Source: Gaiellaceae bacterium
GTDB lineage: Bacteria; Actinomycetota; Thermoleophilia; Gaiellales; Gaiellaceae
Assembly: GCA_030446625.1 (NCBI GenBank)
Contig: JAUJMY010000003.1
Span: 1-64,000, forward strand
Direction of reading: 5' to 3'
Length of the DNA: 64,000 bases
Below, in pieces: positions 1 through 64,000 of the stretch. Under the pieces are notes generated by a model, which was given only the letters and a program-made list of their open reading frames with translations, had not been told where the DNA came from and did not search any database. How positions within the stretch are numbered: the stretch's first letter is position 1; each line of letters opens with the position of its first letter. Position numbers and translations under genes: made by a program.

Positions 1-144
1 GCCGGCCACGTCGCGGGATCCCACGGCACGACCCCGCTGCTCACGCTCGGTCTGGGCGACGCGCCGACCGCGGCGACCACCCCCGTCGCGCAGTTCCGCG
101 GCGATAAGGACCCGCCGATGTACCCCACCTATTCGGCGGGGTAA
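1..144 (+). CDS. C-terminal end of an unidentified protein
   Basis: The reading frame is open from the window edge and ends at TAA 142-144, giving 47 residues that finish with PTYSAG. The composition is typical of coding sequence in this genome. Too little remains to assign a family, and I do not recognise it. A GC-rich hairpin at 211-227 lies downstream on the same strand and could end its transcript. Confidence 0.55.
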   Translation, partial: AGHVAGSHGTTPLLTLGLGDAPTAATTPVAQFRGDKDPPMYPTYSAG

Positions 145-210
145 CCCGGGGTCCCCCCCCCGGCCCCCTCCTTCTTCGTCGTGCAGGGTTGAACTCGCTG
201 TTGGCCTCCG

Positions 211-227
211 GCCGGGCGAAGCCCGGC
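211..227. repeat. REP-like palindrome, copy 1
   Basis: A perfect 7-bp inverted repeat GCCGGGC/GCCCGGC around a GAA loop, followed by TCCGGCC. Near-identical hairpins occur at 18749-18765 (inside lipB) and 48921-48937. The gap 145-424 otherwise holds only a 9-C run at 153-161 and GC-rich sequence; no gene is apparent there. Confidence 0.5.
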
Positions 228-424
228 TCCGGCCGCGTTACCGCTGTGCACCCGTGGTCTGTCTCCAGCGGCGACGCCGCCGCGGCGGGGGCCGCGCGTC
301 GGCGACCGACATTCGTTGCCGTCTCGGGGCGTGTCGCGACGGCCGGAAGCGTCGGCTTCCGTCCGTCCGAGAGCAGTCGAAGAGCGTTCAAGCGCGGCTA
401 CTCTCGTGCCAATTCGCGCCTGAA

Positions 425-1846
425 ATGAAGAACCTCGTCCTCGTCTCACTCATCGCTGCGGTCGGTGTCGCGGCGTCGTCGCCTCCGGCGAGCGCTGCGC
501 CGTGCGGCCTCCCGGACGTCTCGCCACTGCACGTCGAGTTCGGCGACGGCTCGGTCCCGTTCCGCAACACCGTCTTCCGCCGCCCCGGCGTCATCGTCTC
601 GACGAACGGCAACGTCGGAGCCGAGTTCCTCCGGCAGGGCGGCGCGCAGACGACGTACTGGTGGATGAAGCTCGAGAACCTCGTCGGCTTCCCGGACGCG
701 CCGCTCGACCCCGCGACGATCGAGGCCGCCGCGGACCGGCTCTACGAGCACGCCGTCGCCTCGACCCTCTGCGCAACGCCCTACATCGCGCTGAACGAGC
801 TCTGGAAGCCGACAGCACAGGCGCCGCTGACGCCGACGAACACGCAGTACCGCGCGAACGTGCTCGCCCTGCTGCAGCGGCTCTCGGCGCGCGGCGCACG
901 CCCGTTCCTGCTCGTCCCGTCCGATCCGAACACGATCGGCGAGTCGCTCATCTGGTGGCAGCAGGTCGCGCAGGTCTCGGACATCGTGCGCGAGGTCTAC
1001 TTCCCGGCGCCGCGGATCGACGCGCAGGGACCGCTCGTCGGGAGCCGCACCCTGCGGATGCGGATGCGGCAGGCCGTCCGGAGCGTGACGGGGATCGGCG
1101 TCCCGGCCGAGCGCGTCGGGCTCATGCTCGGCTTCCAGTCGGGCGGCATGTACGGCCGCGCCGGCCTCCAGCCGCTGCCGTCGTGGCTCCGCTTCGTGAA
1201 GCTGAACGCGCTCGCTGCGCGCCACGTGGCCGCCGAGCTCGGCGTCGGCACCGTCTGGTCGTGGGGCTGGGGGACGTTCAACACGACCGGCGCCGACCCG
1301 GACAAGCCGACCGCGGCGTGCGTCTATCTCTGGACGCGCGACAGCGGCCTCTGCGACGCGCCCACGGCCGCCGGTCTCACATTCAACACGTCTCTGAGCG
1401 AGGGGCAGATCCTGCTCCCGGACGACGTCCACTGCGCGACCGCGGTCGGCCGGATCTCGAACGACGCGCTCGCGGAGACGACGGCGCTGACGAAGGAGCG
1501 GGAGCTCGCGGCGTCCGCACTGTTCGCGCGCCTCGTGCAGCGGACGCGCGCGCGCTTCACCGCCGAGGCGGTGCTCCGCGCCGAAGAGCTGGTCGTGCAG
1601 CGGCGATTCCGCGGCGATCGCGAGCTCTTGCTCGCCGCGCTCCACCGCCGCGGCGCCACGCTCGCCGCCGCCCGCGACGTCCTCGCGGACGAGCTGCGGC
1701 GGCAGCGGATCCCGAAGCTGTGGTCGTGGACGACGGCGAGGCAGACGCGGGTGCTCGAGCGCACGACGTGCCGGCGGGACGAGCTGCCGACGCCCGGCGA
1801 GGTGCGGCTCGCCGACTTCCTCCCCTTCCTGAAGCTCCCGGCGTAG
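425..1846 (+). CDS. secreted protein of unknown function, possible TIM-barrel fold
   Basis: 473 residues from ATG 425. The protein opens with a clear Sec signal peptide (KN, then a hydrophobic run LVLVSLIAAVGVAA, then an ASA-type cleavage site near residue 25). I chose ATG 425 because upstream in-frame codons would bury this signal. The middle has ALNELW near residue 122 and VWSWGWGTFN near 280; the first resembles the Asn-Glu acid/base motif of clan-A glycoside hydrolases, the second an aromatic barrel strand. The C-terminal third is helical and Arg-rich. Hydrolase function is only an inference. It is exported, and secreted hydrolases dominate the next 13 kb. Confidence 0.75.
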   Translation: MKNLVLVSLIAAVGVAASSPPASAAPCGLPDVSPLHVEFGDGSVPFRNTVFRRPGVIVSTNGNVGAEFLRQGGAQTTYWWMKLENLVGFPDAPLDPATIEAAADRLYEHAVASTLCATPYIALNELWKPTAQAPLTPTNTQYRANVLALLQRLSARGARPFLLVPSDPNTIGESLIWWQQVAQVSDIVREVYFPAPRIDAQGPLVGSRTLRMRMRQAVRSVTGIGVPAERVGLMLGFQSGGMYGRAGLQPLPSWLRFVKLNALAARHVAAELGVGTVWSWGWGTFNTTGADPDKPTAACVYLWTRDSGLCDAPTAAGLTFNTSLSEGQILLPDDVHCATAVGRISNDALAETTALTKERELAASALFARLVQRTRARFTAEAVLRAEELVVQRRFRGDRELLLAALHRRGATLAAARDVLADELRRQRIPKLWSWTTARQTRVLERTTCRRDELPTPGEVRLADFLPFLKLPA

Positions 1847-1852
1847 CGGCGC

Positions 1853-2887
1853 CTAGCCCCCTGGCCGCAGGCGCTCGAGCGCCCGTAGCAGCGCGTCCGG
1901 CTCCAGCCGGTGCGCGGTGTTCCCGCCCCTCCCGGTCATGGTCTCCGCGGCGAGCAGCGCGTTCAGGATCGCCTCCTCCGTCGCCTCGACGACGGCGTCG
2001 AAGAGCGCCGTGATCCGCGCGCGCGGGAACATCCTGAGCGCGACCTCGTCCTCTGTGTCGAGCCCGCGGTTGCCGGTCGCGAACGCGAGGAACAGGTCGC
2101 CGCTCGAGTCCTCGCCGACGCCGCCGACGCGTGCCACGCCAAGCGCGACGCGCTGCGCGAGGCGGTCGCACTGCCCGGGAAGGAGCGGCGCGTCCGTCGC
2201 GACGACGCCGATGATCGATCCGGAGCCGGGAGGACTTAGCTCTGAGCCGCTGAGTCCGCTTCGGGGCAGCGGGATCTCGCCGCCGATCGCCTCGCCCACG
2301 GGGAGCCCGTCGACGCGGAAGCGCGACCGCCGCCCGTGGTTCGCCTGCACCAGCACGCCGACGACGTAGTCGCCGACGACGCGCGACGCCGTGCCGATCC
2401 CGCCCTTGAAGCCGTGGCAGATCATCCCCGTGCCGCCGCCGACGTTGCCTTCGGCCACCGGTCCCGGCGCCGCCGCGTCGAGCGCCGCGTGGGCGTGCTC
2501 CGCCCGGACGTGCATCCCGCGCGCGTCGTTCAGGAAGCCGTCCCATGTCTCGGCCACGGCCGGCAGCGTCCAGGGGCCGGCGACGCGCGAGGCGAGGGCG
2601 TCGCGGACGACGCCGACGCTGAACGTGTTGGTGAGCCCGACCGGCGTCGTGAGCAGCCCCGACTCGCGGATCCAGTGCGTCCCCGTCAGCTCGCCGTTCC
2701 CGTTCAGCCGGTGGAAGCCCGCGAAGACGGGCTCCTCGGCGGGAACGACGACGGTCACCCCCGTGCGGACGGTGCCGCCGTCGATCAGCGTGGTGTGGCC
2801 GACGCGGACGCCGGCGATGTCGGTGATCGCGTTGTGCGCTCCGGGCGCGCCGTCGCCGACGGGGACTCCGAGCTCCCGCGCTCTCAC
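1853..2887 (-). CDS. P1/DmpA family (S58) aminopeptidase
   Basis: 344 residues, start GTG 2887. It matches the DmpA/P1 family of self-cleaving N-terminal-nucleophile peptidases: the N-terminal [13 protein letters not shown] block, [19 protein letters not shown] near residue 155, and a [13 protein letters not shown] block near 225, where the family is cut before its catalytic Ser. Known members release N-terminal residues or cleave beta-amino bonds; the substrate cannot be read here. There is no signal peptide, so it is probably cytoplasmic. It diverges from fumC with 36 bp between; TAGGCT (2894-2899, minus strand) lies 6 nt before the start, consistent with a leaderless transcript. Confidence 0.85.
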
Positions 2888-2893
2888 CGGGCA

Positions 2894-2916
2894 AGCCTAA
2901 AAGGCACGGGTAACAT
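2894..2916. promoter_or_regulatory. divergent leaderless promoters for the DmpA-like gene and fumC
   Basis: The minus strand reads TAGGCT (2899-2894) 6 nt before GTG 2887. The plus strand reads TAACAT (2911-2916) 7 nt before GTG 2924. Both fit TANNNT -10 boxes, and neither gene has a Shine-Dalgarno sequence. Confidence 0.45.
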
Positions 2917-2923
2917 CGGCCGC

Positions 2924-4252
2924 GTGAGCGAGACCGAGACGGCGCGGGAGCTGTGGGGCGCCGAGACGCGGAAGGCGGTCGCCAACTTCCCCGTCTCCGG
3001 CGAGCCGATCCCGCTCCCGGTCGCGCGCTGGCTGGGACGCATCAAGGCGGCGGCCGCACGCACGAACGCGGAGCTCGGCCTGCTCGACGCCGACAAGGCG
3101 GAGCGCATCGCGGCCGCGGCGGATCGCGTCGCCGCCGGCGAGCACGACGACCAGTTCCCGATCGACGTCTTCCAGACCGGCTCGGGGACGTCGTCGAACA
3201 TGAACGCGAACGAGGTCATCGCCGCGCTGGCCGGCGACGACGTGCACGCGAACGACGACGTGAACATGGGCCAGTCCTCCAACGACGTCTTCCCGTCCGC
3301 TGTCCACCTGGCCGCCGTGGACGAGATCGTGAACGACCTGATGCCGGCGCTCCAGCGCCTCGCCGACTCCTTGCAGGCGAAGGCCGGCGAGTTCGACGAC
3401 GTCGTGAAGTCGGGGCGGACGCACCTGATGGATGCCGTACCGGTGACGCTCGGGCAGGAGTTCGGCGGGTACGCCGCGCAGGTGCGGCAGGGGTTCGACC
3501 GCGTCGGCGCAACCCTCGACCGGCTCGCGCAGATCCCGCTCGGCGGCACCGCGACCGGAACGGGACTGAACACGCACCCGGAGTTCGCCGCTCGCGTGCG
3601 CGCGCGGCTGACGGAAGAGACCGGCCTCGGCGTGAACGCTCCCGCGGATACGTTCGAAGCGCAGTCCGCGCGCGACGGGCTCGTCGAGGCGTCGGGCGCC
3701 CTGAAGACGGTCGCCGTCTCGCTGACCAAGATCGCGAACGACCTCCGCCTGATGGGGTCCGGGCCGCGCGCCGGCCTCGCCGAGATCTACCTGCCGGAGC
3801 TCCAGAAGGGCAGCTCGATCATGCCGGGCAAGGTCAATCCCGTGATCCCCGAGGTCGTGACGCAGGTCGCCGCGCAGGTGATCGGGAACGACCAGGCGAT
3901 CGCCGTCGGCGGCATGCAGGGGCACTTCGAGCTCAACGTCTTCGTACCGCTGATGGCGCGGAACCTGCTCCAGTCGACCGCCGTGCTCGCGAGCGCCTCG
4001 CGCTTGCTCGCCGAGAAGTGCGTCGACGGGATCGAGGCGAACCGCGAGAACTGCGAGCGCTACGCCGAGCTCACGCTCTCGGCCGCGACGGCGCTCAACC
4101 CGTACATCGGGTACGACAAGGCGAGCGAGATCGTGCGCGACGCAGCCGCGAGCGGCCGCTCGCTGCGCGACGTCGCGCGCGACGCGGGTGTCGACGAGGA
4201 GACGCTCGATCGCGCGCTCGACTACCGCGCCATGGCGAAGCCGCATCGGTAG
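2924..4252 (+). CDS. fumC: fumarate hydratase, class II
   Basis: 442 residues, the usual class II length. It hydrates fumarate to L-malate in the TCA cycle as a cytosolic homotetramer without iron-sulfur cluster. Family landmarks are present in order: [15 protein letters not shown] (about residue 85), [10 protein letters not shown] (about 115), [18 protein letters not shown] (about 165) and the mobile catalytic loop [11 protein letters not shown] (Ser297-Ser298). Start GTG 2924 gives [11 protein letters not shown], the normal N terminus, and follows a TAACAT box. It is a single-gene unit with a hairpin just after the stop. Confidence 0.97.
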
Positions 4253-4253
4253 A

Positions 4254-4282
4254 CGGAGGGGCGGTGCCGCAGGGCCCTCCGT
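4254..4282 (+). terminator. hairpin after fumC
   Basis: ACGGAGGG (4254-4261) pairs with CCCTCCGT (4275-4282); the arm begins at the last base of the fumC stop codon region. No strong U-tract follows. The interval 4283-4623 has no gene but is AT-richer than its surroundings and contains two perfect palindromes (see separate entries). Confidence 0.5.
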
Positions 4283-4436
4283 CCGCTTCGCGAGCCTTAC
4301 TCGATTCCGGCGCTAGCAACCACCGCCGCCGGCGTCCCCTGGAAGGTCGCGAATTCGCGTACCTAATGCACGTCCCGAATGGCGTGTCAAGTGGCCGCTC
4401 TGCGTGCAGTAAAGAATGGGCGCTCTTTTGCCCGCC

Positions 4437-4452
4437 GATTGACGCGTCAATC
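4437..4452. promoter_or_regulatory. perfect 16-bp palindrome, candidate operator
   Basis: GATTGACGCGTCAATC is a perfect inverted repeat in the AT-rich leader of the subtilase array. It is unlike the GC-rich terminator stems and looks like a dimeric regulator site. Its position, about 170 bp before the first protease start, suits a repressor or activator of that gene. Confidence 0.4.
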
Positions 4453-4537
4453 AACGGTCGTGAAGCGCGGTGTGCGGTCGGACGACACGCGGCGCCGCCT
4501 AACACATCCGTTTTCAGCAGCTTCAGCCAGCGTTTTG

Positions 4538-4551
4538 AGCAAATATTTGCT
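4538..4551. promoter_or_regulatory. perfect 14-bp AT-rich palindrome upstream of subtilase 1
   Basis: AGCAAATATTTGCT is a perfect palindrome 72 bp before the protease start. It overlaps a loosely TTG-containing stretch followed by TAGGGT at 4571-4576 (a TANNNT match), so it may be part of a promoter or a regulator site. Confidence 0.35.
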
Positions 4552-4623
4552 TGTCCATCACGCGCGGGCGTAGGGTCAGACGGCGCTCGGGGTCGAGCGC
4601 TGTCCATTCAAGAGGGGAGAGGG

Positions 4624-6225
4624 ATGAGGAAGTTCTTCTCGACAGCGCTTGCGCTGTCGGCGTTCCTCGTGGTCGCCGCGAACGGCGCCGCGAAAGCACA
4701 ACTAGCGCCGACGCGCGCTACGCAGTCGTCTTCAGCAACCCGAACGGGCTGCCCGCGAACGTCGACCAGATCGTCGCGAAGGCGGGCGGCACGATCACGA
4801 CGCGCATCGAGCAGATCGGCACCATCGGCGTCACCTCGGCGAACCCGAACTTCATCGCCGAGATCGAGGCGAATCCAGCCGTCAAGGCGGCGGATCCGGA
4901 CGTCCCGATGAATCTGATTCGGAAGGCGAGGACGTCCAGCCGTTCGATGCGGAGAACAACGGCGCACCGGCCCCGCCGAGCCCGCCGGTCCGGACCCGCA
5001 GCCCATGCCGGACAACCTCGGCCGCGAGCAGTGGGACAAGATGCGGATGAACGCGACGCTGACGGGGTCGTATGCCGTCCAGCAGGGCAAGAAGCAGGTC
5101 GTCGCCGCCGTGCTCGACACCGGGGCCGAGGTCCTGCCGACGCCTCACGTCGACATCGCGCCGAACCTCGACTTCGCCCGCAGCCGCTCGTTCGTGGACT
5201 CCTCCACGGGCAGGGCTCTCTCGGTCGCCGATCCGAACCCCGCGAGCTGGGACGACCGGAACGGACACGGGTCGTGGTGCCTGAGCGCCGTGGGCGCTCC
5301 GATCAATGTCCTCGGGATCTCCGGCGTCGCACCGAACGTCACGCTCGTCGCGCTCAAGGTGCTCGGCGACACGGGCCGCGGCAGCTTCCTCGGCGTCGCG
5401 AACGCGCTCGTCTACTCGGGCTTGAACAAGTTCGACGTCGCGTCGATGAGCCTCGGCGGGTACCTGAACCACAGCGACTTCAACGCGTTCTTCGTGATCC
5501 TCAACCGCGCGACGCAGTTCGCCCGCGAGAACGGGGTGCTTCCCGTCGCCGCGCTTGCCAACAACAACTTCGACCTCTCCGACGGCCAGTTCTTCCGCGA
5601 CTTCTTCGAGGCCCCGGGTGAGATCGCCGGCACGGTCGGTGTCTCGGCGACGGGCTACTTCAACCAGAAGGCGTTCTACTCGAACTACGGCGTCGGCATG
5701 ACGGATGTCTCGGCGCCGGGTGGCTCGACGCGGAACAACTCCGGCGTTCCCGGCAGCGGGCTCGTCGGTGACACAGGCCCCGCACCGTACCGCGGCATCG
5801 GTCGCCTGCTCGGCGCGTACACGCAGGAGGGGCTGGGCGGGCGGTTCCCGCCGCTCAACGAGGAGGAGTGCGACGAGGCGACGGGCAACTGCTACTACTA
5901 CGCGTGGCTGCAGGGAACGTCCATGGCGACGCCGCATGTCGCCGGAGTCGCGGCGCTGATCATCTCGCAGTACGGCGACTTCGAGAGCGGCGGCAATCCG
6001 AACAAGATCCACCTGGCGCCGACGCAGGTCGAGTCGATCCTCCAGATCACGGCGAACAACCAGCCGTGCCCGGAGGACGGCACCTTCACAGGCGGGCCCG
6101 GCTTCACGAGTGCGGACACCGACTGCGAGGGCAACACCGGCTACAACAGCTTCTTCGGCAAGGGCATTGTCGATGCCGTCAAGGCCGTGACGTTCAACCC
6201 GCAGCAGTCAGGCGGAAACGGCTAG
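4624..6225 (+). pseudogene. subtilisin-like protease 1, disrupted by frameshifts
   Basis: Closest relative of the intact protease at 6289-7866 in the same window. The signal peptide (ATG 4624, after the RBS GGGGAGAGGG) is in one frame. The pro-region ADARYAVVFSNPNG.. (from about 4715) is in a second, an EGEDVQPFDAENNG segment (4922-4970) in the third, and AEPAGPDPQPMPDN onward (from about 4975) returns to the first. The catalytic domain is then uninterrupted to TAG 6225, with DTGAEV, NGHGSW and GTSMATPHVAG holding the Asp, His and Ser. Three indels within 300 bp followed by 1.2 kb of clean sequence may be consensus error or recent loss. A start inside the catalytic part (for example ATG 5005) would lack signal and propeptide. 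Confidence 0.8.
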
Positions 6226-6236
6226 CTAGTCAGAAC

Positions 6237-6275
6237 AACAGGGGCCGCCCACACGCGGGCGGCCCCTGTTCTTTC
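6237..6275 (+). terminator. rho-independent terminator between subtilases 1 and 2
   Basis: A 14-bp perfect stem, AACAGGGGCCGCCC/GGGCGGCCCCTGTT, with an ACACGC loop, followed by CTTTC. Subtilase 2 begins only 14 bp later with RBS GGGAGAG, so it is reached by read-through unless it has a promoter within the array. Confidence 0.8.
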
Positions 6276-6288
6276 AAGGGAGAGCCAA

Positions 6289-7866
6289 ATGAGAAAGTTC
6301 TTGTTGCCGGCGCTCGCGCTGTTCGCGTTCTTCGCGTTCGCCGGTAGCGCCGCAGCGCGGACGGATGTCGCGTCTGTCGGCGCGAAGCGCTACGTCGTGG
6401 TCTTCAACCAGCCGAACGCGATCACCGCGGCGGCCGTCAAGGACGTCGAGGCGGCGGGCGGAACGGTCATCGCCCGACTCAACGACATCGGAGCTGCGCT
6501 CGCGACCTCCGCGAACCCGAGCTTCATCGCCGAGGCCGAGGGCCAGTCCTCGATCCACGCCGTGAGCGAGGACGTCGTCCTCCAGATGATTCCCGAGGAG
6601 AACGACGTCCTGATGACCGAGCAGCAGACCGATCCGGGCGCCGGCCCTGTCGAGCCCGCAGGACCGGACCCGCAGCCGATGCCCGACAACCTCGGCCGCG
6701 AGCAGTGGGACAAAATGCGGATGAATGCGACGCTGACGGGCTCATACGCTGTCCAGCAAGGCAAGAAGCAGGTCGTCGTCGCGGTTCTCGACACCGGAGC
6801 CGAGGTCCTGCCGACGCCTCACGTCGACATCGCGCCGAATCTCGACTTCGCCCGCAGCCGCTCGTTCGTCACCTCCGCCGGGGCCGCGCTCCCGGATCCG
6901 AACGGTGATCCGAATCCCGCTGCGTGGGACGACAGGAACGGCCACGGCTCCTGGTGCCTCAGCGCCGTCGGCGCGCCGATCAACGTCCTCGGCATCTCCG
7001 GCGTGGCGCCGAACGTCACGCTCGTCGCGCTTAAGGTGCTCGGCGACAAGGGCGGCGGCAGCTTCTTCGCCGTCGCGAACGCGCTCGTCTACGCCGGCAA
7101 CAACAAGTTCGACGTCGCGTCGATGAGCTTCGGCGGGCTGCTCCGCCACGCCAATCACGTGCAGGCGCTGGTGACGATCCTGAACCGCGCGATCCAGTAC
7201 GCCCGGCAGAACGGCGTCTTCCCGGTCGCGTCGGCGGGCAACAACGGCCAGAACCTCGACGACGGCGAGTTCTTCCGGGACTTCGTCCGCTATCCCGTGG
7301 AGGCGCCGGGTGTTGCGGCTGTCTCCGCGACGGGGTACTTCAACCAGAAGGCGTTCTACTCGAACTACAGCATGAGCAAGGTCGAGTTCGCGGCTCCGGG
7401 CGGCTCGACGCGGAACTCGACGGGCGTCCCCGGCAGCGGGTTGATCGGCGGCCAGCAGCTTGCGCCGTACCGCGGCCTCGGACGCGTCCTCGGCGCGTTT
7501 TCGGCCGAGGGCATCGGCCGGATCCAAACGGTAGATCGCGAGGAGGAGTGCGAGGATGCGGGCGGCAACTGCTCGTACTACGCATGGATCCAGGGCACCT
7601 CGATGGCGGCCCCGAACGCTGCGGGGGTCGCAGCGCTCGTGATCTCGACCTACGGGCGGCCGCAGAACGACGACCCGTGGTACCTGTCGCCGACGTCGGT
7701 CGAGTCGGTCATGCAACAGACGGCCAACAACCAGCCGTGCCCGGACTTCTTCAGCGCCGGGCCCGGCTTCCAACAGCAGGACTGCGACGGCAACGCGGGT
7801 CACAACAGCTTCTTCGGGAAGGGGATCGTCGACGCGCTCAAGGCGTCGACCGACCACGGAAGCTGA
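6289..7866 (+). CDS. secreted subtilisin-like serine protease 2 (S8)
   Basis: 525 residues. Signal peptide 1-23 (RKFLLPALALFAFFAFAGSAAA), then an I9-like propeptide (about 33-105) and a Pro-rich linker. The S8 domain has Asp168 (VLDTGAEV), His219 (NGHGSW) and Ser438 (GTSMAAPNAAGV). It should be exported, self-processed and degrade extracellular protein. The GTSMAAPNAAG block has Asn where His is usual after the Pro. It lacks the PA insert seen in the next two proteases. It is a tandem paralogue of the disrupted gene just upstream, sharing long identical stretches such as NLGREQWDKMRMNATLTGSY. Confidence 0.93.
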   Translation: MRKFLLPALALFAFFAFAGSAAARTDVASVGAKRYVVVFNQPNAITAAAVKDVEAAGGTVIARLNDIGAALATSANPSFIAEAEGQSSIHAVSEDVVLQMIPEENDVLMTEQQTDPGAGPVEPAGPDPQPMPDNLGREQWDKMRMNATLTGSYAVQQGKKQVVVAVLDTGAEVLPTPHVDIAPNLDFARSRSFVTSAGAALPDPNGDPNPAAWDDRNGHGSWCLSAVGAPINVLGISGVAPNVTLVALKVLGDKGGGSFFAVANALVYAGNNKFDVASMSFGGLLRHANHVQALVTILNRAIQYARQNGVFPVASAGNNGQNLDDGEFFRDFVRYPVEAPGVAAVSATGYFNQKAFYSNYSMSKVEFAAPGGSTRNSTGVPGSGLIGGQQLAPYRGLGRVLGAFSAEGIGRIQTVDREEECEDAGGNCSYYAWIQGTSMAAPNAAGVAALVISTYGRPQNDDPWYLSPTSVESVMQQTANNQPCPDFFSAGPGFQQQDCDGNAGHNSFFGKGIVDALKASTDHGS

Positions 7867-7890
7867 GTTCCGCCACGACGAACACGCCGA

Positions 7891-7925
7891 GACGGGGCCG
7901 CGAGGGCGGCCCCGTCTCTCGTTTT
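7891..7925 (+). terminator. terminator after subtilase 2
   Basis: GACGGGGCCG (7891-7900) pairs with CGGCCCCGTC (7907-7916) and is followed by TCTCGTTTT, a good rho-independent arrangement. Confidence 0.8.
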
Positions 7926-8014
7926 GGCGCGAGGGGGAACGCGGTACACCGACGTAAGCCGCAGCAACAGCAGGATTCACGCGATTTTTTCGTCGAGAAT
8001 CTGCCGCGGCCTGC

Positions 8015-8043
8015 TTGACACTTTCCTCGATATAGGGCACTCT
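8015..8043 (+). promoter_or_regulatory. promoter-like module shared by subtilases 3 and 4 (copy 1)
   Basis: TTGACACTT begins at 8015, and GATATAGGGCACTCT ends at 8043. The same module (TTGACACTT, GATGTAGGACACTCT, same overall spacing) occurs at 10800-10828 before the next protease. Conservation between otherwise unrelated leaders implies a functional promoter or operator. TTGACA is a clear -35; TAGGGC is a short-spaced, imperfect -10. Confidence 0.55.
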
Positions 8044-8128
8044 TTCCGCGCTTCACCGAAGTTGAGGAAGGGGTCCACGCAGCGGCCGGGCTCGCCGACT
8101 GCTGCGTAACAGCAACGAGGGGAGAGTG

Positions 8129-10684
8129 ATGTTCGCAAGGAGGATTCGGCTCGTAGGCGCGCTCGTCGGCGCCGCGCTCGTCGTCTCCGTCCCGGTCGCA
8201 TTGGCCGGGGACGGAGTCGAGGAGCCGCTGTACACCGCGCCCGACGTCGGCACCGGCGAGATGGTGAACGAGACACCGGGGGCATGGTTCGTCCAGCTCC
8301 GCGGCTCCGCCGACGCGTTCCGGTCGGAGGCGAAGGACGCCGGCATCGCGTTCAGCGAGCGCTTCGTCTACGACAAGATCTGGAACGGCCTGTCGATCAA
8401 CGTCTCCGGCGAGGGGCGCAGCCGGCTCTCGCGACTGTCGAGCGTGGCCGCCGTCTACCCGGTGATTACGTTCTCCGCACCTGAGACGACGAGCGTCAGC
8501 CCGGATCTCGCGACCGCGATCAACATGACGGGGGCAGACAAGGCGCAGAGCGAGCTCGGCTTCACGGGCGCGGGCGTCAGGGTCGCGATCATGGATACGG
8601 GCGTCGACTACGACCACGCCGATCTCGGCGGGTCGGGCACCGACAACCCTGCGAACTTCCCGAACAGCCGCGTCGTCGCCGGTTACGACTTCGTCGGCGA
8701 CGACTTCAACGCGGCGGATCCGGCGAAGCTGGCGACCGCGCCTGACGCCGATCCGGACGACTGCCAGGGCCACGGCACGCACGTCGCCGGCATCGTCGGC
8801 GCCAACGGCGCGACAAAGGGCGTCGCCCCGGGCGTGACCTTCGGCGCGTACCGGGTCTTCGGGTGCGAGGGCTCGACGACGGCGGACATCATGCTCGCCG
8901 CGATGGAGCGCGCGCTCGAGGACGACATGGACGTCCTCAACATGTCGATCGGCTCCGCGTTCATGACGTGGCCGCAGTACCCGACAGCCGTCGGCTCCGA
9001 TGCGCTCGTCGACGCGGGCATGGTCGTCGTGGCTTCGATCGGCAACAGCGGCGCCAACGGCGTCTACTCCGCGGGCGCGCCCGGCGTCGGCAACAAGGCG
9101 ATCGGTGTGGCGTCGTTCGACAACAGCCACGTCAGCGCGCTCACCTTCAGGACGAGCGGCAACCGGCAGGTCCCGTACCTCCAGCTGTCCACGACGACCG
9201 AGGCGCCGACGAGCGGCACGACGCCCGAGGTCGCTTGGGTCGGCCGCGGGTGCACGAGCCTCGGCGACACGCCTGCGAGCAACCCGTCCGGCAAGGTCGC
9301 GCTGCTCATTCGCGGTGACTGCACCTTCCAGGAGAAGTACCAGGGTGCTGTCAACGCCGGCGCTGTCGCGGTCGTGATCTACAACAACGTCACCGGGTTG
9401 TTCGCCGGCGGCGGCGTCACCGATCGCGGTGTTCCTGGCGTCGGCATCTCGAAGGCCGACGGCGAGGCCGTTCGCGCCGAGATGGCTGCTGGGCCCGTCA
9501 CGCTGACGTGGACCGCCGATCGCACGAACGCAGCCAATCCCACGGGCGGTCGCGCGTCGTCGTTCACGTCGTACGGCATGACGGCGGAGCTGAAGCTCAA
9601 GCCGAACATCGGCGCTCCCGGCGGCCTCATCCGCGCGCCGTACCCGCTCGAGAAGGGCGCGTACGCGATCCTGAGCGGGACGTCCATGTCCTCGCCGCAC
9701 GTCGCAGGCGGCGTGGCTCTGCTCCTGCAAGCTCGCCCGTCGACGGCTCCGGGCGACGTGAAGACGCTCTTCCAGAACAGCGCCGATCCGGTCAACTTCG
9801 GCACGAGCCCCTCGCTGCTCGAGGTCGTCCACCGGCAGGGCGCCGGCATGGTCGACATCGACGACAGCATCCTCTCGACGGCCTCCGTGTCTCCGAGCGA
9901 GATCTCGCTGGGTGAGGGCACGGGCGGCGCAACGACGCTGACGATCACGAACAGCGGTTCGTCTGCGGTGACGTACACGCTCGGGCATCAGGCCGCCGTC
10001 AGCACCGGCCGTGCGACGAACGCCCCGGGCTTCTTCCTCGGGAACGCTGGCGTCGCCTTCAGCGCTCCCTCCGTCGCCGTTCCGGCCGGTGGCTCCGCCA
10101 CCGTCGGCGTGACGATCACGAAGCCGCTGAGCCAGGGTCAGCAGTACGGCGGCTTCATCCGCCTCAGCGGCGACAACGGCAAGGTTCTCCGCGTCCCGTA
10201 CGCCGGCTTCAGCGGTGACTACCAGGCGATTCAGGTGCTGACGCCGACGTCGTTCGGGTTCCCGTGGCTGGCGAAGTCGTCCGGCCGCTCCTTCACGAAG
10301 CAGTCGGAAGGTGCGGTCTTCACGACGAAGGACGGCGACGTGCCGTACTTCTTGCTCCACTTCGAGCACCAGGCGCGGCGGCTCGAGCTGACCGTGCTCG
10401 ACGCGGCAACCGGCGAGCCGTTCACCGGGAAGGGCGCGCTCCAGCGGCAGCCGACGTTCTCCACGGAGGACTTCCTCCGTCGGAACAGCACGTCGACGGG
10501 CTTCTTCGCGTGGACGTGGGACGGCACGCTGAAGCGGAACACGCCTGGCGGCGAGATCGCCAACCCCGTGCCCGAGGGCTCGTACAAGGTCAAGGTCACG
10601 GTGCTGAAGGCACTCGGTGACCCGAGCAACTCGGCGCACACCGAGACGTGGACGTCGCCGGCGTTCACGATCGACCGGCCGTAG
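8129..10684 (+). CDS. secreted subtilisin-like protease 3 with PA domain
   Basis: 851 residues from ATG 8129 (GTG 8126 is adjacent; RBS GAGGGGAG favours 8129). Signal peptide about 1-25; I9-like propeptide about 50-115 (AWFVQLRGSADAF). The S8 domain has Asp156 (IMDTGVDYDHADL), His215 (GHGTHVAG) and Ser519 (GTSMSSPHVAGG). A protease-associated insertion lies between His and Ser (about 370-440, VALLIRGDCTFQEKYQGA). A C-terminal Ig/Fn3-like region follows from about residue 590 (SPSEISLGEG). This architecture is typical of large actinobacterial exported proteases. No sortase motif or C-terminal membrane anchor is seen, so it is probably released. Confidence 0.95.
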   Translation: MFARRIRLVGALVGAALVVSVPVALAGDGVEEPLYTAPDVGTGEMVNETPGAWFVQLRGSADAFRSEAKDAGIAFSERFVYDKIWNGLSINVSGEGRSRLSRLSSVAAVYPVITFSAPETTSVSPDLATAINMTGADKAQSELGFTGAGVRVAIMDTGVDYDHADLGGSGTDNPANFPNSRVVAGYDFVGDDFNAADPAKLATAPDADPDDCQGHGTHVAGIVGANGATKGVAPGVTFGAYRVFGCEGSTTADIMLAAMERALEDDMDVLNMSIGSAFMTWPQYPTAVGSDALVDAGMVVVASIGNSGANGVYSAGAPGVGNKAIGVASFDNSHVSALTFRTSGNRQVPYLQLSTTTEAPTSGTTPEVAWVGRGCTSLGDTPASNPSGKVALLIRGDCTFQEKYQGAVNAGAVAVVIYNNVTGLFAGGGVTDRGVPGVGISKADGEAVRAEMAAGPVTLTWTADRTNAANPTGGRASSFTSYGMTAELKLKPNIGAPGGLIRAPYPLEKGAYAILSGTSMSSPHVAGGVALLLQARPSTAPGDVKTLFQNSADPVNFGTSPSLLEVVHRQGAGMVDIDDSILSTASVSPSEISLGEGTGGATTLTITNSGSSAVTYTLGHQAAVSTGRATNAPGFFLGNAGVAFSAPSVAVPAGGSATVGVTITKPLSQGQQYGGFIRLSGDNGKVLRVPYAGFSGDYQAIQVLTPTSFGFPWLAKSSGRSFTKQSEGAVFTTKDGDVPYFLLHFEHQARRLELTVLDAATGEPFTGKGALQRQPTFSTEDFLRRNSTSTGFFAWTWDGTLKRNTPGGEIANPVPEGSYKVKVTVLKALGDPSNSAHTETWTSPAFTIDRP

Positions 10685-10710
10685 CTCGACGGGTCACTCT
10701 CCCCGTCAAC

Positions 10711-10744
10711 GAGAAGGGCCGCCTCCGGGCGGCCCTTTCTCGTT
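10711..10744 (+). terminator. terminator after subtilase 3
   Basis: GAGAAGGGCCGCC and GGGCGGCCCTTTCTC form a GC-rich stem with a TCC loop, followed by GTTCT. Confidence 0.75.
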
Positions 10745-10799
10745 CTCCTAAGAAGAGCAGGTTCACGTAGTTTCGGCCCCGCGCTCGCTCTCTTTTCTC

Positions 10800-10828
10800 T
10801 TGACACTTCGGCCGATGTAGGACACTCT
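10800..10828 (+). promoter_or_regulatory. promoter-like module shared by subtilases 3 and 4 (copy 2)
   Basis: TTGACACTT at 10800 and GATGTAGGACACTCT ending at 10828, matching the module at 8015-8043 with the same 17-nt gap between TTGACA and CACTCT. It lies 64 bp before the start of subtilase 4. Confidence 0.55.
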
Positions 10829-10892
10829 GCCGGGCACTCCCAGCGACTTTGCGGGAGCGGAGTTGGGGTCAATTGAGCCGGAGGGGACAATC

Positions 10893-13049
10893 TTGAAGAA
10901 GAGACTCATTCTCGTTGCGCTGGCGCTCGCCGCGGTCCTGGCGATGACGGCAGTTGCGGGCGCAGGGACGGGCGCTAACAGCGACACCAGCACCGCCAAC
11001 CGTGCGACGGTCGACACGACGCGCGCGCTCGTCGTGCTGCAGGGCGCGCCGCTCTCGACCTCGGAGAAGACGCGTCCGGCGCCGGGGCGGAAGATCGACT
11101 TCAACAACAGCGGCGTCCGCGCGTATCGGGCCGAGCTGGCCGCCCTGCGCAACGAGTTCAAGCAGTGGCTGCGGGCGAACGCGCCCGCCGCGAAGGTGAC
11201 GCGCGAGTTCGACATTGCGCTGAACGCCGTCGGCGTCGAGCTGAACGGCACGCCGCTCGCGACGATCAAGGCGGCCCCGATGGCCGTCGACGCGCGCTAC
11301 CAGGGCATCTACTACCCCGCTGGTCACAACGACCCCGACCTGGCGCTCGTGAGCGCCGTCCAGGCGTGGCAGTCGAGCACGGACACCGGCGCGAAGGGCC
11401 GCGGCGTCAAGGTCGCGATTCTCGACACGGGTATCGATCAGCGCCACCCGTGCTTCGCCGACGGGAACCCGCGGGACGACGGCGCCTACACGAACGACAA
11501 GGTGATCGTGGCCAAGGTCTTCAACGAGAAGACGCCGGCGCGCGGTTACACGCCGAAGGACTACAACGGTCACGGTACGCACGTCGCCGGAACGGTCGCG
11601 TGCAACATGCACACGTCCGCTTCGGTCGATGGCGCGACGATTCCGTACGGCGTCTCGGGCGTGGCGCCCGAGGCGACGCTCGGCAACTACAACGTGTTCC
11701 CGGGTGACGTGCTCAGCGTCCGCTGGGAGGATCTCGTCGAGGCGCTCGAGGAGGCGTACGAGGACGGGTTCGACGTCGCCAACATGAGCATCGGCGGCGG
11801 CTACGAGGGCATCCTCGACCTCGGGTCGATCGCCGTCGACAACCTCGACGTCGCCGGCATGGTCAGCGCGGTCGCGGCCGGCAACAGCGGCCCCGGCTTC
11901 AACACCGTCGAGGCTCCCGGGCGCGCGGCGCGTGCGCTCACAGCGGGCGCGATGACCGTCGGCCACAGCGTCGTCATGTACTCGGTCGTCGGCGGCACGT
12001 CGTACGCAGCGGTCCGCGGCGACTTCGGCAAGCCGTCGACCGACACGACGGCGCCGCTGAAGGTCGTCTTCGACTCGACGAGCCCCGAGGGCGGGCTGAG
12101 CCTCGCGTGCTCGTCGCTGCCGGCGAACAGCCTCACCGGGAAGATCGCGCTGATCTCGCGCGGGACGTGCACGTTCTCGACGAAGATCCGCAACGCGCAG
12201 GCCGCCGGCGCGACGGGCGTCATCGTCGTCAACCGGGTCGCCGGCGACCCGATCACGATGGGCCAGGACGGCACGGCGAACCAGCCGACGATTCCGGCGT
12301 ACATGGTCGCGCTGCAGTACCGCTCCGAGCTGATGGGGAAGGACGCGCAGTCGGCCACGCTGCAGGCGACGGGCACGTACGTCCGCAACGCCGGCGTCGA
12401 CAACTGGATGGCGAGCTTCTCGAGCCACGGGCCGACGGAGGTCGACTTCCGCGTGAAGCCGGACGTCGTCGCTCCGGGCGTGAACGTCCTCAGCGCGCAG
12501 CCGCTCGAGTTCTGCGGCGGTCTCCCGTGCTGGGCGTTCTACCAGGGCACCTCGATGGCGACGCCGCACCTCGCGGGCGCTGCCGCCGTCGTCAAGGGGC
12601 AGCACCCGACGTGGTCGGCGGCGCAGATCCGCTCGGCGATCGTCAACCAGGCCGATGAGCACGTCACGCGCACGACGAACGGTTCGGCGCTCGAGAGCAA
12701 CGTGCTCGTGCGGGGCGCGGGGCGCGCGAACGTTCTCAGCGCCGTGAGTGCTCCGCTCGCGCTCGACCCGGTGAGCGTGAGCTTCGGCGCCGTCCCGTCC
12801 GGGTCGGGCATCTCGCTCACGCGCTCGGTCGCCGTGACCTCGTTCGGCGGCCCCTCGGTCGCGTCGGTTGCGATCGACTCGGGCTCGAATGGCGTGTCCT
12901 ACGCGGCGAGCTTCGCGAACGGCGTCGTGACGATCACGATGACCGCAGCGAAGGGCGCGGCCGTCGGCGACCATCCGGCGATCCTGCGCGTGCGGGACGC
13001 GTCCGGTGCCGAGCTCGCGCACGCAGCGGTCTACACGCTGATCAAGTAG
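10893..13049 (+). CDS. secreted subtilisin-like protease 4 with PA domain
   Basis: 718 residues from TTG 10893, chosen because GGAGGGG (10880-10886) sits at ideal distance and the product begins with a signal peptide (KKRLILVALALAAVLAMTAVAGA). A propeptide-like segment (about 60-150) precedes the S8 domain: Asp178 (ILDTGIDQRHPC), His227 (NGHGTHVAG) and Ser554 (GTSMATPHLAG). A PA insertion (about 400-490, IALISRGTCTFSTKI) and a short C-terminal beta domain (from about 625) follow. Divergent from subtilases 1-3 in the pro-region, so it is not a simple tandem copy. The 3' end (ELAHAAVYTLIK) reappears as an isolated remnant at 14092-14186. Confidence 0.95.
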   Translation: MKKRLILVALALAAVLAMTAVAGAGTGANSDTSTANRATVDTTRALVVLQGAPLSTSEKTRPAPGRKIDFNNSGVRAYRAELAALRNEFKQWLRANAPAAKVTREFDIALNAVGVELNGTPLATIKAAPMAVDARYQGIYYPAGHNDPDLALVSAVQAWQSSTDTGAKGRGVKVAILDTGIDQRHPCFADGNPRDDGAYTNDKVIVAKVFNEKTPARGYTPKDYNGHGTHVAGTVACNMHTSASVDGATIPYGVSGVAPEATLGNYNVFPGDVLSVRWEDLVEALEEAYEDGFDVANMSIGGGYEGILDLGSIAVDNLDVAGMVSAVAAGNSGPGFNTVEAPGRAARALTAGAMTVGHSVVMYSVVGGTSYAAVRGDFGKPSTDTTAPLKVVFDSTSPEGGLSLACSSLPANSLTGKIALISRGTCTFSTKIRNAQAAGATGVIVVNRVAGDPITMGQDGTANQPTIPAYMVALQYRSELMGKDAQSATLQATGTYVRNAGVDNWMASFSSHGPTEVDFRVKPDVVAPGVNVLSAQPLEFCGGLPCWAFYQGTSMATPHLAGAAAVVKGQHPTWSAAQIRSAIVNQADEHVTRTTNGSALESNVLVRGAGRANVLSAVSAPLALDPVSVSFGAVPSGSGISLTRSVAVTSFGGPSVASVAIDSGSNGVSYAASFANGVVTITMTAAKGAAVGDHPAILRVRDASGAELAHAAVYTLIK

Positions 13050-13070
13050 CCTCGCGCGTCAGCGAATGCA

Positions 13071-13100
13071 GAAGGGCCGCCTCCGGGCGGCCCTTCTCGT
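13071..13100 (+). terminator. terminator after subtilase 4
   Basis: GAAGGGCCGCC (13071-13081) pairs with GGCGGCCCTTC (13086-13096), then TCGTC. Confidence 0.75.
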
Positions 13101-13247
13101 CTCTGCGCGGGCGCTGCATCGCGCGCGTCCCGCTAGACGCCGATCGCCGTCATGCTCGCGCGGCTTCCGCGGTTTCCGCGCACATCGCACCGGTAACCGT
13201 GTTTTCGTCCCGGCATTAGGCCGGCGTCATCGAGGAAGGGGCACAGC

Positions 13248-13448
13248 ATGAGCGCGATGGAGAACGACGTGCCGCAGCGCGTCGACGAGCTCGAGAAGGC
13301 GATGGCGGTCGCCGAAGCGACGCAGGCGGGCGCTCAGGCGACCCAGGCCGCGGCCCAGGCGGGAATGGCCGCGGCCGTCGTGGCGGGGGCGGCCGGCTTT
13401 GTGGCTGGGATGCTGCTCGGGCTGCTCGTCGCCGCCGTCAGCGACTAA
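13248..13448 (+). CDS. small Ala-rich single-span membrane protein
   Basis: 66 residues from ATG 13248 with RBS GAGGAAGGGG. An acidic helix (residues 1-22) is followed by Ala/Gln heptad-like repeats (TQAGAQATQAAAQAG) and one C-terminal membrane span (VVAGAAGFVAGMLLGLLVAAV). The family is not recognised. It stands alone between the last protease and the lipA fragment and has no obvious terminator. Confidence 0.6.
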   Translation: MSAMENDVPQRVDELEKAMAVAEATQAGAQATQAAAQAGMAAAVVAGAAGFVAGMLLGLLVAAVSD

Positions 13449-13490
13449 CGGAACTCGCGAGTGGGGCTGCGCGTGCGGGCCCACTCGCGG

Positions 13491-14083
13491 TTACGGTGAG
13501 CGCGAGTAAGCGACCGCGCGGCGCCCGGTCTCGGCGGCGTGCCGCTGCTCGTCCGCGCGGTAGCTCGAGCGCACGAGCGGGCCCGAGAAGACGGACCCGA
13601 AGCCGAGCTCCTCGCCCTGCTGGCGGAACCAGCGGAACTCGTCCGGGTGCACCCAGCGGTCGATCTTCGCGTGCTTCGCGGAGGGCTGGAGGTACTGCCC
13701 GATCGTGACGACGTCGACGCCGTGCGCGCGGAGGTCGCGCATCGTCTCGACGACCTCGTCGTTCGTCTCGCCGAGGCCGACGATGATCCCCGACTTCGTC
13801 AGCACGGGGTAGTCCGCGAGCTCCTTCGCCCGCGCGAGGAGCCAGAGCGCCTTGTCGTACGACGCCTTCGCGCCGCGCATGCGGCGGTGCAGCCGACGCA
13901 CGGTCTCGATGTTGTGGTTGAAGACGTCTGGCCGCTCCGCGAGCACCGTCTGCAGCGCCTCCTCCTCCACGTCGAGGAAGTCCGGCGTCAGCACCTCGAC
14001 GGAGCAGCCGGGCACCTTCGCCTTCAGCGCGCGGATCGTCGCCGCGTAGTGGCCGGCGCCGCGGTCGGGGACGTCGTCGCCCC
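13491..14083 (-). pseudogene. lipA fragment (duplicated 3' two-thirds of lipoyl synthase)
   Basis: The minus strand encodes DDVPDRGAGHYAATIRALKA.. through LVRSSYRADEQRHAAETG, nearly identical to residues about 115 onward of the full lipA at 17055-17972. All six iron-sulfur cysteines lie in the missing N-terminal part, so this copy cannot be an active lipoyl synthase. It differs by a few substitutions, one in-frame codon gain (WLLAR against WLAR) and a different C-terminal tail (SRSP). At 14081 the similarity stops abruptly, and within about 12 bp the tail of a subtilase gene begins on the other strand. It is either a recent segmental duplication or an assembly join. Confidence 0.9.
13529..14080. 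repeat. long direct repeat, copy A (lipA internal)
   Basis: 552 bp matching 17081-17629 in the same orientation with a handful of mismatches and one 3-bp indel. The spacing between copies is about 3.55 kb. Confidence 0.92.
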
Positions 14084-14091
14084 GCGAAGGG

Positions 14092-14186
14092 TTGCTGCGG
14101 TCGGCGGGCACCGGGCGATCCTGCGGCTGCGGATGCCGCGGGTGCCGAGCTCGCGCACGCGGCGGTCTACACGCTGATCAAGTAGG
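14092..14186 (+). pseudogene. remnant 3' end of a fifth subtilase gene
   Basis: The sequence encodes VGGHRAILRLR, then after a one-base shift DAAGAELAHAAVYTLIK followed by TAG. This aligns with the last residues of subtilase 4 (GDHPAILRVR DASGAELAHAAVYTLIK). DNA identity is clearly below that of the lipA repeat, so it looks like an older paralogue whose body is gone. A terminator matching those of the other subtilases follows. The remaining interval to 14268 shows nothing else. Confidence 0.8.
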
Positions 14187-14206
14187 ACTCGGTTCGTATC
14201 GAATGC

Positions 14207-14236
14207 GGAAGGGCCGCCTCACGGCGGCCCTTCGTT
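14207..14236 (+). terminator. terminator of the lost fifth subtilase
   Basis: GAAGGGCCGCC (14207-14217) pairs with GGCGGCCCTTC (14222-14232), followed by GTTC. It is the same stem as at 13071-13096. Confidence 0.7.
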
Positions 14237-14268
14237 CGCGTCTCGGCGTGCAGCCCGGAGCCGTCGCG

Positions 14269-14619
14269 TTACGACTGCGCGAGCGGAATCGGGCACATCC
14301 GCTCGGGCAGCTTGAACCACGCGCGACTGCCGCGTGCACCGCTGGCTCGCGCCTCGAGCTCGCAAGGATCAAACCGCAGCTTTGGGAAGGTGACGGCGAA
14401 GGTGCCGCTCGACCCGGCGCGGACGACTCGCACGACGCGTGCGGTGCCGTCCGTCGCGGTGACGGTGACGCGCTCGCGTGCCTTGAACGCCGAGCCTCGC
14501 AACGTGATCGGCGATTTGTCGACCAGGCGGAGCGCGGGGACTCTCTCATTGGCGCCCGGCGCGGATACGGCTGCGACGGCGGCCGCGAGCATCAGTAGGA
14601 GCGAGAGCACGCGCAGCAT
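14269..14619 (-). CDS. small secreted protein of unknown function
   Basis: 116 residues from ATG 14619, beginning LRVLSLLLMLAAAVAAVSA, a signal peptide; an in-frame TTG at 14637 would add six residues. The mature part is beta-rich (SPITLRGSAFKARERVTVTATDG), ending in a segment with two Cys that could form a disulfide. The SPITLRGSAF pattern resembles IPT/TIG-like or matrix-binding beta domains, but I do not assign it. It diverges from the Asp-box protein, so the two may share regulation. Confidence 0.65.
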   Translation of the reverse strand: MLRVLSLLLMLAAAVAAVSAPGANERVPALRLVDKSPITLRGSAFKARERVTVTATDGTARVVRVVRAGSSGTFAVTFPKLRFDPCELEARASGARGSRAWFKLPERMCPIPLAQS

Positions 14620-14676
14620 GAACCGTTTATACCCCAATTCCGCTTTTCAAAGCGTGTCGCTTTAGCTATTGCGTCG

Positions 14677-14682
14677 TATACT
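14677..14682 (+). promoter_or_regulatory. -10 box upstream of the Asp-box protein
   Basis: TATACT lies about 60 bp before the chosen GTG start. No convincing -35 is seen. The opposite strand carries TATAAA about 6 bases before the start of the divergent small secreted protein. Confidence 0.45.
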
Positions 14683-14744
14683 AGCGGCGAGAAGGCGGTG
14701 TCTTCCTGGAGACCCCGCACACCATGCCCAGAAAAGGGGAGAGG

Positions 14745-16547
14745 GTGAAGAGACTTAGAACGCTGCTCGTGTGGGCCACGGCAGTCGCGGTCTTCGCTGT
14801 ACTGGCGAGCACGGTATCCGCCGCGCGGCTGCCCGGGACGTCACCGGGGCCGAAGACGCCGTTCGAGGGGGAGGACGCGACTGTCGTCACTCCGATCACG
14901 GAGGACGAGCTCGGGCCCGGCGTCAACAACCCGCAGCCGGGGTACCACGACAACGGCCGCGGCGGCAACACGTTCGTGAACGACCCGTGCATCGATCCGC
15001 CGCCGACGGCTCCGCCGCCGGAGAATCGCCGCCGGACGGTGCAGAGCGAGACGGAGCTGGCCGTCTTCGACCGCAAGTTCATCGTCGCCGGCTACAACGA
15101 CTCGTTCGGCTTCTACGACAACACGCAGGGCCTCGCCGGGTACGCGTACTCGATCAACGGCGGCAACAGCTGGGTCGACGGCGGCGGGCTTCCGCCTCGC
15201 GTCCCGGCTCCGGGCGTCTCGCCCTTCACGCCGGGCGTCGACGGCTTCTTCGGCGACCCCGTCATCGTGGTCGACGAGAACTCGCGCACGTTCACCAAGG
15301 ACTCGAGCGGCACAGCGCTGGCCACGCCGATCCAGCAGGAGCCGGGACAGTTCTACTACGCGGCGATCTACAAGAACCCGAGCGGCGTCTTCACGCTCTC
15401 GGTGAGCCGCGGCCGCTTCATGGTGGCGCCGCCGACGACGCCGGAGACGGAGTCGAATACGCGCTGCTTCAACGACCCCACCCAGTTCGGCGTTCCTGAC
15501 CCGCCGGAGAACAAGGAGCGGATCGTCTGGGAGCGGCCGATCGAGGCCGTCGTCGCGCCGTTCCTCGGGCCGACGAACCAGGACTTCCTCGACAAGGAGT
15601 GGCTGCACGTCGACCAGCGGACGGGGACGCTGTACCTCACGTACACGCGCTTCGCGACCGACGGCTCGACGCCGATCGAGCTCGTGCGCTCGTTCGACGG
15701 CGGCCGCACGTGGACGCCGCCGAGCGTGATCGTCGAGAACGAGCTGACGGAGTTCAACCAGGGCACCTACCCCGTCACCGTCGGTCTTCCGGACGGCGGC
15801 ACGCGCGTCGTCGTCTTCTGGTGGGCCCGCACGTTCAGCGACGCCGGGGTGACGGATCGTCGCATCGAGTACGCCGTCTCGAACGACGACGGCAACACGT
15901 TCGGGCCTGAGCAGTTGGTGGCGACGGTGTTCCGCCAGTCGGAGGCGCCGGGATACAACCGGAGACGTACAGACATGTTCAACCCGCCGTTCGCGGACGT
16001 CCGCGGCAACAAGGTGTACGTGACGTTCATGAGCGGCAAGGCTCCCGGAAACCCGCCGGCCACCGGCGCAAGCTCGGGGCCGCGGCCTTCGGACATCTTC
16101 CTGAGCACGTCCGTCGACGGCGGCATGACGTTCGGCCCGCCCGTGAAGGTGAACGACGACGAGGGCCGGAACACGCATGTGTTCCCGAACGTCAGGGTCA
16201 GCAAGCAGGGCTTCGTCTTCGTCAGCTGGCTCGACCGCCGGAACGACCTCGAGAACGAGCTCACGGATGCGTGGGCCGCGGTCTCGAAGGACGGCGGCGC
16301 AACGTTCGGCCACAACAAGCTCCAGACGGACGTCGCCACCAGCTGGCGGGTCCGCGCGGACGCGCGGCCGAACTTCGGCGACTACAACTCGAGCGACCTG
16401 CTCGGGGACAATCAGTTCGTGATCGTCTGGGCCGACGGGCGCTTCCCGCCGCCGGCTCCGGCACCGCAGGGCGCGACGCCGGACACGATCTTCACGATCG
16501 CGCAGGGTCTCGGCGTCGGAAACGACCCGAACCCGAACAACCCGTAG
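14745..16547 (+). CDS. secreted sialidase-fold (Asp-box/BNR) protein
   Basis: 600 residues from GTG 14745, preferred over ATG 14724 because AAGGGGAGAGG directly precedes it and the product opens with a signal peptide (KRLRTLLVWATAVAVFAVLAS). At least five Asp-box-like turns are spaced along the chain: SINGGNSW, SFDGGRTW, SNDDGNTF, SVDGGMTF and SKDGGATF, the hallmark of six-bladed propellers of the sialidase/BNR superfamily. The arginine triad and Glu/Tyr of true sialidases are not evident, so the substrate is unknown; many such proteins are glycosidases or simply propeller scaffolds. No anchor is seen. Confidence 0.85.
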   Translation: MKRLRTLLVWATAVAVFAVLASTVSAARLPGTSPGPKTPFEGEDATVVTPITEDELGPGVNNPQPGYHDNGRGGNTFVNDPCIDPPPTAPPPENRRRTVQSETELAVFDRKFIVAGYNDSFGFYDNTQGLAGYAYSINGGNSWVDGGGLPPRVPAPGVSPFTPGVDGFFGDPVIVVDENSRTFTKDSSGTALATPIQQEPGQFYYAAIYKNPSGVFTLSVSRGRFMVAPPTTPETESNTRCFNDPTQFGVPDPPENKERIVWERPIEAVVAPFLGPTNQDFLDKEWLHVDQRTGTLYLTYTRFATDGSTPIELVRSFDGGRTWTPPSVIVENELTEFNQGTYPVTVGLPDGGTRVVVFWWARTFSDAGVTDRRIEYAVSNDDGNTFGPEQLVATVFRQSEAPGYNRRRTDMFNPPFADVRGNKVYVTFMSGKAPGNPPATGASSGPRPSDIFLSTSVDGGMTFGPPVKVNDDEGRNTHVFPNVRVSKQGFVFVSWLDRRNDLENELTDAWAAVSKDGGATFGHNKLQTDVATSWRVRADARPNFGDYNSSDLLGDNQFVIVWADGRFPPPAPAPQGATPDTIFTIAQGLGVGNDPNPNNP

Positions 16548-16573
16548 CACCGCTTCAACAGCAGCAGGTCGAA

Positions 16574-16605
16574 CGAGGGGCCGCCGCGAGGCGGCCCCTC
16601 GACGT
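16574..16605 (+). terminator. terminator after the Asp-box protein
   Basis: CGAGGGGCCGC (16574-16584) pairs with GCGGCCCCTCG (16591-16601). It also lies just beyond the 3' end of the convergent lipoprotein gene, so it may serve both. Confidence 0.7.
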
Positions 16606-17055
16606 TCAGCCCGTCGTGCGGGTGACTGGGTTGAAGCCGACGCAGTCGTCGACGTCGATGCGCCGTGCAACCGCGTCCGCCTTCGTGCCGGCTGCGTTCG
16701 CCGTACGCAATCCCATGACGATTCCGATGTCCTCGCCCGCGTTTCCGGCACGATCGATCCGCTCGAGCGCATCGAGCACCTCATCCCATCGCTCGAGGAG
16801 CGGCTCGACGTCGACGTCCGGCGTCCGATCGAGCTCCGCGACCTCGTCGCGCTGCTTTCGCAGCAGCGGGAGCACCTTCGCGGTGTAGTCGGCAAACAGG
16901 ATTAGCGCGCCCGGCCGCCGCTCCTCGGCGATCCTCTTCGCGTGCTCGCGGCAGACACGGTTCGCGTCGGCCGTGAATTCCTCGCGCGTCGGAGCAGAGC
17001 CGGCGCAGCCGCTGAGGAGCGCGGCGACCGCCGCAAGCGGGACGACGCGACGCAT
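16606..17055 (-). CDS. small lipoprotein of unknown function
   Basis: 149 residues. The lipobox LLSGC at residues 13-17 marks it as a membrane-anchored lipoprotein after lipidation of Cys17. The rest is helical and charged (REEFTADANRVCREHAKRI, then VLPLLRKQRDEVAELDRT), with two further Cys. Its ATG overlaps the lipA stop (TGATG at 17057-17053), so it is translated with lipA, but no link to lipoate metabolism can be read from the sequence. Confidence 0.75.
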   Translation of the reverse strand: MRRVVPLAAVAALLSGCAGSAPTREEFTADANRVCREHAKRIAEERRPGALILFADYTAKVLPLLRKQRDEVAELDRTPDVDVEPLLERWDEVLDALERIDRAGNAGEDIGIVMGLRTANAAGTKADAVARRIDVDDCVGFNPVTRTTG

Positions 17056-17972
17056 CAGTATGCGACGGCGCCGCGGCCCGTCTCGGCGGCGTGCCGCTGC
17101 TCGTCCGCGCGGTAGCTCGAGCGCACGAGCGGGCCCGAGAAGACGGACCCGAAGCCGAGCTCCTCGCCCTGCTGGCGGAACCAGCGGAACTCGTCCGGGT
17201 GCACCCAGCGGTCGATCTTCGCGTGCTTCGCGGAGGGCTGGAGGTACTGCCCGATCGTGACGACGTCGACGCCGTGCGCGCGGAGGTCGCGCATCGTGTC
17301 GACGACCTCGTCGTTCGTCTCGCCGAGGCCGACGATGATCCCCGACTTCGTCAGCACGGGGTAGTCCGCGAGCTCCTTCGCCCGCGCGAGCCAGAGCGCC
17401 TTGTCGTACGACGCCTTCGCGCCGCGCATGCGGCGGTGCAGCCGACGCACGGTCTCGATGTTGTGGTTGAAGACGTCCGGGCGCTCCGCGAGCACCGTCC
17501 GCAGCGCCTCCTCCTCCACGTCGAGGAAGTCCGGCGTCAGCACCTCGACGGAGCAGCCGGGCACCTTCGCCTTCAGCGCGCGGATCGTCGCCGCGTAGTG
17601 GCCGGCGCCGCGGTCGGGGACGTCGTCGCGGTCGACCGACGTGACGACGACGTGCGTGAGCTGCATCTGCGCCGCCGCGTTCGCGAGCCGGAGCGGCTCG
17701 AGCGGGTCGACGGGCTCGGACGGCCTTCCGGAGTTGACGTAGCAGTAGCGGCAGGCGCGCGTGCACGTCTCGCCGAGGATCTGGAACGTCGCGGTGCCGC
17801 GGCCCCAGCACTCCGAGATGTTCGGGCAGCGCGCCTCTTCGCAGATCGTGTGCAGGCGCTGGCCGTGGATGAGCTGCTTGACGTCGAAGTACTTCGAGTC
17901 GGCGCTCGGCGCGCGGACCTTCATCCACTCGGGCCGGCGCGGGCGCTCGGCGACGGGGAGCGACGTCTCCAT
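17055..17972 (-). CDS. lipA: lipoyl synthase
   Basis: 305 residues, normal length. This radical-SAM enzyme inserts two sulfurs into octanoyl-lysine on lipoyl domains. The auxiliary cluster ligands are Cys44, Cys49 and Cys55 (CEEARCPNISEC), and the SAM-cluster ligands are Cys70, Cys74 and Cys77 (CTRACRYC). The C-terminal RSSY carries the family serine. TAGACT (17986-17981) lies 8 nt before ATG 17972, suggesting a leaderless start. lipB and a lipoate-dependent dehydrogenase operon follow within 6 kb. A partial copy lies at 13491-14083. Confidence 0.97.
   Translation of the reverse strand: METSLPVAERPRRPEWMKVRAPSADSKYFDVKQLIHGQRLHTICEEARCPNISECWGRGTATFQILGETCTRACRYCYVNSGRPSEPVDPLEPLRLANAAAQMQLTHVVVTSVDRDDVPDRGAGHYAATIRALKAKVPGCSVEVLTPDFLDVEEEALRTVLAERPDVFNHNIETVRRLHRRMRGAKASYDKALWLARAKELADYPVLTKSGIIVGLGETNDEVVDTMRDLRAHGVDVVTIGQYLQPSAKHAKIDRWVHPDEFRWFRQQGEELGFGSVFSGPLVRSSYRADEQRHAAETGRGAVAY
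17081..17629. repeat. long direct repeat, copy B (within lipA)
   Basis: 549 bp matching 13529-14080. It lies entirely inside the functional lipA coding region, so the partial copy is the derived one. Confidence 0.92.
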
Positions 17973-18035
17973 CCGGGGCCAGTCTAGTGACGGCGGTCAG
18001 GCAAGAATCCGCGCAGCCGCGGCGAAGAGACCGGC

Positions 18036-18389
18036 GTGGTGCGCTGGATCGTGATCGCCGTCGTCCTGGTCGGCGCCGTCTCGCTCTTCGGCGGCTCTGC
18101 CGTGCTCGCGAGCGTGCGCGAGCTTCCGCAACGCGCCGTGGACGTCGTCAAGCGGGACGACTCGGGACAGAGCGCCGCTCAGGTCTCGTCCGCGGAGTTC
18201 CTCGCGCTGCGGCGCGGGCAGCCGAAGGAGCACGTGCGGGAGCTGCTCGGGGAGCCCGAGACGAGCTCGAGCGCGAGCGTCGAAGGCGTCGAGCTCGAGT
18301 GCTGGATCTACGGCGTCTCCGGCTCGACCGGCGCGTTCCAGATCTGCTTCGCGAACGGTCGCCTGAGCTCGCGCTTCCGGTACGGGTAG
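18036..18389 (+). CDS. SmpA/OmlA (BamE-like) domain membrane protein
   Basis: 117 residues from GTG 18036 (a second GTG follows at 18039). The N-terminal membrane span VRWIVIAVVLVGAVSLFGGSAV is followed by a BamE/SmpA-type fold: the F.ALRRGQPKEHVRELLGEPE helix-turn, then ECWIYGVSG and FQICFANGRLSSRFRYG strands. In proteobacteria this fold belongs to outer-membrane assembly factors; in this monoderm-like context it is a membrane-tethered domain of unknown partner. It diverges from lipA. Confidence 0.7.
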   Translation: MVRWIVIAVVLVGAVSLFGGSAVLASVRELPQRAVDVVKRDDSGQSAAQVSSAEFLALRRGQPKEHVRELLGEPETSSSASVEGVELECWIYGVSGSTGAFQICFANGRLSSRFRYG

Positions 18390-18410
18390 ACGCGGCCAAG
18401 TAACACTTTG

Positions 18411-19274
18411 TTACTTGGCGCTCGCGAGCTTCGCGTGCACCGGCTGCGCCCACAGCCCGTGCCCGTCCTCCGCCGGGAGCTCCTCGAACGAGAGGTCGAA
18501 GACGTCCTCGAGAGCCGCGATTGCGTGCGGCCGCACCTCGTCGACGGTCACCGGCCGCGCCAGCTCCCGCGCGATTGTCGTGAACGCCGCGTCCTCGAGC
18601 CCGCACGCCGTTATCCACTGCGTGAACGGCGCCGGGTCGAGGTCGACGTTCAGCGCGTACCCGTGCGTCGTCACCCAGCGCGACACATGCACGCCGATCG
18701 ACGCGATCTTCCTGGGCGGCCCGCCGCCCCTGACCGCGCGCGGCTCCCGCCGGGCCGAGCCCGGCTCCGCCGCGCGCTCGCGACGCTGACGGCGCTCCAG
18801 TCGGGAGGCCGTGCTGAGAGCACTGTCCCCCCTCCCTGCGCTTGCCAGCGACGCGCCAGGAACGGCGGAAGGCATCAGCCACACGCCCGTCAGCCCTTCG
18901 AGCCGCTGTGCCTCGACGCCGAGCGGCGCGAGCGTCCGGATGAGCGCCTCCTCCAGGTCGCGGACGTAACGCTTCACGTCACGCCCATGGCGGTTGAGGT
19001 CGAGGATCGGGTAGCACACGAGCTGCCCGGGCCCGTGGAACGTCGACTTGCCGCCGCGGTTCGTCTCCACGACCTCGACGTCGGCGTCCGCCGGCACGTG
19101 CAGCTCGCTGTCGTCGGTGCGCCGCCCGAGCGTCACGACCGGCGCGTGCTCGAGGAGGACGACGGTGTCGGGGATCGCGCCCTGCGAGACGGCGGCCGCG
19201 AGCGCGCGTTGGAGCTCCCGCGCCTCCCGGTACGGGACGACGCCCAGGCTCATCAGGTACGCGCCCCGGGCCAT
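18411..19274 (-). CDS. lipB: lipoyl(octanoyl) transferase with an in-frame insertion
   Basis: 287 residues. It moves octanoyl groups from acyl carrier protein to lipoyl-domain lysines. RGGKSTFHGPGQLVCYP (about residue 73), the lysine block RKIASIGVHVSRWVTTHG and the catalytic Cys in ITACGLEDAAF are present. Between GVWL and RKIAS sit about 53 extra residues rich in Arg, Ala, Gly and Pro (18718-18875), absent from ordinary LipB, containing a REP-like palindrome. The insertion keeps frame. ATG 19274 follows the upstream stop by 2 nt, so it is co-translated with the small ORF above it. Confidence 0.93.
   Translation of the reverse strand: MARGAYLMSLGVVPYREARELQRALAAAVSQGAIPDTVVLLEHAPVVTLGRRTDDSELHVPADADVEVVETNRGGKSTFHGPGQLVCYPILDLNRHGRDVKRYVRDLEEALIRTLAPLGVEAQRLEGLTGVWLMPSAVPGASLASAGRGDSALSTASRLERRQRRERAAEPGSARREPRAVRGGGPPRKIASIGVHVSRWVTTHGYALNVDLDPAPFTQWITACGLEDAAFTTIARELARPVTVDEVRPHAIAALEDVFDLSFEELPAEDGHGLWAQPVHAKLASAK
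18749..18765. repeat. REP-like palindrome, copy 2, inside lipB
   Basis: GCCGGGC-CGA-GCCCGGC followed by TCCGCCG, matching the element at 211-227 almost exactly. It lies within the segment that interrupts the LipB protein family alignment, so the insertion is probably derived from a dispersed repeat. Confidence 0.55.
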
Positions 19275-19276
19275 CT

Positions 19277-19495
19277 TCAGACGCTCGACTTCGAGGCGTG
19301 CGTGCGGGCCTGCGCGTCGAGCCGCGCCTCCGCCTCCAGCACATGGCCTCGCGCCGCCCACGCGTGGGCGGCGCCGCGCGGCACCTCGCGGTTGCGGAAG
19401 TGCTCGGCCGAGCGGCGGCAGTGGGCGGCGGCGCGGTCGAGCTCCTCCGCCGCCTCGTCGTAGAGCCGCGCCGCCGCCTCGAGCTCGTCGCTCAT
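19277..19495 (-). CDS. small charged helical protein in the lipB operon
   Basis: 72 residues (MSDELEAAARLYDEAAEELD..), almost entirely predicted helix with Ala/Glu/Arg heptads and one Cys. It may be TPR-like, but only one or two helical hairpins fit. The family is unknown. It sits 7 bp after the E2 gene and 2 bp before lipB, so it belongs to the dehydrogenase-lipB transcript. Confidence 0.6.
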   Translation of the reverse strand: MSDELEAAARLYDEAAEELDRAAAHCRRSAEHFRNREVPRGAAHAWAARGHVLEAEARLDAQARTHASKSSV

Positions 19496-19502
19496 CGGCG
19501 GG

Positions 19503-20950
19503 CTAGTACGCGGTCTCGTCCCAGCTCTCGAGCTTCTGGCGCAGGTCGCGCAGGAAGCGGCCGGCGAGCGCGCCGTCGATGAGCCGGTGGTCGTACGTGA
19601 GCGTCAGGTTCATTATCGGGCGGATCGCGATCACGTCGTTGCCGAGCTCGTCCTGGATCACCCATGGTCGCTTGACGACCGCGTACGTCCCGAGGATCGC
19701 TGCCTGCGGCTGGCTGATCACGGGCGTGCCGTGGAACGTCCCGTACCCACCCGGGTTCGTGATCGTGAACGTGCCGCCCTGCACCTCGTCCGGGAGCAGC
19801 TTCTTGTCGCGCGCCCGCTGCGCGATGTCCGTCACGCCCTTCGCGATCCCGAGCAGGTTCATCGTCTCGGCGTTCTTGAGGACGGGCACGATCAGCCCCT
19901 TGCCGTCCGCGAGCTCGACCGCGAACCCGAGGTTCACGTAGCTCCTCGTGACGATCTGGTCGCCGCGGAGCTCGCCGTTGATCCAGGGGTAGTCGCGCAG
20001 CGTCTCGACGGTCGCGCGCGCGATGAAGACGAGGTACGTCGGGTTGACGCCGTAGCTCGCCTGGTACTCCTTCTTCAGCTTCTCCCGGATCGCGACGACG
20101 CGCGACATGTCGACCTCGATCGCGCTCGTGACGTGCGCGGAGGTGTCGAGAGAGCGCCGCATGTGCTCGGCGATGCCGCGGCGCATCGCGTTCACCGGCT
20201 CGAACGTCTCGCCTGGCGCGGGTTCCGCGGGCGTGGCCGCGGCGGCGGGCGCAGTCGCGGCCGCCGGTGCGGGCGCGGGCGGAGTCGCGGGCGCGGCCGG
20301 GGAGCGGTGGGCGCAGTCGCTGCGGGCGGAGCCGGGGCCGCGGGTGCGGCCTGGGCGCCCGACTGGACGAAGTCGAGGATGTCCTTCTTGGTCACACGTC
20401 CGCCCCGGCCGGTGCCGCTGACCTGCGCCGGGTCGACGCCGTGTTCCGACGCGATCCGCGCCACGACGGGCGAGACGAAGGTGCGGCCGTTCCCGCCACC
20501 GCCGTCGGCAGGTGCGGCGGCCGGCGCGGGCGGTGCAGGCGGAGGCGCGGCGGGCTCGACGGGACCGCTGCCGGGTGAGGTCGGCGCGACGTCGCCGACG
20601 CCTTCGCTCGCCGAGGCCATCACCTCGTCGGCCGCGGCTTGCGTCGCGGGCTCGGGAATGTCGCCGGCAGGCGTCTGGACCGTCGCCGGCGCGTCCGCGC
20701 CCTCGGGCGCGATGACGGCCAGCTTCGTCCCGACCTCGACCGTCTCTCCCTCCTGGACGAGGATCTGCGACACGACGCCGGAGCCCGGGCTCGGCACCTC
20801 GGTGTCCACCTTGTCCGTCGAGATCTCGAGCAGCGCCTCGTCCGCCTCGACGGTCTCGCCCTCCTGCTTCAGCCACTTCGTGATCGTGCCCTCGGACACG
20901 GAGACGCCCATCTGGGGCATCACGACCTCGACTGTGGTTCCGGTCGCCAT
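19503..20950 (-). CDS. 2-oxoacid dehydrogenase E2 (dihydrolipoamide acyltransferase), frameshifted
   Basis: ATG 20950 with RBS AGGAGAGG. The first frame gives a lipoyl domain (1-80, lysine in [14 protein letters not shown]), an Ala/Pro linker and the peripheral subunit-binding domain ([20 protein letters not shown]). The second frame, entered by one indel in the Ala/Pro linker near 20298-20315, gives the full catalytic domain with [15 protein letters not shown] (active-site His and Asp). Total about 480 residues. The break is in low-complexity GC repeats, where consensus error is likely, so I treat it as a probable functional gene. Confidence 0.88.
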
Positions 20951-20958
20951 CCTCTCTC

Positions 20959-21933
20959 CTAGTACTCGGCGAGCTCGCGCAGGCCTTGGACGACGTCGTC
21001 GACCTGGGGGATGAACGCCTTCTCGAGCGGGGGCGAGAACGGGACGGGCGAGTCGGGCGCGGCGATCCGCTTGACGGGCGCGTCGAGATCCTCGAATGCC
21101 TCCTCGGCGATCGTGGCCGCGATCTCGGCGCCGAAGCCGCCGGTGCGCGTGTCCTCGTGGAGGACGAGCACCTTCGACGTCTTGCGGACGCTCTCGAGCA
21201 CCGCCGCCTTGTCCCACGGGAGCACGGTGCGCAGGTCGACGATCTCGACCGACACGCCGTCGCCGTCGAGCTCGCGCGACGCCTCCTCGGCCGTGTACAC
21301 CATCGCGCCCCACGTGACGACGGTGACGTCGTCGCCCTCGAGGTGCGTCCGCGCCTTCCCGAGGGGCGTCGTGTAGCGCTCGTCCGGCACCTCGGCCTTG
21401 ATCCGGCGGTAGAGGTGCTTGTGCTCGAAGTAGAGCACCGGGTTCGGATCCTGGATCGCGCTGATCAGGAGGCCCTTCGCGTCCTCCGGCGTCGCCGGGC
21501 AGACGCACTTGAGGCCGGGGACGTGCGCGAACCAGCTCTCCGGGTTCTGGGAGTGGAACGGCCCTCCTGAGAAGCCGCCGCCGGAGGGGAGGCGCACGAC
21601 GATGGGGACGGGCGTGCCCGCGCGCCAGCGCTGCTTCGCCGCCACGGTGACGAGGTGGTCCCACGCGCACGAGACGAAGTCGGCGAACTGCATCTCCGCG
21701 ACCGGGCGCATGCCCATGATCGCCGCGCCGGTCGCGCCGCCGACGATCGCCGTCTCCGAGAGCGGCGCGTCGATCACGCGCCAGTGCCCGAACTCCTCCT
21801 GGAATCCGAGCGTCACCTTGAACGCGCCTCCGTAGACGCCGACGTCCTCGCCGATCACGAACACGCGCTCGTCGCGGCGCATCTCCTCGCGGAGCCCGTC
21901 GCTGATCGCCTGCAGGTACGTCTTCTCGGCCAT
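20959..21933 (-). CDS. 2-oxoacid dehydrogenase E1 beta subunit (set 1)
   Basis: 324 residues. With the E1 alpha subunit it decarboxylates a 2-oxoacid using thiamine diphosphate and passes the acyl group to E2. Family blocks are [17 protein letters not shown] near 25, [17 protein letters not shown] near 55, [15 protein letters not shown] near 80, and the C-terminal transketolase domain [17 protein letters not shown] near 255. It lies 8 bp before the E2 start, in one operon with E1 alpha. Pyruvate versus branched-chain substrate cannot be told from sequence alone. Confidence 0.93.
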
Positions 21934-21954
21934 GTCGGAGTTAGTGGCTCGGCG

Positions 21955-22998
21955 TTACTTGTGGTGGGGCGTGTCGAGATCTTCGGGCGTCGCGTACACG
22001 CCCTCGAGCAGGCTCGCAGGGTCGGGGAGCGGGGACTCGTCGGCGCGGCGGATCGCCTCGTTCAGGAGCCGCTTCACGCCGCCCGCGATCTCCTCCTCCT
22101 CGTCGTCCGAGAGCTCCGCGTTCTCGCGCAGCCAGCTGCGGAAGCGCTCGAGCGGATCGCGCTCGGCCCAGCGCTCGAAGAGCTCCTTGGGGACGTAGAA
22201 CGCGTCGTCGTGGACGGCGTGGCCCTCCATGCGCAGCGTCTGGCACTCGACGAGCGTCGGCCCGCCGCCCTCGCGTGCCTTCTCGATCGCGCGCTTCGCC
22301 TCGCGGTACACCGCGAGCACGTCCGTTCCGTCGACGACGACGCCGTCGAACCCGTAAGCCGCGGCGCGATCGGCGAGGTGCTCGATCGGATACTCGAGGT
22401 GCGTCGGGGTCGAGTACGCCCACTGGTTGTTGTCGCAGATGAAGACGACGGGGAGGCGGCGCACGCCGGCGAGGTTCATCGCTTCGTGCGCGTCACCGCG
22501 CGCAGCGGCGCCCTCGCCGAACCAGCCGACGGCGACGCGCGGCTCCTGGCGGATGCGGAAGGCGAGCGCGCAGCCGACGGCGACGGGGAGCATCGCGGGC
22601 AGGTGGCTGACCATCGCGAGCAGGCCGAGCTTGGAGTCCGCCATGTGGACGTTGCCGTCCTTGCCCTTCGTCGGGCCGTCGGCGCGGCCCATGTACTGCG
22701 CGAAGATCCGCCACGGCTCGACGCCGCGCGTGACGTGGACGCCCATGTCCCTGTGGAGCGGCGTGCCGACGTCGTCCGGCCCCATCGCCGTCGCCACGCC
22801 GACCGCGGAGGCCTCGTTGCCGCGCCCCGTGTAGAACGACCCGGGGATCTTCCCCTGCCTGTACAGGATGTGCCCGCGCTCCTCGACGCCGCGCGTGATC
22901 AGGAGGTTCCGGTAGATGCCGAGCAGGTCCTCGCGGTCGAGGCCGGCCTCCTTCACCTCTCTCAGCGAGCCGAGCGGCTCGGCCTCTCTCACTGCCAT
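21955..22998 (-). CDS. 2-oxoacid dehydrogenase E1 alpha subunit (set 1)
   Basis: 347 residues from ATG 22998. The ThDP/Mg2+ block reads GWFGEGAAARGDAHEAMN .. CDNNQWAYST; Glu replaces the usual Asp of GDG at its start, but the downstream NNQ is kept. RMEGHAVHDD matches the regulatory loop region of the family. It heads the operon E1alpha-E1beta-E2-small ORF-lipB on the minus strand and diverges from the LURP-like gene. Confidence 0.93.
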   Translation of the reverse strand: MAVREAEPLGSLREVKEAGLDREDLLGIYRNLLITRGVEERGHILYRQGKIPGSFYTGRGNEASAVGVATAMGPDDVGTPLHRDMGVHVTRGVEPWRIFAQYMGRADGPTKGKDGNVHMADSKLGLLAMVSHLPAMLPVAVGCALAFRIRQEPRVAVGWFGEGAAARGDAHEAMNLAGVRRLPVVFICDNNQWAYSTPTHLEYPIEHLADRAAAYGFDGVVVDGTDVLAVYREAKRAIEKAREGGGPTLVECQTLRMEGHAVHDDAFYVPKELFERWAERDPLERFRSWLRENAELSDDEEEEIAGGVKRLLNEAIRRADESPLPDPASLLEGVYATPEDLDTPHHK

Positions 22999-23038
22999 CA
23001 AGTACCCCCGGTCGCGCGCGTCGGACGCTCAGACTCTA

Positions 23039-23052
23039 ACGACTAGAGTCGT
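23039..23052. promoter_or_regulatory. palindrome over a leaderless -10 box
   Basis: ACGACT-AG-AGTCGT: 6-bp inverted arms overlapping TAGAGT (23044-23049), a TANNNT box 6 nt before ATG 23056. A regulator bound here would cover the promoter. Confidence 0.4.
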
Positions 23053-23055
23053 GGC

Positions 23056-23661
23056 ATGGCCGCCGACGCCTTCGCCCACGACCGGTTCCTCGTCGAGCAG
23101 CTCGTCCGGCCGCTCGTGAACCTGTACCAGGTGACGCCGCTGGGCGCGGACGACGCGCCGGCGGGCGGCCCCGTCGCGTTCGTGCGTCAGAAGCGGATGG
23201 CGATCAAGGAGGACATCCGCTTCTTCGCCGACGAGGGCGAGCGCGAGGAGCTCTTCCGGATCAAGGCGCGCAGCATGTTCGAGGTCGGCGGCCGCTACGA
23301 CGTGACGACGCCCACCGGCGAGCGGATCGGCGTCCTCGAGAAGGTCTTCGCGCGCTCGCTGCTGCGCTCGACGTGGCGCATGCTCGGCCCCGCCGAGGAG
23401 GAGCTTGCCGTGGCGGAGGAGCGGAGCGTCCCGCTCGCTCTGCTCCGGCGCGTGATCGACCTCGTCCCGTACGGCGAGCTGATCCCGATCGTCTTCCACT
23501 TCAACATCCGCCGTGGCGACGAGCCCCTCGGCGAGCTGACGCGGGCGTGGGGGCTGCGCGACCGCTACACGCTCGACCTGTCCGGCGAGCTCGAGCGGAC
23601 GATTGACCGGCGACTCGGAATCGCGCTCGCGATCGCGCTCGACGCTCTCCAGAGCCGCTGA
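23056..23661 (+). CDS. LURP-one/phospholipid-scramblase-like beta-barrel protein
   Basis: 201 residues. The pattern of strands (VAFVRQKRMAIKEDIRFFADE, LFRIKARSMFEVGGRYDVTTPTG, ERIGVLEKVF) matches the LURP1-related/Tubby-like family (DUF567). Members are cytosolic or membrane-associated 12-stranded barrels of uncertain function. No signal peptide. Its stop overlaps the next ATG (TGATG), so it forms a two-gene unit with the zinc-ribbon protein. Confidence 0.75.
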   Translation: MAADAFAHDRFLVEQLVRPLVNLYQVTPLGADDAPAGGPVAFVRQKRMAIKEDIRFFADEGEREELFRIKARSMFEVGGRYDVTTPTGERIGVLEKVFARSLLRSTWRMLGPAEEELAVAEERSVPLALLRRVIDLVPYGELIPIVFHFNIRRGDEPLGELTRAWGLRDRYTLDLSGELERTIDRRLGIALAIALDALQSR

Positions 23662-23936
23662 TGGCGAAGCCGAAGACGAACTGGATCCGCGAGGAGCGGC
23701 GCAAGGTGCTCGGCGACTGGGCCGCGTTCTGCGTCCGCTGCGGCGCCGTGCGGCGCTGGTTCGAGGAGCTCGAGCACGAGGTTCCGGCCGCGTGCACGCA
23801 GTGTGGTGGCGAGATGCGGCGGCGCTGCCCCGCTTGCACCGCGCCCTTCTCGTCGGCGTTCGCCGTCGAGTGCGAGGAGTGCGACGCGCCGCTGCGCCCG
23901 AACGAGCTCTTCGGGTCGCCGATCCACAAGACGTAG
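23661..23936 (+). CDS. zinc-ribbon protein with four CxxC pairs
   Basis: 91 residues. Eight cysteines occur in four CxxC pairs: CVRC near residue 24, CTQC near 45, CPAC near 54 and CEEC near 70. They should bind two zinc ions. N-terminal basic segment KPKTNWIREERRKV. Family unknown; coupled to the LURP-like gene by a 1-nt overlap, so the two products may act together. It converges on hisIE. Confidence 0.7.
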   Translation: MAKPKTNWIREERRKVLGDWAAFCVRCGAVRRWFEELEHEVPAACTQCGGEMRRRCPACTAPFSSAFAVECEECDAPLRPNELFGSPIHKT

Positions 23937-23974
23937 CACGAGCTGTCGCCGCGAGCCGCGCGGCGCCCGCTCCG

Positions 23975-24520
23975 TCACCGCTCGCGCCGGGCCAGCTCAC
24001 GTTCGACCGCCGCGACGTCGAGGCCGCGCGCGGCCAGCAGCACGTACGTGTGGAAGACGAGGTCGGCGATCTCCGAGACGAGACGTTCGTCGCTCTCGCC
24101 GACTGCCGCGAGCGCAGCCTCGAGCCCCTCTTCCCCGACCTTCCGCGCGCACGCGCCGACGCCGTCGTCGAGCAGCTGCGCCACGTACGACCCCTCCGGC
24201 CGTGTCAGCGCGCGCTCGGCGACGGTGCGCCACAGCGCCGGCGCGAAGCACGACGCGGAGCCGGTGTGGCACGCAGCCCCGCCGGCGCGGACGCGAAGGA
24301 GAATCGCGTCGCCGTCGCAGTCCTCGCGCAGCTCCTCGATGGCAAGCGTGTTGCCCGAGGTCTCCCCCTTTCGCCAGAGGCGGCGGCGCGATCGACTCCA
24401 GAAGTGCGCCTCGCCGGTCTCCCGCGTGAGGCGCAGCGCGTCGTCGTCCATCCACGCGAGCATCAGCACCTGCTCGGTCGCGGCGTCCTGGACGATCGCA
24501 GCGCGAAGCTCAGGCTGCAT
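23975..24520 (-). CDS. hisIE: bifunctional phosphoribosyl-AMP cyclohydrolase / phosphoribosyl-ATP pyrophosphatase
   Basis: 181 residues from ATG 24520. Residues 1-105 are His[37 protein letters not shown], and the zinc-site C-terminal block [13 protein letters not shown]. Residues about 115-181 are HisE ([21 protein letters not shown] and [15 protein letters not shown]). It carries out steps 2 and 3 of histidine synthesis. It is the last gene of the his operon and overlaps the end of hisF by 11 bp. Confidence 0.94.
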
Positions 24521-25253
24521 CGCGGAGCGGGACGTCGAGGTCGGCGAGCTCCCGGCGCAGCTCCCGCAGACGGTCACGGCGCTCGTGGAGGATCGACGCG
24601 AGGAGCGCCGCCTGCGCCACCTCGAGCACCGCGGCGACGTGTGCCGCCGTCCCGGCGCCGCCCGAGGCGACGACCGGCACGTCGACCGCGTCGGCGACCG
24701 CGCGCGTCAGCCTCAGGTCGTAGCCGCGGCGCGTGCCGTCGGCGTCGATCGACGTGAGCAGGATCTCGCCGGCGCCGCGCGCGGCGGCCTCCACCGCCCA
24801 CTCGACGGCACTGCGTCCCGTGGCTCCGGTTCCGGCGCGCGAACGAACGCGCCCGGCTTCGGCGTCGATCGCCACGACGACCGCTTGCGATCCCACGGCC
24901 ACGGCGAGCTCTTCGATCAGCGCGGGCCGCTCGAGCGCGGCGCTGTTGACCGTGACCTTGTCGGCGCCCGCGGCGAGCAGCCGAAGCGCGTCGGCCACGC
25001 TGCGGACGCCGCCGCCCACGGTCAGGGGGATCGAGACGCGGTTCGCCACCCGCTCGACGAGCGCGTCGAGCGTCGCGCGTCCTTCCAGCGTCGCGGTGAC
25101 GTCGAGGAACACGAGCTCGTCCGCGCCGGCGTCGGAGTAGTGCGCGGCGAGCGAGACCGCGTCGCCGGCATCGCGAAGCCCGCGGAAGCGGACGCCCTTG
25201 ACGACGCGGCCGCCGGCGACGTCGAGGCACGGGATCAGCCGGGGAAGAGGCAT
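24510..25253 (-). CDS. hisF: imidazole glycerol phosphate synthase, cyclase subunit
   Basis: 247 residues, a TIM barrel. [19 protein letters not shown] supplies the first catalytic Asp and [13 protein letters not shown] the second; phosphate-binding loops GGGVRS and ASGGAG are present. It uses ammonia from HisH to make IGP and AICAR. Starts 18 bp inside hisH and ends inside hisIE, consistent with coupled translation. Confidence 0.96.
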
Positions 25254-25771
25254 CGCTCCAGGTAGCGTGCGCCCGCGGCGCCGCTCTTCTCGGGGTGGAA
25301 CTGCACGCCGACGAAGCTTCCGCTCCGCGCCTCGGCGACGATCCCTTCGGCGTACGCCGTCGCCGCCGGCGTCTCGACCGCGTACGAGTGCGCGAAGTAG
25401 AACGCGTCGCCGATCGGCTCGACGCGGCTCCAGCCCATTCGCGGCACGCGCCCGGATCGGAGGCGCGCCGCGCGGCCGGGCAGGAGCCCGAGCCCGCGGA
25501 CGCCTCCATCCTCTTCCGTCTCCTCCAGTGCGAGCTGGAGGCCGAGGCAGATCCCGAGCACCGGCCGTCTCTCGGCGACCCGCTTCCGGAGGACGGCGTC
25601 GAGCCCTTGCTCGCGGAGGGCCGACATCGCGCTGCGAGCCGAGCCGACACCCGGCAGCACGGCCAGATCCGCGGCCTCCGCGTCGTCGACGAGCTGTGCG
25701 CCGAGCCGCCGCAGCGCAGTCGAGACCGAGCGGACGTTGCCCGCGCCGTAGTCGCAGATCGCGACTCTCAA
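25235..25771 (-). CDS. hisH: imidazole glycerol phosphate synthase, glutamine amidotransferase subunit
   Basis: 178 residues, slightly short for HisH (about 200). The nucleophile is Cys in [11 protein letters not shown]; His and Glu are in [10 protein letters not shown]; the N terminus is [15 protein letters not shown]. The start is TTG 25771, overlapping the stop of hisCB as TTGA; no better start exists near the family N terminus. It supplies ammonia to HisF. Confidence 0.94.
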
Positions 25772-27297
25772 AGGCGTCCCTTCGTCGACGGGACGCCGCC
25801 GCTCGCGGATGTCGCGACAGCGCTGCGCAGCGCGCGGCCCACGGCCTTGAACGCCGCCTCGGCTGTGTGGTGAGCGTCCCGCCCGCGCGAATCGGCGTGA
25901 ACCGCAAGCCGGCCCGCCTGCGCGAAGCTGCAGAGCACGTGCCGCGCGAGCTCGTCGGGCGGATCGAGGTCGACCTCGGCCCACGGCCGTCCGCCGAGAT
26001 CCACGGCTGCGCGTGCGAGCGCCTCGTCCATCGGGACGACCGCGTCTCCGTAGCGCGCGATTCCGGCGCGGTCGCCCAGCGCCCGCGAAACGGCCTCGCC
26101 CAACGCGAGCGCCGCGTCCTCCGTCGCGTGGTGGGGACCGTTCTCCGTATCGCCGTCGCCTTCGAGGACGAGGTCGAACCCGGCGTGGAAGGCGAGCTGC
26201 TCGAGGAAGTGGTCGTACAGGCCCGCGCCCGTCGCGACGCGGACGCAGCGCGGCCCGTCGAGACCGAGGCGGACGCGCTGGCGCGTCTCGGCGGTTGCGC
26301 GCACGTGACGCACGCGGCGCGCCTGTGGTCGCGTCGCCGGCGCACCGCCTCTCGCACGGGCGAGGGCATCGAGCAGGAGGTCGTCGTCCTCGCGGTCGCG
26401 GATGCTGACCCGTAGCGCGCCGTCGAACACCCGCACGACGAGCCCGGCGCGCAGGAGCTGGTCGCCGAGCTGGCCGGCGTCCGGGGTCGGGACGTACAGG
26501 AAGTTCGCGGAGGAGGGGAGCGGCGGGAGACCCAGTGCGCGCAGCTCGCCGGCCACGCGCTCGCGCTCCGCGACCTGTGCCGCGACGTCCGGCGGCTGCG
26601 ACAGCGCGGCGACCGCGAGCGCCGCCGAGAGCGTCGAGATCGGCGCGGGCGCCTGCCGCCGCCGGAGCTCGTCCGCGACGTCCGGCGCTGCGAGCGCGTA
26701 CCCGACGCGCGCGCCCGCGAGCGCGAACGCCTTCGAGAGCGTCCGCACGACGACGATCCCGTCGTCGAGCGCGGCCGCCGCCGTGACGCCCGCGTACTCG
26801 AAGTACGCCTCGTCGACGACGAGCGGGCGCACGGCGGGCAGCTCACCGACCTCTCCGGTCGGGTTGTTCGGGCGGCACGCGAACGCGAAGGCGGGATCCT
26901 CGTCGCCGACGTCCGCCCCCGCCAGTTCGACCGCGATGCGAAAGAGCGGATACGTCGGCGCCGCGGGTATCGCGGCCGCGTCGCCCGGGCCGGCGAAGGA
27001 GCGGGCGCAGAGCAGGATCAGGTCGTCCGCACCCGCGCCGAGCACCACGTTCGCCGGCTCCACTCCCGCGTACTCCGCCAACGCGCGCTCGAGGTCCGCG
27101 TAGCCGCCGTGCGGGTACGTGTTGATCTCCGCGAGCGTGGACGCGATCGCGGCCGGTCGCGAGGACGGAAGCGGCGCCGCAGGCACGTTCCCGTCGAACC
27201 GGACGATCTCGACCGCATCGAGGCCGGCGCGCCGCGCGAGCTCCTCCGTCGACGGCGCCCACCGGTACGCCGCGAACTCTGCCGGCAGCGTCCTCAC
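25768..27297 (-). CDS. HisC-HisB fusion: histidinol-phosphate aminotransferase + IGP dehydratase
   Basis: 509 residues in one uninterrupted frame from GTG 27297, which overlaps the hisD stop (GTGA). Residues 1 to about 320 are a complete His[17 protein letters not shown], and the PLP lysine in [18 protein letters not shown] short Arg/Pro linker ([19 protein letters not shown]) leads to a complete HisB dehydratase: [15 protein letters not shown], the metal-binding [13 protein letters not shown] and [17 protein letters not shown]. HisC and HisB catalyse non-consecutive steps (7 and 6), so fusion would channel imidazole-acetol phosphate. In-frame GTGs at 26313 and 26304 could also start a separate HisB; no Shine-Dalgarno is seen there. 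Confidence 0.92.
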
Positions 27298-28313
27298 CGG
27301 CGCACCGACTCGGCGTGCGCGGGCATCCCTTCGGCCGCGGCGAGCGCCTCGACCACCGGCCGCAGCCGCGCAAGTGCCTCCGGCGTCAGCCTCTGCACCG
27401 TCAACGGCTTGAGGAACGATTCGAGCCCGAGGCCGCCGACCGCGCGCGCCCAGCCCCCGGTCGGCAGCACGTGGTTTCCACCCGTCGCGTAGTCGCCCGC
27501 AGCGACCGGCGAGTCCCGCCCGACGAAAACGGCGCCGGCGTGCCGCACGCGCGGCGCGAGCGACTCGGCGCGACGGCCGAGCAGGACGAGGTGCTCCGGC
27601 GCGATCGCGTCGATCTCGGCGAGTGCCGCCTCGAGGTCTTCTCCCGCGCGGACGACGCGGCAGACGGTGCCGGGGCCGTGCTCGGCCTGCGCCGCGAGCT
27701 CGAGCTCGGCGACGCCGGCCTCCGCCGACTCGTCCGTCAGCACGACGACCTCGGAGGGGCCTGCCGGGAGGTCGATCGCCACGTCGCGGGAGACGATCAG
27801 CTTCGCCTCGTTGACGTACGCGTTGCCGGGCCCGACGATCTTCGCGACGCGCGGGATCGAGTCGGTCCCGTACGCGAGCGCGGCGATCGCGTGCGCGCCT
27901 CCGACCGCCCAGACGTCCTCCAGCCCGAGGAGGCGCGCCGTCGCCGCCACGAGCCCGGCGCCGTCGGGCGGCGTCACGACGACGATCCGCTCCACGCCTG
28001 CGGCCTGCGCGGGTACCGCGCACATGACGAGGGTCGAGAGCAGCCTGCGCGGCACGTAGATGCCGACGGATGCGACGGCGGTCCAGCGGCGGGCGAGCTC
28101 GACGCCGGGGCTCACCTCGAGGCGCACGTCGGCCGGCCGCTGTGCCTCGTGCCACCGACGCACCGCGCCCGCCAGCGCGAGCACCGCGTCCCGCGGCGGC
28201 TCGCCTGCGGGCTGAGCGAGCGCCGGGGCGACACCGTCCAACCGCAGCGCCCACTCCCGAACGGCGTCGTCGCCGCGCGACCGCACGTCGTCGACGATCT
28301 CCGCAACGGTCAC
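27294..28313 (-). CDS. hisD: histidinol dehydrogenase, short form
   Basis: 339 residues, about 90 fewer than usual; the N-terminal helical region is reduced, beginning at TVAEIVDDVRSRGDDAV. Catalytic residues are kept: QAEHGP (zinc Gln and His), APEHLVL (Glu-His pair), GDYATGGNHVLPTGG (zinc Asp), and the final zinc His in EGMPAHAES. It oxidises histidinol to histidine with two NAD+. GTG 28313 overlaps the hisG stop as GTGA. An upstream in-frame start would lie deep inside hisG, so the shortening seems real. Confidence 0.93.
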   Translation of the reverse strand: MTVAEIVDDVRSRGDDAVREWALRLDGVAPALAQPAGEPPRDAVLALAGAVRRWHEAQRPADVRLEVSPGVELARRWTAVASVGIYVPRRLLSTLVMCAVPAQAAGVERIVVVTPPDGAGLVAATARLLGLEDVWAVGGAHAIAALAYGTDSIPRVAKIVGPGNAYVNEAKLIVSRDVAIDLPAGPSEVVVLTDESAEAGVAELELAAQAEHGPGTVCRVVRAGEDLEAALAEIDAIAPEHLVLLGRRAESLAPRVRHAGAVFVGRDSPVAAGDYATGGNHVLPTGGWARAVGGLGLESFLKPLTVQRLTPEALARLRPVVEALAAAEGMPAHAESVRR

Positions 28314-29149
28314 GCGATCATCCGTTCGACGGGAACGAGCAGGATCGACGACGCGCCTGCAGCCTCCAGCTGCGGAAGCACGTCCCAGACGTCCGCCGCC
28401 GAGACGAGCGCGTGCACCGCGACCATCCCCGGCTCGGCGAGCGGGAGCACCGTCGGCGCACGCGAGCCGGGCACGATGTCCCGGATCGCGTCGACCGCAG
28501 CCGCAGGCGCGTTCAGCATCAAGTACCGCGCGGAGCGCGCCGCGACGACGCTTCGCAGCACGGGCGCGAGCCGCAGCGCTGCCGGGTCCGGCTCGCGGCC
28601 GGCGATCAGCACGGCCTCCGACGCGAAGACGGCGCCCAGCGAGCGAAGCCCGTTCCGGCGGAGCGTGTCGCCGCTCGAGACGAGATCGACGATCCCGTCG
28701 GCGAGGCCGAGCCTCGGCGCGACCTCGACGGAACCCGTCACCTCGATCGTCTCGATCTCGACGCCGGCGGCGCCGAGTCCGGCCGCTGCCAGGCGCGGGT
28801 ACGACGTCGCAATCCGCAGGCCGTCCAGCTCCGCAAGCGAGCGCACGGTCGACTCTTGCGGCACTGCCGCGTCCAGGGTGCAGCCGCCGAAGCCGAGCCG
28901 GAGCAGCTCCGTCACCTGCACGGCGCGCTCCGCGACGAGGTCGGCGCCGGTGACTCCGCAGTCGACGACGCCGTCCTGTACGTACTCCGGAACGTCGGCG
29001 GCGCGCACGAGCAGGACCTCGATCGGCGCGTTGCGGCAGCGGATCGCGAGCGCGCGCTCGCCCGGCTCCTCCGGTCCGAGACCGGCCGCGTCGAGCAGCG
29101 CGATCGCCGGCTCGCGAAGCCGCCCCTTGGAGGGGATCGCGATCGTCAG
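28310..29149 (-). CDS. hisG: ATP phosphoribosyltransferase, long form
   Basis: 279 residues. First and committed step of histidine synthesis. TIAIPSKGRLREPA is the family N terminus; VVDCGVTGADLV and VDLVSSGDTLRRNGL form the PRPP site. The C-terminal domain (from about 205) is the regulatory HisG_C module that binds histidine in long-form enzymes, so no HisZ is needed. The only start near the conserved N terminus is CTG 29149, overlapping the yerC stop (CTGA); no ATG, GTG or TTG is in frame close by. Confidence 0.93.
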   Translation of the reverse strand: MTIAIPSKGRLREPAIALLDAAGLGPEEPGERALAIRCRNAPIEVLLVRAADVPEYVQDGVVDCGVTGADLVAERAVQVTELLRLGFGGCTLDAAVPQESTVRSLAELDGLRIATSYPRLAAAGLGAAGVEIETIEVTGSVEVAPRLGLADGIVDLVSSGDTLRRNGLRSLGAVFASEAVLIAGREPDPAALRLAPVLRSVVAARSARYLMLNAPAAAVDAIRDIVPGSRAPTVLPLAEPGMVAVHALVSAADVWDVLPQLEAAGASSILLVPVERMIA

Positions 29150-29454
29150 CGGCTGCGCGAGTCCGCCGGAAGGCGGTCGAGCGCCAGCCGGTAGCCGCCC
29201 TCGCCGTGCCGCAGCCAGTGCGCGACCCGCGTCACGGTCGTCGTCGACGCGCCCGTTCGCTCCCTGATCTGCCCGTAGGGAAGACCCTCGTCGAGCAGCC
29301 GGACCACCTGCCACCGGTGCGCCAGCGCCTCGAGCTCGTTCAGCGTGCAGAGGTCGCGGAAGAGCCGCTCCGCCTCCTCCCGCGTCTTGAGCCGCAGGAT
29401 CGCGTCCAGCAGCTCGTGCAGCGACTCGCTCCACGGATGTCGTTCCTCGTCCAT
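29146..29454 (-). CDS. TrpR-like regulator of the YerC/YecD family
   Basis: 102 residues. TrpR-type helix-turn-helix: LTREEAERLFRDLCTLNELEAL-like helices (as LKTREEAERLFRDLCTLNE), then the YGQIRERTGASTTTVTRV DNA-reading unit. Family members are small dimeric repressors responsive to an amino acid. Being first in the his operon, directly beside a 26-bp palindrome it overlaps, it is likely the autogenous histidine-pathway regulator. A tryptophan role cannot be excluded. Confidence 0.85.
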   Translation of the reverse strand: MDEERHPWSESLHELLDAILRLKTREEAERLFRDLCTLNELEALAHRWQVVRLLDEGLPYGQIRERTGASTTTVTRVAHWLRHGEGGYRLALDRLPADSRSR

Positions 29455-29458
29455 GATT

Positions 29459-29484
29459 CATCATGTTAGCATGTTAGCATGATG
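29459..29484. promoter_or_regulatory. divergent promoter/operator between yerC-hisG operon and hisA
   Basis: CATCATG and CATGATG arms enclose two direct copies of ATGTTAGC (29463-29470, 29471-29478). The repeats supply TAGCAT 6 nt before hisA ATG 29479 and, on the other strand, TAACAT 8 nt before yerC ATG 29454. Promoters in both directions and the likely YerC operator thus coincide within 26 bp. Confidence 0.6.
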
Positions 29485-30227
29485 GAACACGAGCCTCTCG
29501 TGATTCCCGCGGTCGACGTGCTCGCGGGCGAGGCCGTCCGGCTCGAGCGCGGCGACTTCGACCGTGTCGCCGTGAATGCAGGCGACCCGCTCGCGCTCGT
29601 ACGGCGCTTCGCCTCTGCAGGAGCGTCGCTCGTGCACGTCGTCGATCTCGACGGCGCGCGCCGAGGCGTGCTCGACCGGGAGCTCGTGGCGCACGCGGCG
29701 CGCGCGGCCTCCGATGTCCCGGTTCAGTTCTCGGGCGGGATCCGCTCCGTTGCGGACGCGCGCGCCGCGGTCGGCGCGGGGGCCGCTCGAATCCTCGTCG
29801 GCACCGCGGCGTTCTCGGCGCGCGTCCCTGATGGCGCGCCTCGTCGACGTGCTCGGGGAGCGGGTGGGCGTCGCCGTCGACGCGCGCGGGGGAGCGGTCG
29901 CGGTCGCCGGCTGGCGGCGGACCGCGCCGCTGGGACCGGAGCAGGCAGCGGGCCGCAGCCGCGGCGGCCGGAGTCTCGTTTCTGCTCTGCACGGCGATCG
30001 ACCGCGACGGCACCCTCGGCGGCCCGGACCTCGAGTTGCTCGCGCGCGTGCGCGACGCCGCGCCCACCGTGGCGATCCTGGCCGCCGGGGGCGTTCGCAC
30101 GCCCGACGACCTCGAGCGGATCGCGGGCCTCGGCCTCGCCGGCGCCGTCGTCGGGCGGGCGCTGCTGGACGGCTCGCTGCCGCTGTCGGTACTCGGCTCC
30201 GGGCCGGTCGGCGCGCTTAGGTCTTGA
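29479..30227 (+). pseudogene. hisA: hisA (ProFAR isomerase), two frameshifts
   Basis: The N-terminal half reads VIPAVDVLAGEAVRLERGDF (catalytic Asp) through GGIRSVADARAAVGAGAARILVG. Near 29822 the frame shifts to ARLVDVLGERVGVAVDARGG, and near 29945 again to GVSFLLCTAIDRDGTLGG (second Asp), then GGVRTPDDLERIAG to the end. Joined, these give a complete TIM barrel of about 245 residues. As hisA is the only copy seen and the pathway is otherwise complete here, sequence error is more likely than loss. ATG 29479 and 29482 are both possible starts. Confidence 0.85.
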
Positions 30228-30564
30228 TCTGCGAGAAGCGGATCAGCGTCACCGTGTCGTCCTCGCTGACCGCGCGGTTGTACAGCTGCCCGAGGAAGTG
30301 CGCCATCTCCTCCGTGCGCCTGATCTCGGGGTTGTCGTGCTCGATCTCGCGCGGCGAGAGCTCGCCGAGGCGCTTCACGTCCACCTTGTCGATCACCGCC
30401 TCGAACACCTTCTCGCGCGGGCTGTAGCGGACGCCGACGAGCACCTGCACGACCATGCCCTTCCGGTACTTCCCAGACTTGTCGCCGAGCCGGATCGTCG
30501 CCGTCTTCCGCCCCGTGCGCAGCTGGTCCGCGACGAGCGGCGAGTAGAAGTTCAGGGCTTCCAT
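30217..30564 (-). CDS. ASCH-domain protein
   Basis: 115 residues. ALNFYSPLVADQLRTGRKTATIRLGDKSGKY fits the ASCH/PUA-like fold, with the conserved TIR and a Lys-rich turn. ASCH proteins bind or process RNA or nucleosides; EVI-type N4-acetylcytidine amidohydrolases belong here, but the substrate is not determined. The 3' end overlaps the convergent hisA end by 11 bp. Confidence 0.75.
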   Translation of the reverse strand: MEALNFYSPLVADQLRTGRKTATIRLGDKSGKYRKGMVVQVLVGVRYSPREKVFEAVIDKVDVKRLGELSPREIEHDNPEIRRTEEMAHFLGQLYNRAVSEDDTVTLIRFSQIKT

Positions 30565-30577
30565 CGCGCGCGCAAGA

Positions 30578-31018
30578 TCATACGGCGTCCTCTTCGAGCG
30601 CCGCGACGGCTTTCTCGGCCACCTCGCGCTCGCCCTTGTACGCGAGCAATCGCGGCGCGTCCGCGAGCCGGAGCCAGCGCGCCTCGGCGACCTCGTGCCG
30701 GTGCTCCGGCGGCAGGTCGTCGATCCGTCCGCTCCGGTACTCGACGAGGTAGAAGCTCACCACCTTGAAGACGCGCTCTCCGGCCCAGGTGTAGACGTAG
30801 CGGACGTCGTCCAGCTTCCGGACGACGTCCCCGGTCACCCCCGTCTCCTCCGCAACCTCGCGCAGCGCGGTCGCCTCGGCGCTCTCGCCGCGCCCCACGA
30901 GCCCCTTCGGCAGCGCCCACGTCCCCTCCGGCTTTCCGGCCGGGCGGATGGCCGCGAGCGACCACGCGCCGCGCAGCCGACGCACCACGACCCCGCCTGC
31001 TGAGAACTCGCGCCGCAC
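30578..31018 (-). CDS. Nudix hydrolase
   Basis: 146 residues from GTG 31018. The Nudix box reads G-LVGRG-E-SAEATAL-REVAEETGV (about residues 39-61), with the metal-binding Glu pair intact. The N-terminal RREFSAGGVVVRR is typical of MutT/diadenosine-polyphosphate hydrolase-type members. It is 13 bp before the ASCH gene on the same strand, so the two may be co-transcribed nucleic-acid housekeeping enzymes. Confidence 0.88.
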   Translation of the reverse strand: MRREFSAGGVVVRRLRGAWSLAAIRPAGKPEGTWALPKGLVGRGESAEATALREVAEETGVTGDVVRKLDDVRYVYTWAGERVFKVVSFYLVEYRSGRIDDLPPEHRHEVAEARWLRLADAPRLLAYKGEREVAEKAVAALEEDAV

Positions 31019-31063
31019 GCGCGTCTTGTAACAGCGAGCGCGTAGCGACGTCCCCCGGTTGCC

Positions 31064-31091
31064 TTGCAGGGGGCTCGCGAGCGGGTTAAAC
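31064..31091 (+). promoter_or_regulatory. groESL promoter
   Basis: TTGCAG (31064-31069), 16-bp spacer, TTAAAC (31086-31091), directly followed by the CIRCE operator. This arrangement allows the repressor to block initiation. Confidence 0.55.
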
Positions 31092-31095
31092 TCGC

Positions 31096-31122
31096 CTGGC
31101 ACTCACACAACGAGAGTGCCAG
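31096..31122. promoter_or_regulatory. CIRCE operator (HrcA binding site)
   Basis: CTGGCACTC-N9-GAGTGCCAG, a perfect 9-9-9 inverted repeat matching the CIRCE element. HrcA bound here represses groESL until heat or unfolded protein titrates GroEL. hrcA itself is not in the window. Confidence 0.93.
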
Positions 31123-31158
31123 CAAGTGTCACAAAGTCGGGTTACGAGGAGGAAGTGC

Positions 31159-31470
31159 ATGAATCTGCAGCCGCTCGGAGACCGCCTGATCGTCGAGATC
31201 CTCGACGAGGAGGAGACGACGGTCAGCGGCATCGTCCTGCCGGACACGGCCAAGGAGAAGCCGCAGCGCGGACGCGTCCTCGCAGTCGGCCCCGGGTCGC
31301 GGGACGAGGACGGCGAGTACATCAAGATCGACCTCGAGGAGGGTGACGAGATCATCTTCTCCAAGTACGGCGGCACGGAGATCAAGGTCGGCGCCGACGA
31401 GGTCCTGATCCTGCGCGAGTCGGACGTCCTGGCGAAGGTCGTCGGAGACCGCGAGCTCGCTTCCGCGTAG
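31159..31470 (+). CDS. groES: co-chaperonin GroES
   Basis: 103 residues. Start ATG 31159 after RBS GAGGAGG gives the normal [20 protein letters not shown]. The mobile loop ([17 protein letters not shown]) and roof hairpin ([11 protein letters not shown]) are present. Caps GroEL during folding. First gene of groES-groEL, 30 bp before groEL. Confidence 0.98.
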
Positions 31471-31479
31471 TCGTACTAG

Positions 31480-33132
<1,653 letters not shown>

Positions 33133-33160
33133 GCAGCCTGCCCGGCTGCTCTGTGAGAGA

Positions 33161-33192
33161 GACGAAGGGCCGGCTCGCGCCGGCCCTTCGTC
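33161..33192 (+). terminator. terminator after groEL
   Basis: GACGAAGGGCCGGC/GCCGGCCCTTCGTC, 14-bp perfect stem, TCGC loop, followed by TGCTT. Confidence 0.8.
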
Positions 33193-33226
33193 TGCTTGGA
33201 GGACGACGGCGAGACGGCGGGTCAAC

Positions 33227-33256
33227 GAGAAGGGCGGCCTTGCGGCCGCCCTTCTC
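33227..33256. terminator. second hairpin, between groEL and the convergent molybdoenzyme gene
   Basis: GAGAAGGGCGGCC/GGCCGCCCTTCTC, 13-bp perfect stem with TTGC loop. With the preceding hairpin it separates two convergent units. The rest of 33257-33381 shows no gene. Confidence 0.65.
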
Positions 33257-33381
33257 ACCTCCCCGGCCGGGCGCGCTACGGCGTCCCGGGCGGGAACGTC
33301 TGGCCTGAGGTCTCCCGGCCATTACGCGGCCGATGGCCGGAGGGAAGTCAATACGCCGGGGAGCCAGAGGAGCGGCACGCG

Positions 33382-33987
33382 TCAGAACCCGTAGCGCTCC
33401 TCCTTCCAGAAGTCCGCCTCGTTGTGGTAGCCGTAGCGCTCCCAGAAGCCGGGCTGGTCGTGGTCGAGGAGCTCGATCCCGCGCAGCCACTTCGCGCTCT
33501 TCCAGAAGTACTTGCGCGGGATCACGAGGCGCAGCGGCCAGCCATGGTCGGGCGTGAGCGGTGCGCCGTCGGCCTCGTACGCGAGCAGCGCGTGCTCGTC
33601 CTCGAGGAACTCGAGCGGGAAGTTGGAGCTGAACCCCTGCTCGGCGTGCGCCACGACGAAGCGCGCGGTCGGCTTCGGGCGCACGAGGCTCGCGAGCTCG
33701 CGCCAGCGCACGCCGCGGAAGCTCGCGTCGAAGCGGCTCCAGCGTGTGACGCAGTGGATGTCGAGCGTGATCTCGCTCGCGGGGAGCGCGCGCAGCTGCT
33801 CCCACGTCAGCGTCAGTGGCTCCTCGACCTCGCCCCAGACCTTTAGGTCCCACGTCGCGAGGTCGACGTCCGGGACGCTGCCCGCGTGCAGCACCGGCCA
33901 CTTCTCGGTCAGGTACTGGCCGGGTGGGAGGCGGGCCGGGTCGTACCCCTTCTCCAGGACTTTCTGCTCGGCCTTGGAGCGGAACAC
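33382..33987 (-). CDS. molybdopterin-dependent oxidoreductase (sulfite oxidase-like fold)
   Basis: 201 residues from GTG 33987. The domain has DIHCVTRWSRFDASFRGVRW, whose Cys should bind the molybdenum, and a cofactor-binding DHGWPLRLVIPRKYFWKSAKW, as in YedY/SUOX-type proteins. No Tat signal or heme domain, so it is a stand-alone cytoplasmic catalytic domain. Substrate unknown. Leaderless: TAGTGT lies 7 nt before the start and shares bases with the ygfZ promoter. Confidence 0.85.
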   Translation of the reverse strand: MFRSKAEQKVLEKGYDPARLPPGQYLTEKWPVLHAGSVPDVDLATWDLKVWGEVEEPLTLTWEQLRALPASEITLDIHCVTRWSRFDASFRGVRWRELASLVRPKPTARFVVAHAEQGFSSNFPLEFLEDEHALLAYEADGAPLTPDHGWPLRLVIPRKYFWKSAKWLRGIELLDHDQPGFWERYGYHNEADFWKEERYGF

Positions 33988-33993
33988 GCTGCC

Positions 33994-34000
33994 TACACTA
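33994..34000. promoter_or_regulatory. overlapping bidirectional -10 boxes
   Basis: TACACTA gives TACACT on the plus strand (6 nt before GTG 34006) and TAGTGT on the minus strand (7 nt before GTG 33987). One 7-mer appears to serve two leaderless genes, so they compete for the same polymerase position. Confidence 0.5.
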
Positions 34001-34005
34001 GCCAC

Positions 34006-34746
34006 GTGGTTCGTGTCGCAGAGCGCCCGCGCGACTACGTTCGCGTGGCGGGGCCGGACGGTGAGGACTTCCTCCAGCGGATGGTCTCGAACGACGTCAC
34101 GGCGGCTCCGTGCGAGGCGCTGCTGCTCACGCCGAAAGCGCGGGTCGTCGCGCCGCTCGTCGTGGTGCGGCGCGGTCCCGACGACTTCCTCCTGCTCACG
34201 GAGCGGGGCCTCGGCGACGTCGTGCGGACGACGCTTCTCCGCGCCCGCTTCGCGGCGAAGGTGGAGGTCGAGCGCGAGGAGCATCGTTCCGTCGTCGTGT
34301 TCGGCGAGGACGGCGGCATTCCGAACCACGAGTTCGGCGAGCCGGCGGTCGAGCTACTGGACGTCGATCTCGAAGCCAACCTCGGCGAGGACGTGCTCGA
34401 GCGGATGCGGATAGCGGCCGCGACGCCTCGCTTCGGCCGCGAGATCGACGACCGCGTCCTGCCGGCGGAGGCAGGGCTCGTCGAGCGTGCCGTCAGCTTC
34501 ACGAAGGGGTGCTACCCGGGGCAGGAGCCGATCGCGCGCCTCCACTACCGCGGGCACGCGAACCGGCGGCTCCGGATCCTCGAGCTCGAGGGCGAGGTGG
34601 CCCCGGAGGCGGAGATCCGCCATGGCGAGAAGGTCGTCGGCCGAGTCACGAGCGCCGTTCCCGGCCTGGCGCTCGGCTACGTCCGCACCGAGGTCCCCGA
34701 CGACGCCGAGCTCGCCGTCGACGGGACGAGGGCGCGGCTACACTAG
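34006..34746 (+). CDS. ygfZ: YgfZ/GcvT-family folate-binding protein
   Basis: 246 residues. The diagnostic KGCYPGQEPIARLHYRG block (about residue 167) carries the YgfZ cysteine. YgfZ uses tetrahydrofolate in assembly or repair of certain iron-sulfur enzymes, including radical-SAM proteins such as LipA, which is encoded in this window. N-terminal DFLQRMVSNDVTA is the family fold entry. GTG 34006 follows the TACACT box. Confidence 0.88.
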   Translation: MVRVAERPRDYVRVAGPDGEDFLQRMVSNDVTAAPCEALLLTPKARVVAPLVVVRRGPDDFLLLTERGLGDVVRTTLLRARFAAKVEVEREEHRSVVVFGEDGGIPNHEFGEPAVELLDVDLEANLGEDVLERMRIAAATPRFGREIDDRVLPAEAGLVERAVSFTKGCYPGQEPIARLHYRGHANRRLRILELEGEVAPEAEIRHGEKVVGRVTSAVPGLALGYVRTEVPDDAELAVDGTRARLH

Positions 34747-34757
34747 TCCATCTTCCC

Positions 34758-34830
34758 GCGCCCGTAGCTCAGGGGATAGAGCGCTGCCCTGCGGAGGCAG
34801 AGGTCGCATGTTCGAATCATGCCGGGCGCA
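34758..34830 (+). tRNA. tRNA-Arg (anticodon GCG)
   Basis: A full cloverleaf folds: acceptor GCGCCCG/CGGGCGC (all seven pairs), D stem GCTC/GAGC with A20 in its loop, anticodon stem CTGCC/GGCAG with loop CTGCGGA (anticodon 34791-34793 GCG), T stem GCATG/CATGC with loop TTCGAAT, discriminator A, no encoded CCA. A20 and anticodon C35 are arginine identity elements. GCG instead of the usual ACG for CGU/CGC is uncommon in bacteria. Confidence 0.93.
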
Positions 34831-34882
34831 TCTCGTCGTGCCTCGCGCGTCGCCGCGCGCAGGCCGCCCCTAGACTCCGCGC

Positions 34883-35815
34883 GTGCCGCTCTACTTGACG
34901 GAGGCGGACGTCCAGGCGCTGCTCGCGCCGGCGGAGGCGGTCGACGTCGTCGAGCGGTGCTTCGGGCGGCTCGCGCGCGACGCCGTCGAGAACAAGCCGC
35001 GGTACCGCCTCGGCCTCGACGGCGGGATCCTCGCCGTGATGTCCGCGGCCGACCTCGAGCTCGGCTACGCCGGCTTGAAGACGTACGCCGCCTTCGGCTA
35101 CGACGACGTCCGCTTCGTCGTCCTCCTCTTCCGGACGACGCACGCGGAGCTCGTCGCCGTCATCGAGGCGAACAAGCGCGGGCAGCTGCGGACGGGCGCG
35201 GCGAGCGGGGTCGCCGCGCGCCACCTCGCCCGCCCGGGAGCGCGAACGCTCGGCGTGATCGGCTGCGGCTGGCAGGCCGAGAGCCAGGTGGCCTGCATCC
35301 GCGCGGCGGCGCCGTCGATCGAGCGCGTCGTCGCCTACTGCAGGACGCCGGCACGGCTCGAGGCGTTCTGCGCGCGGACCGGCGCCGAGGCGGGCGAGTC
35401 GCATCGCGACGCGGGCGAGCAGGACGTCGTCGTCACCGCGACGACGTCGAAGGATCCGGTGCTCCGCGGTGAGTGGCTGCCGCGCGGCGCGCTCGTGTGC
35501 GCGATCGGCGCGCACGACGCGCGGGCGCGCGAGCTCGACAACGGCGTCCTCGAGCGCGCCGCGTTCGTCTGCTGCGACTCGCGCGAGCAGTCGCGGCTCG
35601 AGTCCGGCGACCTGATCGAGCCGGTCGACGGCGGCGTCCTCGACTGGCTGGAGGTGCACGAGCTCCAGGAGGTCGTCGCCGGGGAGCTGCGCGGCCGGCA
35701 GGCGGACGACGACGTCGTCGTCTTCAAGTCGAACGGGATCGCGGCCTGGGACGTCGCCGCAGCGGCCGCGGTGTACGAGCGCGCGCGCGAGCGCGGCATC
35801 GGGCGCGAGCTCTAG
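34883..35815 (+). CDS. ornithine cyclodeaminase / mu-crystallin family protein
   Basis: 310 residues from GTG 34883, TAGACT 6 nt upstream (leaderless). Rossmann motif [14 protein letters not shown] (about residue 130); substrate-side blocks GLKTYAAFG and [17 protein letters not shown]. The family includes ornithine cyclodeaminase, alanine dehydrogenase and ketimine reductases; the substrate cannot be fixed. No amino acid cluster adjoins it. Confidence 0.85.
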
Positions 35816-36076
35816 CTAGACCCGCGTCTCCATGTCGCGGCGCGCGTCCGCGATCGTGTCGTCGCCGACGGCGCGGATGACCTCCGGCCGGTCGAGGATC
35901 CGTGCGCGCTGCTCGGGGGTCGTCCGGTTGAGGACGTAGCGGTCGTTCAGGATCTCGTCGAGCGAGCGGCCGCGGTCGTGCTCGCGGATCACGTACGCCG
36001 CCAGGCGCTCCTCCTGGCTCGAGCGCGCGCCGAGGAACGAGAACGGATTCCGGAAGATCTCCGAGAGCTTCGGCAC
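35816..36076 (-). CDS. small conserved-looking protein of unknown function
   Basis: 86 residues (PKLSEIFRNPFSFLGARSSQ..), helical with a DRGRSLDEILNDRYVLNRTT stretch and acidic/basic alternation. No signal or membrane span. Not recognised. It starts 26 bp from the divergent gene at 36103 and ends at the base after the cyclodeaminase stop. Confidence 0.6.
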   Translation of the reverse strand: MPKLSEIFRNPFSFLGARSSQEERLAAYVIREHDRGRSLDEILNDRYVLNRTTPEQRARILDRPEVIRAVGDDTIADARRDMETRV

Positions 36077-36102
36077 GGGGCGCGATTGTATCCTTGCGCG
36101 CC

Positions 36103-36447
36103 GTGAGGAGAAAGGACACCTCGGCCAGGTTCGCCGAGCGCGTCCTCGACGGCGTCGACGATCGCGGCGCGCCCGAGCGAGTCGTCATCTGGATCGAGCG
36201 CAAGCCGGGCGCGGTCTGGGCCGTCGGGCGCGCAGTGAACCCGCAGCACCGCGCGAGCGACGCCGCGCGCCGCGACGACTACGTGTGGGAGGGCTACGAG
36301 CTCGAGGACGCGCTCGACGCCGCCAACGCGGCACTCGAGGACGTCGTGAGCGTGCTCGAGCAGGACGGCGGGACGCAGCGGGTCGCACCGTTCAAGCGGA
36401 CGGAGCTTCTGGGACCGCTCGAGCGCTGGTTCTTCGGCCGGCGCTGA
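36103..36447 (+). CDS. small protein of unknown function
   Basis: 114 residues from GTG 36103. TATCCT (36089-36094) is 8 nt before it, indicating a leaderless start; TTG 36094 overlaps that box and is rejected. ERVVIWIERKPGAVWAVGRAVNPQHRA suggests a beta-strand core followed by a helix rich in Glu/Asp. Unrecognised. Confidence 0.6.
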   Translation: MRRKDTSARFAERVLDGVDDRGAPERVVIWIERKPGAVWAVGRAVNPQHRASDAARRDDYVWEGYELEDALDAANAALEDVVSVLEQDGGTQRVAPFKRTELLGPLERWFFGRR

Positions 36448-36538
36448 GGTTTCTCGGCGGCGCCCCCCAGGAACGTCAGCCCGGGCTGAGACAGACCAGC
36501 GGTCGCGCGGCGCGACGCGCTGTTAGCCTCCGCGCGGA

Positions 36539-37366
36539 ATGGTGATTCGCCTCGGGCACAGCCCCGACCCCGACGACGCGTTCATGTTCTGGGCGCTCGC
36601 GGACGGCAGGATCGAGACGCGCGGGCTCGTCTTCGAGCACGTCGCTCGCGACATCCAGACGCTGAACGAATGGGCCCTCGACGGGCGGCTCGACGTGACC
36701 GCGATCTCGCTGCACACGTATCCGTTCGTGCAGGACCGGTACGCGCTCCTCCCGCACGGCGCGAGCATGGGCGCCGGCTACGGGCCGATCGTCGTCGCGC
36801 GGGAACCCCTGTCGCACGAGGAGCTTCGGGCCTCGGAGATCGCGATCCCCGGCCGTATGACGACGGCGTTCCTCGTCCTGCGGATGGCGCTCGGCGACTT
36901 CGCGTACCGCGAGGTCCCGTTCGACCAGGTTTTGGCCGAGGTGAGGGACGGGCGCGCCGACGCGGGGCTCGTGATCCACGAAGGGCAGCTGACGTACGAG
37001 GCCGAGGGGCTCGCGAAGTGCCTCGACCTGGGCGAGTGGTGGCTGCTCGAGACGGGGCTGCCGCTTCCGCTCGGCGTCAACGTCGCCCGGCGTGAGCTCG
37101 GCGAGGAGCGGCTGCGCGACGTCTCCGGCGTCCTGCGGGAGTCGATCCGCGTCGGGCTCGAGCACCGCGAGGAGGCGATGCGCTACGCGCTGCGGTTCGG
37201 GCGCGGCCTCGACGAGGGGCTCGCCGACCGCTTCGTGTCGATGTACGTCAACGAGCTCACGTGCGACTACGGCGAGGAGGGGCGGCAGGCGGTCGAGGAG
37301 CTGCTCCAGCGCGCTGCCGCGCTCGGCGTGTATGCCGATCCGGTCCGGCTCGAGTTCGTCGCCTGA
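36539..37366 (+). CDS. MqnD-like 1,4-dihydroxy-6-naphthoate synthase / MqnA-MqnD-SBP family
   Basis: 275 residues. LGHSPDPDDAFMFWALADG is the family opening (SPCPND-type in MqnD), followed by TAISLHTYPFVQDRYALLPHG and IAIPGRMTTAFLVL. MqnD acts in the futalosine menaquinone pathway. No other mqn gene is in the window, and related proteins include solute-binding members; there is no signal peptide, which favours an enzyme. TAGCCT lies 9 nt upstream. Confidence 0.75.
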   Translation: MVIRLGHSPDPDDAFMFWALADGRIETRGLVFEHVARDIQTLNEWALDGRLDVTAISLHTYPFVQDRYALLPHGASMGAGYGPIVVAREPLSHEELRASEIAIPGRMTTAFLVLRMALGDFAYREVPFDQVLAEVRDGRADAGLVIHEGQLTYEAEGLAKCLDLGEWWLLETGLPLPLGVNVARRELGEERLRDVSGVLRESIRVGLEHREEAMRYALRFGRGLDEGLADRFVSMYVNELTCDYGEEGRQAVEELLQRAAALGVYADPVRLEFVA

Positions 37367-37390
37367 GCGGCGGCCGCTAGCGTGCGCGGC

Positions 37391-38617
37391 GTGAGCCGCG
37401 CGGTCGTCCTCTCCGCCGTCCGGACGCCTGTCGGGCGCTACGGCGGCGTGCTCGCAGGCGTCCGCCCGGACGACCTCGCGGCGACGGCGATCGCCGCGGC
37501 GATGGAGCGGGCCGGCGTCGACGCGGGCGAGATCGAGGACGTCTACTTCGGCTGCGCGAACCAGGCCGGCGAGGACAACCGCAACATCGCGCGCATGGCG
37601 GCGCTGCTCGCGGGGCTCCCGGAGACGGTGGCGGGGGTGACGCTGAACCGCCTCTGCGCGTCCGGGCTGTCGGCCCTCGTCTCGGCGTGTCACGCAGTCG
37701 CGGCCGGCGACGGTGACCTGTTCGTCGCGGGAGGCGTCGAGTCGATGAGCCGCGCTCCGCTCGTGCTGGCGAAGCCGGACAAGGCGTTCCCGCGCGGCGA
37801 CCAGACGGCCTACGACAGCACGCTCGGCTGGCGCTTCCCGAACCCGCGCCTGGAGGCGATGTTCCCGCTCGAGTCGATGGGCGAGACCGGCGAGAACGTC
37901 GCGGACGGCTGGTCGATCGCGCGCGAGGACCAGGACGCGTTCGCGCTGCGCTCGCAGCAGCGGTGGGCGGCGGCCGACCGCGACGACCGGTTCGCGGACG
38001 AGCTCGTCGGGATCGGCGAGGCGAGCCGCGACGAGCACCCGCGGCCGGAGACGACGCTCGAGAAGCTGGGTGCGCTGAAGCCCGCGTTCCGCCCCGGCGG
38101 GACGGTCACCGCGGGCAACTCGAGCGGGATCAACGACGGCGCGGCCGCGCTCGTCGTCGCGAGCGAGGAGCGCGCGCGGGAGCTCGGCGTGGAGCCGCTC
38201 GCCGCGTTCGCGGGCAGCGCCGTCGCCGGCGTCGACCCGCGCGTGATGGGCATCGGCCCCGTGCCCGCCGTCAGGAAGCTGCTCGCGCGGGCCGGCCTCG
38301 GCGTCGGCGATCTCGACCTGGTGGAGCTGAACGAGGCGTTCGCGTCGCAGAGCCTGGCGGTGCTGCGCGAGCTGGGGCTGGACGAGGAGCGCGTCAACGT
38401 CAACGGCGGCGCGATCGCGCTCGGGCACCCGCTCGGGATGAGCGGCGCGCGCCTCGTCGTCACGCTCCTGCACGAGCTGCGCCGGCGCGGCGGGCGCTAC
38501 GGCCTCGCGACGCTGTGCGTCGGCGTCGGCCAGGGCCAGGCTGCCTTGTTCGAGCGAGACGTGTCCGCTTCGGGCACGGCCCCTGGTAGCCCGACCTCCT
38601 CCCCGCGTCGAGCATAA
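37391..38617 (+). CDS. paaJ: acetyl-CoA acyltransferase, PaaJ/PcaF-like thiolase
   Basis: 408 residues from GTG 37391 (TAGCGT 7 nt before; GTG 37382 overlaps that box). [20 protein letters not shown] is characteristic of beta-ketoadipyl-CoA thiolases. Catalytic Cys is in [13 protein letters not shown], His in [16 protein letters not shown], second Cys in [10 protein letters not shown]. It would split 3-oxoadipyl-CoA to succinyl-CoA and acetyl-CoA, the last step of phenylacetate breakdown whose other genes lie at 44-48 kb. About 18 extra residues follow the usual C terminus. Confidence 0.85.
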
Positions 38618-38694
38618 CCCGCAGGTGCGCGCGGCTGGGTGACGCCTGCGTGCCGGAAGCGTCACGAGCGCGGCCTCCGTTATCGTCAGGCACC

Positions 38695-40164
38695 GTGGCG
38701 GTGGCGACCGAACGCGAGTACGGCCTCTTCATCGACGGAGAGTCGACGGAGGCGGCATCCGGCGAGTTCCGCGACCTCGTCGAGCCGGCGAGCGGAGATG
38801 CACTCGCGCGTGCTGCGATGGCGGGCGAGGCGGACGTCGACCGCGCGGTCGCCGCGGCCCGCTCGGCGCTCGACGGGCCGTGGGGCAAGACCCCGCCGAT
38901 CGAGCGCTCCCGGCTGCTGCACGCGCTCGCCGATGCCGTGCAGGCGAACCGCAAGGAGCTCGCGGAGCTCGAGGCGCGCAACGTCGGCAAGGCGATCGCG
39001 TCCGTGAAGCTGGAGCTCCACCAGGGTGTCGAGAACTTCCGCTTCTACGCCTCGGCGACCGCGTCGATCGCCGGCCGCTCGAACCCGATCGGCGGCTCGC
39101 TTCTCCACTACTCGCTGAAGGAGCCGGTCGGCGTCGCGGCGCAGATCGTGCCGTGGAACTACCCGCTGATGCTGGCGACGTGGAAGCTCGCGCCGGCGCT
39201 CGCCGCCGGCTGCTCCGTCGTCCTGAAGCCGGACCCGGCCACCCCTGTCTCGGCGCTGCGTCTCGCGGAGCTCGCAACGGAGGTCGGCTTCCCCGCGGGC
39301 GCCGTCAACGTCGTTCCGGGCGAGGGTCCGACGACGGGCGCGTACCTCGTCTCGCACCCGGGCGTCGACAAGGTGGCGTTCACAGGCTCGACCGAGAGCG
39401 GCGGGGAGGTCATGCGCCTGTGCTCGCGCCCGATCAAGCGGCTCACGCTCGAGCTCGGCGGCAAGAGCCCGAATCTCGTCTTCGCGGACGCGAACCTCGC
39501 CGATGCGATTCCGAGTGCGGTCTGGGGGATCTACTACTCGGCGGGGCAGAGCTGCGAGGCGCGATCGCGGGTCCTCGTCGAGGCGCCGCTCTACGACGAG
39601 TTCGTCGCGGCGTTCGCGGAGGCTGCCGGGCGCTTGAAGGTCGGCGATCCGCTCGAGCCGGAGACGCAGATGGGCTCGCTGATCTCGACCGCGCACCGCG
39701 ACAAGGTGCACGCGTTCGTCGAGCAGGGGCGCGACGAGGGGGCGGAGGTCGTGCTCGGCGGCGAGCCCGGCGACCGCGGCGCGTTCTACCCGCCGACCGT
39801 CCTCGCCGGAGTCGAGAACCGGATGGTGGTCGCGCAGGAGGAGATCTTCGGCCCCGTCGTGACGATGATCCCGTTCGAGGACGAGCGCGAAGCCCTGCGG
39901 ATCGCGAACGACACGAAGTACGGCCTGTACGCGACCGTCTGGAGCGGCGACCCCGCGCGCGGGCACCGGCTCGCGGCGCGGATCAAGGCCGGCGGCGTCG
40001 CGATCAACATGCCGTACACCGCGCTCACGGGGATCCCGTTCGGCGGCTACAAGCAGTCCGGGTTCGGGCGCGAGCTCGGGCTCGAGACGCTCGACAGCTA
40101 CCTCGAGACGAAGAGCGTGGTCGTCTCGACGAGCGCCAAGCCGTTCAACCCGTTCGGGCTGTAG
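38695..40164 (+). CDS. NAD(P)-dependent aldehyde dehydrogenase
   Basis: 489 residues from GTG 38695; TATCGT about 8-9 nt upstream. Catalytic Cys in SAGQSCEARSRV, general-base Glu in LELGGKSPN, oxyanion Asn in VPWNYPLMLA, cofactor loop FTGSTESGGE. Nearest in layout to betaine-aldehyde/aromatic-aldehyde dehydrogenases. Substrate unassigned; proximity to paa genes suggests aromatic or CoA-linked catabolism. Confidence 0.93.
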   Translation: MAVATEREYGLFIDGESTEAASGEFRDLVEPASGDALARAAMAGEADVDRAVAAARSALDGPWGKTPPIERSRLLHALADAVQANRKELAELEARNVGKAIASVKLELHQGVENFRFYASATASIAGRSNPIGGSLLHYSLKEPVGVAAQIVPWNYPLMLATWKLAPALAAGCSVVLKPDPATPVSALRLAELATEVGFPAGAVNVVPGEGPTTGAYLVSHPGVDKVAFTGSTESGGEVMRLCSRPIKRLTLELGGKSPNLVFADANLADAIPSAVWGIYYSAGQSCEARSRVLVEAPLYDEFVAAFAEAAGRLKVGDPLEPETQMGSLISTAHRDKVHAFVEQGRDEGAEVVLGGEPGDRGAFYPPTVLAGVENRMVVAQEEIFGPVVTMIPFEDEREALRIANDTKYGLYATVWSGDPARGHRLAARIKAGGVAINMPYTALTGIPFGGYKQSGFGRELGLETLDSYLETKSVVVSTSAKPFNPFGL

Positions 40165-41338
40165 CGGCGCCTCGCTACCGCTGGGTCGTCCTCGCGGCGG
40201 GAACGTTCGCGGCGACGGGCTTCTCGGCGTTCACGGTCGGCCTCCCCGTTCTCGCGCCGGCGCTGCGCGACGCGTACGACCTGTCGCTCTCCGGCGTCGG
40301 CGTGGTGCTCGCGGCGGTGTGGGTGGGGACGACGCTGACGCTCTTCCCGTGGGGGCTCCTGACGGATCGCGTCGGCGAGCGCTGGGTGCTCACGGGCGGG
40401 CTCGGCGCGTGCGGCCTCGTCGCGGCGGTCGCCCGCGCGCGCCGGACGCGAGGGTGCTGTTCGCGTTGCTCGCGCTGGCGGGGGCGGCCGGCGCGAGCGT
40501 CAACTCCGCGAGCGGCCGCGCCGTGCTGCACTGGTTCGGCCCCGACGAGCGCGGACTCGCGCTCGGCGTGCGTCAGACCGCGATCCCGCTCGGGGCCGGG
40601 GTCGCGGCGCTCGTGCTTCCGCCGCTCGTGGCGGCGGGAGGTCTCGACGCCGCGTTCGCCTTTCTCGGCGGTGTGTGCATCGCAGGCGCGGCGGCCGGAG
40701 GGGTCGTGATCCGCGACCGCCCGACGCACGAGCCACTCCAGCCGTCCGCGCCCTCGGCGCTCCGCGACCGCAGGATCTGGGGTCCTCGGCTGGGGAGCAG
40801 CCTCTACCTCGTCCCGCAGATCGCCGTGACCGGCTTCGTCGTCCTCTTCCTCCACGACGTCCGCGGGCTCTCGCCGGCCGAGGCCGCGGCGGTACTCGCC
40901 GCGATCCAGCTCGCTGCCGTCGCGCTGCGCATCGCGTCCGGCCGCTGGTCGGACGTCCTCGGCGACCGCCTCGTCCCGCTGCGCCGCACCGGGCTCGCCA
41001 TCGCCGCGGCCGTCGCCCTCACCACGGCGCTCACGAGCGCTCCGCTCGAGTTGCTCGTGCCGTCGTTCGTCGCTGCGGGAGGTCTCTCGATGGCCTGGAA
41101 CGGCCTCGCGTTCACAGCCGCGGCCGAGCTCGCCGGGCTCGGACGCAGCGGCGCGGCGATCGGCCTCCAGCAGACGATCCTCGCGCTCGTCGGGACACTG
41201 GTGGCGCCGGCCTTCGCCGCCACGGTCGACGCGACATCCTGGCGGACCGGGTTCGCGCTCGCCGCGCTCGCGCCGCTCGGCGGGTGGTGGGCGCTCCGTG
41301 CGCTCACCGGCGCGGTAGAGACGCGGGCGGTCGGGTAA
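40161..41338 (+). pseudogene. MFS transporter, frameshifted and lacking a normal start
   Basis: The first frame gives YRWVVLAAGTFAATGFSAFT .. GLLTDRVGERWVLTGG (the conserved MFS loop). Near 40440 it shifts to VLFALLALAGAAGASVNS and continues to VGTLVAPAFAATVDA.. with twelve spans in all. No ATG/GTG/TTG precedes the first span in its frame; the frame runs back to the previous stop codon, so a second indel is likely near 40161. Transporter substrate unknown. Confidence 0.8.
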
Positions 41339-41347
41339 CCCCGCAGC

Positions 41348-41956
41348 GTGCGCCTCTACCCCGAGCTCGCAAGCCCGCGGCTCGCCGCAGCCGCACGCGA
41401 CGCGGTCGCGATCGTCGCGCTCGTCCTGCTCGCGTGGCTCGGGGTCGCGGTGCACGACGCCGTCGATCGGCTCGCGGTTCTCGGCGAGGGCGTGAACAGC
41501 GCCGGAACATCGGTCCAGGGCGGATTCGAGTCGGCCGCGGAGAAGGTCGAGGACGCGCCGCTCGTCGGCGGAGGCGTGTCGGGAGCGCTGCGCGACGCGG
41601 GCGCCGACACGGGCGGCAACGCCGCCGAGCTCGGAGCGCGGGGCGAGGCGGCCGCGCACCGACTCGCCGACCTGCTCGGTCTCGTCGTCTTCGCGATCCC
41701 GGGGCTCCTCGTGCTCGCGCTCTGGCTGCCGCCCAGGATCGCGCAGATCCGCCGGCTGACGGCGGCGTCGCGCGCGCTCGCCGGCTCGGGAGCGCCGGAG
41801 CGGCGACGCCTCGTCGCGATGCGCGCCGCGTTCTCGCTCCCGTACGGGCAGCTCCTCCGGCACACCGACGACCCGATCGGCGACCTCGAGGCCGAGCGCT
41901 ACGAGCCGCTCGTCGCGGCCGCGCTCGAGGACGCCGGACTGCGCCCGCCGCGCTAA
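41348..41956 (+). CDS. two-span membrane protein of unknown function
   Basis: 202 residues from GTG 41348. Spans at about 22-38 (VAIVALVLLAWLGVAVH) and 113-131 (LLGLVVFAIPGLLVLALWL), separated by a Gly/Ala/Glu-rich extracytoplasmic loop and followed by a cytoplasmic basic tail. Unrecognised. It follows the transporter by 9 bp and converges on the DMT gene, overlapping it by 4 bp. Confidence 0.65.
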   Translation: MRLYPELASPRLAAAARDAVAIVALVLLAWLGVAVHDAVDRLAVLGEGVNSAGTSVQGGFESAAEKVEDAPLVGGGVSGALRDAGADTGGNAAELGARGEAAAHRLADLLGLVVFAIPGLLVLALWLPPRIAQIRRLTAASRALAGSGAPERRRLVAMRAAFSLPYGQLLRHTDDPIGDLEAERYEPLVAAALEDAGLRPPR

Positions 41957-42408
41957 GCGGCCTTGTGGAGCGAGAGCGCCGCGCCGACGGCGAGGAGCCC
42001 GATGCCGAGCACGCGTGGCCAGCCGAGCGGGATCTGCTCGAGCCCGAACAGGCCGAACCTGTCGATCAGCGCGCCCATCAAGAGCTGCCCCGCGATCAGG
42101 ATCCCGATCGTCGCGGCCGTTCCGATCCGAGGCGGCGCGAACGTGATCGTGAACACGATCAGCAGCCCCATCACGGCGCCGGACCAGAGCCAGGGCGGCT
42201 CGCGGAGCGCGGACGCGTAGCCCTCGAACCCGCGCCGGACCGCGAGCAGGAGCGCGGCCGCGAGCGCCGCGGTCGCGAGCGTCGCGAACGCGAGCGCCTC
42301 GACCGAGCCGATCCGGTCGCCGAGACGGCCCATGATCGCGGCCTGGACCGCACCGGCGAGACCCGCCACCACGCAGAGACCGACCGCGAGCGCCACGCCG
42401 CCGGACAC
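41953..42408 (-). CDS. DMT-family membrane protein (YdcZ/DUF606 type)
   Basis: 151 residues from GTG 42408 with five hydrophobic spans. VQAAIMGRLGDRIGSVEALAF and ILIAGQLLMGALIDRFGLFG match the YdcZ/DUF606 half-size drug/metabolite transporter family. Such proteins act as dimers or pairs; the substrate is unknown. Confidence 0.8.
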   Translation of the reverse strand: MSGGVALAVGLCVVAGLAGAVQAAIMGRLGDRIGSVEALAFATLATAALAAALLLAVRRGFEGYASALREPPWLWSGAVMGLLIVFTITFAPPRIGTAATIGILIAGQLLMGALIDRFGLFGLEQIPLGWPRVLGIGLLAVGAALSLHKAA

Positions 42409-42526
42409 GGTCAGCGGTCCAAGGTCGAGAGCTCGGAGTGGACGAGGCGGCGGCGCAAGGATCCTCCTTCGGAGACGCGACAGGCGAAGCTATACGCTCC
42501 CCCTCCCACGAGCCAGAGGAGGCGCG

Positions 42527-42808
42527 GTGGTCCGAGCGTTCGTCGTCTACGAGGGAGAGCCCGAGCCTGCGCGGTTCGCGCAGCACGCCGAGCTCTGCCG
42601 GCGCGTCCCCGGCGGCACGTTCAGGCACGGCAGGGTCTTCGCCGCGCCGACGGGCGAGCCGAGGTTCAAGTACTACGCGGAGTGGGAGTTCGCCGACAAG
42701 GACGCATTCAAGGCCGCGGCCCGGACGCCAGAGTTCGCCGAGACGGGCAAGGACGCGGCGGCGATGGGCATCCCGTTCCACGTCCACTTCGCGGACGTCG
42801 CGGAGTGA
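42527..42808 (+). CDS. EthD-domain protein
   Basis: 93 residues from GTG 42527 (GGAGG upstream). VRAFVVYEGEPEPARFAQHAE and FKYYAEWEFADKDAFKAAART fit the EthD ferredoxin-like fold of small catabolic accessory enzymes. TATACG lies at 42491. It heads a five-gene overlapping unit ending with the PaaF-like hydratase. Confidence 0.75.
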   Translation: MVRAFVVYEGEPEPARFAQHAELCRRVPGGTFRHGRVFAAPTGEPRFKYYAEWEFADKDAFKAAARTPEFAETGKDAAAMGIPFHVHFADVAE

Positions 42809-43620
42809 GCGAGGCGGCGCGGCCGGCGCCGCTCGCGCCGGAGGAGCTCGGCTTCGAGCGGATCGTCTACGAGAAGGCGCCGCCGCGCGCGACGATCACG
42901 CTCAACCGGCCCGAAATCCTGAACGCGTTCGACTTCCAGATGCTGCGCGAGCTCGCGCGCGCCTGCGAGGACGCGTCGTGGGACGACGAGATCCGCGTCG
43001 TCGTCGTCACGGGCACGGGTCGTGCGTTCTGCGTCGGCGCGGACTTGCGCGCCTGGGGCGCGGATCTGCTCGGCAACCCGAGCGAGTACTGGAAGTGGTT
43101 CGGCGCGTTCAAGGACATGCACGACCGGCTGCGCGAGATCGGCAAGCCGACGCTCGCGCGCGTGAACGGGATCGCCGTCGGCGGCGGGAACGAGCTCCAG
43201 ATGGCGTGCGACCTGGCCGTGATGGTCGACGACGCGTTCATCCGCCACGTCGGGCTCGAGCACGGGAGCGTGCCCGCCGGCGGCGCGACGCAGTGGCTGC
43301 CGATCATGGTCGGCGACCGGCGCGCGCGCGAGATCATCATGCTCTGCGACGAGATCCCGGCCGTGCAGGCGGAAGCGTGGGGCCTCGTCAACTGGGCCGT
43401 GCCGGCGGCCGAGCTCGACGCCAAGGTGGACGCCGTCGCGGACAGCCTCGCGCGGAAGCTGCCGCAGACGACGCGCTACGCGAAGCAGCAGCTGAACTGG
43501 TGGCGCGACCTTTCGTGGCACGACACCGTCGGGCACGCGCGCGACTGGCTCTCGCTCTCGATGCTGAACGACGAGACGCAGGACGCGATCCGCCGCTTCC
43601 TGGACAGGAGCAAGCAGTGA
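42805..43620 (+). CDS. crotonase-family protein, Oah-like
   Basis: 271 residues, GTG 42805 overlapping the EthD stop (GTGA). LNRPEILNAFD and GGGNELQMACDL (first catalytic-type Glu) are present. The second block is LEHGSVPAGGATQWLPIMVG, rather than the QPE..PGAGGTQ of ordinary hydratases, and recalls 6-oxocyclohexene-carbonyl-CoA hydrolases of anaerobic benzoate breakdown. An unusual substrate is therefore likely; assignment is tentative. Confidence 0.82.
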   Translation: MSEAARPAPLAPEELGFERIVYEKAPPRATITLNRPEILNAFDFQMLRELARACEDASWDDEIRVVVVTGTGRAFCVGADLRAWGADLLGNPSEYWKWFGAFKDMHDRLREIGKPTLARVNGIAVGGGNELQMACDLAVMVDDAFIRHVGLEHGSVPAGGATQWLPIMVGDRRAREIIMLCDEIPAVQAEAWGLVNWAVPAAELDAKVDAVADSLARKLPQTTRYAKQQLNWWRDLSWHDTVGHARDWLSLSMLNDETQDAIRRFLDRSKQ

Positions 43621-43985
43621 CGGACGAGCTGCGGGCCGCGTTCGACGAGTGGACGCGCGCCGTCGCGACGGGCGACGTGGCCGCCGCGGACGCCCTGATC
43701 GCGGACGACTACGCGCTCACGAGCGCCGGCGGGGTCGCTCCGCACGTCCCGCGGGGAGAGTGGCTGGACGCGCTCGCCGCCATCGAGACCCGCTCGTTCG
43801 CGCTGGAGATCGTCGAGGTGCGGGTCTTCGGCGACGTCGCCGTCGTCGCGTCGCGGCTGACGTGGGACGCGCGGCTCGGAGAACGCGACCTGAGCGGCGA
43901 GTACGCGCTCACCGACGTGCTGACCCGGACGGACGGGCGGTGGCGACCGAGCTGGCGCATCTCGACGCGGCTGAGCGGCGCGTGA
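43617..43985 (+). CDS. SnoaL/NTF2-like protein (DUF4440 type)
   Basis: 122 residues from GTG 43617 (GTGA overlap). DELRAAFDEWTRAVATGDVAAADALIADDYALTSA is the opening of NTF2-like folds; RTDGRWRPSWRISTRL is the final strand pair. Proteins of this fold are small isomerases, hydrolases or binding partners. It is co-translated between two crotonases. Confidence 0.78.
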   Translation: MTDELRAAFDEWTRAVATGDVAAADALIADDYALTSAGGVAPHVPRGEWLDALAAIETRSFALEIVEVRVFGDVAVVASRLTWDARLGERDLSGEYALTDVLTRTDGRWRPSWRISTRLSGA

Positions 43986-44749
43986 ACCTCGTCGAGCTCG
44001 AGCGCGACGGCGCGGTCGCCGTCGTCCTGCTGAACCGGCCCCAGCAGCTGAATGCGCTCTCCGACGAGCTGATGGAGGAGCTCGTCGCGGCGCTCGTCGA
44101 GCTCGATCGAGATGAGGCCGTGCGCTGCATCGTCCTCGGCGGCTCGGAGCGCGCCTTCGCGGCGGGGGCGGACATCGGCGTCCTCGCGCAGACGTCGCCC
44201 GTGGAGGCGGCGACGTCCGAGCGGCTCGCCCGCTGGGACGCGATCCGCAGGATCGGGACGCCGATCGTCGCGGCGGTGTCGGGGTACTGCCTCGGCGGCG
44301 GCTGCGAACTCGCGATGCTCTGCGACGTGATCGTCGCGTCGGAGACGGCGCAGTTCGGTCAGCCGGAGATCAACCTCGGCGTGCTCCCCGGCGCGGGCGG
44401 GACGCAGCGGCTGACGCGCGCCGTCGGCAAGGCCGTCGCGATGGACGTGATCCTCTCGGGGCGCTACCTGACGGCGCGCGAGGCGCTCGACTTCGGCCTC
44501 GTGTCGCGCGTGGTCGCGAGAGAGGCGTGGCTCGAGGAGGCGAAACGGCTTGCGCGCGCGATCGCGGAGAAGAGCCCGATCGCGCTGCGGCTCGCCAAGG
44601 AGGCGGTCAACCGCGCGTACGAGGGGCCGCTCCAGCTCGGTGTCGCGTACGAGCGACAGGCGTTCGGGCTCGCGCTTTCGTCGGAGGACGCGCAGGAGGG
44701 CATGAACGCGTTCCTCGAGAAGCGCAAGCCCGAATTCAGGGGCCGCTGA
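43982..44749 (+). CDS. paaF: enoyl-CoA hydratase, PaaF-like
   Basis: 255 residues from GTG 43982 (GTGA overlap). Both catalytic Glu are present: GGGCELAMLCD and FGQPEINLGVLPGAGGTQR, the classic hydratase pattern. It should hydrate 2,3-dehydroadipyl-CoA in the phenylacetate pathway, judging by neighbouring paa genes, though short-chain crotonase activity is also possible. A weak hairpin follows. Confidence 0.85.
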   Translation: MNLVELERDGAVAVVLLNRPQQLNALSDELMEELVAALVELDRDEAVRCIVLGGSERAFAAGADIGVLAQTSPVEAATSERLARWDAIRRIGTPIVAAVSGYCLGGGCELAMLCDVIVASETAQFGQPEINLGVLPGAGGTQRLTRAVGKAVAMDVILSGRYLTAREALDFGLVSRVVAREAWLEEAKRLARAIAEKSPIALRLAKEAVNRAYEGPLQLGVAYERQAFGLALSSEDAQEGMNAFLEKRKPEFRGR

Positions 44750-44768
44750 GCGTCCCCGAACCACCCCC

Positions 44769-44790
44769 AGGGGACCCCCGGATCCCCTGA
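44769..44790 (+). terminator. hairpin after the PaaF-like gene
   Basis: CAGGGGA (44769-44775) pairs with TCCCCTG (44784-44790) around an 8-nt loop; no U-tract, so termination is uncertain. Confidence 0.4.
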
Positions 44791-44874
44791 GAACAGGCTA
44801 GCCCGCCGCCGCGCACGGGGCGGGTGACGGAAATGCGCCAAGATTGCGCGCGTCGATCCACAGGAGGAGGCGCC

Positions 44875-45645
44875 GTGGCAGAGGTCGAGACGACGCGGGA
44901 CGGAGGCGTGCTGACGATCACGCTCAACCGGCCGGACGTGCTGAACGCGTTCGACTCCGCGATGCACCGCGCGCTCGCAGCGGCGCTGAAGGAGGCGCGG
45001 GACCCGGAGGTGCGCGCCGTCGTGCTCACGGGTGCGGGGCGCGGGTTCTGCGTCGGCCAGGACCTGACCGAGTTCCGCGACGCGCCCGGCGACATCGGTG
45101 AGCGGCTGCGCCGGAACTACCACCCGAACATCCTCGCGCTCCGCGCGCTCGAGAAGCCCGTGCTCGCCGCGGTGAACGGTCCCGCCGCAGGTGCGGGGCT
45201 TTCGCTCGCGAGCGCCTGCGACCTGCGGATCGCCGCCGACAACGCGAGCTTCGTCCCGGCGTTCATCGGCATCGGGCTCGTGCCCGACTCCGGGGGGTCG
45301 TTCTTCGTCGCGCGGCTCCTCGGTCACGCGCGCGCGTTCGAGTGGATGACGTCGAACCGCAAACTCACGGCCGCGGAGGCGCACGCGTGGGGGCTCGTGT
45401 CGGAGGTCGTCGAGGCCGACGCGTTCGCGGCGCGCGCGGCCGAGCTCGCCGCGACGCTCGCCGCGGCGCCGACGCGCGGGATCGCGATGACGAAGCGCCT
45501 CTTCGACGCGGCCGCGACCTCGACGCTCGAGGAGCAGCTCGAGCTGGAGGCTCAGCTCCAGGCGGCGGCGACGCGCACCGACGACTTCGCAGAAGGCGTC
45601 TCCGCCTTCCTAACCAAGCGCCCGCCGGAGTTCCGCGGCTCCTAG
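44875..45645 (+). CDS. paaG: enoyl-CoA isomerase, PaaG-like
   Basis: 256 residues from GTG 44875 with strong [32 protein letters not shown] lacks the hydratase Glu, while FIGIGLVPDSGGSFFVARLLG carries the catalytic Asp of PaaG-type isomerases. It converts ring 1,2-epoxyphenylacetyl-CoA to the oxepin. Its TAG overlaps the stop of the convergent Sec-containing gene (CTAG). Confidence 0.88.
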   Translation: MAEVETTRDGGVLTITLNRPDVLNAFDSAMHRALAAALKEARDPEVRAVVLTGAGRGFCVGQDLTEFRDAPGDIGERLRRNYHPNILALRALEKPVLAAVNGPAAGAGLSLASACDLRIAADNASFVPAFIGIGLVPDSGGSFFVARLLGHARAFEWMTSNRKLTAAEAHAWGLVSEVVEADAFAARAAELAATLAAAPTRGIAMTKRLFDAAATSTLEEQLELEAQLQAAATRTDDFAEGVSAFLTKRPPEFRGS

Positions 45646-45863
45646 CGCGCGCGGAGCGCGTCGAGGACCTCGCGCTCCTCCGGGAAGCGCCCCTCGCTCT
45701 GCTTCGAGAACACGAGCTCGCCATCCGCGAGCACGTCGAACTGCGCGTGTCCGCCCGCGGCGATCGTCGCGTCGAACCCGCTCTCCTTCAACGCGGCCGC
45801 GAGACTCGCGGCTTGAACGTCATACCCGCTTCAGACGGGGCAGTAGTAGATCTCTATGCGCAC
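45642..45863 (-). CDS. Rdx/SelW-family selenoprotein with in-frame TGA (Sec)
   Basis: 74 codons from GTG 45863 to TAG 45642, interrupted only by TGA at 45833-45831 (codon 11). It reads RIEIYYCPV-U-SGYDV, then AALKESGFDATIAAGG, QFDVLADGELVFSK and GRFPEEREVLDALRAR. This is the compact thioredoxin-like Rdx (SelW/SelT/SelH) fold with Sec in its CxxU redox motif. A perfect 7-bp hairpin with GUC loop starts 18 nt after UGA (45812-45796), fitting bacterial SECIS geometry. TACCGT lies 8 nt before the start. It follows paaD by 40 bp on the same strand. Alternatives: a Cys codon misread as TGA, or a pseudogene; the intact 62 codons after TGA argue against decay. Confidence 0.78.
45796..45812 (-). promoter_or_regulatory. 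candidate bacterial SECIS hairpin
   Basis: On the minus strand GCCGCGA-GUC-UCGCGGC, a perfect stem with a small loop starting with G-U, beginning 18 nt after the UGA of the Rdx gene. SelB-dependent Sec insertion in bacteria needs a hairpin at about this distance with conserved G/U in the loop. Confidence 0.6.
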
Positions 45864-45903
45864 CGGACCAAACGGTACCGGCTCGGGCGGCGCCCGGAGG
45901 CGA

Positions 45904-46389
45904 TCAGATCGTCTTGAACTGCTCGAAGGGCTGCCTGCAGCCCGTGCAGTAGCGGAGCGAGCGGCACGGTGTCGGGCCGAAGATGTTCTCGAGCCGCGTC
46001 TCCGTCGAGCCGCAGTACGGGCAGCGGAAGGCGCCGGTCTGGAGCTGGACGAGCGTCGTCGCGCCGGCCGCGCGTGGCGAGGGCGGCGCGAACCCGGCAG
46101 CGCGCAGCTTCTCGCGACCTTCGGGGGTGATGCGGTCGGTCGACCACGAATCGTCGAGCACGACCTCGATCTCGGGCTCGGCGCCGAGCGCGTGGAGCCG
46201 CTCCGACATCGCGTCCCGCATCACCTCCAGCGCGGGGCAGCCGAGGAACGTCGGCGTGAAGCTCACGCGCACGCGCCTTCCGTCGACGTCGACGTCGCGG
46301 ATCACGCCGAGGTCGACGAGCGAGATCACCGGGATCTCCGGATCGGGAACCTCGGCCAGCGCCTCCCACACGCGCTCGCTGGTTACCAC
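45904..46389 (-). CDS. paaD: phenylacetyl-CoA epoxidase subunit PaaD
   Basis: 161 residues from GTG 46389, overlapping the paaC end by 7 bp. VPDPEIPVISLVDLGVIRDV is the MIP18/DUF59 N terminus; the C-terminal zinc-ribbon has CPYC and CTGC pairs with a further Cys in PCRSL. PaaD helps mature the epoxidase, probably its metal centre. A SelW-like gene follows 40 bp later. Confidence 0.9.
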   Translation of the reverse strand: MVTSERVWEALAEVPDPEIPVISLVDLGVIRDVDVDGRRVRVSFTPTFLGCPALEVMRDAMSERLHALGAEPEIEVVLDDSWSTDRITPEGREKLRAAGFAPPSPRAAGATTLVQLQTGAFRCPYCGSTETRLENIFGPTPCRSLRYCTGCRQPFEQFKTI

Positions 46390-47027
46390 TGCGCCCCCGC
46401 CGGCTCGCTCCGGCGCACCATCGTCATCTCGTCCCACAGCTCGCGCAGCGCGTCGGTGTGGGCGTCGCGCTCGACCGCCGGCACCTCGGGCCGCCCGACG
46501 AGGGCCGCGAGCTCCGCACGAAGCTCCGGGTCGACGACGCCGAGCGCGGACGGCCACAGCTCGTCGACCGCTTCCTGGAACCGCGCCTCGTCGCGCAGGC
46601 GCGCGAACCACATGTCGGCGTGCATGCGGTGGTACGCCTCCTCGCGGTCGATCTTCGCGGCGAGGCCGGCGAGGTCTTCGTCGCCTCCGCGCCGCAGAGC
46701 CGCTAGGCGGATCCAGTCGGCCGCCTCGTACAGCCAGTGCCGCGCGATCGTCTTCGCCCAGTCGTCCACGAGGCGGAGCTCGACGAGCGGCGCGCACCGG
46801 TACTCGCCTGGCTGGCGGTCCAGCGCGAGCTCGTCCGCCGTCGTTCCGAGCTCGCGCGCGACGAGCTGGTAGAGCGCCCGCGCGTGGCCGATCTCGTTCT
46901 GCGCGATCGACGAGAACGCGACGTCCTCCTCGAGGAAGGGCGCGATCCCGGTCCACTCGGAGTTGCGCCAGCCAAGGACCAACTCGTCGTCGGCGATCTC
47001 CAGCAGGCGCTCGTGGAGATGACGCAT
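46383..47027 (-). CDS. paaC: phenylacetyl-CoA epoxidase subunit PaaC
   Basis: 214 residues from ATG 47027 with RBS GGGGGAGG. Ferritin-like helices LLEIADDELVLGWRNSEW and SSIAQNEIGHARALYQLV are conserved. PaaC is the structural, non-catalytic partner of PaaA. The ATG overlaps the stop of a 34-aa ORF (TGATG), implying coupled translation. Confidence 0.92.
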   Translation of the reverse strand: MRHLHERLLEIADDELVLGWRNSEWTGIAPFLEEDVAFSSIAQNEIGHARALYQLVARELGTTADELALDRQPGEYRCAPLVELRLVDDWAKTIARHWLYEAADWIRLAALRRGGDEDLAGLAAKIDREEAYHRMHADMWFARLRDEARFQEAVDELWPSALGVVDPELRAELAALVGRPEVPAVERDAHTDALRELWDEMTMVRRSEPAGAQW

Positions 47028-47131
47028 CAAGCCTCCCCCCTGGGAAAAGTGCGTCGCGTAAGCGCGTCGCACTCTTCGCAACGAGGCTCGTCGTCAGCGA
47101 TCTCGAGCAGCTGCCGTGCGCGCTCGCTCAC
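47027..47131 (-). CDS. 34-residue CxxC small protein between paaB and paaC
   Basis: GTG 47131 with near-perfect RBS AAGGAGG at good spacing. The product is SERARQLLEIADDEPR-CEEC-DALTRRTFPRGEA with one CxxC. It starts inside paaB and its TGA shares a base with the paaC ATG, so it is coupled on both sides. LLEIADDE also occurs at the PaaC N terminus, so the ORF may derive from a duplicated paaC start. It may be a real microprotein (metal or thiol) or only a coupling device. Confidence 0.55.
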   Translation of the reverse strand: MSERARQLLEIADDEPRCEECDALTRRTFPRGEA

Positions 47132-47381
47132 GCGCCTCCTTCAGCTTGTCGCGCAGGGAGTAGCCGTCGACGCGGTGGTAGTTGCGCTCGAGCTCGTCCA
47201 CGAAGTCGTGCACCTCGAGGATCGCCTGGCGCGGCACGACCCACAGCCCGACGGACTCGCCGCGCCGGCCGTACTGCTCGCGCGCGTACGCCTCCGCGAA
47301 GGCCTGGTCGGGCGCCGCGATCGCACCAGCGTGCGCGTACGGCTGCCCCTTTCGCTCCTGCCGGAAGACCTCGTAGACCAT
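47094..47381 (-). CDS. paaB: phenylacetyl-CoA epoxidase subunit PaaB
   Basis: 95 residues from ATG 47381, overlapping the paaA stop as TGATG. VYEVFRQERKGQPYAHAGAI and YGRRGESVGLWVVPRQAI are typical PaaB. Small bridging subunit of the epoxidase complex. Confidence 0.93.
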   Translation of the reverse strand: MVYEVFRQERKGQPYAHAGAIAAPDQAFAEAYAREQYGRRGESVGLWVVPRQAILEVHDFVDELERNYHRVDGYSLRDKLKEARERARTAAARDR

Positions 47382-48283
47382 CAAGCCGCTTCGGCGAGGA
47401 CGGTCTGCCGCACCCATGCAGAGTTCTCGCGTGCGAGCCGGCGGAAGTCGAGCCGCTCCTGCGAACGCGGTCCGTGCCCGGTGACGACGCTGCGCAACTC
47501 GTCCCAGTCGGGCTCCGTGTAGTGCCAGACGCCCGTCTTCTCGTCCTTGCGCAGGTTCGCGTCCGGCACCGTCAGGCCGAGCTCCCAGATCTGCGGCACG
47601 TATCCGTCCAGGAACTGCTGGCGTGCGTCCTCGTTCCCCTGGCTCTTGATCCGCCAGACGTACATCGGGTCCTCCTCAGCGCGGATCGGGTTCCCGTGGA
47701 ACTGCATCAGCGGGCCCCACCAGCGGTCGAGCGCCTCCTGAACGAGCTCGCGCTGCGCGTCGCTTCCGTTCATCAGCGTGAGGACGACGTCGCGGCCGTG
47801 AAGGATGTGGAACGACTCCTCCCAGCAGATCTTCTTCATGATCCTCGCGTATGGCGCGTACGAGCACTTGAGGAGCGCCTTCTGGCTGATGATCGCGGCC
47901 GCGTCGACGAGCCACGCGATCACACCGACGTCGCCCCAGGTCTTCGTCGGGTAGTGGAAGACGTTGTGGAACTTCGCGCGGCCGGAGATCAGGTCTTCGA
48001 GGCACTGCTCGCGGGGCTTCCCGAGGTCCTCGACGACCCGGTAGATGAGCTGCGCGTGGCCGACCTCGTCCTGCACCTTCGCCGTCAGCGCCAGCTTTCG
48101 CTGAAGCGTCGGCGCGCGCAGGATCCACTCGCGCTCGGGGAGGACGCCCATGAGCTCCGAGTTGCCGTGCATCTCGATGAACTTGATCAGCTTGGCGCGG
48201 TAGTCGTCCGGCATCCAGTCACCCGACTCCACCTGGCCGCCGCCCTGCACGTACTCGAGAAACGCCTGCTCCCGCGGCTCCAT
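47381..48283 (-). CDS. paaA: phenylacetyl-CoA epoxidase catalytic subunit PaaA
   Basis: 300 residues from ATG 48283 with RBS GGAGGAGGAG. Diiron ligands sit in KVQDEVGHAQLIY and CWEESFHILHGRDVV (two ExxH motifs); GVLPEREWILRAPTLQRK is a family block. With PaaC it epoxidises phenylacetyl-CoA using O2. First gene of paaA-paaB-ORF34-paaC-paaD; paaE (reductase) is not present in the window. Preceded by the likely PaaR operator. Confidence 0.96.
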   Translation of the reverse strand: MEPREQAFLEYVQGGGQVESGDWMPDDYRAKLIKFIEMHGNSELMGVLPEREWILRAPTLQRKLALTAKVQDEVGHAQLIYRVVEDLGKPREQCLEDLISGRAKFHNVFHYPTKTWGDVGVIAWLVDAAAIISQKALLKCSYAPYARIMKKICWEESFHILHGRDVVLTLMNGSDAQRELVQEALDRWWGPLMQFHGNPIRAEEDPMYVWRIKSQGNEDARQQFLDGYVPQIWELGLTVPDANLRKDEKTGVWHYTEPDWDELRSVVTGHGPRSQERLDFRRLARENSAWVRQTVLAEAA

Positions 48284-48294
48284 CCGCTCCTCCT

Positions 48295-48314
48295 CCTACC
48301 GAACGGTCGTTAGG
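48295..48314. promoter_or_regulatory. palindromic operator between paaA and the TetR gene
   Basis: CCTACCGAAC/GGTCGTTAGG: arms match at 8 of 10 positions after reversal, typical of TetR-family sites. It overlaps TAGGCT (48311-48316), a -10 box for the regulator, and lies 12 bp before the paaA start. Confidence 0.6.
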
Positions 48315-48323
48315 CTCCAGTGT

Positions 48324-48914
48324 ATCGCCACCCGACGCTCGGAGCTAACCCGCCAGGCCGCGCGCCTCTTCGCCGAGCGCGGCTACCACGGCACGTCGAT
48401 CGGAGACCTGGCCGACGCGCTCGGCGTGCAGAAGGCGACGGTGTACACCTACATCACTTCGAAGCAGGACCTGCTCTACCGGACGATGCGCGAGGGCGCG
48501 GATGCGTTCCACGCCGCGCTCGACCGGCTTCCGGAGGACGGCCCCGCGAGCGAGAAGATCCGCCTCGCGCTTCGCGCGCACCTGCGCGTCGTCGCGGAGC
48601 AGCTCGACGTCGCGACCGTCTTCGTCCGCGAGTGGCGGTACCTCGAGGGCGCGCGGCGCGACGAGATCGTCGCCGAGCGGCGGCGCTACGAGGAGCGCGT
48701 TCGCGCGCTCTTTCGAGAAGGGCGCGACCTGGGCGAGCTGCGGTCGGACCTCGACGAGGCGACGGCTGCGCTTCTCGCGCTCTCCGCCGCGAACTGGGCG
48801 TACACGTGGCTCGTGCCGGGGCGAGACACGGACGAGCTCGCGGACCGCTTCCACGCGCTGCTCCTAGACGGCATGCGCGGGTACGCGACGCCTCCGCAAG
48901 CCCGCGCGGGTTGA
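48324..48914 (+). CDS. TetR-family regulator, PaaR-like
   Basis: About 196 residues. RSELTRQAARLFAERGYHG / TSIGDLADALGVQKATVYTYI is the TetR helix-turn-helix; the C-terminal part is an all-helical ligand domain. The frame has no ATG/GTG/TTG before the helix: the first codon at leaderless distance from TAGGCT is ATC 48324, while GTG 48320 is out of frame by one. Either the start is non-canonical or one base is wrong at 48320-48326. It probably senses an aryl-CoA and represses paaABCD. Confidence 0.78.
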   Translation: MATRRSELTRQAARLFAERGYHGTSIGDLADALGVQKATVYTYITSKQDLLYRTMREGADAFHAALDRLPEDGPASEKIRLALRAHLRVVAEQLDVATVFVREWRYLEGARRDEIVAERRRYEERVRALFREGRDLGELRSDLDEATAALLALSAANWAYTWLVPGRDTDELADRFHALLLDGMRGYATPPQARAG

Positions 48915-48993
48915 GCGGCCGCCGAGCGAAGCCCGGCGGCCTCTACGCGGCATCGCAAGCGACGCCTCAGTCGACGGCATGCGCGGGTACGCG
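48867..48993. repeat. 21-nt direct repeat at the tetR 3' end and downstream
   Basis: An identical 21-nt stretch starting GACGGCATGCGCGGG occurs at 48867-48887 (inside tetR) and 48973-48993 (after it), pointing to a small local duplication. Between them lies the third REP-like palindrome. Confidence 0.7.
48921..48937. repeat. REP-like palindrome, copy 3
   Basis: GCCGAGC-GAA-GCCCGGC, one mismatch from the copy at 211-227, intergenic after tetR. Confidence 0.5.
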
Positions 48994-49008
48994 GGCGCCG
49001 AGTCGCGC

Positions 49009-49034
49009 GGCGAGGGTGCGGTCGCACCCTCGCC
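49009..49034. terminator. bidirectional hairpin
   Basis: GGCGAGGGTGCG/CGCACCCTCGCC, a 12-bp perfect stem with a 2-nt loop, between the convergent ends of tetR and the membrane-protein gene. Confidence 0.6.
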
Positions 49035-49047
49035 GCAGTGGCCTGAT

Positions 49048-49686
49048 CTATGCGCGCACTGCGCCCGCGCCCGCCTCGAGGTCCTCGCGCTCGTAGTCGG
49101 CGAGGTTCGGGCGTGAGCCGAGCCACCAGCCGAGGATCGCCGCGAGCAGCGTGAGCAGCATCCCGAGCGCGAGCGCCCAGCCGCCCCACGAGATCGCGTC
49201 GGCGGCCTGTCCCGCGTCGCCGCCGCCGGTCGCCCCCTGCGCGTCCTGCGGATCCGCGCGGCGCAGCGCCGCGCCGAGCAGCCCGAGCGAGCCGATCGCG
49301 CCGAGGATCGCGCTGCCGACGGTCGTCAGCCCCCACGAGGTGATGCCGTGGTAGACGGCGGAGCCGGTCGAGCGCCACCTGCTGAAGCGGCCGCCGATGA
49401 ACGTGCCGGCGAGCGTGCCAAGGAGCGCCGAGATCACCGTCCACGTCCCGACCGCCGTTGAGATCGTCCCCTCGTCGCCGCCGTCGTCGCCCGCCTCGAT
49501 TCCGGCCGCCGCGCCGAGCGTCACGAGCAGGATCGTCAGCCCGACACCCGAGATGACGGAGGCCCACACCGCTCCCCAGTCGATGTCGCCGAACCAGCCG
49601 CGCCCGCCGCTCGTCCTGCCGCGCGTGGTCCCCGCGCTGCGGCCGTACGAGACGCGTTCCCTATCCGTATCCGGATCCAGCACCAT
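49048..49686 (-). CDS. multi-span membrane protein of unknown function
   Basis: 212 residues from ATG 49686 (RBS AGGGGG). The N-terminal 40 residues are hydrophilic and Gly/Arg-rich. Spans at about 47-68, 88-106, 122-148 and 175-195, with a Gly/Asp-rich loop between. The C-terminal tail is acidic. The TWTVISALLGTLAGTFIGGRFS style resembles DUF-type actinobacterial envelope proteins; no function is assigned. Confidence 0.72.
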   Translation of the reverse strand: MVLDPDTDRERVSYGRSAGTTRGRTSGGRGWFGDIDWGAVWASVISGVGLTILLVTLGAAAGIEAGDDGGDEGTISTAVGTWTVISALLGTLAGTFIGGRFSRWRSTGSAVYHGITSWGLTTVGSAILGAIGSLGLLGAALRRADPQDAQGATGGGDAGQAADAISWGGWALALGMLLTLLAAILGWWLGSRPNLADYEREDLEAGAGAVRA

Positions 49687-49802
49687 CGCGTAGTCCCCCT
49701 GAGGTGTCGATGAACACTGAGCCTGCCCGTTCGCGCTCCGGCGCAATCGTCCTGCGGCGCTCCGCTGTAAGCTGCGCGGTAAACGCTCGTATCCTGGCGC
49801 TC

Positions 49803-50675
49803 GTGCGGCGCGTGCTGATCGTGAACCCGTTCGCGAGCGCCGTCGACGAGGAGCGGACGCACGCGGTCGCGGCCGCTCTTCGTTGCGCCGAGATCGCGCG
49901 GACGGAGCACCGGGGGCACGCGACGGAGCTCGCGCGCGAGGCGTGCGTGCACGCGGACGAGCTGTACGTCTTCTCGGGCGACGGCGGCTACAACGAGGTC
50001 CTCAACGGGGTCGACGCCGAGACCCCCATCGGCTTCGTGCCCGGAGGCGGGACGAGTGTCCTGCCGCGGGCGCTCGGGCTTCCGCGCGATCCGGTGCGCG
50101 CAGCGCGCCGGCTCGCGCAGGGACGGACCCGGCGCATCTCGGTGGGGCGCGTGAACGGCCGCCGCTTCGGGTTCGGCGCCGGGATCGGTCTCGACGCCGA
50201 GCTCGTCCGGCGCGTCGACGCGCTCGGGCGGAGCGGGAGCGGAAAGCGGGCGGGCGATGTCCGCTTCGCGCTCGTCGCGCTGCGGCTGCTCGGCGAGCAC
50301 CGCGGCCGGTTCGCGCCGGCACTCGAGCTCGAAGGTCTCGGCCGCGCGGCGTTCGCGCTCGTCGCGAACTGCGACCCGTACTCGTACGCGGGGCCGCTCG
50401 CGCTGCACGTCGCTCCGGAGGCGCGCTTCGAGCGCGGGCTCGACGTCGTCGCGCCCGTGGAGGTCGGGCCTGCGTCGCTGCCGCGCCTCGCGACGTACCT
50501 CGTGCTCGGCCGCGGCCAGGCGCGCGCGCGCGACGTTCTCTACCGACACGACCTCGACTCGCTCGAGGTCCGCTGCGACCGACCGCTGCCGCTCCAGGTC
50601 GACGGAGAGGATCTCGGCGACGTCACGGCGGCGTCGATCTCGTGCGAGCGTGGCGCCGTGACGGTACTCGTATAG
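49803..50675 (+). CDS. diacylglycerol/lipid kinase family protein
   Basis: 290 residues from GTG 49803; TATCCT (49790-49795) lies 7 nt before, so leaderless; longer starts upstream are rejected. VLIVNPFAS, the ATP-site GDGGYNEVLNG and PGGGTSVLPRALGLP match the DAGK catalytic domain. It phosphorylates diacylglycerol or a related lipid at the membrane. Followed after 2 bp by the DUF4129-like gene. Confidence 0.9.
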   Translation: MRRVLIVNPFASAVDEERTHAVAAALRCAEIARTEHRGHATELAREACVHADELYVFSGDGGYNEVLNGVDAETPIGFVPGGGTSVLPRALGLPRDPVRAARRLAQGRTRRISVGRVNGRRFGFGAGIGLDAELVRRVDALGRSGSGKRAGDVRFALVALRLLGEHRGRFAPALELEGLGRAAFALVANCDPYSYAGPLALHVAPEARFERGLDVVAPVEVGPASLPRLATYLVLGRGQARARDVLYRHDLDSLEVRCDRPLPLQVDGEDLGDVTAASISCERGAVTVLV

Positions 50676-50677
50676 GC

Positions 50678-51565
50678 ATGGGACGCCTCCTCGCCCGCCC
50701 CGGCCTCGCCCGAGCCGCCGTGCTCGGCGGTGCCGTCGCGCTGCTCCTCCTGGTCGTCGGGATCGCGAGCCGCGACCGCGACGGAACCGACGGCGGCGAC
50801 GGACGGACGGGCGCGATCCCGATCGCGGTGCTCGACTACGCGGTCACTCTCGTCCTGCTCTTCCTCCTCGTCGGAGCAGGCGTCATCGTCTGGGCGCTGA
50901 CGGCGCGAGGCGGCGGCGACCTCTCGCCGGTCCGGCGCTGGCGCGCGCGCGAGATGCTCGTCCTCGCCGCGGCCTGCGCCCTCCTGCTCGTCGCCGCGCA
51001 AGGCATGAGGAGGCCCCAGCCGCCGCCGCCCGACGAGCACGTGTTCGGCTCGGAGCAGCAGGCCGAGACGCTGCCGCAACCCCCGCAGGCACAGGCGCAG
51101 CCCGCCCCCGAGGAGCGCGGGGTGCGCTTCAAGTGGGAGGTCTTCGCCGCCGCCGGCGCGCTCGGCGTCGGGATCGTCGGCGTGTACCTCGTCCGGCGAC
51201 GCCGCGCCCCGGCGCATCCACCCCAGCGGGACGTGACGGTCGCCGACGAGCTGACGTCGGCCGTGAGCGACGCGATCGACGACCTCGAGCAGGAGCGCGA
51301 CGCTCGGCGTGCCGTGATCGCGGCGTACGCGCGGATGGAGGCGACGCTCGGCGAGCACGGGTTCCCGCGCCGACCGTCGGAGGCGCCGCTCGAGTACCTC
51401 TCGCGCGTGCTGCTCGCGCTGCGCGTGCGAGCGGCCGCGGTCCTCGATCTGACCGACCTCTTCGAGCGCGCGAAGTTCAGTCGGCACACGATCGACGCGG
51501 AGATGAAGCGCGAGGCGATCGCGGCGCTCGTCGCGGTCCGCGACGACCTGCGGGCGGCCTCGTGA
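50678..51565 (+). CDS. membrane protein with DUF4129-like C terminus
   Basis: 295 residues. Spans near 13-31, 50-72, 92-108 and 150-168; a Pro/Gln-rich extracytoplasmic segment (QPPQAQAQPAPEE). The C-terminal cytoplasmic RAVIAAYARMEATLGEHGFP and SEAPLEYLSRVLLAL fit DUF4129, which commonly accompanies MoxR-DUF58 operons. Role unknown, probably envelope or secreted-protein maturation. Confidence 0.8.
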   Translation: MGRLLARPGLARAAVLGGAVALLLLVVGIASRDRDGTDGGDGRTGAIPIAVLDYAVTLVLLFLLVGAGVIVWALTARGGGDLSPVRRWRAREMLVLAAACALLLVAAQGMRRPQPPPPDEHVFGSEQQAETLPQPPQAQAQPAPEERGVRFKWEVFAAAGALGVGIVGVYLVRRRRAPAHPPQRDVTVADELTSAVSDAIDDLEQERDARRAVIAAYARMEATLGEHGFPRRPSEAPLEYLSRVLLALRVRAAAVLDLTDLFERAKFSRHTIDAEMKREAIAALVAVRDDLRAAS

Positions 51566-52077
51566 GGCAGATCGTCTCGCGCCTCGCGCTCGCGGCCGTC
51601 CTCGTCGCCGCGATCGCAGGCGTCATCGCCGTGCTCCTGCCCGGCCGGCGCCCGCTTCTCGTCGACGTCCTCCCGCTCGTTCTCTGCGCGCTCGCGCTCC
51701 TCGCGCTCGTCCGGGTCGCCCTGCTCGTCTCCCGCGAGCGCCCGCAGCTCTTCGACGCCGCGCTCGGGGAGCGCCCCCCAAGGACGGAAGCGATCGCCGA
51801 GCTCGCGGGACTGGAGCGCTCGCTGACGCTCTCCGAGGCGGCCACGTTCGACCTGCACTTCCGCGTGCGCCCGATCCTCCGCGAGATCGCCGCGCACCGC
51901 CTCGCAACGCGCCACGGCGTCGACCTCGACGCCGACAGCGAGCGGGCGCGCGCGCTACTCGGAGAGGACGCATGGGAGCTGGTGCGCGCAAATCGCGAGC
52001 GGCCGCCCGCGGCGTTCGCCCCGGGAATGCCGACGGCGGAGCTGCGGCGCGTGGTCGAGCGGCTTGAGGCACTCTAG
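51562..52077 (+). CDS. membrane-anchored protein of the MoxR cluster
   Basis: 171 residues from GTG 51562 (GTGA overlap). Two N-terminal spans (LALAAVLVAAIAGVIAVLL; VLPLVLCALALLALVRVALLV), then a cytoplasmic helical domain (RSLTLSEAATFDLHFRVRPILREIAAHRL). Found beside MoxR and DUF58 genes; no function assigned. Confidence 0.72.
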   Translation: MRQIVSRLALAAVLVAAIAGVIAVLLPGRRPLLVDVLPLVLCALALLALVRVALLVSRERPQLFDAALGERPPRTEAIAELAGLERSLTLSEAATFDLHFRVRPILREIAAHRLATRHGVDLDADSERARALLGEDAWELVRANRERPPAAFAPGMPTAELRRVVERLEAL

Positions 52078-52081
52078 GCGG

Positions 52082-53050
52082 ATGCTGAGCGTCGACGAGG
52101 TCGCGGAGAGCTCCGAGCGCATCCTCGCCGAGGTCGAGCGCGCGATCGTCGGCAAGCGCGAGACGCTCGAGCTCGTCCTGCTCGGCTTCCTCGCGGACGG
52201 CCACGTGCTGCTCGAGGACTACCCCGGCCTCGCGAAGACGATGATCGCGCGCTCGTTCGCGCAGGTGACGGAGATGCGCTTCGGCCGCATCCAGTTCACG
52301 CCCGACCTGATGCCGTCCGACGTCACCGGCTCGTCGATCTACGACCAGCGCAGGGGCGAGTTCGAGTTCCGCCCCGGCCCGATCTTCACGAACCTCCTGC
52401 TCGGCGACGAGATCAACCGCGCGCCGCCGAAGACGCAGGCGGCGCTGCTCGAGGCGATGCAGGAGCGGCAGGTGACGATCGAAGGCGTCACGAACCGGCT
52501 CGAGCCCCCGTTCCTGGTGATCGCGACGCAGAACCCGATCGAGTACGAGGGCACGTACCCGCTGCCCGAGGCGCAGCTCGACCGCTTCCTGCTCCGGACG
52601 GGCGTCGGCTACCCGTCGCGCGAGGCGGAGTGGGCGGTGCTCGAGCGCCGGCTCGACCGCGGCGCGGACGAGGTCGAGCTCGACACGGTCGTCGACCGCG
52701 AGACGCTGCTCGCGATGCAGCGCGCGATCGAGCAGGTGCACGTCGCCGAGAGCATCGGCTACTACATGGTGGACGTCGTGGAGGCGACGCGGGCGGGCGC
52801 GCGCGTGCAGGTCGGCGCGAGCCCGCGCGGCACGCTCGCCCTGCTCAAGCTGTCGCGCGCCCGCGCGGCCGTGCACGGTCGGGACTTCGTGACGCCGGAG
52901 GACGTGAAGGCCGTCGCACCGCCCGCGCTCGCGCACCGGCTGATGCTGCGCCCGGAGCTATGGGTGCAGCGCGTCAGCCCGGACGACGTCGTGCGGGAGG
53001 CGCTCGAGACGGTGCCGACGCCGCCGGCCGAAGACCTCGTTCCCAGGTGA
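52082..53050 (+). CDS. MoxR-family AAA+ ATPase
   Basis: 322 residues from ATG 52082. Degenerate Walker A EDYPGLAKTM, Walker B LLLGDEINRAPPKTQAALLEAM, sensor 1 VIATQNPIEYEGTYPLPEAQLDRF. MoxR ATPases act as chaperones with VWA/DUF58 partners in protein or metal-enzyme maturation. GTGA overlap with the DUF58 gene that follows. Confidence 0.95.
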   Translation: MLSVDEVAESSERILAEVERAIVGKRETLELVLLGFLADGHVLLEDYPGLAKTMIARSFAQVTEMRFGRIQFTPDLMPSDVTGSSIYDQRRGEFEFRPGPIFTNLLLGDEINRAPPKTQAALLEAMQERQVTIEGVTNRLEPPFLVIATQNPIEYEGTYPLPEAQLDRFLLRTGVGYPSREAEWAVLERRLDRGADEVELDTVVDRETLLAMQRAIEQVHVAESIGYYMVDVVEATRAGARVQVGASPRGTLALLKLSRARAAVHGRDFVTPEDVKAVAPPALAHRLMLRPELWVQRVSPDDVVREALETVPTPPAEDLVPR

Positions 53051-54318
53051 CGCGCTCCACGTCGCCGAAGGCGGGGGCGTACGCGGCGCTCGCGGCGCTG
53101 TTCCTGCTCGGCGCGCTCGTCCTCGAGCTGCCGGAGCTCGTCGTCCTCGCGGCACCGTTCCTGCTCGTCCTCGTCGCCGGCGTCGCCCTCGCGCGCGAGC
53201 CGGACGTGTCGGCGACGGTCGAGCTGGCGCGCGACCGTGCGGTCGAGGGCGACGAGGTCGAGGTCGTCATCCGCCTCGAGGCGCCGGAGTCGGTGGAGCG
53301 AATCGACGTCTTCCTGGCGGTCCCGCGGCGCCTGAGCGCGGTCGGCGGCAACCCCGTCGCGGTGCGACTCCCCGGCGGCCGGCCGCGGGAGCTGAGGCTC
53401 ACGCTGCGCTGCGCGCGCTGGGGCGCCGCGCTCGTGGGGGTGCTGTACCTGCGCGCGCACGATCCGCTCGGGCTCTTCCGCTGGGAGGCGCGGCTCGACC
53501 GGCGGACGCCGCTCAAGGTCTACCCGGGCGCGGAAACGGTGCGAACGCTGCTGCGCCCGCTGGAGACGCAGGTGTTCACGGGGAACCAGGTCGCGCGGCA
53601 GAAGGGCGAAGGGCTCGAGTTCGCAGACCTCCGCCCGTTCCTGCCGGGCGACCGCATCCGCGGGATCAACTGGCGCGCGAGCGCCCGGCGCGGCTCTCTC
53701 TGGGTGAACGAGCGCCATGCGGAGCGGAACGGCGACGTCGTCCTCTTCCTCGACACGTTCGCGGAGGCGCGGCGCGGGCGTGCGGGCACACTCGACCTCG
53801 CGGTCCGCGCGGCCGGGGGTCTCGCCGCCGGGTACCTGGGGCACAAGGACCGCGTCGGCTTCGTGAGCTTCGGCGGCGTGCTCAACTGGCTCCAGCCGTC
53901 GACGGGGACGCTCCAGCTCTACCGGATCGCGGACTCGCTGCTCGACACCGAGATCGTCCTCAACTACGCGTGGAAGGGCGTGGATGTCCTGCCGCGGCGC
54001 ACGTTGCCGCCGCAGGCCCTCGTCGTCGCCCTGACCCCGCTGCTCGACGCGCGCGCGACGACGGCGCTCCTCGATCTGCGCGCACGCGGGTTCGACCTCG
54101 TCGTCGTGGACGTCTCGCCACTCCCCTACGTCGAGGCGGGCGAGGGCGAGGTCGGCGAGCTCGCGCACCGGCTGTGGCGGCTCCAGCGCGAAGCCGTGCG
54201 CGGCCGCTACGAGCGTGCGGGCGTCCCCGTCGCGTCGTGGGACGAGCGCGCGCCGCTCGCGGCCGTCGTCGAGGAGGTGAGGGCATTCCGGCGCCACGCT
54301 TCGCGCGCCCGCGCGTAG
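53047..54318 (+). CDS. DUF58-domain membrane protein
   Basis: 423 residues from GTG 53047. Two N-terminal spans, an Ig-like periplasmic-type domain (about 45-150), then the DUF58 signature GNQVARQKGEGLEFADLRPF with LPGDRIRGINWRASARRG, and a VWA-like fold (VVLFLDTFAEARRGRAGTLD). Partner of the MoxR ATPase upstream. Confidence 0.93.
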   Translation: MTRSTSPKAGAYAALAALFLLGALVLELPELVVLAAPFLLVLVAGVALAREPDVSATVELARDRAVEGDEVEVVIRLEAPESVERIDVFLAVPRRLSAVGGNPVAVRLPGGRPRELRLTLRCARWGAALVGVLYLRAHDPLGLFRWEARLDRRTPLKVYPGAETVRTLLRPLETQVFTGNQVARQKGEGLEFADLRPFLPGDRIRGINWRASARRGSLWVNERHAERNGDVVLFLDTFAEARRGRAGTLDLAVRAAGGLAAGYLGHKDRVGFVSFGGVLNWLQPSTGTLQLYRIADSLLDTEIVLNYAWKGVDVLPRRTLPPQALVVALTPLLDARATTALLDLRARGFDLVVVDVSPLPYVEAGEGEVGELAHRLWRLQREAVRGRYERAGVPVASWDERAPLAAVVEEVRAFRRHASRARA

Positions 54319-54821
54319 CCCCTGCGGCGGCGTCGGCGGCGCTGCTCGCGGCCGTCGCCGCGTATGCGGCCTTCGGTGCGGAGGGCGTGCATCGACCGGT
54401 GGCGGCGGCCGGAGTGGCCGGCGTCCTCGTCCTGGCGCTTGGGCTCGCGTTGGGCCGCGCGGGCGCAGTCGGTCCCGCGGTCACCCTCGTGGGAGCGGCC
54501 TACACGGCGTTCCTCCTCGCGCGCGAGGAGGGCGCCACCGCGCGCGTCCCGCTCTGTGCGGCTATCCTCCTGCTCGCCGCGGAGCTCGCCTACTGGGCGC
54601 TCGAGCCGGCCCGCCTACGGGCGGAGCGAACCCTGACGGTGCGACGCGCACTCGTGCTCGCGCTCGCGGCTTCGGGATCGGCTGCGCTCGCGCTGCTCGT
54701 TCTCGCCGCGTCGAGTGCCGAAGCGAGGCCCGGCATTGTCCTTGAGCTCGCCGGCGCGGCGGCCGCGGCCGGTGCCGTGGGCATCGCGGTCTGGCTGCTC
54801 TGGGGACGCGCGCAGGCGTGA
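54285..54821 (+). CDS. small integral membrane protein, likely ATT start
   Basis: 178 residues with five hydrophobic spans. The frame has no ATG/GTG/TTG before the first span; ATT 54285 lies 7 nt after GGAGG within AGGAGGTGA, a perfect anti-16S match, making ATT the probable start. It begins inside the DUF58 gene and completes the MoxR cluster. Function unknown. Confidence 0.65.
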   Translation: MPAPRFARPRVAPAAASAALLAAVAAYAAFGAEGVHRPVAAAGVAGVLVLALGLALGRAGAVGPAVTLVGAAYTAFLLAREEGATARVPLCAAILLLAAELAYWALEPARLRAERTLTVRRALVLALAASGSAALALLVLAASSAEARPGIVLELAGAAAAAGAVGIAVWLLWGRAQA

Positions 54822-54841
54822 TCTGCGCGTTCGTCGCGCGG

Positions 54842-56038
54842 TTACGCGACCCACCGCCACGTGACGAACATCAGCGTCAGCAGCGTTCCGAATGACGCGC
54901 TGCCGAAGAGCCACGCGCCGAGGAGGATGCGGCTGCGCGCGAGCGCCATTCCGAGGACGTAGAAGAGCGGGAACGCGACGAGGACGAATCGCGGGAAGCT
55001 CAGCAGCGGGAAGCCGCCGATCGGCGCGAGGACGGGCAGCGCGAGCACCGCGAGCGAGTAGAGCGACAGGTCCGGTGGCAGGCGCCATGCGGCAACGACG
55101 AGCAGGATCATCGCGAGCGCCAGGAACGCGAGGTTGTACGTGTTCGACGCAATCAGAGCGGGGTTCGAGTGCGTTCCCGCGAACAGGCCGAGGGGGTCGG
55201 CCGCGATCGGCGCCGCGGAGGACGCCGCCGACCACGCGTCGCCGAGCGTCGTGAGCGGGTCGGTGAGCGTCCGCCCCCACGCCTGTCTCTGCACGGAGGA
55301 GAAGAGCACCGGGTCGCCGGTCGCCCGCCACAGGAAGAGCATGTAGCTCGCGAGCCCGCCCGGGATCACGACGAGCGCGAGCAGCGGCTCCCAGCGCAGC
55401 CGTCGGCGGCGCAGCAGCTCGCCGAGCACGGGGATCACGATCAGTACGCCGGCGTTGCGCGTGATCGTCGCGAGGTAGCCGAGCACCATCACGACCAGGA
55501 AGTTCGAGCGCACGCGCGCGGCCCACACCGCGCCGGTCGTGAGCGCGAGGAAGAGTGCCTCCGTGTAGACCGCGTTCAAGTAGAAGGACGTCGGGAAGAA
55601 CGCGAGCGCGAGCGCCGAGCAGCGCGCGACGTCCGTGCCCCACGCGTCCTCCGCGATCTCGTAGAAGAAGAAGAGCGCGGCGAGACACGCGACGAGCGAG
55701 ATCGCGACCGCCCACACGGCGGGTCCCGAGCCGAAGAACGTCCCGGCGGAGATCAGCAGCGGGTACAGCGGGAAGAACGCCGTGGCCGCCGTCGACGTGT
55801 AGCCCTCCGTCGCGATGTGCTCGTACCACGCGCCGTCCCACGTCGCCCAGTAGCTGAGCGCCCCGGGGAGCTCGAACGTGAACACGTTCCCGTGCCACGC
55901 CGTCGCGATCAATCCGTCGCCCAGCGCGCCGACGGCGAGGAAGTACGCGCGCGAAACGAGCCAGACGAGCAGGACGAAGCGCCAGCCGCTCGCCCAGCGG
56001 CGCAGGCCGTGCTGCTGCTCGGGTTCGGGTGCGGTCAC
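54842..56038 (-). CDS. PIG-V-like mannosyltransferase family membrane protein
   Basis: 398 residues from GTG 56038, about ten spans. The first luminal loop has WATWDGAWYEHIATEGYT, the WDxxWY..IA.xGY pattern of GPI mannosyltransferase 2-like (PIG-V) GT-C enzymes; FFPLYPLL and FFPTSFYLNAVYTEALFL are also typical. Likely adds mannose from a lipid-linked donor to an envelope glycan. No glycan cluster adjoins it. Confidence 0.85.
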   Translation of the reverse strand: MTAPEPEQQHGLRRWASGWRFVLLVWLVSRAYFLAVGALGDGLIATAWHGNVFTFELPGALSYWATWDGAWYEHIATEGYTSTAATAFFPLYPLLISAGTFFGSGPAVWAVAISLVACLAALFFFYEIAEDAWGTDVARCSALALAFFPTSFYLNAVYTEALFLALTTGAVWAARVRSNFLVVMVLGYLATITRNAGVLIVIPVLGELLRRRRLRWEPLLALVVIPGGLASYMLFLWRATGDPVLFSSVQRQAWGRTLTDPLTTLGDAWSAASSAAPIAADPLGLFAGTHSNPALIASNTYNLAFLALAMILLVVAAWRLPPDLSLYSLAVLALPVLAPIGGFPLLSFPRFVLVAFPLFYVLGMALARSRILLGAWLFGSASFGTLLTLMFVTWRWVA

Positions 56039-56118
56039 GGTTTCGTGGTACCTCGCGCGCGCCGGTCCGCAACGTCCCCGCGCGCGGCACGGGAGTCGTG
56101 TCGTCGCTCCTCCGGTAG

Positions 56119-57240
56119 ATGCGTCGTCGGATGGCCCAGGTTTTCCCGGCAGAGCGCGAGCTGCGGCGCGTGATCGGCGCCGGCCACTCGGTGCCGGATC
56201 GCGCGCTCGAGGGCGTGGGCGAGCGCGAGCTGCTCGAGCTGTACCGCTCGCTCGTCCTCCTGCGCACCTACGACGAGCGCTCGGTCGTCTATCACCGCCA
56301 GGGGCGCATCGGGACGTACGCGATCTTCTGGAACCACGAGGCCATGCAGGCGGGCGCGGTTCATGCGCTCGAAGAGCAGGATTGGATCTTCCCGAGCTAC
56401 CGCGAGTCGGCGATCGGACTGCTGCGCGGGATGCCGGCTTCCACCGTCCTCTCCTGGTGGCGCGGACATCCCGCCGGGTGGTGGAACCCCGCCGACTACA
56501 ACGTCGCCTCGATCTGCGTCCCGATCGGGACGCACGTGCCGCACGCGGCCGGGCTCGCGTGGGGGAAGCGGCTCGCGGGCGAGGACGCGGTCGCGATCGC
56601 CTTCTTCGGCGACGGCGCGACGTCCGAGGGCTCCTTCCACGAGGGCGCGAACTTCGCCGCGGTCATGCGCGCGCCGCTGATCCTCTTCTGCAACAACAAC
56701 CAGTGGGCGATCTCGACTCCGCTCGACGCGCAGACGCGGGCGGAGACGCTCGCGGACAAGGCGGTCGGATACGGGATGCCGGGCGTGCGCGTCGACGGGC
56801 TCGACGTGCTCGCGGTGTACGAGGCGACGCGCGAGGCGGTGGCGCGGGCGCGCGCCGGCGACGGACCGACGTTCATCGAGGCGGTCCACTACCGTGCTGC
56901 GCCGCACGCGACCGCGGACGACCCGCGCGTCTACATCGACCTCGAGCGGGTGGAGGAAGAGCGGCAGCGGGAGTGCGTGGGGCGCTACGAGCGGTACCTC
57001 CGCCGGCTGGGCGTGCTGTCCGACGAGCAGGCCGAGCAGATCCGGGGCGAGGCCGCGGAGACGATGCGGCGCGGGATCGCGCAGGCGGAAGCGGAGCCGG
57101 CCGCGGACGTCGCGCTCCTCTTCGAGCACGCGTACGCGGACGGGCGCGTCGCGTTCGCATCCGAGCTCGCCGAGCTGCGGCGGCTGACCGGCGGCACCGA
57201 GGCCGTCGAGCCGGACGAGGGGCCGGAGGTGCAGGTCTGA
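56119..57240 (+). CDS. 2-oxoacid dehydrogenase E1 alpha subunit (set 2)
   Basis: 373 residues from ATG 56119 (ATG 56131 is also possible). The ThDP motif is canonical here: FFGDGATSEGSFHEGANFAA .. FCNNNQWAIST. Phosphorylation-loop region YRAAPHATADDPRVY. The sequence resembles actinobacterial branched-chain or pyruvate E1 alpha; differs strongly from set 1. First of E1alpha-E1beta, with E2 500 bp later. Confidence 0.94.
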   Translation: MRRRMAQVFPAERELRRVIGAGHSVPDRALEGVGERELLELYRSLVLLRTYDERSVVYHRQGRIGTYAIFWNHEAMQAGAVHALEEQDWIFPSYRESAIGLLRGMPASTVLSWWRGHPAGWWNPADYNVASICVPIGTHVPHAAGLAWGKRLAGEDAVAIAFFGDGATSEGSFHEGANFAAVMRAPLILFCNNNQWAISTPLDAQTRAETLADKAVGYGMPGVRVDGLDVLAVYEATREAVARARAGDGPTFIEAVHYRAAPHATADDPRVYIDLERVEEERQRECVGRYERYLRRLGVLSDEQAEQIRGEAAETMRRGIAQAEAEPAADVALLFEHAYADGRVAFASELAELRRLTGGTEAVEPDEGPEVQV

Positions 57241-58220
57241 CGGCGACGCGGTCCCTCTCGCTCGTCGAGGCCGTGAACGACGCGCTCCACGTCGAGCTCG
57301 AGCGCGACGACTCCGTGCTCGTGATGGGCGAGGACGTGGGGCGCGCGGGCGGCGTCTTCCGCGCCACCGCCGGCCTGCGCGACCGCTTCGGCCCCGACCG
57401 CTGCGTCGACACGCCCCTCGCGGAGGCCGGGATCCTCGGGACGGCCGTCGGCCTCTGCATGGCCGGCTGGCGGCCCGTCTGCGAGATGCAGTACGACGCC
57501 TTCAGCTATCCGTGCCTCGACCAGCTGATCACGCACGTCGGCCGCTATCGCTGGCGCACAGGCGGCGGGATGGAGTTCCCCGTGACGATCCGCATGCCGT
57601 ACGGCGGCGGCGTCCGCGCTCCGGAGCTCCACGACGACTCGCCGGAGACGTACTACGTGCACACGCCCGGCGTGAAGGTCGCGATCCCCTCGACGCCCGC
57701 GGACGCGAAGGGCCTCCTCGCGGCGGCGATCCGCGATCCGGACCCCGTCGTCGTGCTCGAGCCGAAGCTGATCTACCGCGGCGTCGCGGAGGAGGTGCCG
57801 GAGGGGGAGCACGTCGTGCCGCTCGGGCGCGCGCGGGTGGCGCGCGAGGGCTCGGATCTGACGCTCGTCGCCTACGGCGCGATGGTCGCTTTGGCCGAGC
57901 GCGCCGCGGCCGGGCTCGCGGACGAGGCGAGCGTCGAGATCGTCGACGTGCGCACGCTGAAGCCCCTCGACGAGGAGGCGCTGCTCGCGTCCGCGGCGAA
58001 GACGGGGCGCGTCGTGATCGTGCAGGAGGCGCCGCGGACCTGTGGCTACGGCGCGGAGCTCGCCGCGATCCTCGCCGAGAAGGCGATCCTCGACCTCCGC
58101 GGGCCGGTGCTGCGCGTCACCGGCTACGACGTCCCCTATCCGTACTGGCAGATCGAGGACGCCTACATGCCGTCGATCGACCGCGTGGTCGACGCGGCGC
58201 GCAAGCTGCTCGAGTTCTGA
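57237..58220 (+). CDS. 2-oxoacid dehydrogenase E1 beta subunit (set 2)
   Basis: 327 residues from CTG 57237, overlapping the E1 alpha stop as CTGA, with GGAGGTG at ideal distance and no ATG/GTG/TTG in frame between. SLSLVEAVNDALHVELERDD is the family N terminus; VMGEDVGRAGGVFRATAGL and MQYDAFSYPCLDQL follow. C-terminal VQEAPRTCGYGAELAA. Works with the preceding subunit. Confidence 0.93.
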   Translation: MTATRSLSLVEAVNDALHVELERDDSVLVMGEDVGRAGGVFRATAGLRDRFGPDRCVDTPLAEAGILGTAVGLCMAGWRPVCEMQYDAFSYPCLDQLITHVGRYRWRTGGGMEFPVTIRMPYGGGVRAPELHDDSPETYYVHTPGVKVAIPSTPADAKGLLAAAIRDPDPVVVLEPKLIYRGVAEEVPEGEHVVPLGRARVAREGSDLTLVAYGAMVALAERAAAGLADEASVEIVDVRTLKPLDEEALLASAAKTGRVVIVQEAPRTCGYGAELAAILAEKAILDLRGPVLRVTGYDVPYPYWQIEDAYMPSIDRVVDAARKLLEF

Positions 58221-58233
58221 GCGTCGGGTAGCG

Positions 58234-58707
58234 CTACGGCTCGGGCAGCCGTCGCGCCGGCCCCCGGAGGCGCGCGCGCAGCTCGCCGCGCGGGTAGGCG
58301 GGCGTCGGGATGTCGAGGTAGAACCGGCCCGGCGCGCGGACGAGCTCGCGCATGGCCGTCGCCGGCGCTCGCGCGCACCCGCTCCTGCTCATGGAGCCGT
58401 CCCACGGCAGCGGGTTGTGCGGTGCGGTGCTGAGCTTGACAACGGCGGGATCGGGCGCACCGACCCGGTCGCGGCGCAGGAAGATCCCGTACGGCCGCTG
58501 GGGCGTCTCGAACGCGATCTGGTAGCAGAAGACCCAGTTGCCGACGCGGTCGCGCGCCGCTTCGACCGTCGCGTGCCCCCTCGCCGCCGAGGTGACGCCG
58601 GGCGGGCGGACGAAGTCGACGGGCGGAAGCTGCCAGCGCGCCGCCGCCGCTAGCGCCGGGAGCGCCAGCGCCGCGACCGCGACGAGTGCCGCCGCGAGAC
58701 TCTTCAC
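58234..58707 (-). CDS. secreted CHRD-like protein
   Basis: 157 residues from GTG 58707, TACCGT 7 nt upstream (GTG 58716 overlaps that box). Signal peptide KSLAAALVAVAALALPALAAAA. The end of the chain (APGRFYLDIPTPAYPRGELRARLRG) matches the CHRD terminal strand motif, though the AHIH block is replaced. Two Cys may form a disulfide. It interrupts the set 2 dehydrogenase genes on the opposite strand. Confidence 0.68.
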   Translation of the reverse strand: MKSLAAALVAVAALALPALAAAARWQLPPVDFVRPPGVTSAARGHATVEAARDRVGNWVFCYQIAFETPQRPYGIFLRRDRVGAPDPAVVKLSTAPHNPLPWDGSMSRSGCARAPATAMRELVRAPGRFYLDIPTPAYPRGELRARLRGPARRLPEP

Positions 58708-58763
58708 GTCTCCCACGGTACCCGCCGCCGCGCGGGTTACTCGTCCTGCGAGAATCCGCCGCC

Positions 58764-59927
58764 GTGGCGTACGAGTTCAAGCTGCCCGACCTCGGCGAGG
58801 GCCTGACGGAGGGCGAGGTCGCGCGCTGGCTCGTCGCGGAGGGGCAGGAGGTCGCGGAGGACGACCCGCTCGTCGAGATCCAGACCGACAAGACGACCGT
58901 CGAGATCCCGTCGCCCGCGGCCGGCCGCGTCGCGAGGATCCTCGTCGAGGAGGGCGCGGTCGTCCCCGTCGGCAGCGTCCTCGTCGTCATCGGCGACGGC
59001 GAGGCGATGCCGACGGGCGCACTCAGTGGCTCAGCGCCCCAAGCCTCTCGAGGATCGGCCGATTCGCCGCGGAGCAGCGGAGTCGCACCTCCGGACCTCG
59101 CTCGTGACGAGGAGCCACCAAGCGCTGGAGGCGCGCCGGAGCGGGTGCGTGCGACGCCGCTCGTGCGCCGGCTCGCGCAGGAGCTCGGCGTCGATCTCGC
59201 TGCCGTTGCCGGTACAGGGCCGCAGGGTCGCCTCACGGAGGAGGACGTTCGCGGCGCTGCCGCGACTGCGTCCCCTGAGCCGCCCGCGCCGGCGCCCGAG
59301 GGGCGACGCGAGCCGCTGCGCGGCGTCCGGCGCCTGATCGCCGAGCACATGACGCGCGCGCACCGCGAGGTGCCGCCCGTGACGTGGGTCGAGGAGTGCG
59401 ACCTGACGGACGTCGATCTCGGGCGCCTCGTCGCGCTGACGCTGCAAGCCGCGGCGCTCTCGCTGCAGGAGTACCCGGAGGTGAACGCGCGCCTCGACGG
59501 CGACGAGATCGTCTACCTCGACCGCTACGACCTCGGAGTCGCGGTGCAGACGGAGGACGGGCTCGTGGTGCCCGTCGTGCGTGCGTGCGACTCGCGGCCC
59601 GTGGAAGAGCTCGACGCGGACGTCCGGCAGCTCGCCGAGCGCGCGCGAGCCGGCACGCTGAAGCCCGAGGAGCTACGCGGATCGACGTTCACCGTCACGA
59701 GCGCCGGGAAGCTCGCCGGTCTCTTCCAGACGCCGATCGTGAACCACCCCGAGGTCGCCATCCTCAGCATCGGGCGCGTGGCGGAGCGGCCGGTCGTGCG
59801 GAACGGCGAGATCGTCGTCCGCCGCATCGGTCACGTGGCGCTGACGTTCGACCACCGCGTCGTCGACGGTGCGCGCGCCGCCGGATTCGCACTCGCGGTG
59901 ATCCGCCGAATCGAGCGGGCGGACTAG
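58764..59927 (+). CDS. 2-oxoacid dehydrogenase E2 acyltransferase (set 2)
   Basis: 387 residues from GTG 58764. Lipoyl domain 1-78 (lysine in EIQTDKTTVEIPSP), linker, E1/E3-binding domain about 125-165 (ATPLVRRLAQELGVDLAAVAG), catalytic domain from about 190 with TFDHRVVDGARAAGF. Intact, unlike the set 1 E2. Needs LipA/LipB modification. Confidence 0.94.
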   Translation: MAYEFKLPDLGEGLTEGEVARWLVAEGQEVAEDDPLVEIQTDKTTVEIPSPAAGRVARILVEEGAVVPVGSVLVVIGDGEAMPTGALSGSAPQASRGSADSPRSSGVAPPDLARDEEPPSAGGAPERVRATPLVRRLAQELGVDLAAVAGTGPQGRLTEEDVRGAAATASPEPPAPAPEGRREPLRGVRRLIAEHMTRAHREVPPVTWVEECDLTDVDLGRLVALTLQAAALSLQEYPEVNARLDGDEIVYLDRYDLGVAVQTEDGLVVPVVRACDSRPVEELDADVRQLAERARAGTLKPEELRGSTFTVTSAGKLAGLFQTPIVNHPEVAILSIGRVAERPVVRNGEIVVRRIGHVALTFDHRVVDGARAAGFALAVIRRIERAD

Positions 59928-59965
59928 GCCCGGCGCCTTGGCACCGGGCCTATCCGGACGGCCGC

Positions 59966-60502
59966 TTACGGGCGTCGCCTCGGCCTCGGCCTCGGCTTCG
60001 GCTTCACGACGCTGATCTGGCCGCGGATCTCGCCGCCGGCGAACTTCGTCGTGTGCACGTTCGCGTACGTCATTCCTGCGCGCAGCGCTCGCACGAACTC
60101 ACCGAACTCGCCGGGCGCGATCCCCTGAGCGGCGGGCCCGACGACATCCGTCGCGACGATCGTCCCGGTGACGGTGCCCGACGCGGGGCAGACCGGCTTG
60201 TTGCCGCCCCCGCAGAGGAACGCGCTCACGCCTGCCGCGACGCCAGGCTGCCCGAGGTGGATGTGCGCGGCGGCGACGGGTGCCTCGAGCCCCGAGTACG
60301 TCAGCGAGTACGAGACGGAGTCGGCGCGGATCGAGGCGGAGAACGTCCCCCTGGCGAAGGTGGACACCGCCGGAACCTCCTCGAATCCCGTCAGCACGGC
60401 GCGGACGCGGTTCGTGTTCGTCTGCTGCGACACGGCAGCACCGACGGCGACGACCGCCAGCGCGGTGATCACGGCGGACGCTGCTACGGCAAGCTTCTTC
60501 AT
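59966..60502 (-). CDS. secreted CHRD-domain protein
   Basis: 178 residues from ATG 60502, RBS GGGGAGAGG. Signal peptide KKLAVAASAVITALAVVAVGAA. CHRD landmarks: VRAVLTGFEEVPAV, SYSLTYSGLEAPVAAAHIHLG and YANVHTTKFAGGEIRGQI. A C-terminal Lys/Arg/Pro tail (KPKPRPRPRRRP) may bind the cell surface. CHRD function is not well established. Confidence 0.88.
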   Translation of the reverse strand: MKKLAVAASAVITALAVVAVGAAVSQQTNTNRVRAVLTGFEEVPAVSTFARGTFSASIRADSVSYSLTYSGLEAPVAAAHIHLGQPGVAAGVSAFLCGGGNKPVCPASGTVTGTIVATDVVGPAAQGIAPGEFGEFVRALRAGMTYANVHTTKFAGGEIRGQISVVKPKPRPRPRRRP

Positions 60503-60591
60503 AACCCTCTCCCCTCGAACGACGGTGGCGTGTGCGGTCCGCCGGAGCGCCCCGCTGCTCTTCTTACGGATGCGATGCCCGACCGGTTTGC

Positions 60592-60900
60592 CTACGCGAG
60601 TGCCACGACCGGCGTGGGCGGCGCGAGGTACGGCTCCAGCATGCGCTCGATGCGCGGCGCGCTCGTGCGTCCCTCGATGCGCGCGACGGCGCGCTTCCCG
60701 TGCACGAGGACGAGCGTCGGCACCTCGCGGATGTGGAACCGCTCCGCGAGCTCGGGACGTTCGTCGATGTCGACGCGCGTCACCCGCAGGCGCTGGCGCT
60801 CCTTCCGCGCCACGTGCGCGAGGAGGCTCTCCATGCGCCGGGCGGGACCCGAGCGCTGGGTCGAGAAGAAGACGAGCAGGGGCCGGGCGTCGTCGCTCAT
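60592..60900 (-). CDS. thioredoxin-fold protein lacking both active-site cysteines
   Basis: 102 residues. The fold is clear: LLVFFSTQRSGPARRM in place of the usual WCGPC, VTRVDIDERPELAERFHIREVPTLVLVHGK with cis-Pro, and RIEGRTSAPRIERML. Ser and Ala stand at the two Cys positions, so it cannot do disulfide exchange; a binding or chaperone role is more likely. Confidence 0.8.
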   Translation of the reverse strand: MSDDARPLLVFFSTQRSGPARRMESLLAHVARKERQRLRVTRVDIDERPELAERFHIREVPTLVLVHGKRAVARIEGRTSAPRIERMLEPYLAPPTPVVALA

Positions 60901-60982
60901 GCGTCCTCCTGTGAGGTACCTCGGAAGGGAGTCGGTCCTTCCCGCGCCCGGGGCGGCGCAAACTGCTCACTAGACTTTCGTC

Positions 60983-61405
60983 GTGGGCGACTGGTACACG
61001 ATCGGGGTCGCGCTCGGGCTCGGGGCCGCCGCGGGGATCCTTGCCGCCGCGCTGCTGAGCTCCGTCCCCGCGGGACGGGTCGCCGCCGCCATCGTCGCTG
61101 CGGCGGGAGGGGCCGCGATCGGCTGGTTCGTCGCCGACCCCCGCTGGGCCGCGATCCTCGCGGCGGCCGCGGGCGCGGCGGCAGCGGTCGCCGCCGGCGA
61201 CGTGGTGCGGGGAACGCTGCGCCGCGGCGGGACGCGAGGCGGCACGGGCGTCCTCGTCGCCGCCGCCGCACTCGCCGCCGCCGCGCTCGCCGTGCTCCCG
61301 GTCGTCGGATATCTCGAGGCCCTCGTCCTGCCGTTGCTCGCGGTGCGGTTGCGCCGTCGTGCCGGCGAGCGCTACGAAGGTCTCCGCATCCTTGCCCGCG
61401 ACTAA
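60983..61405 (+). CDS. Ala-rich membrane protein of unknown function
   Basis: 140 residues from GTG 60983, TAGACT 6 nt before (leaderless). Four to five spans of Ala/Val/Leu, e.g. IGVALGLGAAAGILAAALL and VLVAAAALAAAALAVLPVVG. Not recognised. Overlaps the next gene by 14 nt or more, so co-transcribed. Confidence 0.65.
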   Translation: MGDWYTIGVALGLGAAAGILAAALLSSVPAGRVAAAIVAAAGGAAIGWFVADPRWAAILAAAAGAAAAVAAGDVVRGTLRRGGTRGGTGVLVAAAALAAAALAVLPVVGYLEALVLPLLAVRLRRRAGERYEGLRILARD

Positions 61406-62741
61406 GGCCGTGCTGGTGGTGATCGACGGGCTCACGCCGTCGATCTTCGAAGCCGCCGTGGCGGGAGGCGACGTGCCGTCGCTCCGCTACCTCGCCGAGC
61501 ACGGCAGCTACCGCCGCGCGGTCTCGACGTTCCCGTCGCTGACGCCCGTCTGCCTCTCCTCGCTCGCAACGGGTGCGCACCCGGACGTCCACCGGATCCC
61601 GCACCTCGTCTGGTACCACCGCGAGGAGGAGCGGCTCGTCGAGTACGGATCGTCGTTCGGCGCCATCCGAGCGGCGGGGCTCGGTCGGTCGCTCCGCGAC
61701 ACCGTCCTCAACATGAACCAGCAGCACCTCGGCCGTGACGCGGTGACGGTCTTCGAGGCGCTCGAGGACGCGGGGCTGACTCCGGCCGCTGTCAACTTCA
61801 CGTGCTACCGCGGACGGACGCGCCACCTTGCGGCGATTCCGGGCGTGCCGCCCGCCTACGGGCCGAAGAGGTTCTTCTTCTACAACCTCTTCGAGTCGGA
61901 CGTCACCGGCGCGCCGCTCGCGGTCAGGAACCGCGCGGCCGGGTCGATCGACGACTACGCCGCTGCCGTCGGGCGGTGGCTCGTGACGCGCGACGGCTTC
62001 GACTTCCTCGTCTTCTACCTCTCCGACTACGACTACGCCTCGCACGCGTCCGGGCCGGACGGGTCGCACGACGCGCTCGTGCGTGCGGACGCCCACATCG
62101 GCGCGCTGCTCGCGGCGGCGGGCGGCCCCGACGAGTTCCTCGAGCGCTACGCCGTCGTCGTGTGCTCCGATCACGGTCAGACCCGCGTCGAGCGGGCGAT
62201 GCGCCTGCAGCGCCCGTTCGACGGGGTTCGCTCCGTCCTCGTCACGGCCTCGAACCGCGCCGGCATGGTCTACCGGTTCGACGACTGTCCCGAGGACGTG
62301 CGCTCGCTCGCCGAGCGGCTCGACGCGGAGGCGGACGCGGAGGTTGTCCTCTTCTGCGAGGACGGCGCGGGCGTGGCGCGGCGGGAGGGCGAGGAGCTGC
62401 GCTTCGGTCCGGCCGAGGACGGCTGGAGCACGAGCGGCGACACCGCGATCCTCGACGTCCCGCACGGGCTCGAGCGCGCGTGGGCCGCGCTCCGGAACCC
62501 GAACGCCGGCGACCTCGTCGTCGCCGCGCGCGCCGGCGCGGAGTTCACGGATCTCGGCGGCTGGCACCACCTCGGCGGCGGCAGCCACGGCTCGCTCGTC
62601 GCCGGCGACTCGGAGGTCCCGATGCTGACCGTCGGTCTCGAGCTCGAGCCGCGCAGCATCACCGACGTCGCGCCCGCGGTGCTCGCGCACTTCGGAATCG
62701 AGCCTCCCGACTACGCCCGTGAGCTCGCGCATGCCGCCTGA
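61392..62741 (+). CDS. alkaline-phosphatase-superfamily phosphodiesterase (nucleotide pyrophosphatase type)
   Basis: 449 residues from TTG 61392; GTG 61359 would add 11. Metal and nucleophile sites: VVIDGLTP (Asp), STFPSLTPVCLSSLATG (Thr nucleophile), LSDYDYASH (Asp, His), VCSDHGQT (Asp-His) and GGGSHGS (His). Two-metal phosphodiesterase acting on nucleotides or phospholipids; no signal peptide. Confidence 0.87.
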   Translation: MPATKAVLVVIDGLTPSIFEAAVAGGDVPSLRYLAEHGSYRRAVSTFPSLTPVCLSSLATGAHPDVHRIPHLVWYHREEERLVEYGSSFGAIRAAGLGRSLRDTVLNMNQQHLGRDAVTVFEALEDAGLTPAAVNFTCYRGRTRHLAAIPGVPPAYGPKRFFFYNLFESDVTGAPLAVRNRAAGSIDDYAAAVGRWLVTRDGFDFLVFYLSDYDYASHASGPDGSHDALVRADAHIGALLAAAGGPDEFLERYAVVVCSDHGQTRVERAMRLQRPFDGVRSVLVTASNRAGMVYRFDDCPEDVRSLAERLDAEADAEVVLFCEDGAGVARREGEELRFGPAEDGWSTSGDTAILDVPHGLERAWAALRNPNAGDLVVAARAGAEFTDLGGWHHLGGGSHGSLVAGDSEVPMLTVGLELEPRSITDVAPAVLAHFGIEPPDYARELAHAA

Positions 62742-63378
62742 GCTCGACGTGCAGCGGCGGCGCATGGTCGAGGAGCAGCTGCGCGCGCGCGACGTCGTCG
62801 ACGAGCGCGTGCTCGCGGCGATGGAGCGCGTCCCGCGCGAGCTGTTCGTCCCGGAGCGACGGCGACGCCACGCGTTCGCGGACGCAGCGCTCTCGATCGG
62901 CGCCGGGCAGACGATCTCGCAGCCGTACATGGTCGCCCGCATCTGCGAGGCGCTCGCGCTACGCGGTCACGAGCGCGTGCTCGACGTCGGGACGGGTTCC
63001 GGCTACCAGGCCGCGGTGCTCGCGGAGCTGGCGGCGGAGGTGCACACGATCGAGCGCGTGCCGGAGCTCGCGGAGCGGGCGCGGCGGACGCTCGCGGAGG
63101 CGGCATACGAGCACGTTCGGGTGCACGTCGGCGACGGGACGCTCGGGCTCCCCGGGCACGCGCCGTTCGGCGGCATCGCGGTCGCGGCGGCGGCGCCGCG
63201 GCTGCCCGACGCGCTGTTCGAGCAGCTCGAGCCGCACGGGCGGCTCGTCGTCCCGGTCGGGCGCAGGCGCGGCCAGGAGCTCCTCGTCGCGGTGCGCAGC
63301 ACGGAGGGCCCGGCGATCGTCCGCTCCGTCCCGTGCCGCTTCGTCCCACTCGTCGGCGAGCAGGGCTTCGACGCGTGA
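62731..63378 (+). CDS. pcm: protein-L-isoaspartate O-methyltransferase
   Basis: 215 residues from ATG 62731, overlapping the previous gene by 11 nt. SIGAGQTISQPYMVARICEAL and the SAM-binding VLDVGTGSGYQAAVLAEL are diagnostic. Repairs isoaspartyl damage in aged proteins. Confidence 0.95.
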   Translation: MPPELDVQRRRMVEEQLRARDVVDERVLAAMERVPRELFVPERRRRHAFADAALSIGAGQTISQPYMVARICEALALRGHERVLDVGTGSGYQAAVLAELAAEVHTIERVPELAERARRTLAEAAYEHVRVHVGDGTLGLPGHAPFGGIAVAAAAPRLPDALFEQLEPHGRLVVPVGRRRGQELLVAVRSTEGPAIVRSVPCRFVPLVGEQGFDA

Positions 63379-63854
63379 GTTTGGACGCCCAGCGGCAGGG
63401 GACAAGCCCCAAAGTGGGGCGCCCGGGCGACGTTCTCCTCGCGCTGCCCGTGCGGCTGCACGGGATCCAGCTCGGCCACGTCGTCGACGTTGTGCTCGAC
63501 GCCGAGAGCCTGCGCGGCGTCGGGTTCGAGATCCAGTGCGGTGACGACGAGCGGCGCTTCCTGCCGTTCGCCGCCGCGCGCATCGCCGAGGACGCGATCG
63601 AGCTCGGATCCGCGCTCCTGCTGCTCGAGGGCAGCAACCTGAGCTTCTACCGCAACCGGACGCGTTCCCTGCGGTCGCTGCGCGGACGCGGGGTCGAGCG
63701 TCTCGGGCGGCCGCTCGGGACACTCCACGACGTCGTGCTTGCGGACGATGCGTCCGTCGCGGCCCTGGCGGTCGAGTCGCCCGCGGGCGTCGAGCACGTG
63801 GCGCTCGACGGGAGCGTCACGATCGCCGACCTCGGCACGGCGTCGGCGGCGTAG
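63375..63854 (+). CDS. PRC-barrel-like protein
   Basis: 159 residues from GTG 63375 (GTGA overlap with pcm). Two barrel-like repeats: LHGIQLGHVVDVVLDAESLRGVGFEI and RLGRPLGTLHDVVLADDASVAALAV. The first residues (DAQRQGTSPKVGRPG) come from a GGGGACAAGCCCC-type hairpin sequence and may be repeat-derived. PRC barrels bind RNA or photosynthetic/ribosomal partners; role unknown. Confidence 0.7.
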   Translation: MSLDAQRQGTSPKVGRPGDVLLALPVRLHGIQLGHVVDVVLDAESLRGVGFEIQCGDDERRFLPFAAARIAEDAIELGSALLLLEGSNLSFYRNRTRSLRSLRGRGVERLGRPLGTLHDVVLADDASVAALAVESPAGVEHVALDGSVTIADLGTASAA

Positions 63855-63864
63855 CGCGACGCGA

Positions 63865-64000
63865 ATGATCGAGCGCGCGCGCGCGGTACTGTCCGCTGAC
63901 TCCCGATTGGCCGCGACGCGCGCCGGGCGCGCGCTGCGGCGGCCGCACAACTGGGCCCAGCTCGCGAAGTTCTGCACGGTCGGCGCGAGCGGCTACGTCG
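63865..64000 (+). CDS. GtrA-family membrane protein, N-terminal part
   Basis: 45 residues to the window edge from ATG 63865. NWAQLAKFCTVGASGYV is the opening of GtrA/DPMS-type four-span proteins, which help flip lipid-linked sugars. The gene continues beyond the window. Confidence 0.65.
   Translation, partial: MIERARAVLSADSRLAATRAGRALRRPHNWAQLAKFCTVGASGYV

Follow-up and report, generated by a model that had tools for sequence, protein, structure and literature searches.

A palindrome between the divergent hisA and yerC genes of Gaiellales as a predicted HisR operator superposed on a putative two-way promoter

The window analyzed here, a stretch of 64,000 nucleotides from a Gaiellaceae bacterium, carries the usual genes of the histidine pathway in one place. 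On the reverse strand, yerC (29146..29454) is followed in order by hisG (28310..29149; PF01634 and PF08029), hisD (27294..28313; PF00815), hisC and hisB in a single uninterrupted reading frame (25768..27300; PF00155 and PF00475), hisH (25235..25771; PF00117), hisF (24510..25253; PF00977, 3e-71) and a hisI/hisE fusion (23975..24520; PF01502 and PF01503). On the forward strand, hisA (29479..30227) is transcribed away from yerC, with a leaderless-type start at ATG 29479 or 29482, and was identified by a split PF00977 match and by tblastn in three frames. It should be noted that two frameshifts (~29820-29835 and ~29955-29970) break the hisA of the window into three frames, whereas relatives have an intact gene; these correspond to either sequencing error or a pseudogene, so that the locus or its assembly is imperfect.

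The same gene order was found in related genomes. yerC is present in 35 of 61 relatives, and in all 30 yerC loci examined hisG adjoins yerC on the same strand and a divergent hisA lies on the other side (30/30); at one locus (L028), hisA is located ~0.7 kb away from yerC and is still divergent. A search for hisG in the 26 yerC-less relatives found none, and HisA/HisF gave no convincing match in those yerC-less Gaiellales that were checked; these genomes may be auxotrophic or may lack contigs, since the linked genes would all be lost with a single contig. The hisD genes found away from the cluster in some genomes had no hisA, hisG or yerC adjoining.

Our analysis also revealed several features of the structural genes. 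The start codon of hisG (CTG 29149) overlaps the yerC stop codon as CTGA (29146-29149, reverse strand), and an overlap of this type (CTGA, TTGA, GTGA or ATGA) is present in 23 of 56 Gaiellales loci, the first base being C in 17 of them, T in four, and G and A in one each. CTG therefore appears to be the standard hisG start, with translational coupling. There is no stop between the aminotransferase and IGPD domains of hisC-hisB, which may represent a fusion or an assembly error. Finally, HisD of the window (27300-28319) and of seven other genomes of the family matched PF00815 in two pieces, with ~40 profile positions (257-295) missing consistently across several Gaiellaceae.

The yerC gene encodes a 102 amino acid protein of the TrpR repressor family (PF01371, 2.7e-27) that corresponds to HisR. 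It scored above the cut-off of the TIGR02531 model (9e-26; 90.1 bits, cut-off 42.2) and below that of the TrpR equivalog TIGR01321 (28.3 bits, cut-off 67.25). Its nearest solved structures by sequence are 3kor, 3frw and 3g1c, and these HisR-type structures were also the best matches (E ~1e-5) to its AF2 (AlphaFold) model (pLDDT 91.8); the next-best matches were crystals of TrpR and of TrpR with its operator (1tro/1zt9, with 1trr among the matches), in agreement with a TrpR-type all-helical HTH fold. YerC of B. subtilis has been identified as the histidine repressor HisR, a member of the TrpR family, whose operator is a 20-bp dyad with the common consensus cacTTTAnnnnnnTAAAgtg and which is frequently autoregulated (Ashniev et al. 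2022, PMC9413887).

The region between hisA (ATG 29479) and yerC (ATG 29454) contains a 26-bp imperfect palindrome (29459..29484) that reads CATCATGTTAGCATGTTAGCATGATG, is self-complementary at 11 of 13 pairs and has perfect outer arms of 7 bp each (CATCATG/CATGATG). Two copies of ATGTTAGC lie within it (29463-29470 and 29471-29478), with just two others in the 2.71-Mb genome. The number of dyads this strong was not taken as evidence by itself, given that GC-rich dyads are commoner in the window (18 26-mers vs 8.5 +/- 3.0 in shuffles, mostly GC-rich hairpins). AT-rich dyads are rare: the palindrome has 16 A/T, and no 26-mer dyad with at least 15 A/T was found in 30 shuffles. Moreover, in a sequence that is 72% GC, this stretch ranks within the top 0.07% of 24-bp windows for A/T content. 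Within the palindrome, we predict a 20-bp HisR (YerC) operator (29462..29481), based on the information profile of 56 related loci, genome-wide pattern scans and the geometry of published HisR motifs (PMC9413887); its predicted core, TGTTAGCATGTTAGCA (29464-29479), has the same basis. The left half-site is TTAG (29466..29469), whose TA is invariant in the 56 loci, and the right half-site is also TTAG (29474..29477; consensus of relatives CTAA), in which T is found in 56/56 and A in 55/56 loci. From one half-site to the other, the TA steps are spaced by 8 bp.

The palindrome also holds promoter-like boxes for both genes. A TAGCAT box (29467..29472, forward strand) lies 6 nt before the hisA ATG, and a TAACAT box (29463..29468, reverse strand), identified by a TANNNT scan, lies 8 nt before the yerC ATG at 29454; the two opposed boxes overlap by 2 bp, a known layout of bidirectional promoters (PMC12825309). 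In-frame stop codons within the palindrome (TAG 29467-29469 for hisA and TGA 29460-29458 for yerC) rule out earlier starts, so that 29479 and 29482 are the sole possible hisA starts and the 24 bp between start codons is real. A TANNNT motif ~12 bp before the start codon is a signal of leaderless genes in high-GC Actinobacteria (PMC3160421), and a scan of the window for TANNNT-Nx-start fits this signal, with 7, 5, 6 and 4 cases at x = 6, 7, 8 and 9 (22 in total) and 2 cases in all at x = 3, 4, 5, 10 and 11. Among the 56 related loci, 31 have the hisA box at x = 6 and a further 18 have it at x = 9 (49/56 together), and the hisA start with this spacing is the sole in-frame start in 36. A TANNNT box for hisR is found at 5-9 nt in most loci where hisR starts near the dyad. 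The distance between start codons is 14-30 bp in most loci and 14-94 bp overall: it is exactly 20 bp, that is, the operator itself, in family f3, and only 14 bp in four loci (L021/L022/L088/L089). The ends of the L021 dyad, CATGTTAACATATTAACATG, hold both ATGs. In some relatives (e.g. L006, L012 and L077), hisR starts 46-94 bp from hisA, and its transcript would therefore have a leader.

To define the conserved element, we aligned without gaps the readable yerC loci of Gaiellales, 56 distinct ones in total. All of them carry a 20-bp dyad, caTGTTAGCATGCTAACAcg, at the equivalent place, located between yerC and a divergent hisA in nearly all cases. T(-8), T(-5), A(-4), C(-2) and T(+3) are present in 56/56 loci and A(+4) in 55/56, and nearly all the information content lies within ~20 bp, falling off beyond -10..+9. 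Since sites were chosen as the best match to a seed, part of this conservation is by construction, and the independent tests are the genome-wide scans and a negative set; the relatives are mostly MAGs, so that counts refer to sequences and not to independent events. These results confirm the palindrome and its two ATGTTAGC repeats between divergent hisA and yerC, as noted in a preliminary description, and the site is indeed conserved in relatives, but the key element is not the direct repeat proposed there: relatives mostly carry a true inverted repeat, TGTTAGCATGCTAACA, and the conserved form is the 20-bp dyad. The site of the window differs from the consensus at 2 of 16 core positions, both in the right half, and resembles a direct repeat because its right arm became TTAG, a degenerate version of the dyad that is also found in L026, L036 and L128.

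The genome-wide scans linked the site to yerC. A search of the 61 relatives allowing up to 2 mismatches identified 26 genomes with a site, all of them yerC-bearing, and every site save one additional one was located at the hisA-yerC locus. Across the class, yerC is present in 43 of 300 Thermoleophilia genomes, all but one of these Gaiellales, and near-matches at the yerC locus were detected in 29 of the 43; in the 257 genomes lacking yerC, a site was found anywhere in 8 (chance level) and adjoining hisA or hisG in none. About one third of the yerC-bearing genomes have sites with more than 2 mismatches, such as TGTTAACATAGTGGCA in L006. As a search for yerC-less Gaiellales with a his cluster, sought as a negative control, found none, other orders of Thermoleophilia served as the negative set. 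With the same seed, no site was detected upstream of hisA in 30 yerC-less Thermoleophilia (best scores 9-13 vs 14-20 at yerC loci), where hisA is mostly located directly behind coding sequence.

A TTA-N6-TAA dyad was also identified upstream of hisR in Lysobacterales, another gammaproteobacterium, Hyphomonadaceae, Clostridia and Acidimicrobiia. In family f2, the operators read TTTTAGCATGCTAAAA or close to it, with both arms shifted together toward the published HisR consensus; a search for an HTH-base recognition code distinguishing GTTA from TTTA arms gave no clear single-residue correlate. In addition, one genome outside Gaiellales (G304, family f11) carries both a Gaiellaceae-like yerC (66% identity) and the corresponding site, and its congener G305 has no yerC, which reflects either horizontal transfer or contamination.

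Some operators extend beyond the dyad. In 19 of the 56 loci, an additional TA step continues the 8-bp phase outward (on the left side in 9 and on the right in 11, compared with 0-5 at other spacings), making a third half-site that may allow the binding of tandem repressor dimers. Arrays of nTAn boxes at 8-bp spacing were observed in Gaiellales and Clostridia (five boxes in L086; also L078, L081, L083, L090, L104 and L107), a pattern that suggests tandem repressor binding. Tandem binding is known for TrpR. Regarding a wider regulon, sites were found upstream of an ANTAR regulator (G031 and G084), at moaC (G084) and in G090; none is claimed as a regulon member because such extra sites turn up about as often as chance hits do in yerC-less genomes and with a reversed-pattern control. 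In the ANTAR cases, from two species of one genus (L175 4114 in G031 and L173 1163 in G084), a HisR-like dyad is placed as a leaderless-type promoter of the response regulator, through either chance or regulon extension.

Taken together, these data make it very probable that the palindrome is the operator of YerC, a histidine-responsive HisR, superposed on the two-way promoter of hisA and hisR-hisGDCBHFIE, and that HisR with histidine shuts both. The dyad would give each strand a TANNNT -10 box 6-9 nt before a start codon, and the divergent transcripts driven from these boxes, hisA on the forward strand and hisR-hisGDCBHFIE on the reverse strand, would have no leader or almost none. At high histidine levels, the amino acid would serve as co-repressor and a HisR dimer would occupy the 20 bp, whose half-sites have the 8-bp spacing of trp operators; bound HisR would cover both -10 boxes, so that RNA polymerase could open neither promoter, and the biosynthetic genes and hisR itself would be shut off together. 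A drop in histidine would free the site and make both promoters available. The preliminary reading of the palindrome as a divergent promoter and probable YerC operator thus gains support, at the level of sequence, from the conserved dyad at yerC loci, its absence before hisA in yerC-less Thermoleophilia and its HisR geometry; the TANNNT boxes proposed for two divergent, predicted leaderless or near-leaderless genes are likewise supported by the box-to-start distances. Autogenous control of the pathway by a TrpR-like protein, also proposed there, agrees with the sequence data as well; the idea is not new in kind, since YerC was already known as HisR.

We considered that the dyad could instead be merely a symmetric two-way promoter with overlapping -10 boxes, in which case YerC would act at other sites or would not control his genes. 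Bacteria often have symmetric bidirectional -10 elements (PMC12825309), the TANNNT positions are among the most conserved, and similar leaderless-type promoters occur elsewhere, such as that upstream of the ANTAR regulator in G031 and G084. However, T(-8), C(-2), C(+6) and A(+7) are strongly conserved even though TANNNT does not need them, the same dyad lies upstream of hisR in Proteobacteria and Clostridia without a divergent hisA, it is absent before hisA in yerC-less relatives, and it matches published HisR operators (PMC9413887), making a promoter-only role unlikely. It is more doubtful still that YerC senses tryptophan or another ligand like a true TrpR: the fold family is the same and the model also matches TrpR-operator complexes, but YerC passes the TIGR02531 cut-off and falls far short of that of TIGR01321, its neighbors are all his genes, and histidine, which stimulates operator binding by R. 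gnavus HisR in vitro, is the most effective ligand of that protein (PMC9413887). Histidine rather than tryptophan is the likely co-repressor of Gaiellales YerC, as the site has the published HisR geometry (TTA-N6-TAA). Lastly, an RNA element (attenuator, T-box or hairpin leader) has hardly any likelihood and was dropped: T-boxes or attenuators are used at histidine genes elsewhere (PMC9413887), but there is no Rfam match in 23000-34000 and transcripts beginning at or near the start codon would have no leader in which to fold the repeat.

The HisR operator superposed on the his promoters can be compared with several known systems. The HisR regulon of Firmicutes, Coriobacteriia, Proteobacteria and Synergistetes shares with that of Gaiellales the protein family, a 20-bp TTA-N6-TAA dyad and, by prediction for Gaiellales, the his operon as target and autoregulation (PMC9413887). 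In that study, actinobacterial HisR came from Coriobacteriales and Eggerthellales only and was never clustered with his genes, whereas Gaiellales hisR is clustered, with hisA divergent. The Gaiellales operator has GTTA-N6-TAAC arms, as opposed to TTTA-N6-TAAA-like arms at equal geometry, and a conserved CATG center within the -10 boxes, whereas published HisR motifs have no conserved center (PMC9413887). E. coli TrpR and its trp operators resemble Gaiellales YerC in fold, HTH, 8-bp spacing of half-site TA steps and predicted autogenous control, and differ in operator letters and pathway, YerC scoring below the TrpR equivalog cut-off. Bidirectional promoters with shared -10 elements, such as acrA/acrR, also have opposed overlapping -10 boxes and a repressor divergent from its target (Warman et al.; PMC12825309), and their common start-to-start distance of 23 bp is close to the ~24 bp between the predicted starts of hisA/hisR; unlike in those promoters, operator and promoter would be the same ~20 bp in Gaiellales and both genes appear leaderless. 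The Gaiellales locus differs from the leaderless TANNNT genes described in Actinobacteria (PMC3160421) in having two such boxes that overlap, opposed and inside a predicted repressor site.

The new elements are the lineage, a hisA/hisR pair arranged divergently, the GTTAGCATGCTAAC consensus and an operator predicted to coincide with both -10 boxes and nearly both start codons. The HisR repressor itself is known in other bacteria; the compact arrangement and the Gaiellales lineage do not appear to have been described. On balance, we favor the view that the ~20-bp Gaiellales element combines the whole intergenic region, the HisR operator, both leaderless -10 boxes and, for some genera, a portion of the two start codons, and would thereby put an entire amino-acid pathway under a minimal switch that regulates itself.

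Gaiellales are soil and water actinobacteria that form a large, mostly uncultured order. Our analysis would extend the HisR regulon to this order, with promoter, operator and translation starts packed in one palindrome. As each base would have several jobs, natural variation across dozens of species (GTTA/TAAC vs TTTA/TAAA arms, extra half-sites and 14-94 bp between starts) constitutes a ready data set for separating the requirements of the polymerase from those of the repressor, and the hisA/hisR switch offers a testable case of how a leaderless bidirectional promoter is regulated.

Follow-up and report, generated by a model that had tools for sequence, protein, structure and literature searches.

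The paaABCD genes of a Gaiellaceae bacterium, which encode subunits of the phenylacetyl-CoA epoxidase, are followed by a short reading frame that is overlooked in ordinary gene finding, since its putative active-site codon is the stop codon TGA. Two questions are raised by this locus: whether the frame encodes a selenoprotein, and whether its product has a role in the aerobic phenylacetate pathway beside which it is encoded. The locus was analyzed within a window of 64,000 nucleotides (contig JAUJMY010000003.1, positions 1 to 64,000; assembly GCA_030446625.1) and compared with other genomes of the family and class. Coordinates of the features are collected in Table 1.

Table 1. Features of the selW-like locus, with positions in the 64,000-nucleotide window
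Feature	Position	Strand	Evidence
paaG-like isomerase gene, convergent	44824..45645	+	TIGR02280, 286 bits, below the cut-off of 345; best family match
Predicted selW-like selenoprotein gene, CPVU active site	45642..45863	-	Frame, profiles, fold, conserved TGA
Predicted SECIS hairpin, 7-bp stem, GUC loop	45796..45812	-	Fold, covariation, near-frozen synonymous sites, published constraints
TGA codon 11, predicted selenocysteine	45831..45833	-	Alignment with the family's Sec/Cys site; every site-spanning homologue has TGA
paaD, directly upstream	45904..46402 (start putative)	-	TIGR02159, 179 bits, over cut-off, on 45904-46383
paaC	46383..47081	-	TIGR02158, 149 bits, over cut-off
paaB	47094..47417	-	TIGR02157, E=4e-13, below cut-off; assignment supported by position and similarity
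paaA	47381..48283	-	TIGR02156, 387 bits, over cut-off

A SelW-like reading frame downstream of paaABCD

The original prediction, which was made from the sequence of the window, described a frame of 74 codons with CPV-TGA at codons 8 to 11 and 62 further codons, and reading the minus strand from 45863 to 45642 recovers exactly this frame. A GTG start and nine codons precede the in-frame TGA, and the 62 sense codons that follow it end at a TAG stop. With the UGA read through, the product would be a protein of 73 amino acids, VRIEIYYCPVUSGYDVQAASLAAALKESGFDATIAAGGHAQFDVLADGELVFSKQSEGRFPEEREVLDALRAR*. Both of the blocks that had been taken as typical of Rdx proteins, GELVFSK and GRFP, are present in the translation, and the stop codon does overlap that of the paaG-like gene as described, the two sharing a single ctag at 45642-45645.

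For profile searches the Sec residue was entered as Cys. The protein matched the Pfam family Rdx (43.8 bits against a cut-off of 22.6, E=3e-11) and NCBIfam TIGR02174 (CXXU_selWTH; 42.1 bits, cut-off 34.2). The lowest NCBIfam E-value, 4.5e-15, was obtained with SelTWH_Campy (NF041051), but assignment to that equivalog was ruled out since the score of 55.7 bits lies below its cut-off of 88. An AlphaFold (AF2) model built from 20 locus proteins had a mean pLDDT of 97 and places CPVU (residues 8-11) directly after the first predicted strand (residues 2-7). The top fold matches of this model in the PDB were bacterial SelW-related proteins, with mouse SelW lower in the ranking, and a sequence-profile search of the PDB returned the same SelW-related group. 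Five solved structures (2p0g, 2obk, 2ojl, 2fa8 and 3dex), which are structural-genomics entries described as SelW-related or hypothetical, share a common fold with the query, with TM-scores of about 0.76-0.89 over the query and identities of 21-32%. The proposed membership in the Rdx/SelW family is therefore upheld by two profile matches over cut-off and by the fold.

Bacterial SelW-like selenoproteins described previously (PMC1088965, PMC1794560, PMC2398784) resemble the present protein in their CxxU motif and small Rdx fold, in a SECIS placed right after the UGA, and in having few or no Cys homologues in organisms that use Sec. Those examples come mainly from marine metagenomes, Deltaproteobacteria, Clostridia and Symbiobacterium, whereas the present proteins form a clade from soil Thermoleophilia and differ from them in their conserved place among paa genes. 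Of the selenoproteins found in marine samples, SelW-like proteins are some of the most abundant (PMC2398784), and the function of the bacterial proteins has been described as unclear (PMC1088965). Literature searches on selenoproteins in Thermoleophilia and selenocysteine in Gaiellales found nothing relevant, and a search for a selenoprotein associated with phenylacetyl-CoA epoxidase found no paper. The present proteins thus add a new clade to an established selenoprotein family, and their gene context is unreported in the literature searched. They also document a Sec-only gene, hidden from standard ORF calling, in a soil lineage that is large and for the most part uncultured.

Conservation and predicted decoding of the TGA codon

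Homologues were found in 53 of 299 genomes of the class and in 64 of 103 genomes of the family, which comprises soil Thermoleophilia; of the relatives that carry a name, most are soil MAGs with the label Actinobacteria, Thermoleophilia or Gaiellaceae. Alignment of these homologues had been suggested as a check on the TGA codon, and every homologue that spans the site has TGA there. No Cys version turned up in a search of the class, the family and the paa loci of genomes negative for SelW. The only match to the Cys pattern in the genome collection, L155, was set aside as not a relative (16 residues match). Orthologues of the first group are mostly 50-68% identical through and past the TGA, a second SelW-like subgroup with the motif YCVPU likewise has TGA, and more distant Sec forms occur in Chloroflexota. 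Downstream of the hairpin the frame has a median dN/dS of 0.40 (32 pairs, NG86; a rough value in such GC-rich DNA), which points to purifying selection acting on this part of the frame.

The more distant SelW-like group in other genomes of the class, which mostly carries YCVPU and bears TGA (L071-L080; for example L073:4046-4270), has no paa genes nearby in the stretches fetched. In the Chloroflexota MAGs (L151-L154, at about 6001-6222) the SelW-like selenoproteins have CTSU or CTAU and a hairpin at the equivalent position (GCC GCC AGT TTG/CTG GCG), and paa genes are not nearby within the available flanks.

A perfect hairpin with a GUC loop had been noted 18 nt after the UGA, and GCCGCGA-GUC-UCGCGGC does fold as claimed, its loop starting 25 nt past the UGA and its minimum free energy (MFE) being -13.2 kcal/mol. 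Since such stability is usual in GC-rich DNA (folding energy z of about -0.5 to -1.3, which is unexceptional), the fold of a single sequence is weak evidence and the case rests on comparison. Similarly, the sole match to Rfam in the whole window at gathering thresholds was a tRNA, so that the argument for a SECIS depends on the alignment. Published constraints on bacterial SECIS elements (PMC13188914) specify a loop of 3-9 nt, a stem of 4-16 bp, a G within loop positions 1-2, a distance of 16-37 nt from the UGA and an MFE <= -7.5, and the hairpin falls within these limits with its 3-nt GUC loop, 7 bp, 25-nt distance and folding energy.

Orthologues have the sequence GCC GCG AGT CTC GCG GCC downstream of the UGA with few deviations. 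In the hairpin, Ala and Leu codons could vary freely at their third positions, yet these are nearly frozen. The serine of the loop is encoded by AGT in all 43 loci that have Ser at this position, whereas in 15 frames from the same genome AGT makes up 1.2% of the Ser codons, and further downstream in the orthologues 2.5%. Loci with a different loop residue retain GT through GGT or CGT, the single exception being L074 (AGG), and the loop begins with G-T in 49 of 50 loci. Across the alignment 98.3% of 350 pair cells are paired. Two stem pairs, each of which joins two third codon positions, show two-sided changes, one from C-G to G-C and the other from G-C to C-G (8 cells), and the latter change also occurs in the Chloroflexota homologues. 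The number of paired cells, the number of two-sided changes and the covariation score each exceeded all 500 shuffles, which ignore relatedness; a control slide of +3 gave 9 two-sided cells, but only 49% of cells were paired. One-codon deletions are tolerated in the spacer between the UGA and the hairpin. The downstream SECIS that had been postulated is accordingly supported by its fold, conserved pairing and agreement with the published constraints, and this rigid element with compensatory changes offers a clean detection model.

Conservation of the TGA, the frame and the synonymous sites of the hairpin indicates that hairpin and frame are more than chance. The TGA could nevertheless be a true stop, with the remainder a decayed or non-coding remnant, a reading for which nothing speaks beyond the TGA itself. 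It is rendered extremely improbable by the retention of the TGA and the downstream frame across genera and into Chloroflexota, by the dN/dS after the TGA and by the compensatory changes in the SECIS.

SelB and tRNA-Sec decode UGA beside such a hairpin in the standard bacterial mechanism. The original prediction supposed that the organism makes selenoproteins and named a lack of sel genes as the observation that would speak against it; this objection falls away because a search of the genome found all four components. The tRNA-Sec scores 65 bits and has the anticodon TCA according to ARAGORN, selB and selA lie nearby on the contig that carries it, and selD is present. Some genomes that have neither selA nor selB, G009 among them, also give matches to the tRNA-Sec model, weaker ones of about 45-52 bits, which probably represent other tRNAs with long arms. 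A selB over cut-off is missing in 17 of 59 SelW genomes; selA, a strong tRNA-Sec or both were found in five of them (G079, G126, G183, G207 and G249), and the others are mostly fragmentary MAGs. Formate dehydrogenase, a common selenoprotein, was sought in the genome with the window and gave neither a match over cut-off nor an in-frame TGA. When the same genome was scanned with a SECIS model derived from the orthologues, the selW-like gene was the only confident match, the next having an E-value of about 0.09, so that no further selenoproteins were revealed.

Alternatively, the genetic code could be changed such that TGA is read as Trp or Cys. Nothing was seen in favor of this reading and it merits practically no credence, as paaD ends normally at TGA, a tRNA-Sec with a TCA anticodon is present together with selA, selB and selD, and the TGA occupies the position homologous to the Sec/Cys of SelW. 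With a cis element and the factor genes both found, SelB bound to the downstream stem-loop would act with tRNA-Sec to insert selenocysteine at UGA codon 11, and the product would be a small protein of the thioredoxin-like type whose active site is CPVU. As judged from sequence comparison, the gene almost certainly encodes a genuine SelW-like selenoprotein of the Rdx family.

Association with phenylacetate genes

Profiles bear out the placement of the selW-like gene in the paa cluster, downstream of paaABCD (Table 1). Identification as a selenoprotein and placement in this cluster, taken jointly, are very likely correct. Compared with the paaABCDE cluster for phenylacetyl-CoA epoxidase, paaABCD and a paaG-like gene here flank selW, paaE is absent, and the selW-like gene instead stands at the end of paaABCD. 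The original prediction was right that paaE is missing from the region: no match was found in the genome, and none over cut-off in any of the 103 family genomes, though most of these have paaA. The C-terminal part of PaaD matches a short haloarchaeal PaaE model, below cut-off.

A di-iron oxygenase requires a one-electron donor, and it had been hinted that the SelW-like protein fills the gap left by PaaE. Both the absence of paaE, here and family-wide, and the position of selW next to paaABCD would fit this idea. However, paaABCD genomes that lack SelW, including G009, are also without paaE over cut-off, and on this ground the SelW-like protein was rejected as a PaaE substitute. In addition, CxxU proteins lack a flavin or iron-sulfur cofactor, and the SelW fold is not known to hold either of the cofactors of PaaE-type reductases, flavin or 2Fe-2S. 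Replacement of PaaE is thus very improbable.

Wherever paaD or paaG was found near selW, the arrangement is constant: paaD precedes selW on its strand, and paaG follows it in convergent orientation. The selW gene begins 20-73 nt past paaD in the window and in six other loci (L032, L034, L035, L048, L050 and L054), while one or more genes lie between the two in other loci, and in genera g5 and g10 selW is located away from paa. Among the 103 family genomes, 53 have both SelW and paaA, 6 have SelW only, 16 have paaA only and 28 have neither, which corresponds to an odds ratio of 15 (16 among selB-positive genomes) and to p=0.001 at the genus level, phylogeny being corrected for to that level. 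Two of the six SelW genomes without paaA are more than 90% complete (G003 and G135). Conversely, G009, which consists of a single contig, retains paaABCD and has no selA, no selB over cut-off, no SelW and no Cys replacement for SelW that could be found. Since paaABCD is kept without SelW in this and other genomes, SelW is not indispensable to the pathway.

Possible roles of the SelW-like protein

CxxU proteins are thiol/selenol oxidoreductases. The SelW-like protein probably serves in redox maintenance for the aerobic phenylacetyl-CoA pathway, as a thiol/selenol redox partner that would be produced alongside the epoxidase and act as an accessory rather than as an essential electron donor. A role tied to phenylacetate metabolism is slightly favored on the strength of the gene order and co-occurrence. 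It is almost as likely that this true SelW-like selenoprotein is a general redox protein whose position beside paa is inherited gene order, a reading to which we assign a considerable though somewhat smaller probability. SelW proteins elsewhere are general thiol-redox proteins, selW lies apart from paa in g5 and g10 and is present in G003 and G135 despite their lack of paaA, and unrelated genes intervene in many loci. Against a purely inherited order, the orientation relative to paaD and paaG is constant wherever these genes are found near selW, despite the inserted genes, and the co-occurrence with paaA persists at the genus level.

For the epoxidase-linked role, a tentative chemistry can be envisaged in which cycling of a Cys-Sec selenenylsulfide would reduce oxidized thiols or peroxides near the oxygen-using di-iron epoxidase; protective or reductive chemistry of this specific kind is less likely than not. 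It is similarly speculative that the Sec-only SelW is the first selenoprotein to be devoted to a pathway for aerobic degradation of aromatics, maintaining or modulating the epoxidase in soil Thermoleophilia and being one client that keeps selenocysteine decoding alive in the lineage. Its fixed position in a defined catabolic locus provides a concrete place to test a SelW-like protein.

Two other features of the genome were noted. A DnaB-type helicase frame of 878 amino acids on contig C29 (L017:187-2823) contains an intein-like insert (CLAGETRVYL ... VHNS), as read by eye. Two elongation-factor matches occur with equal scores and spacing at C11:90024-93248 and C25:1122-4346, and this identity suggests that the short contig C25 duplicates part of C11, through either assembly redundancy or a repeat.
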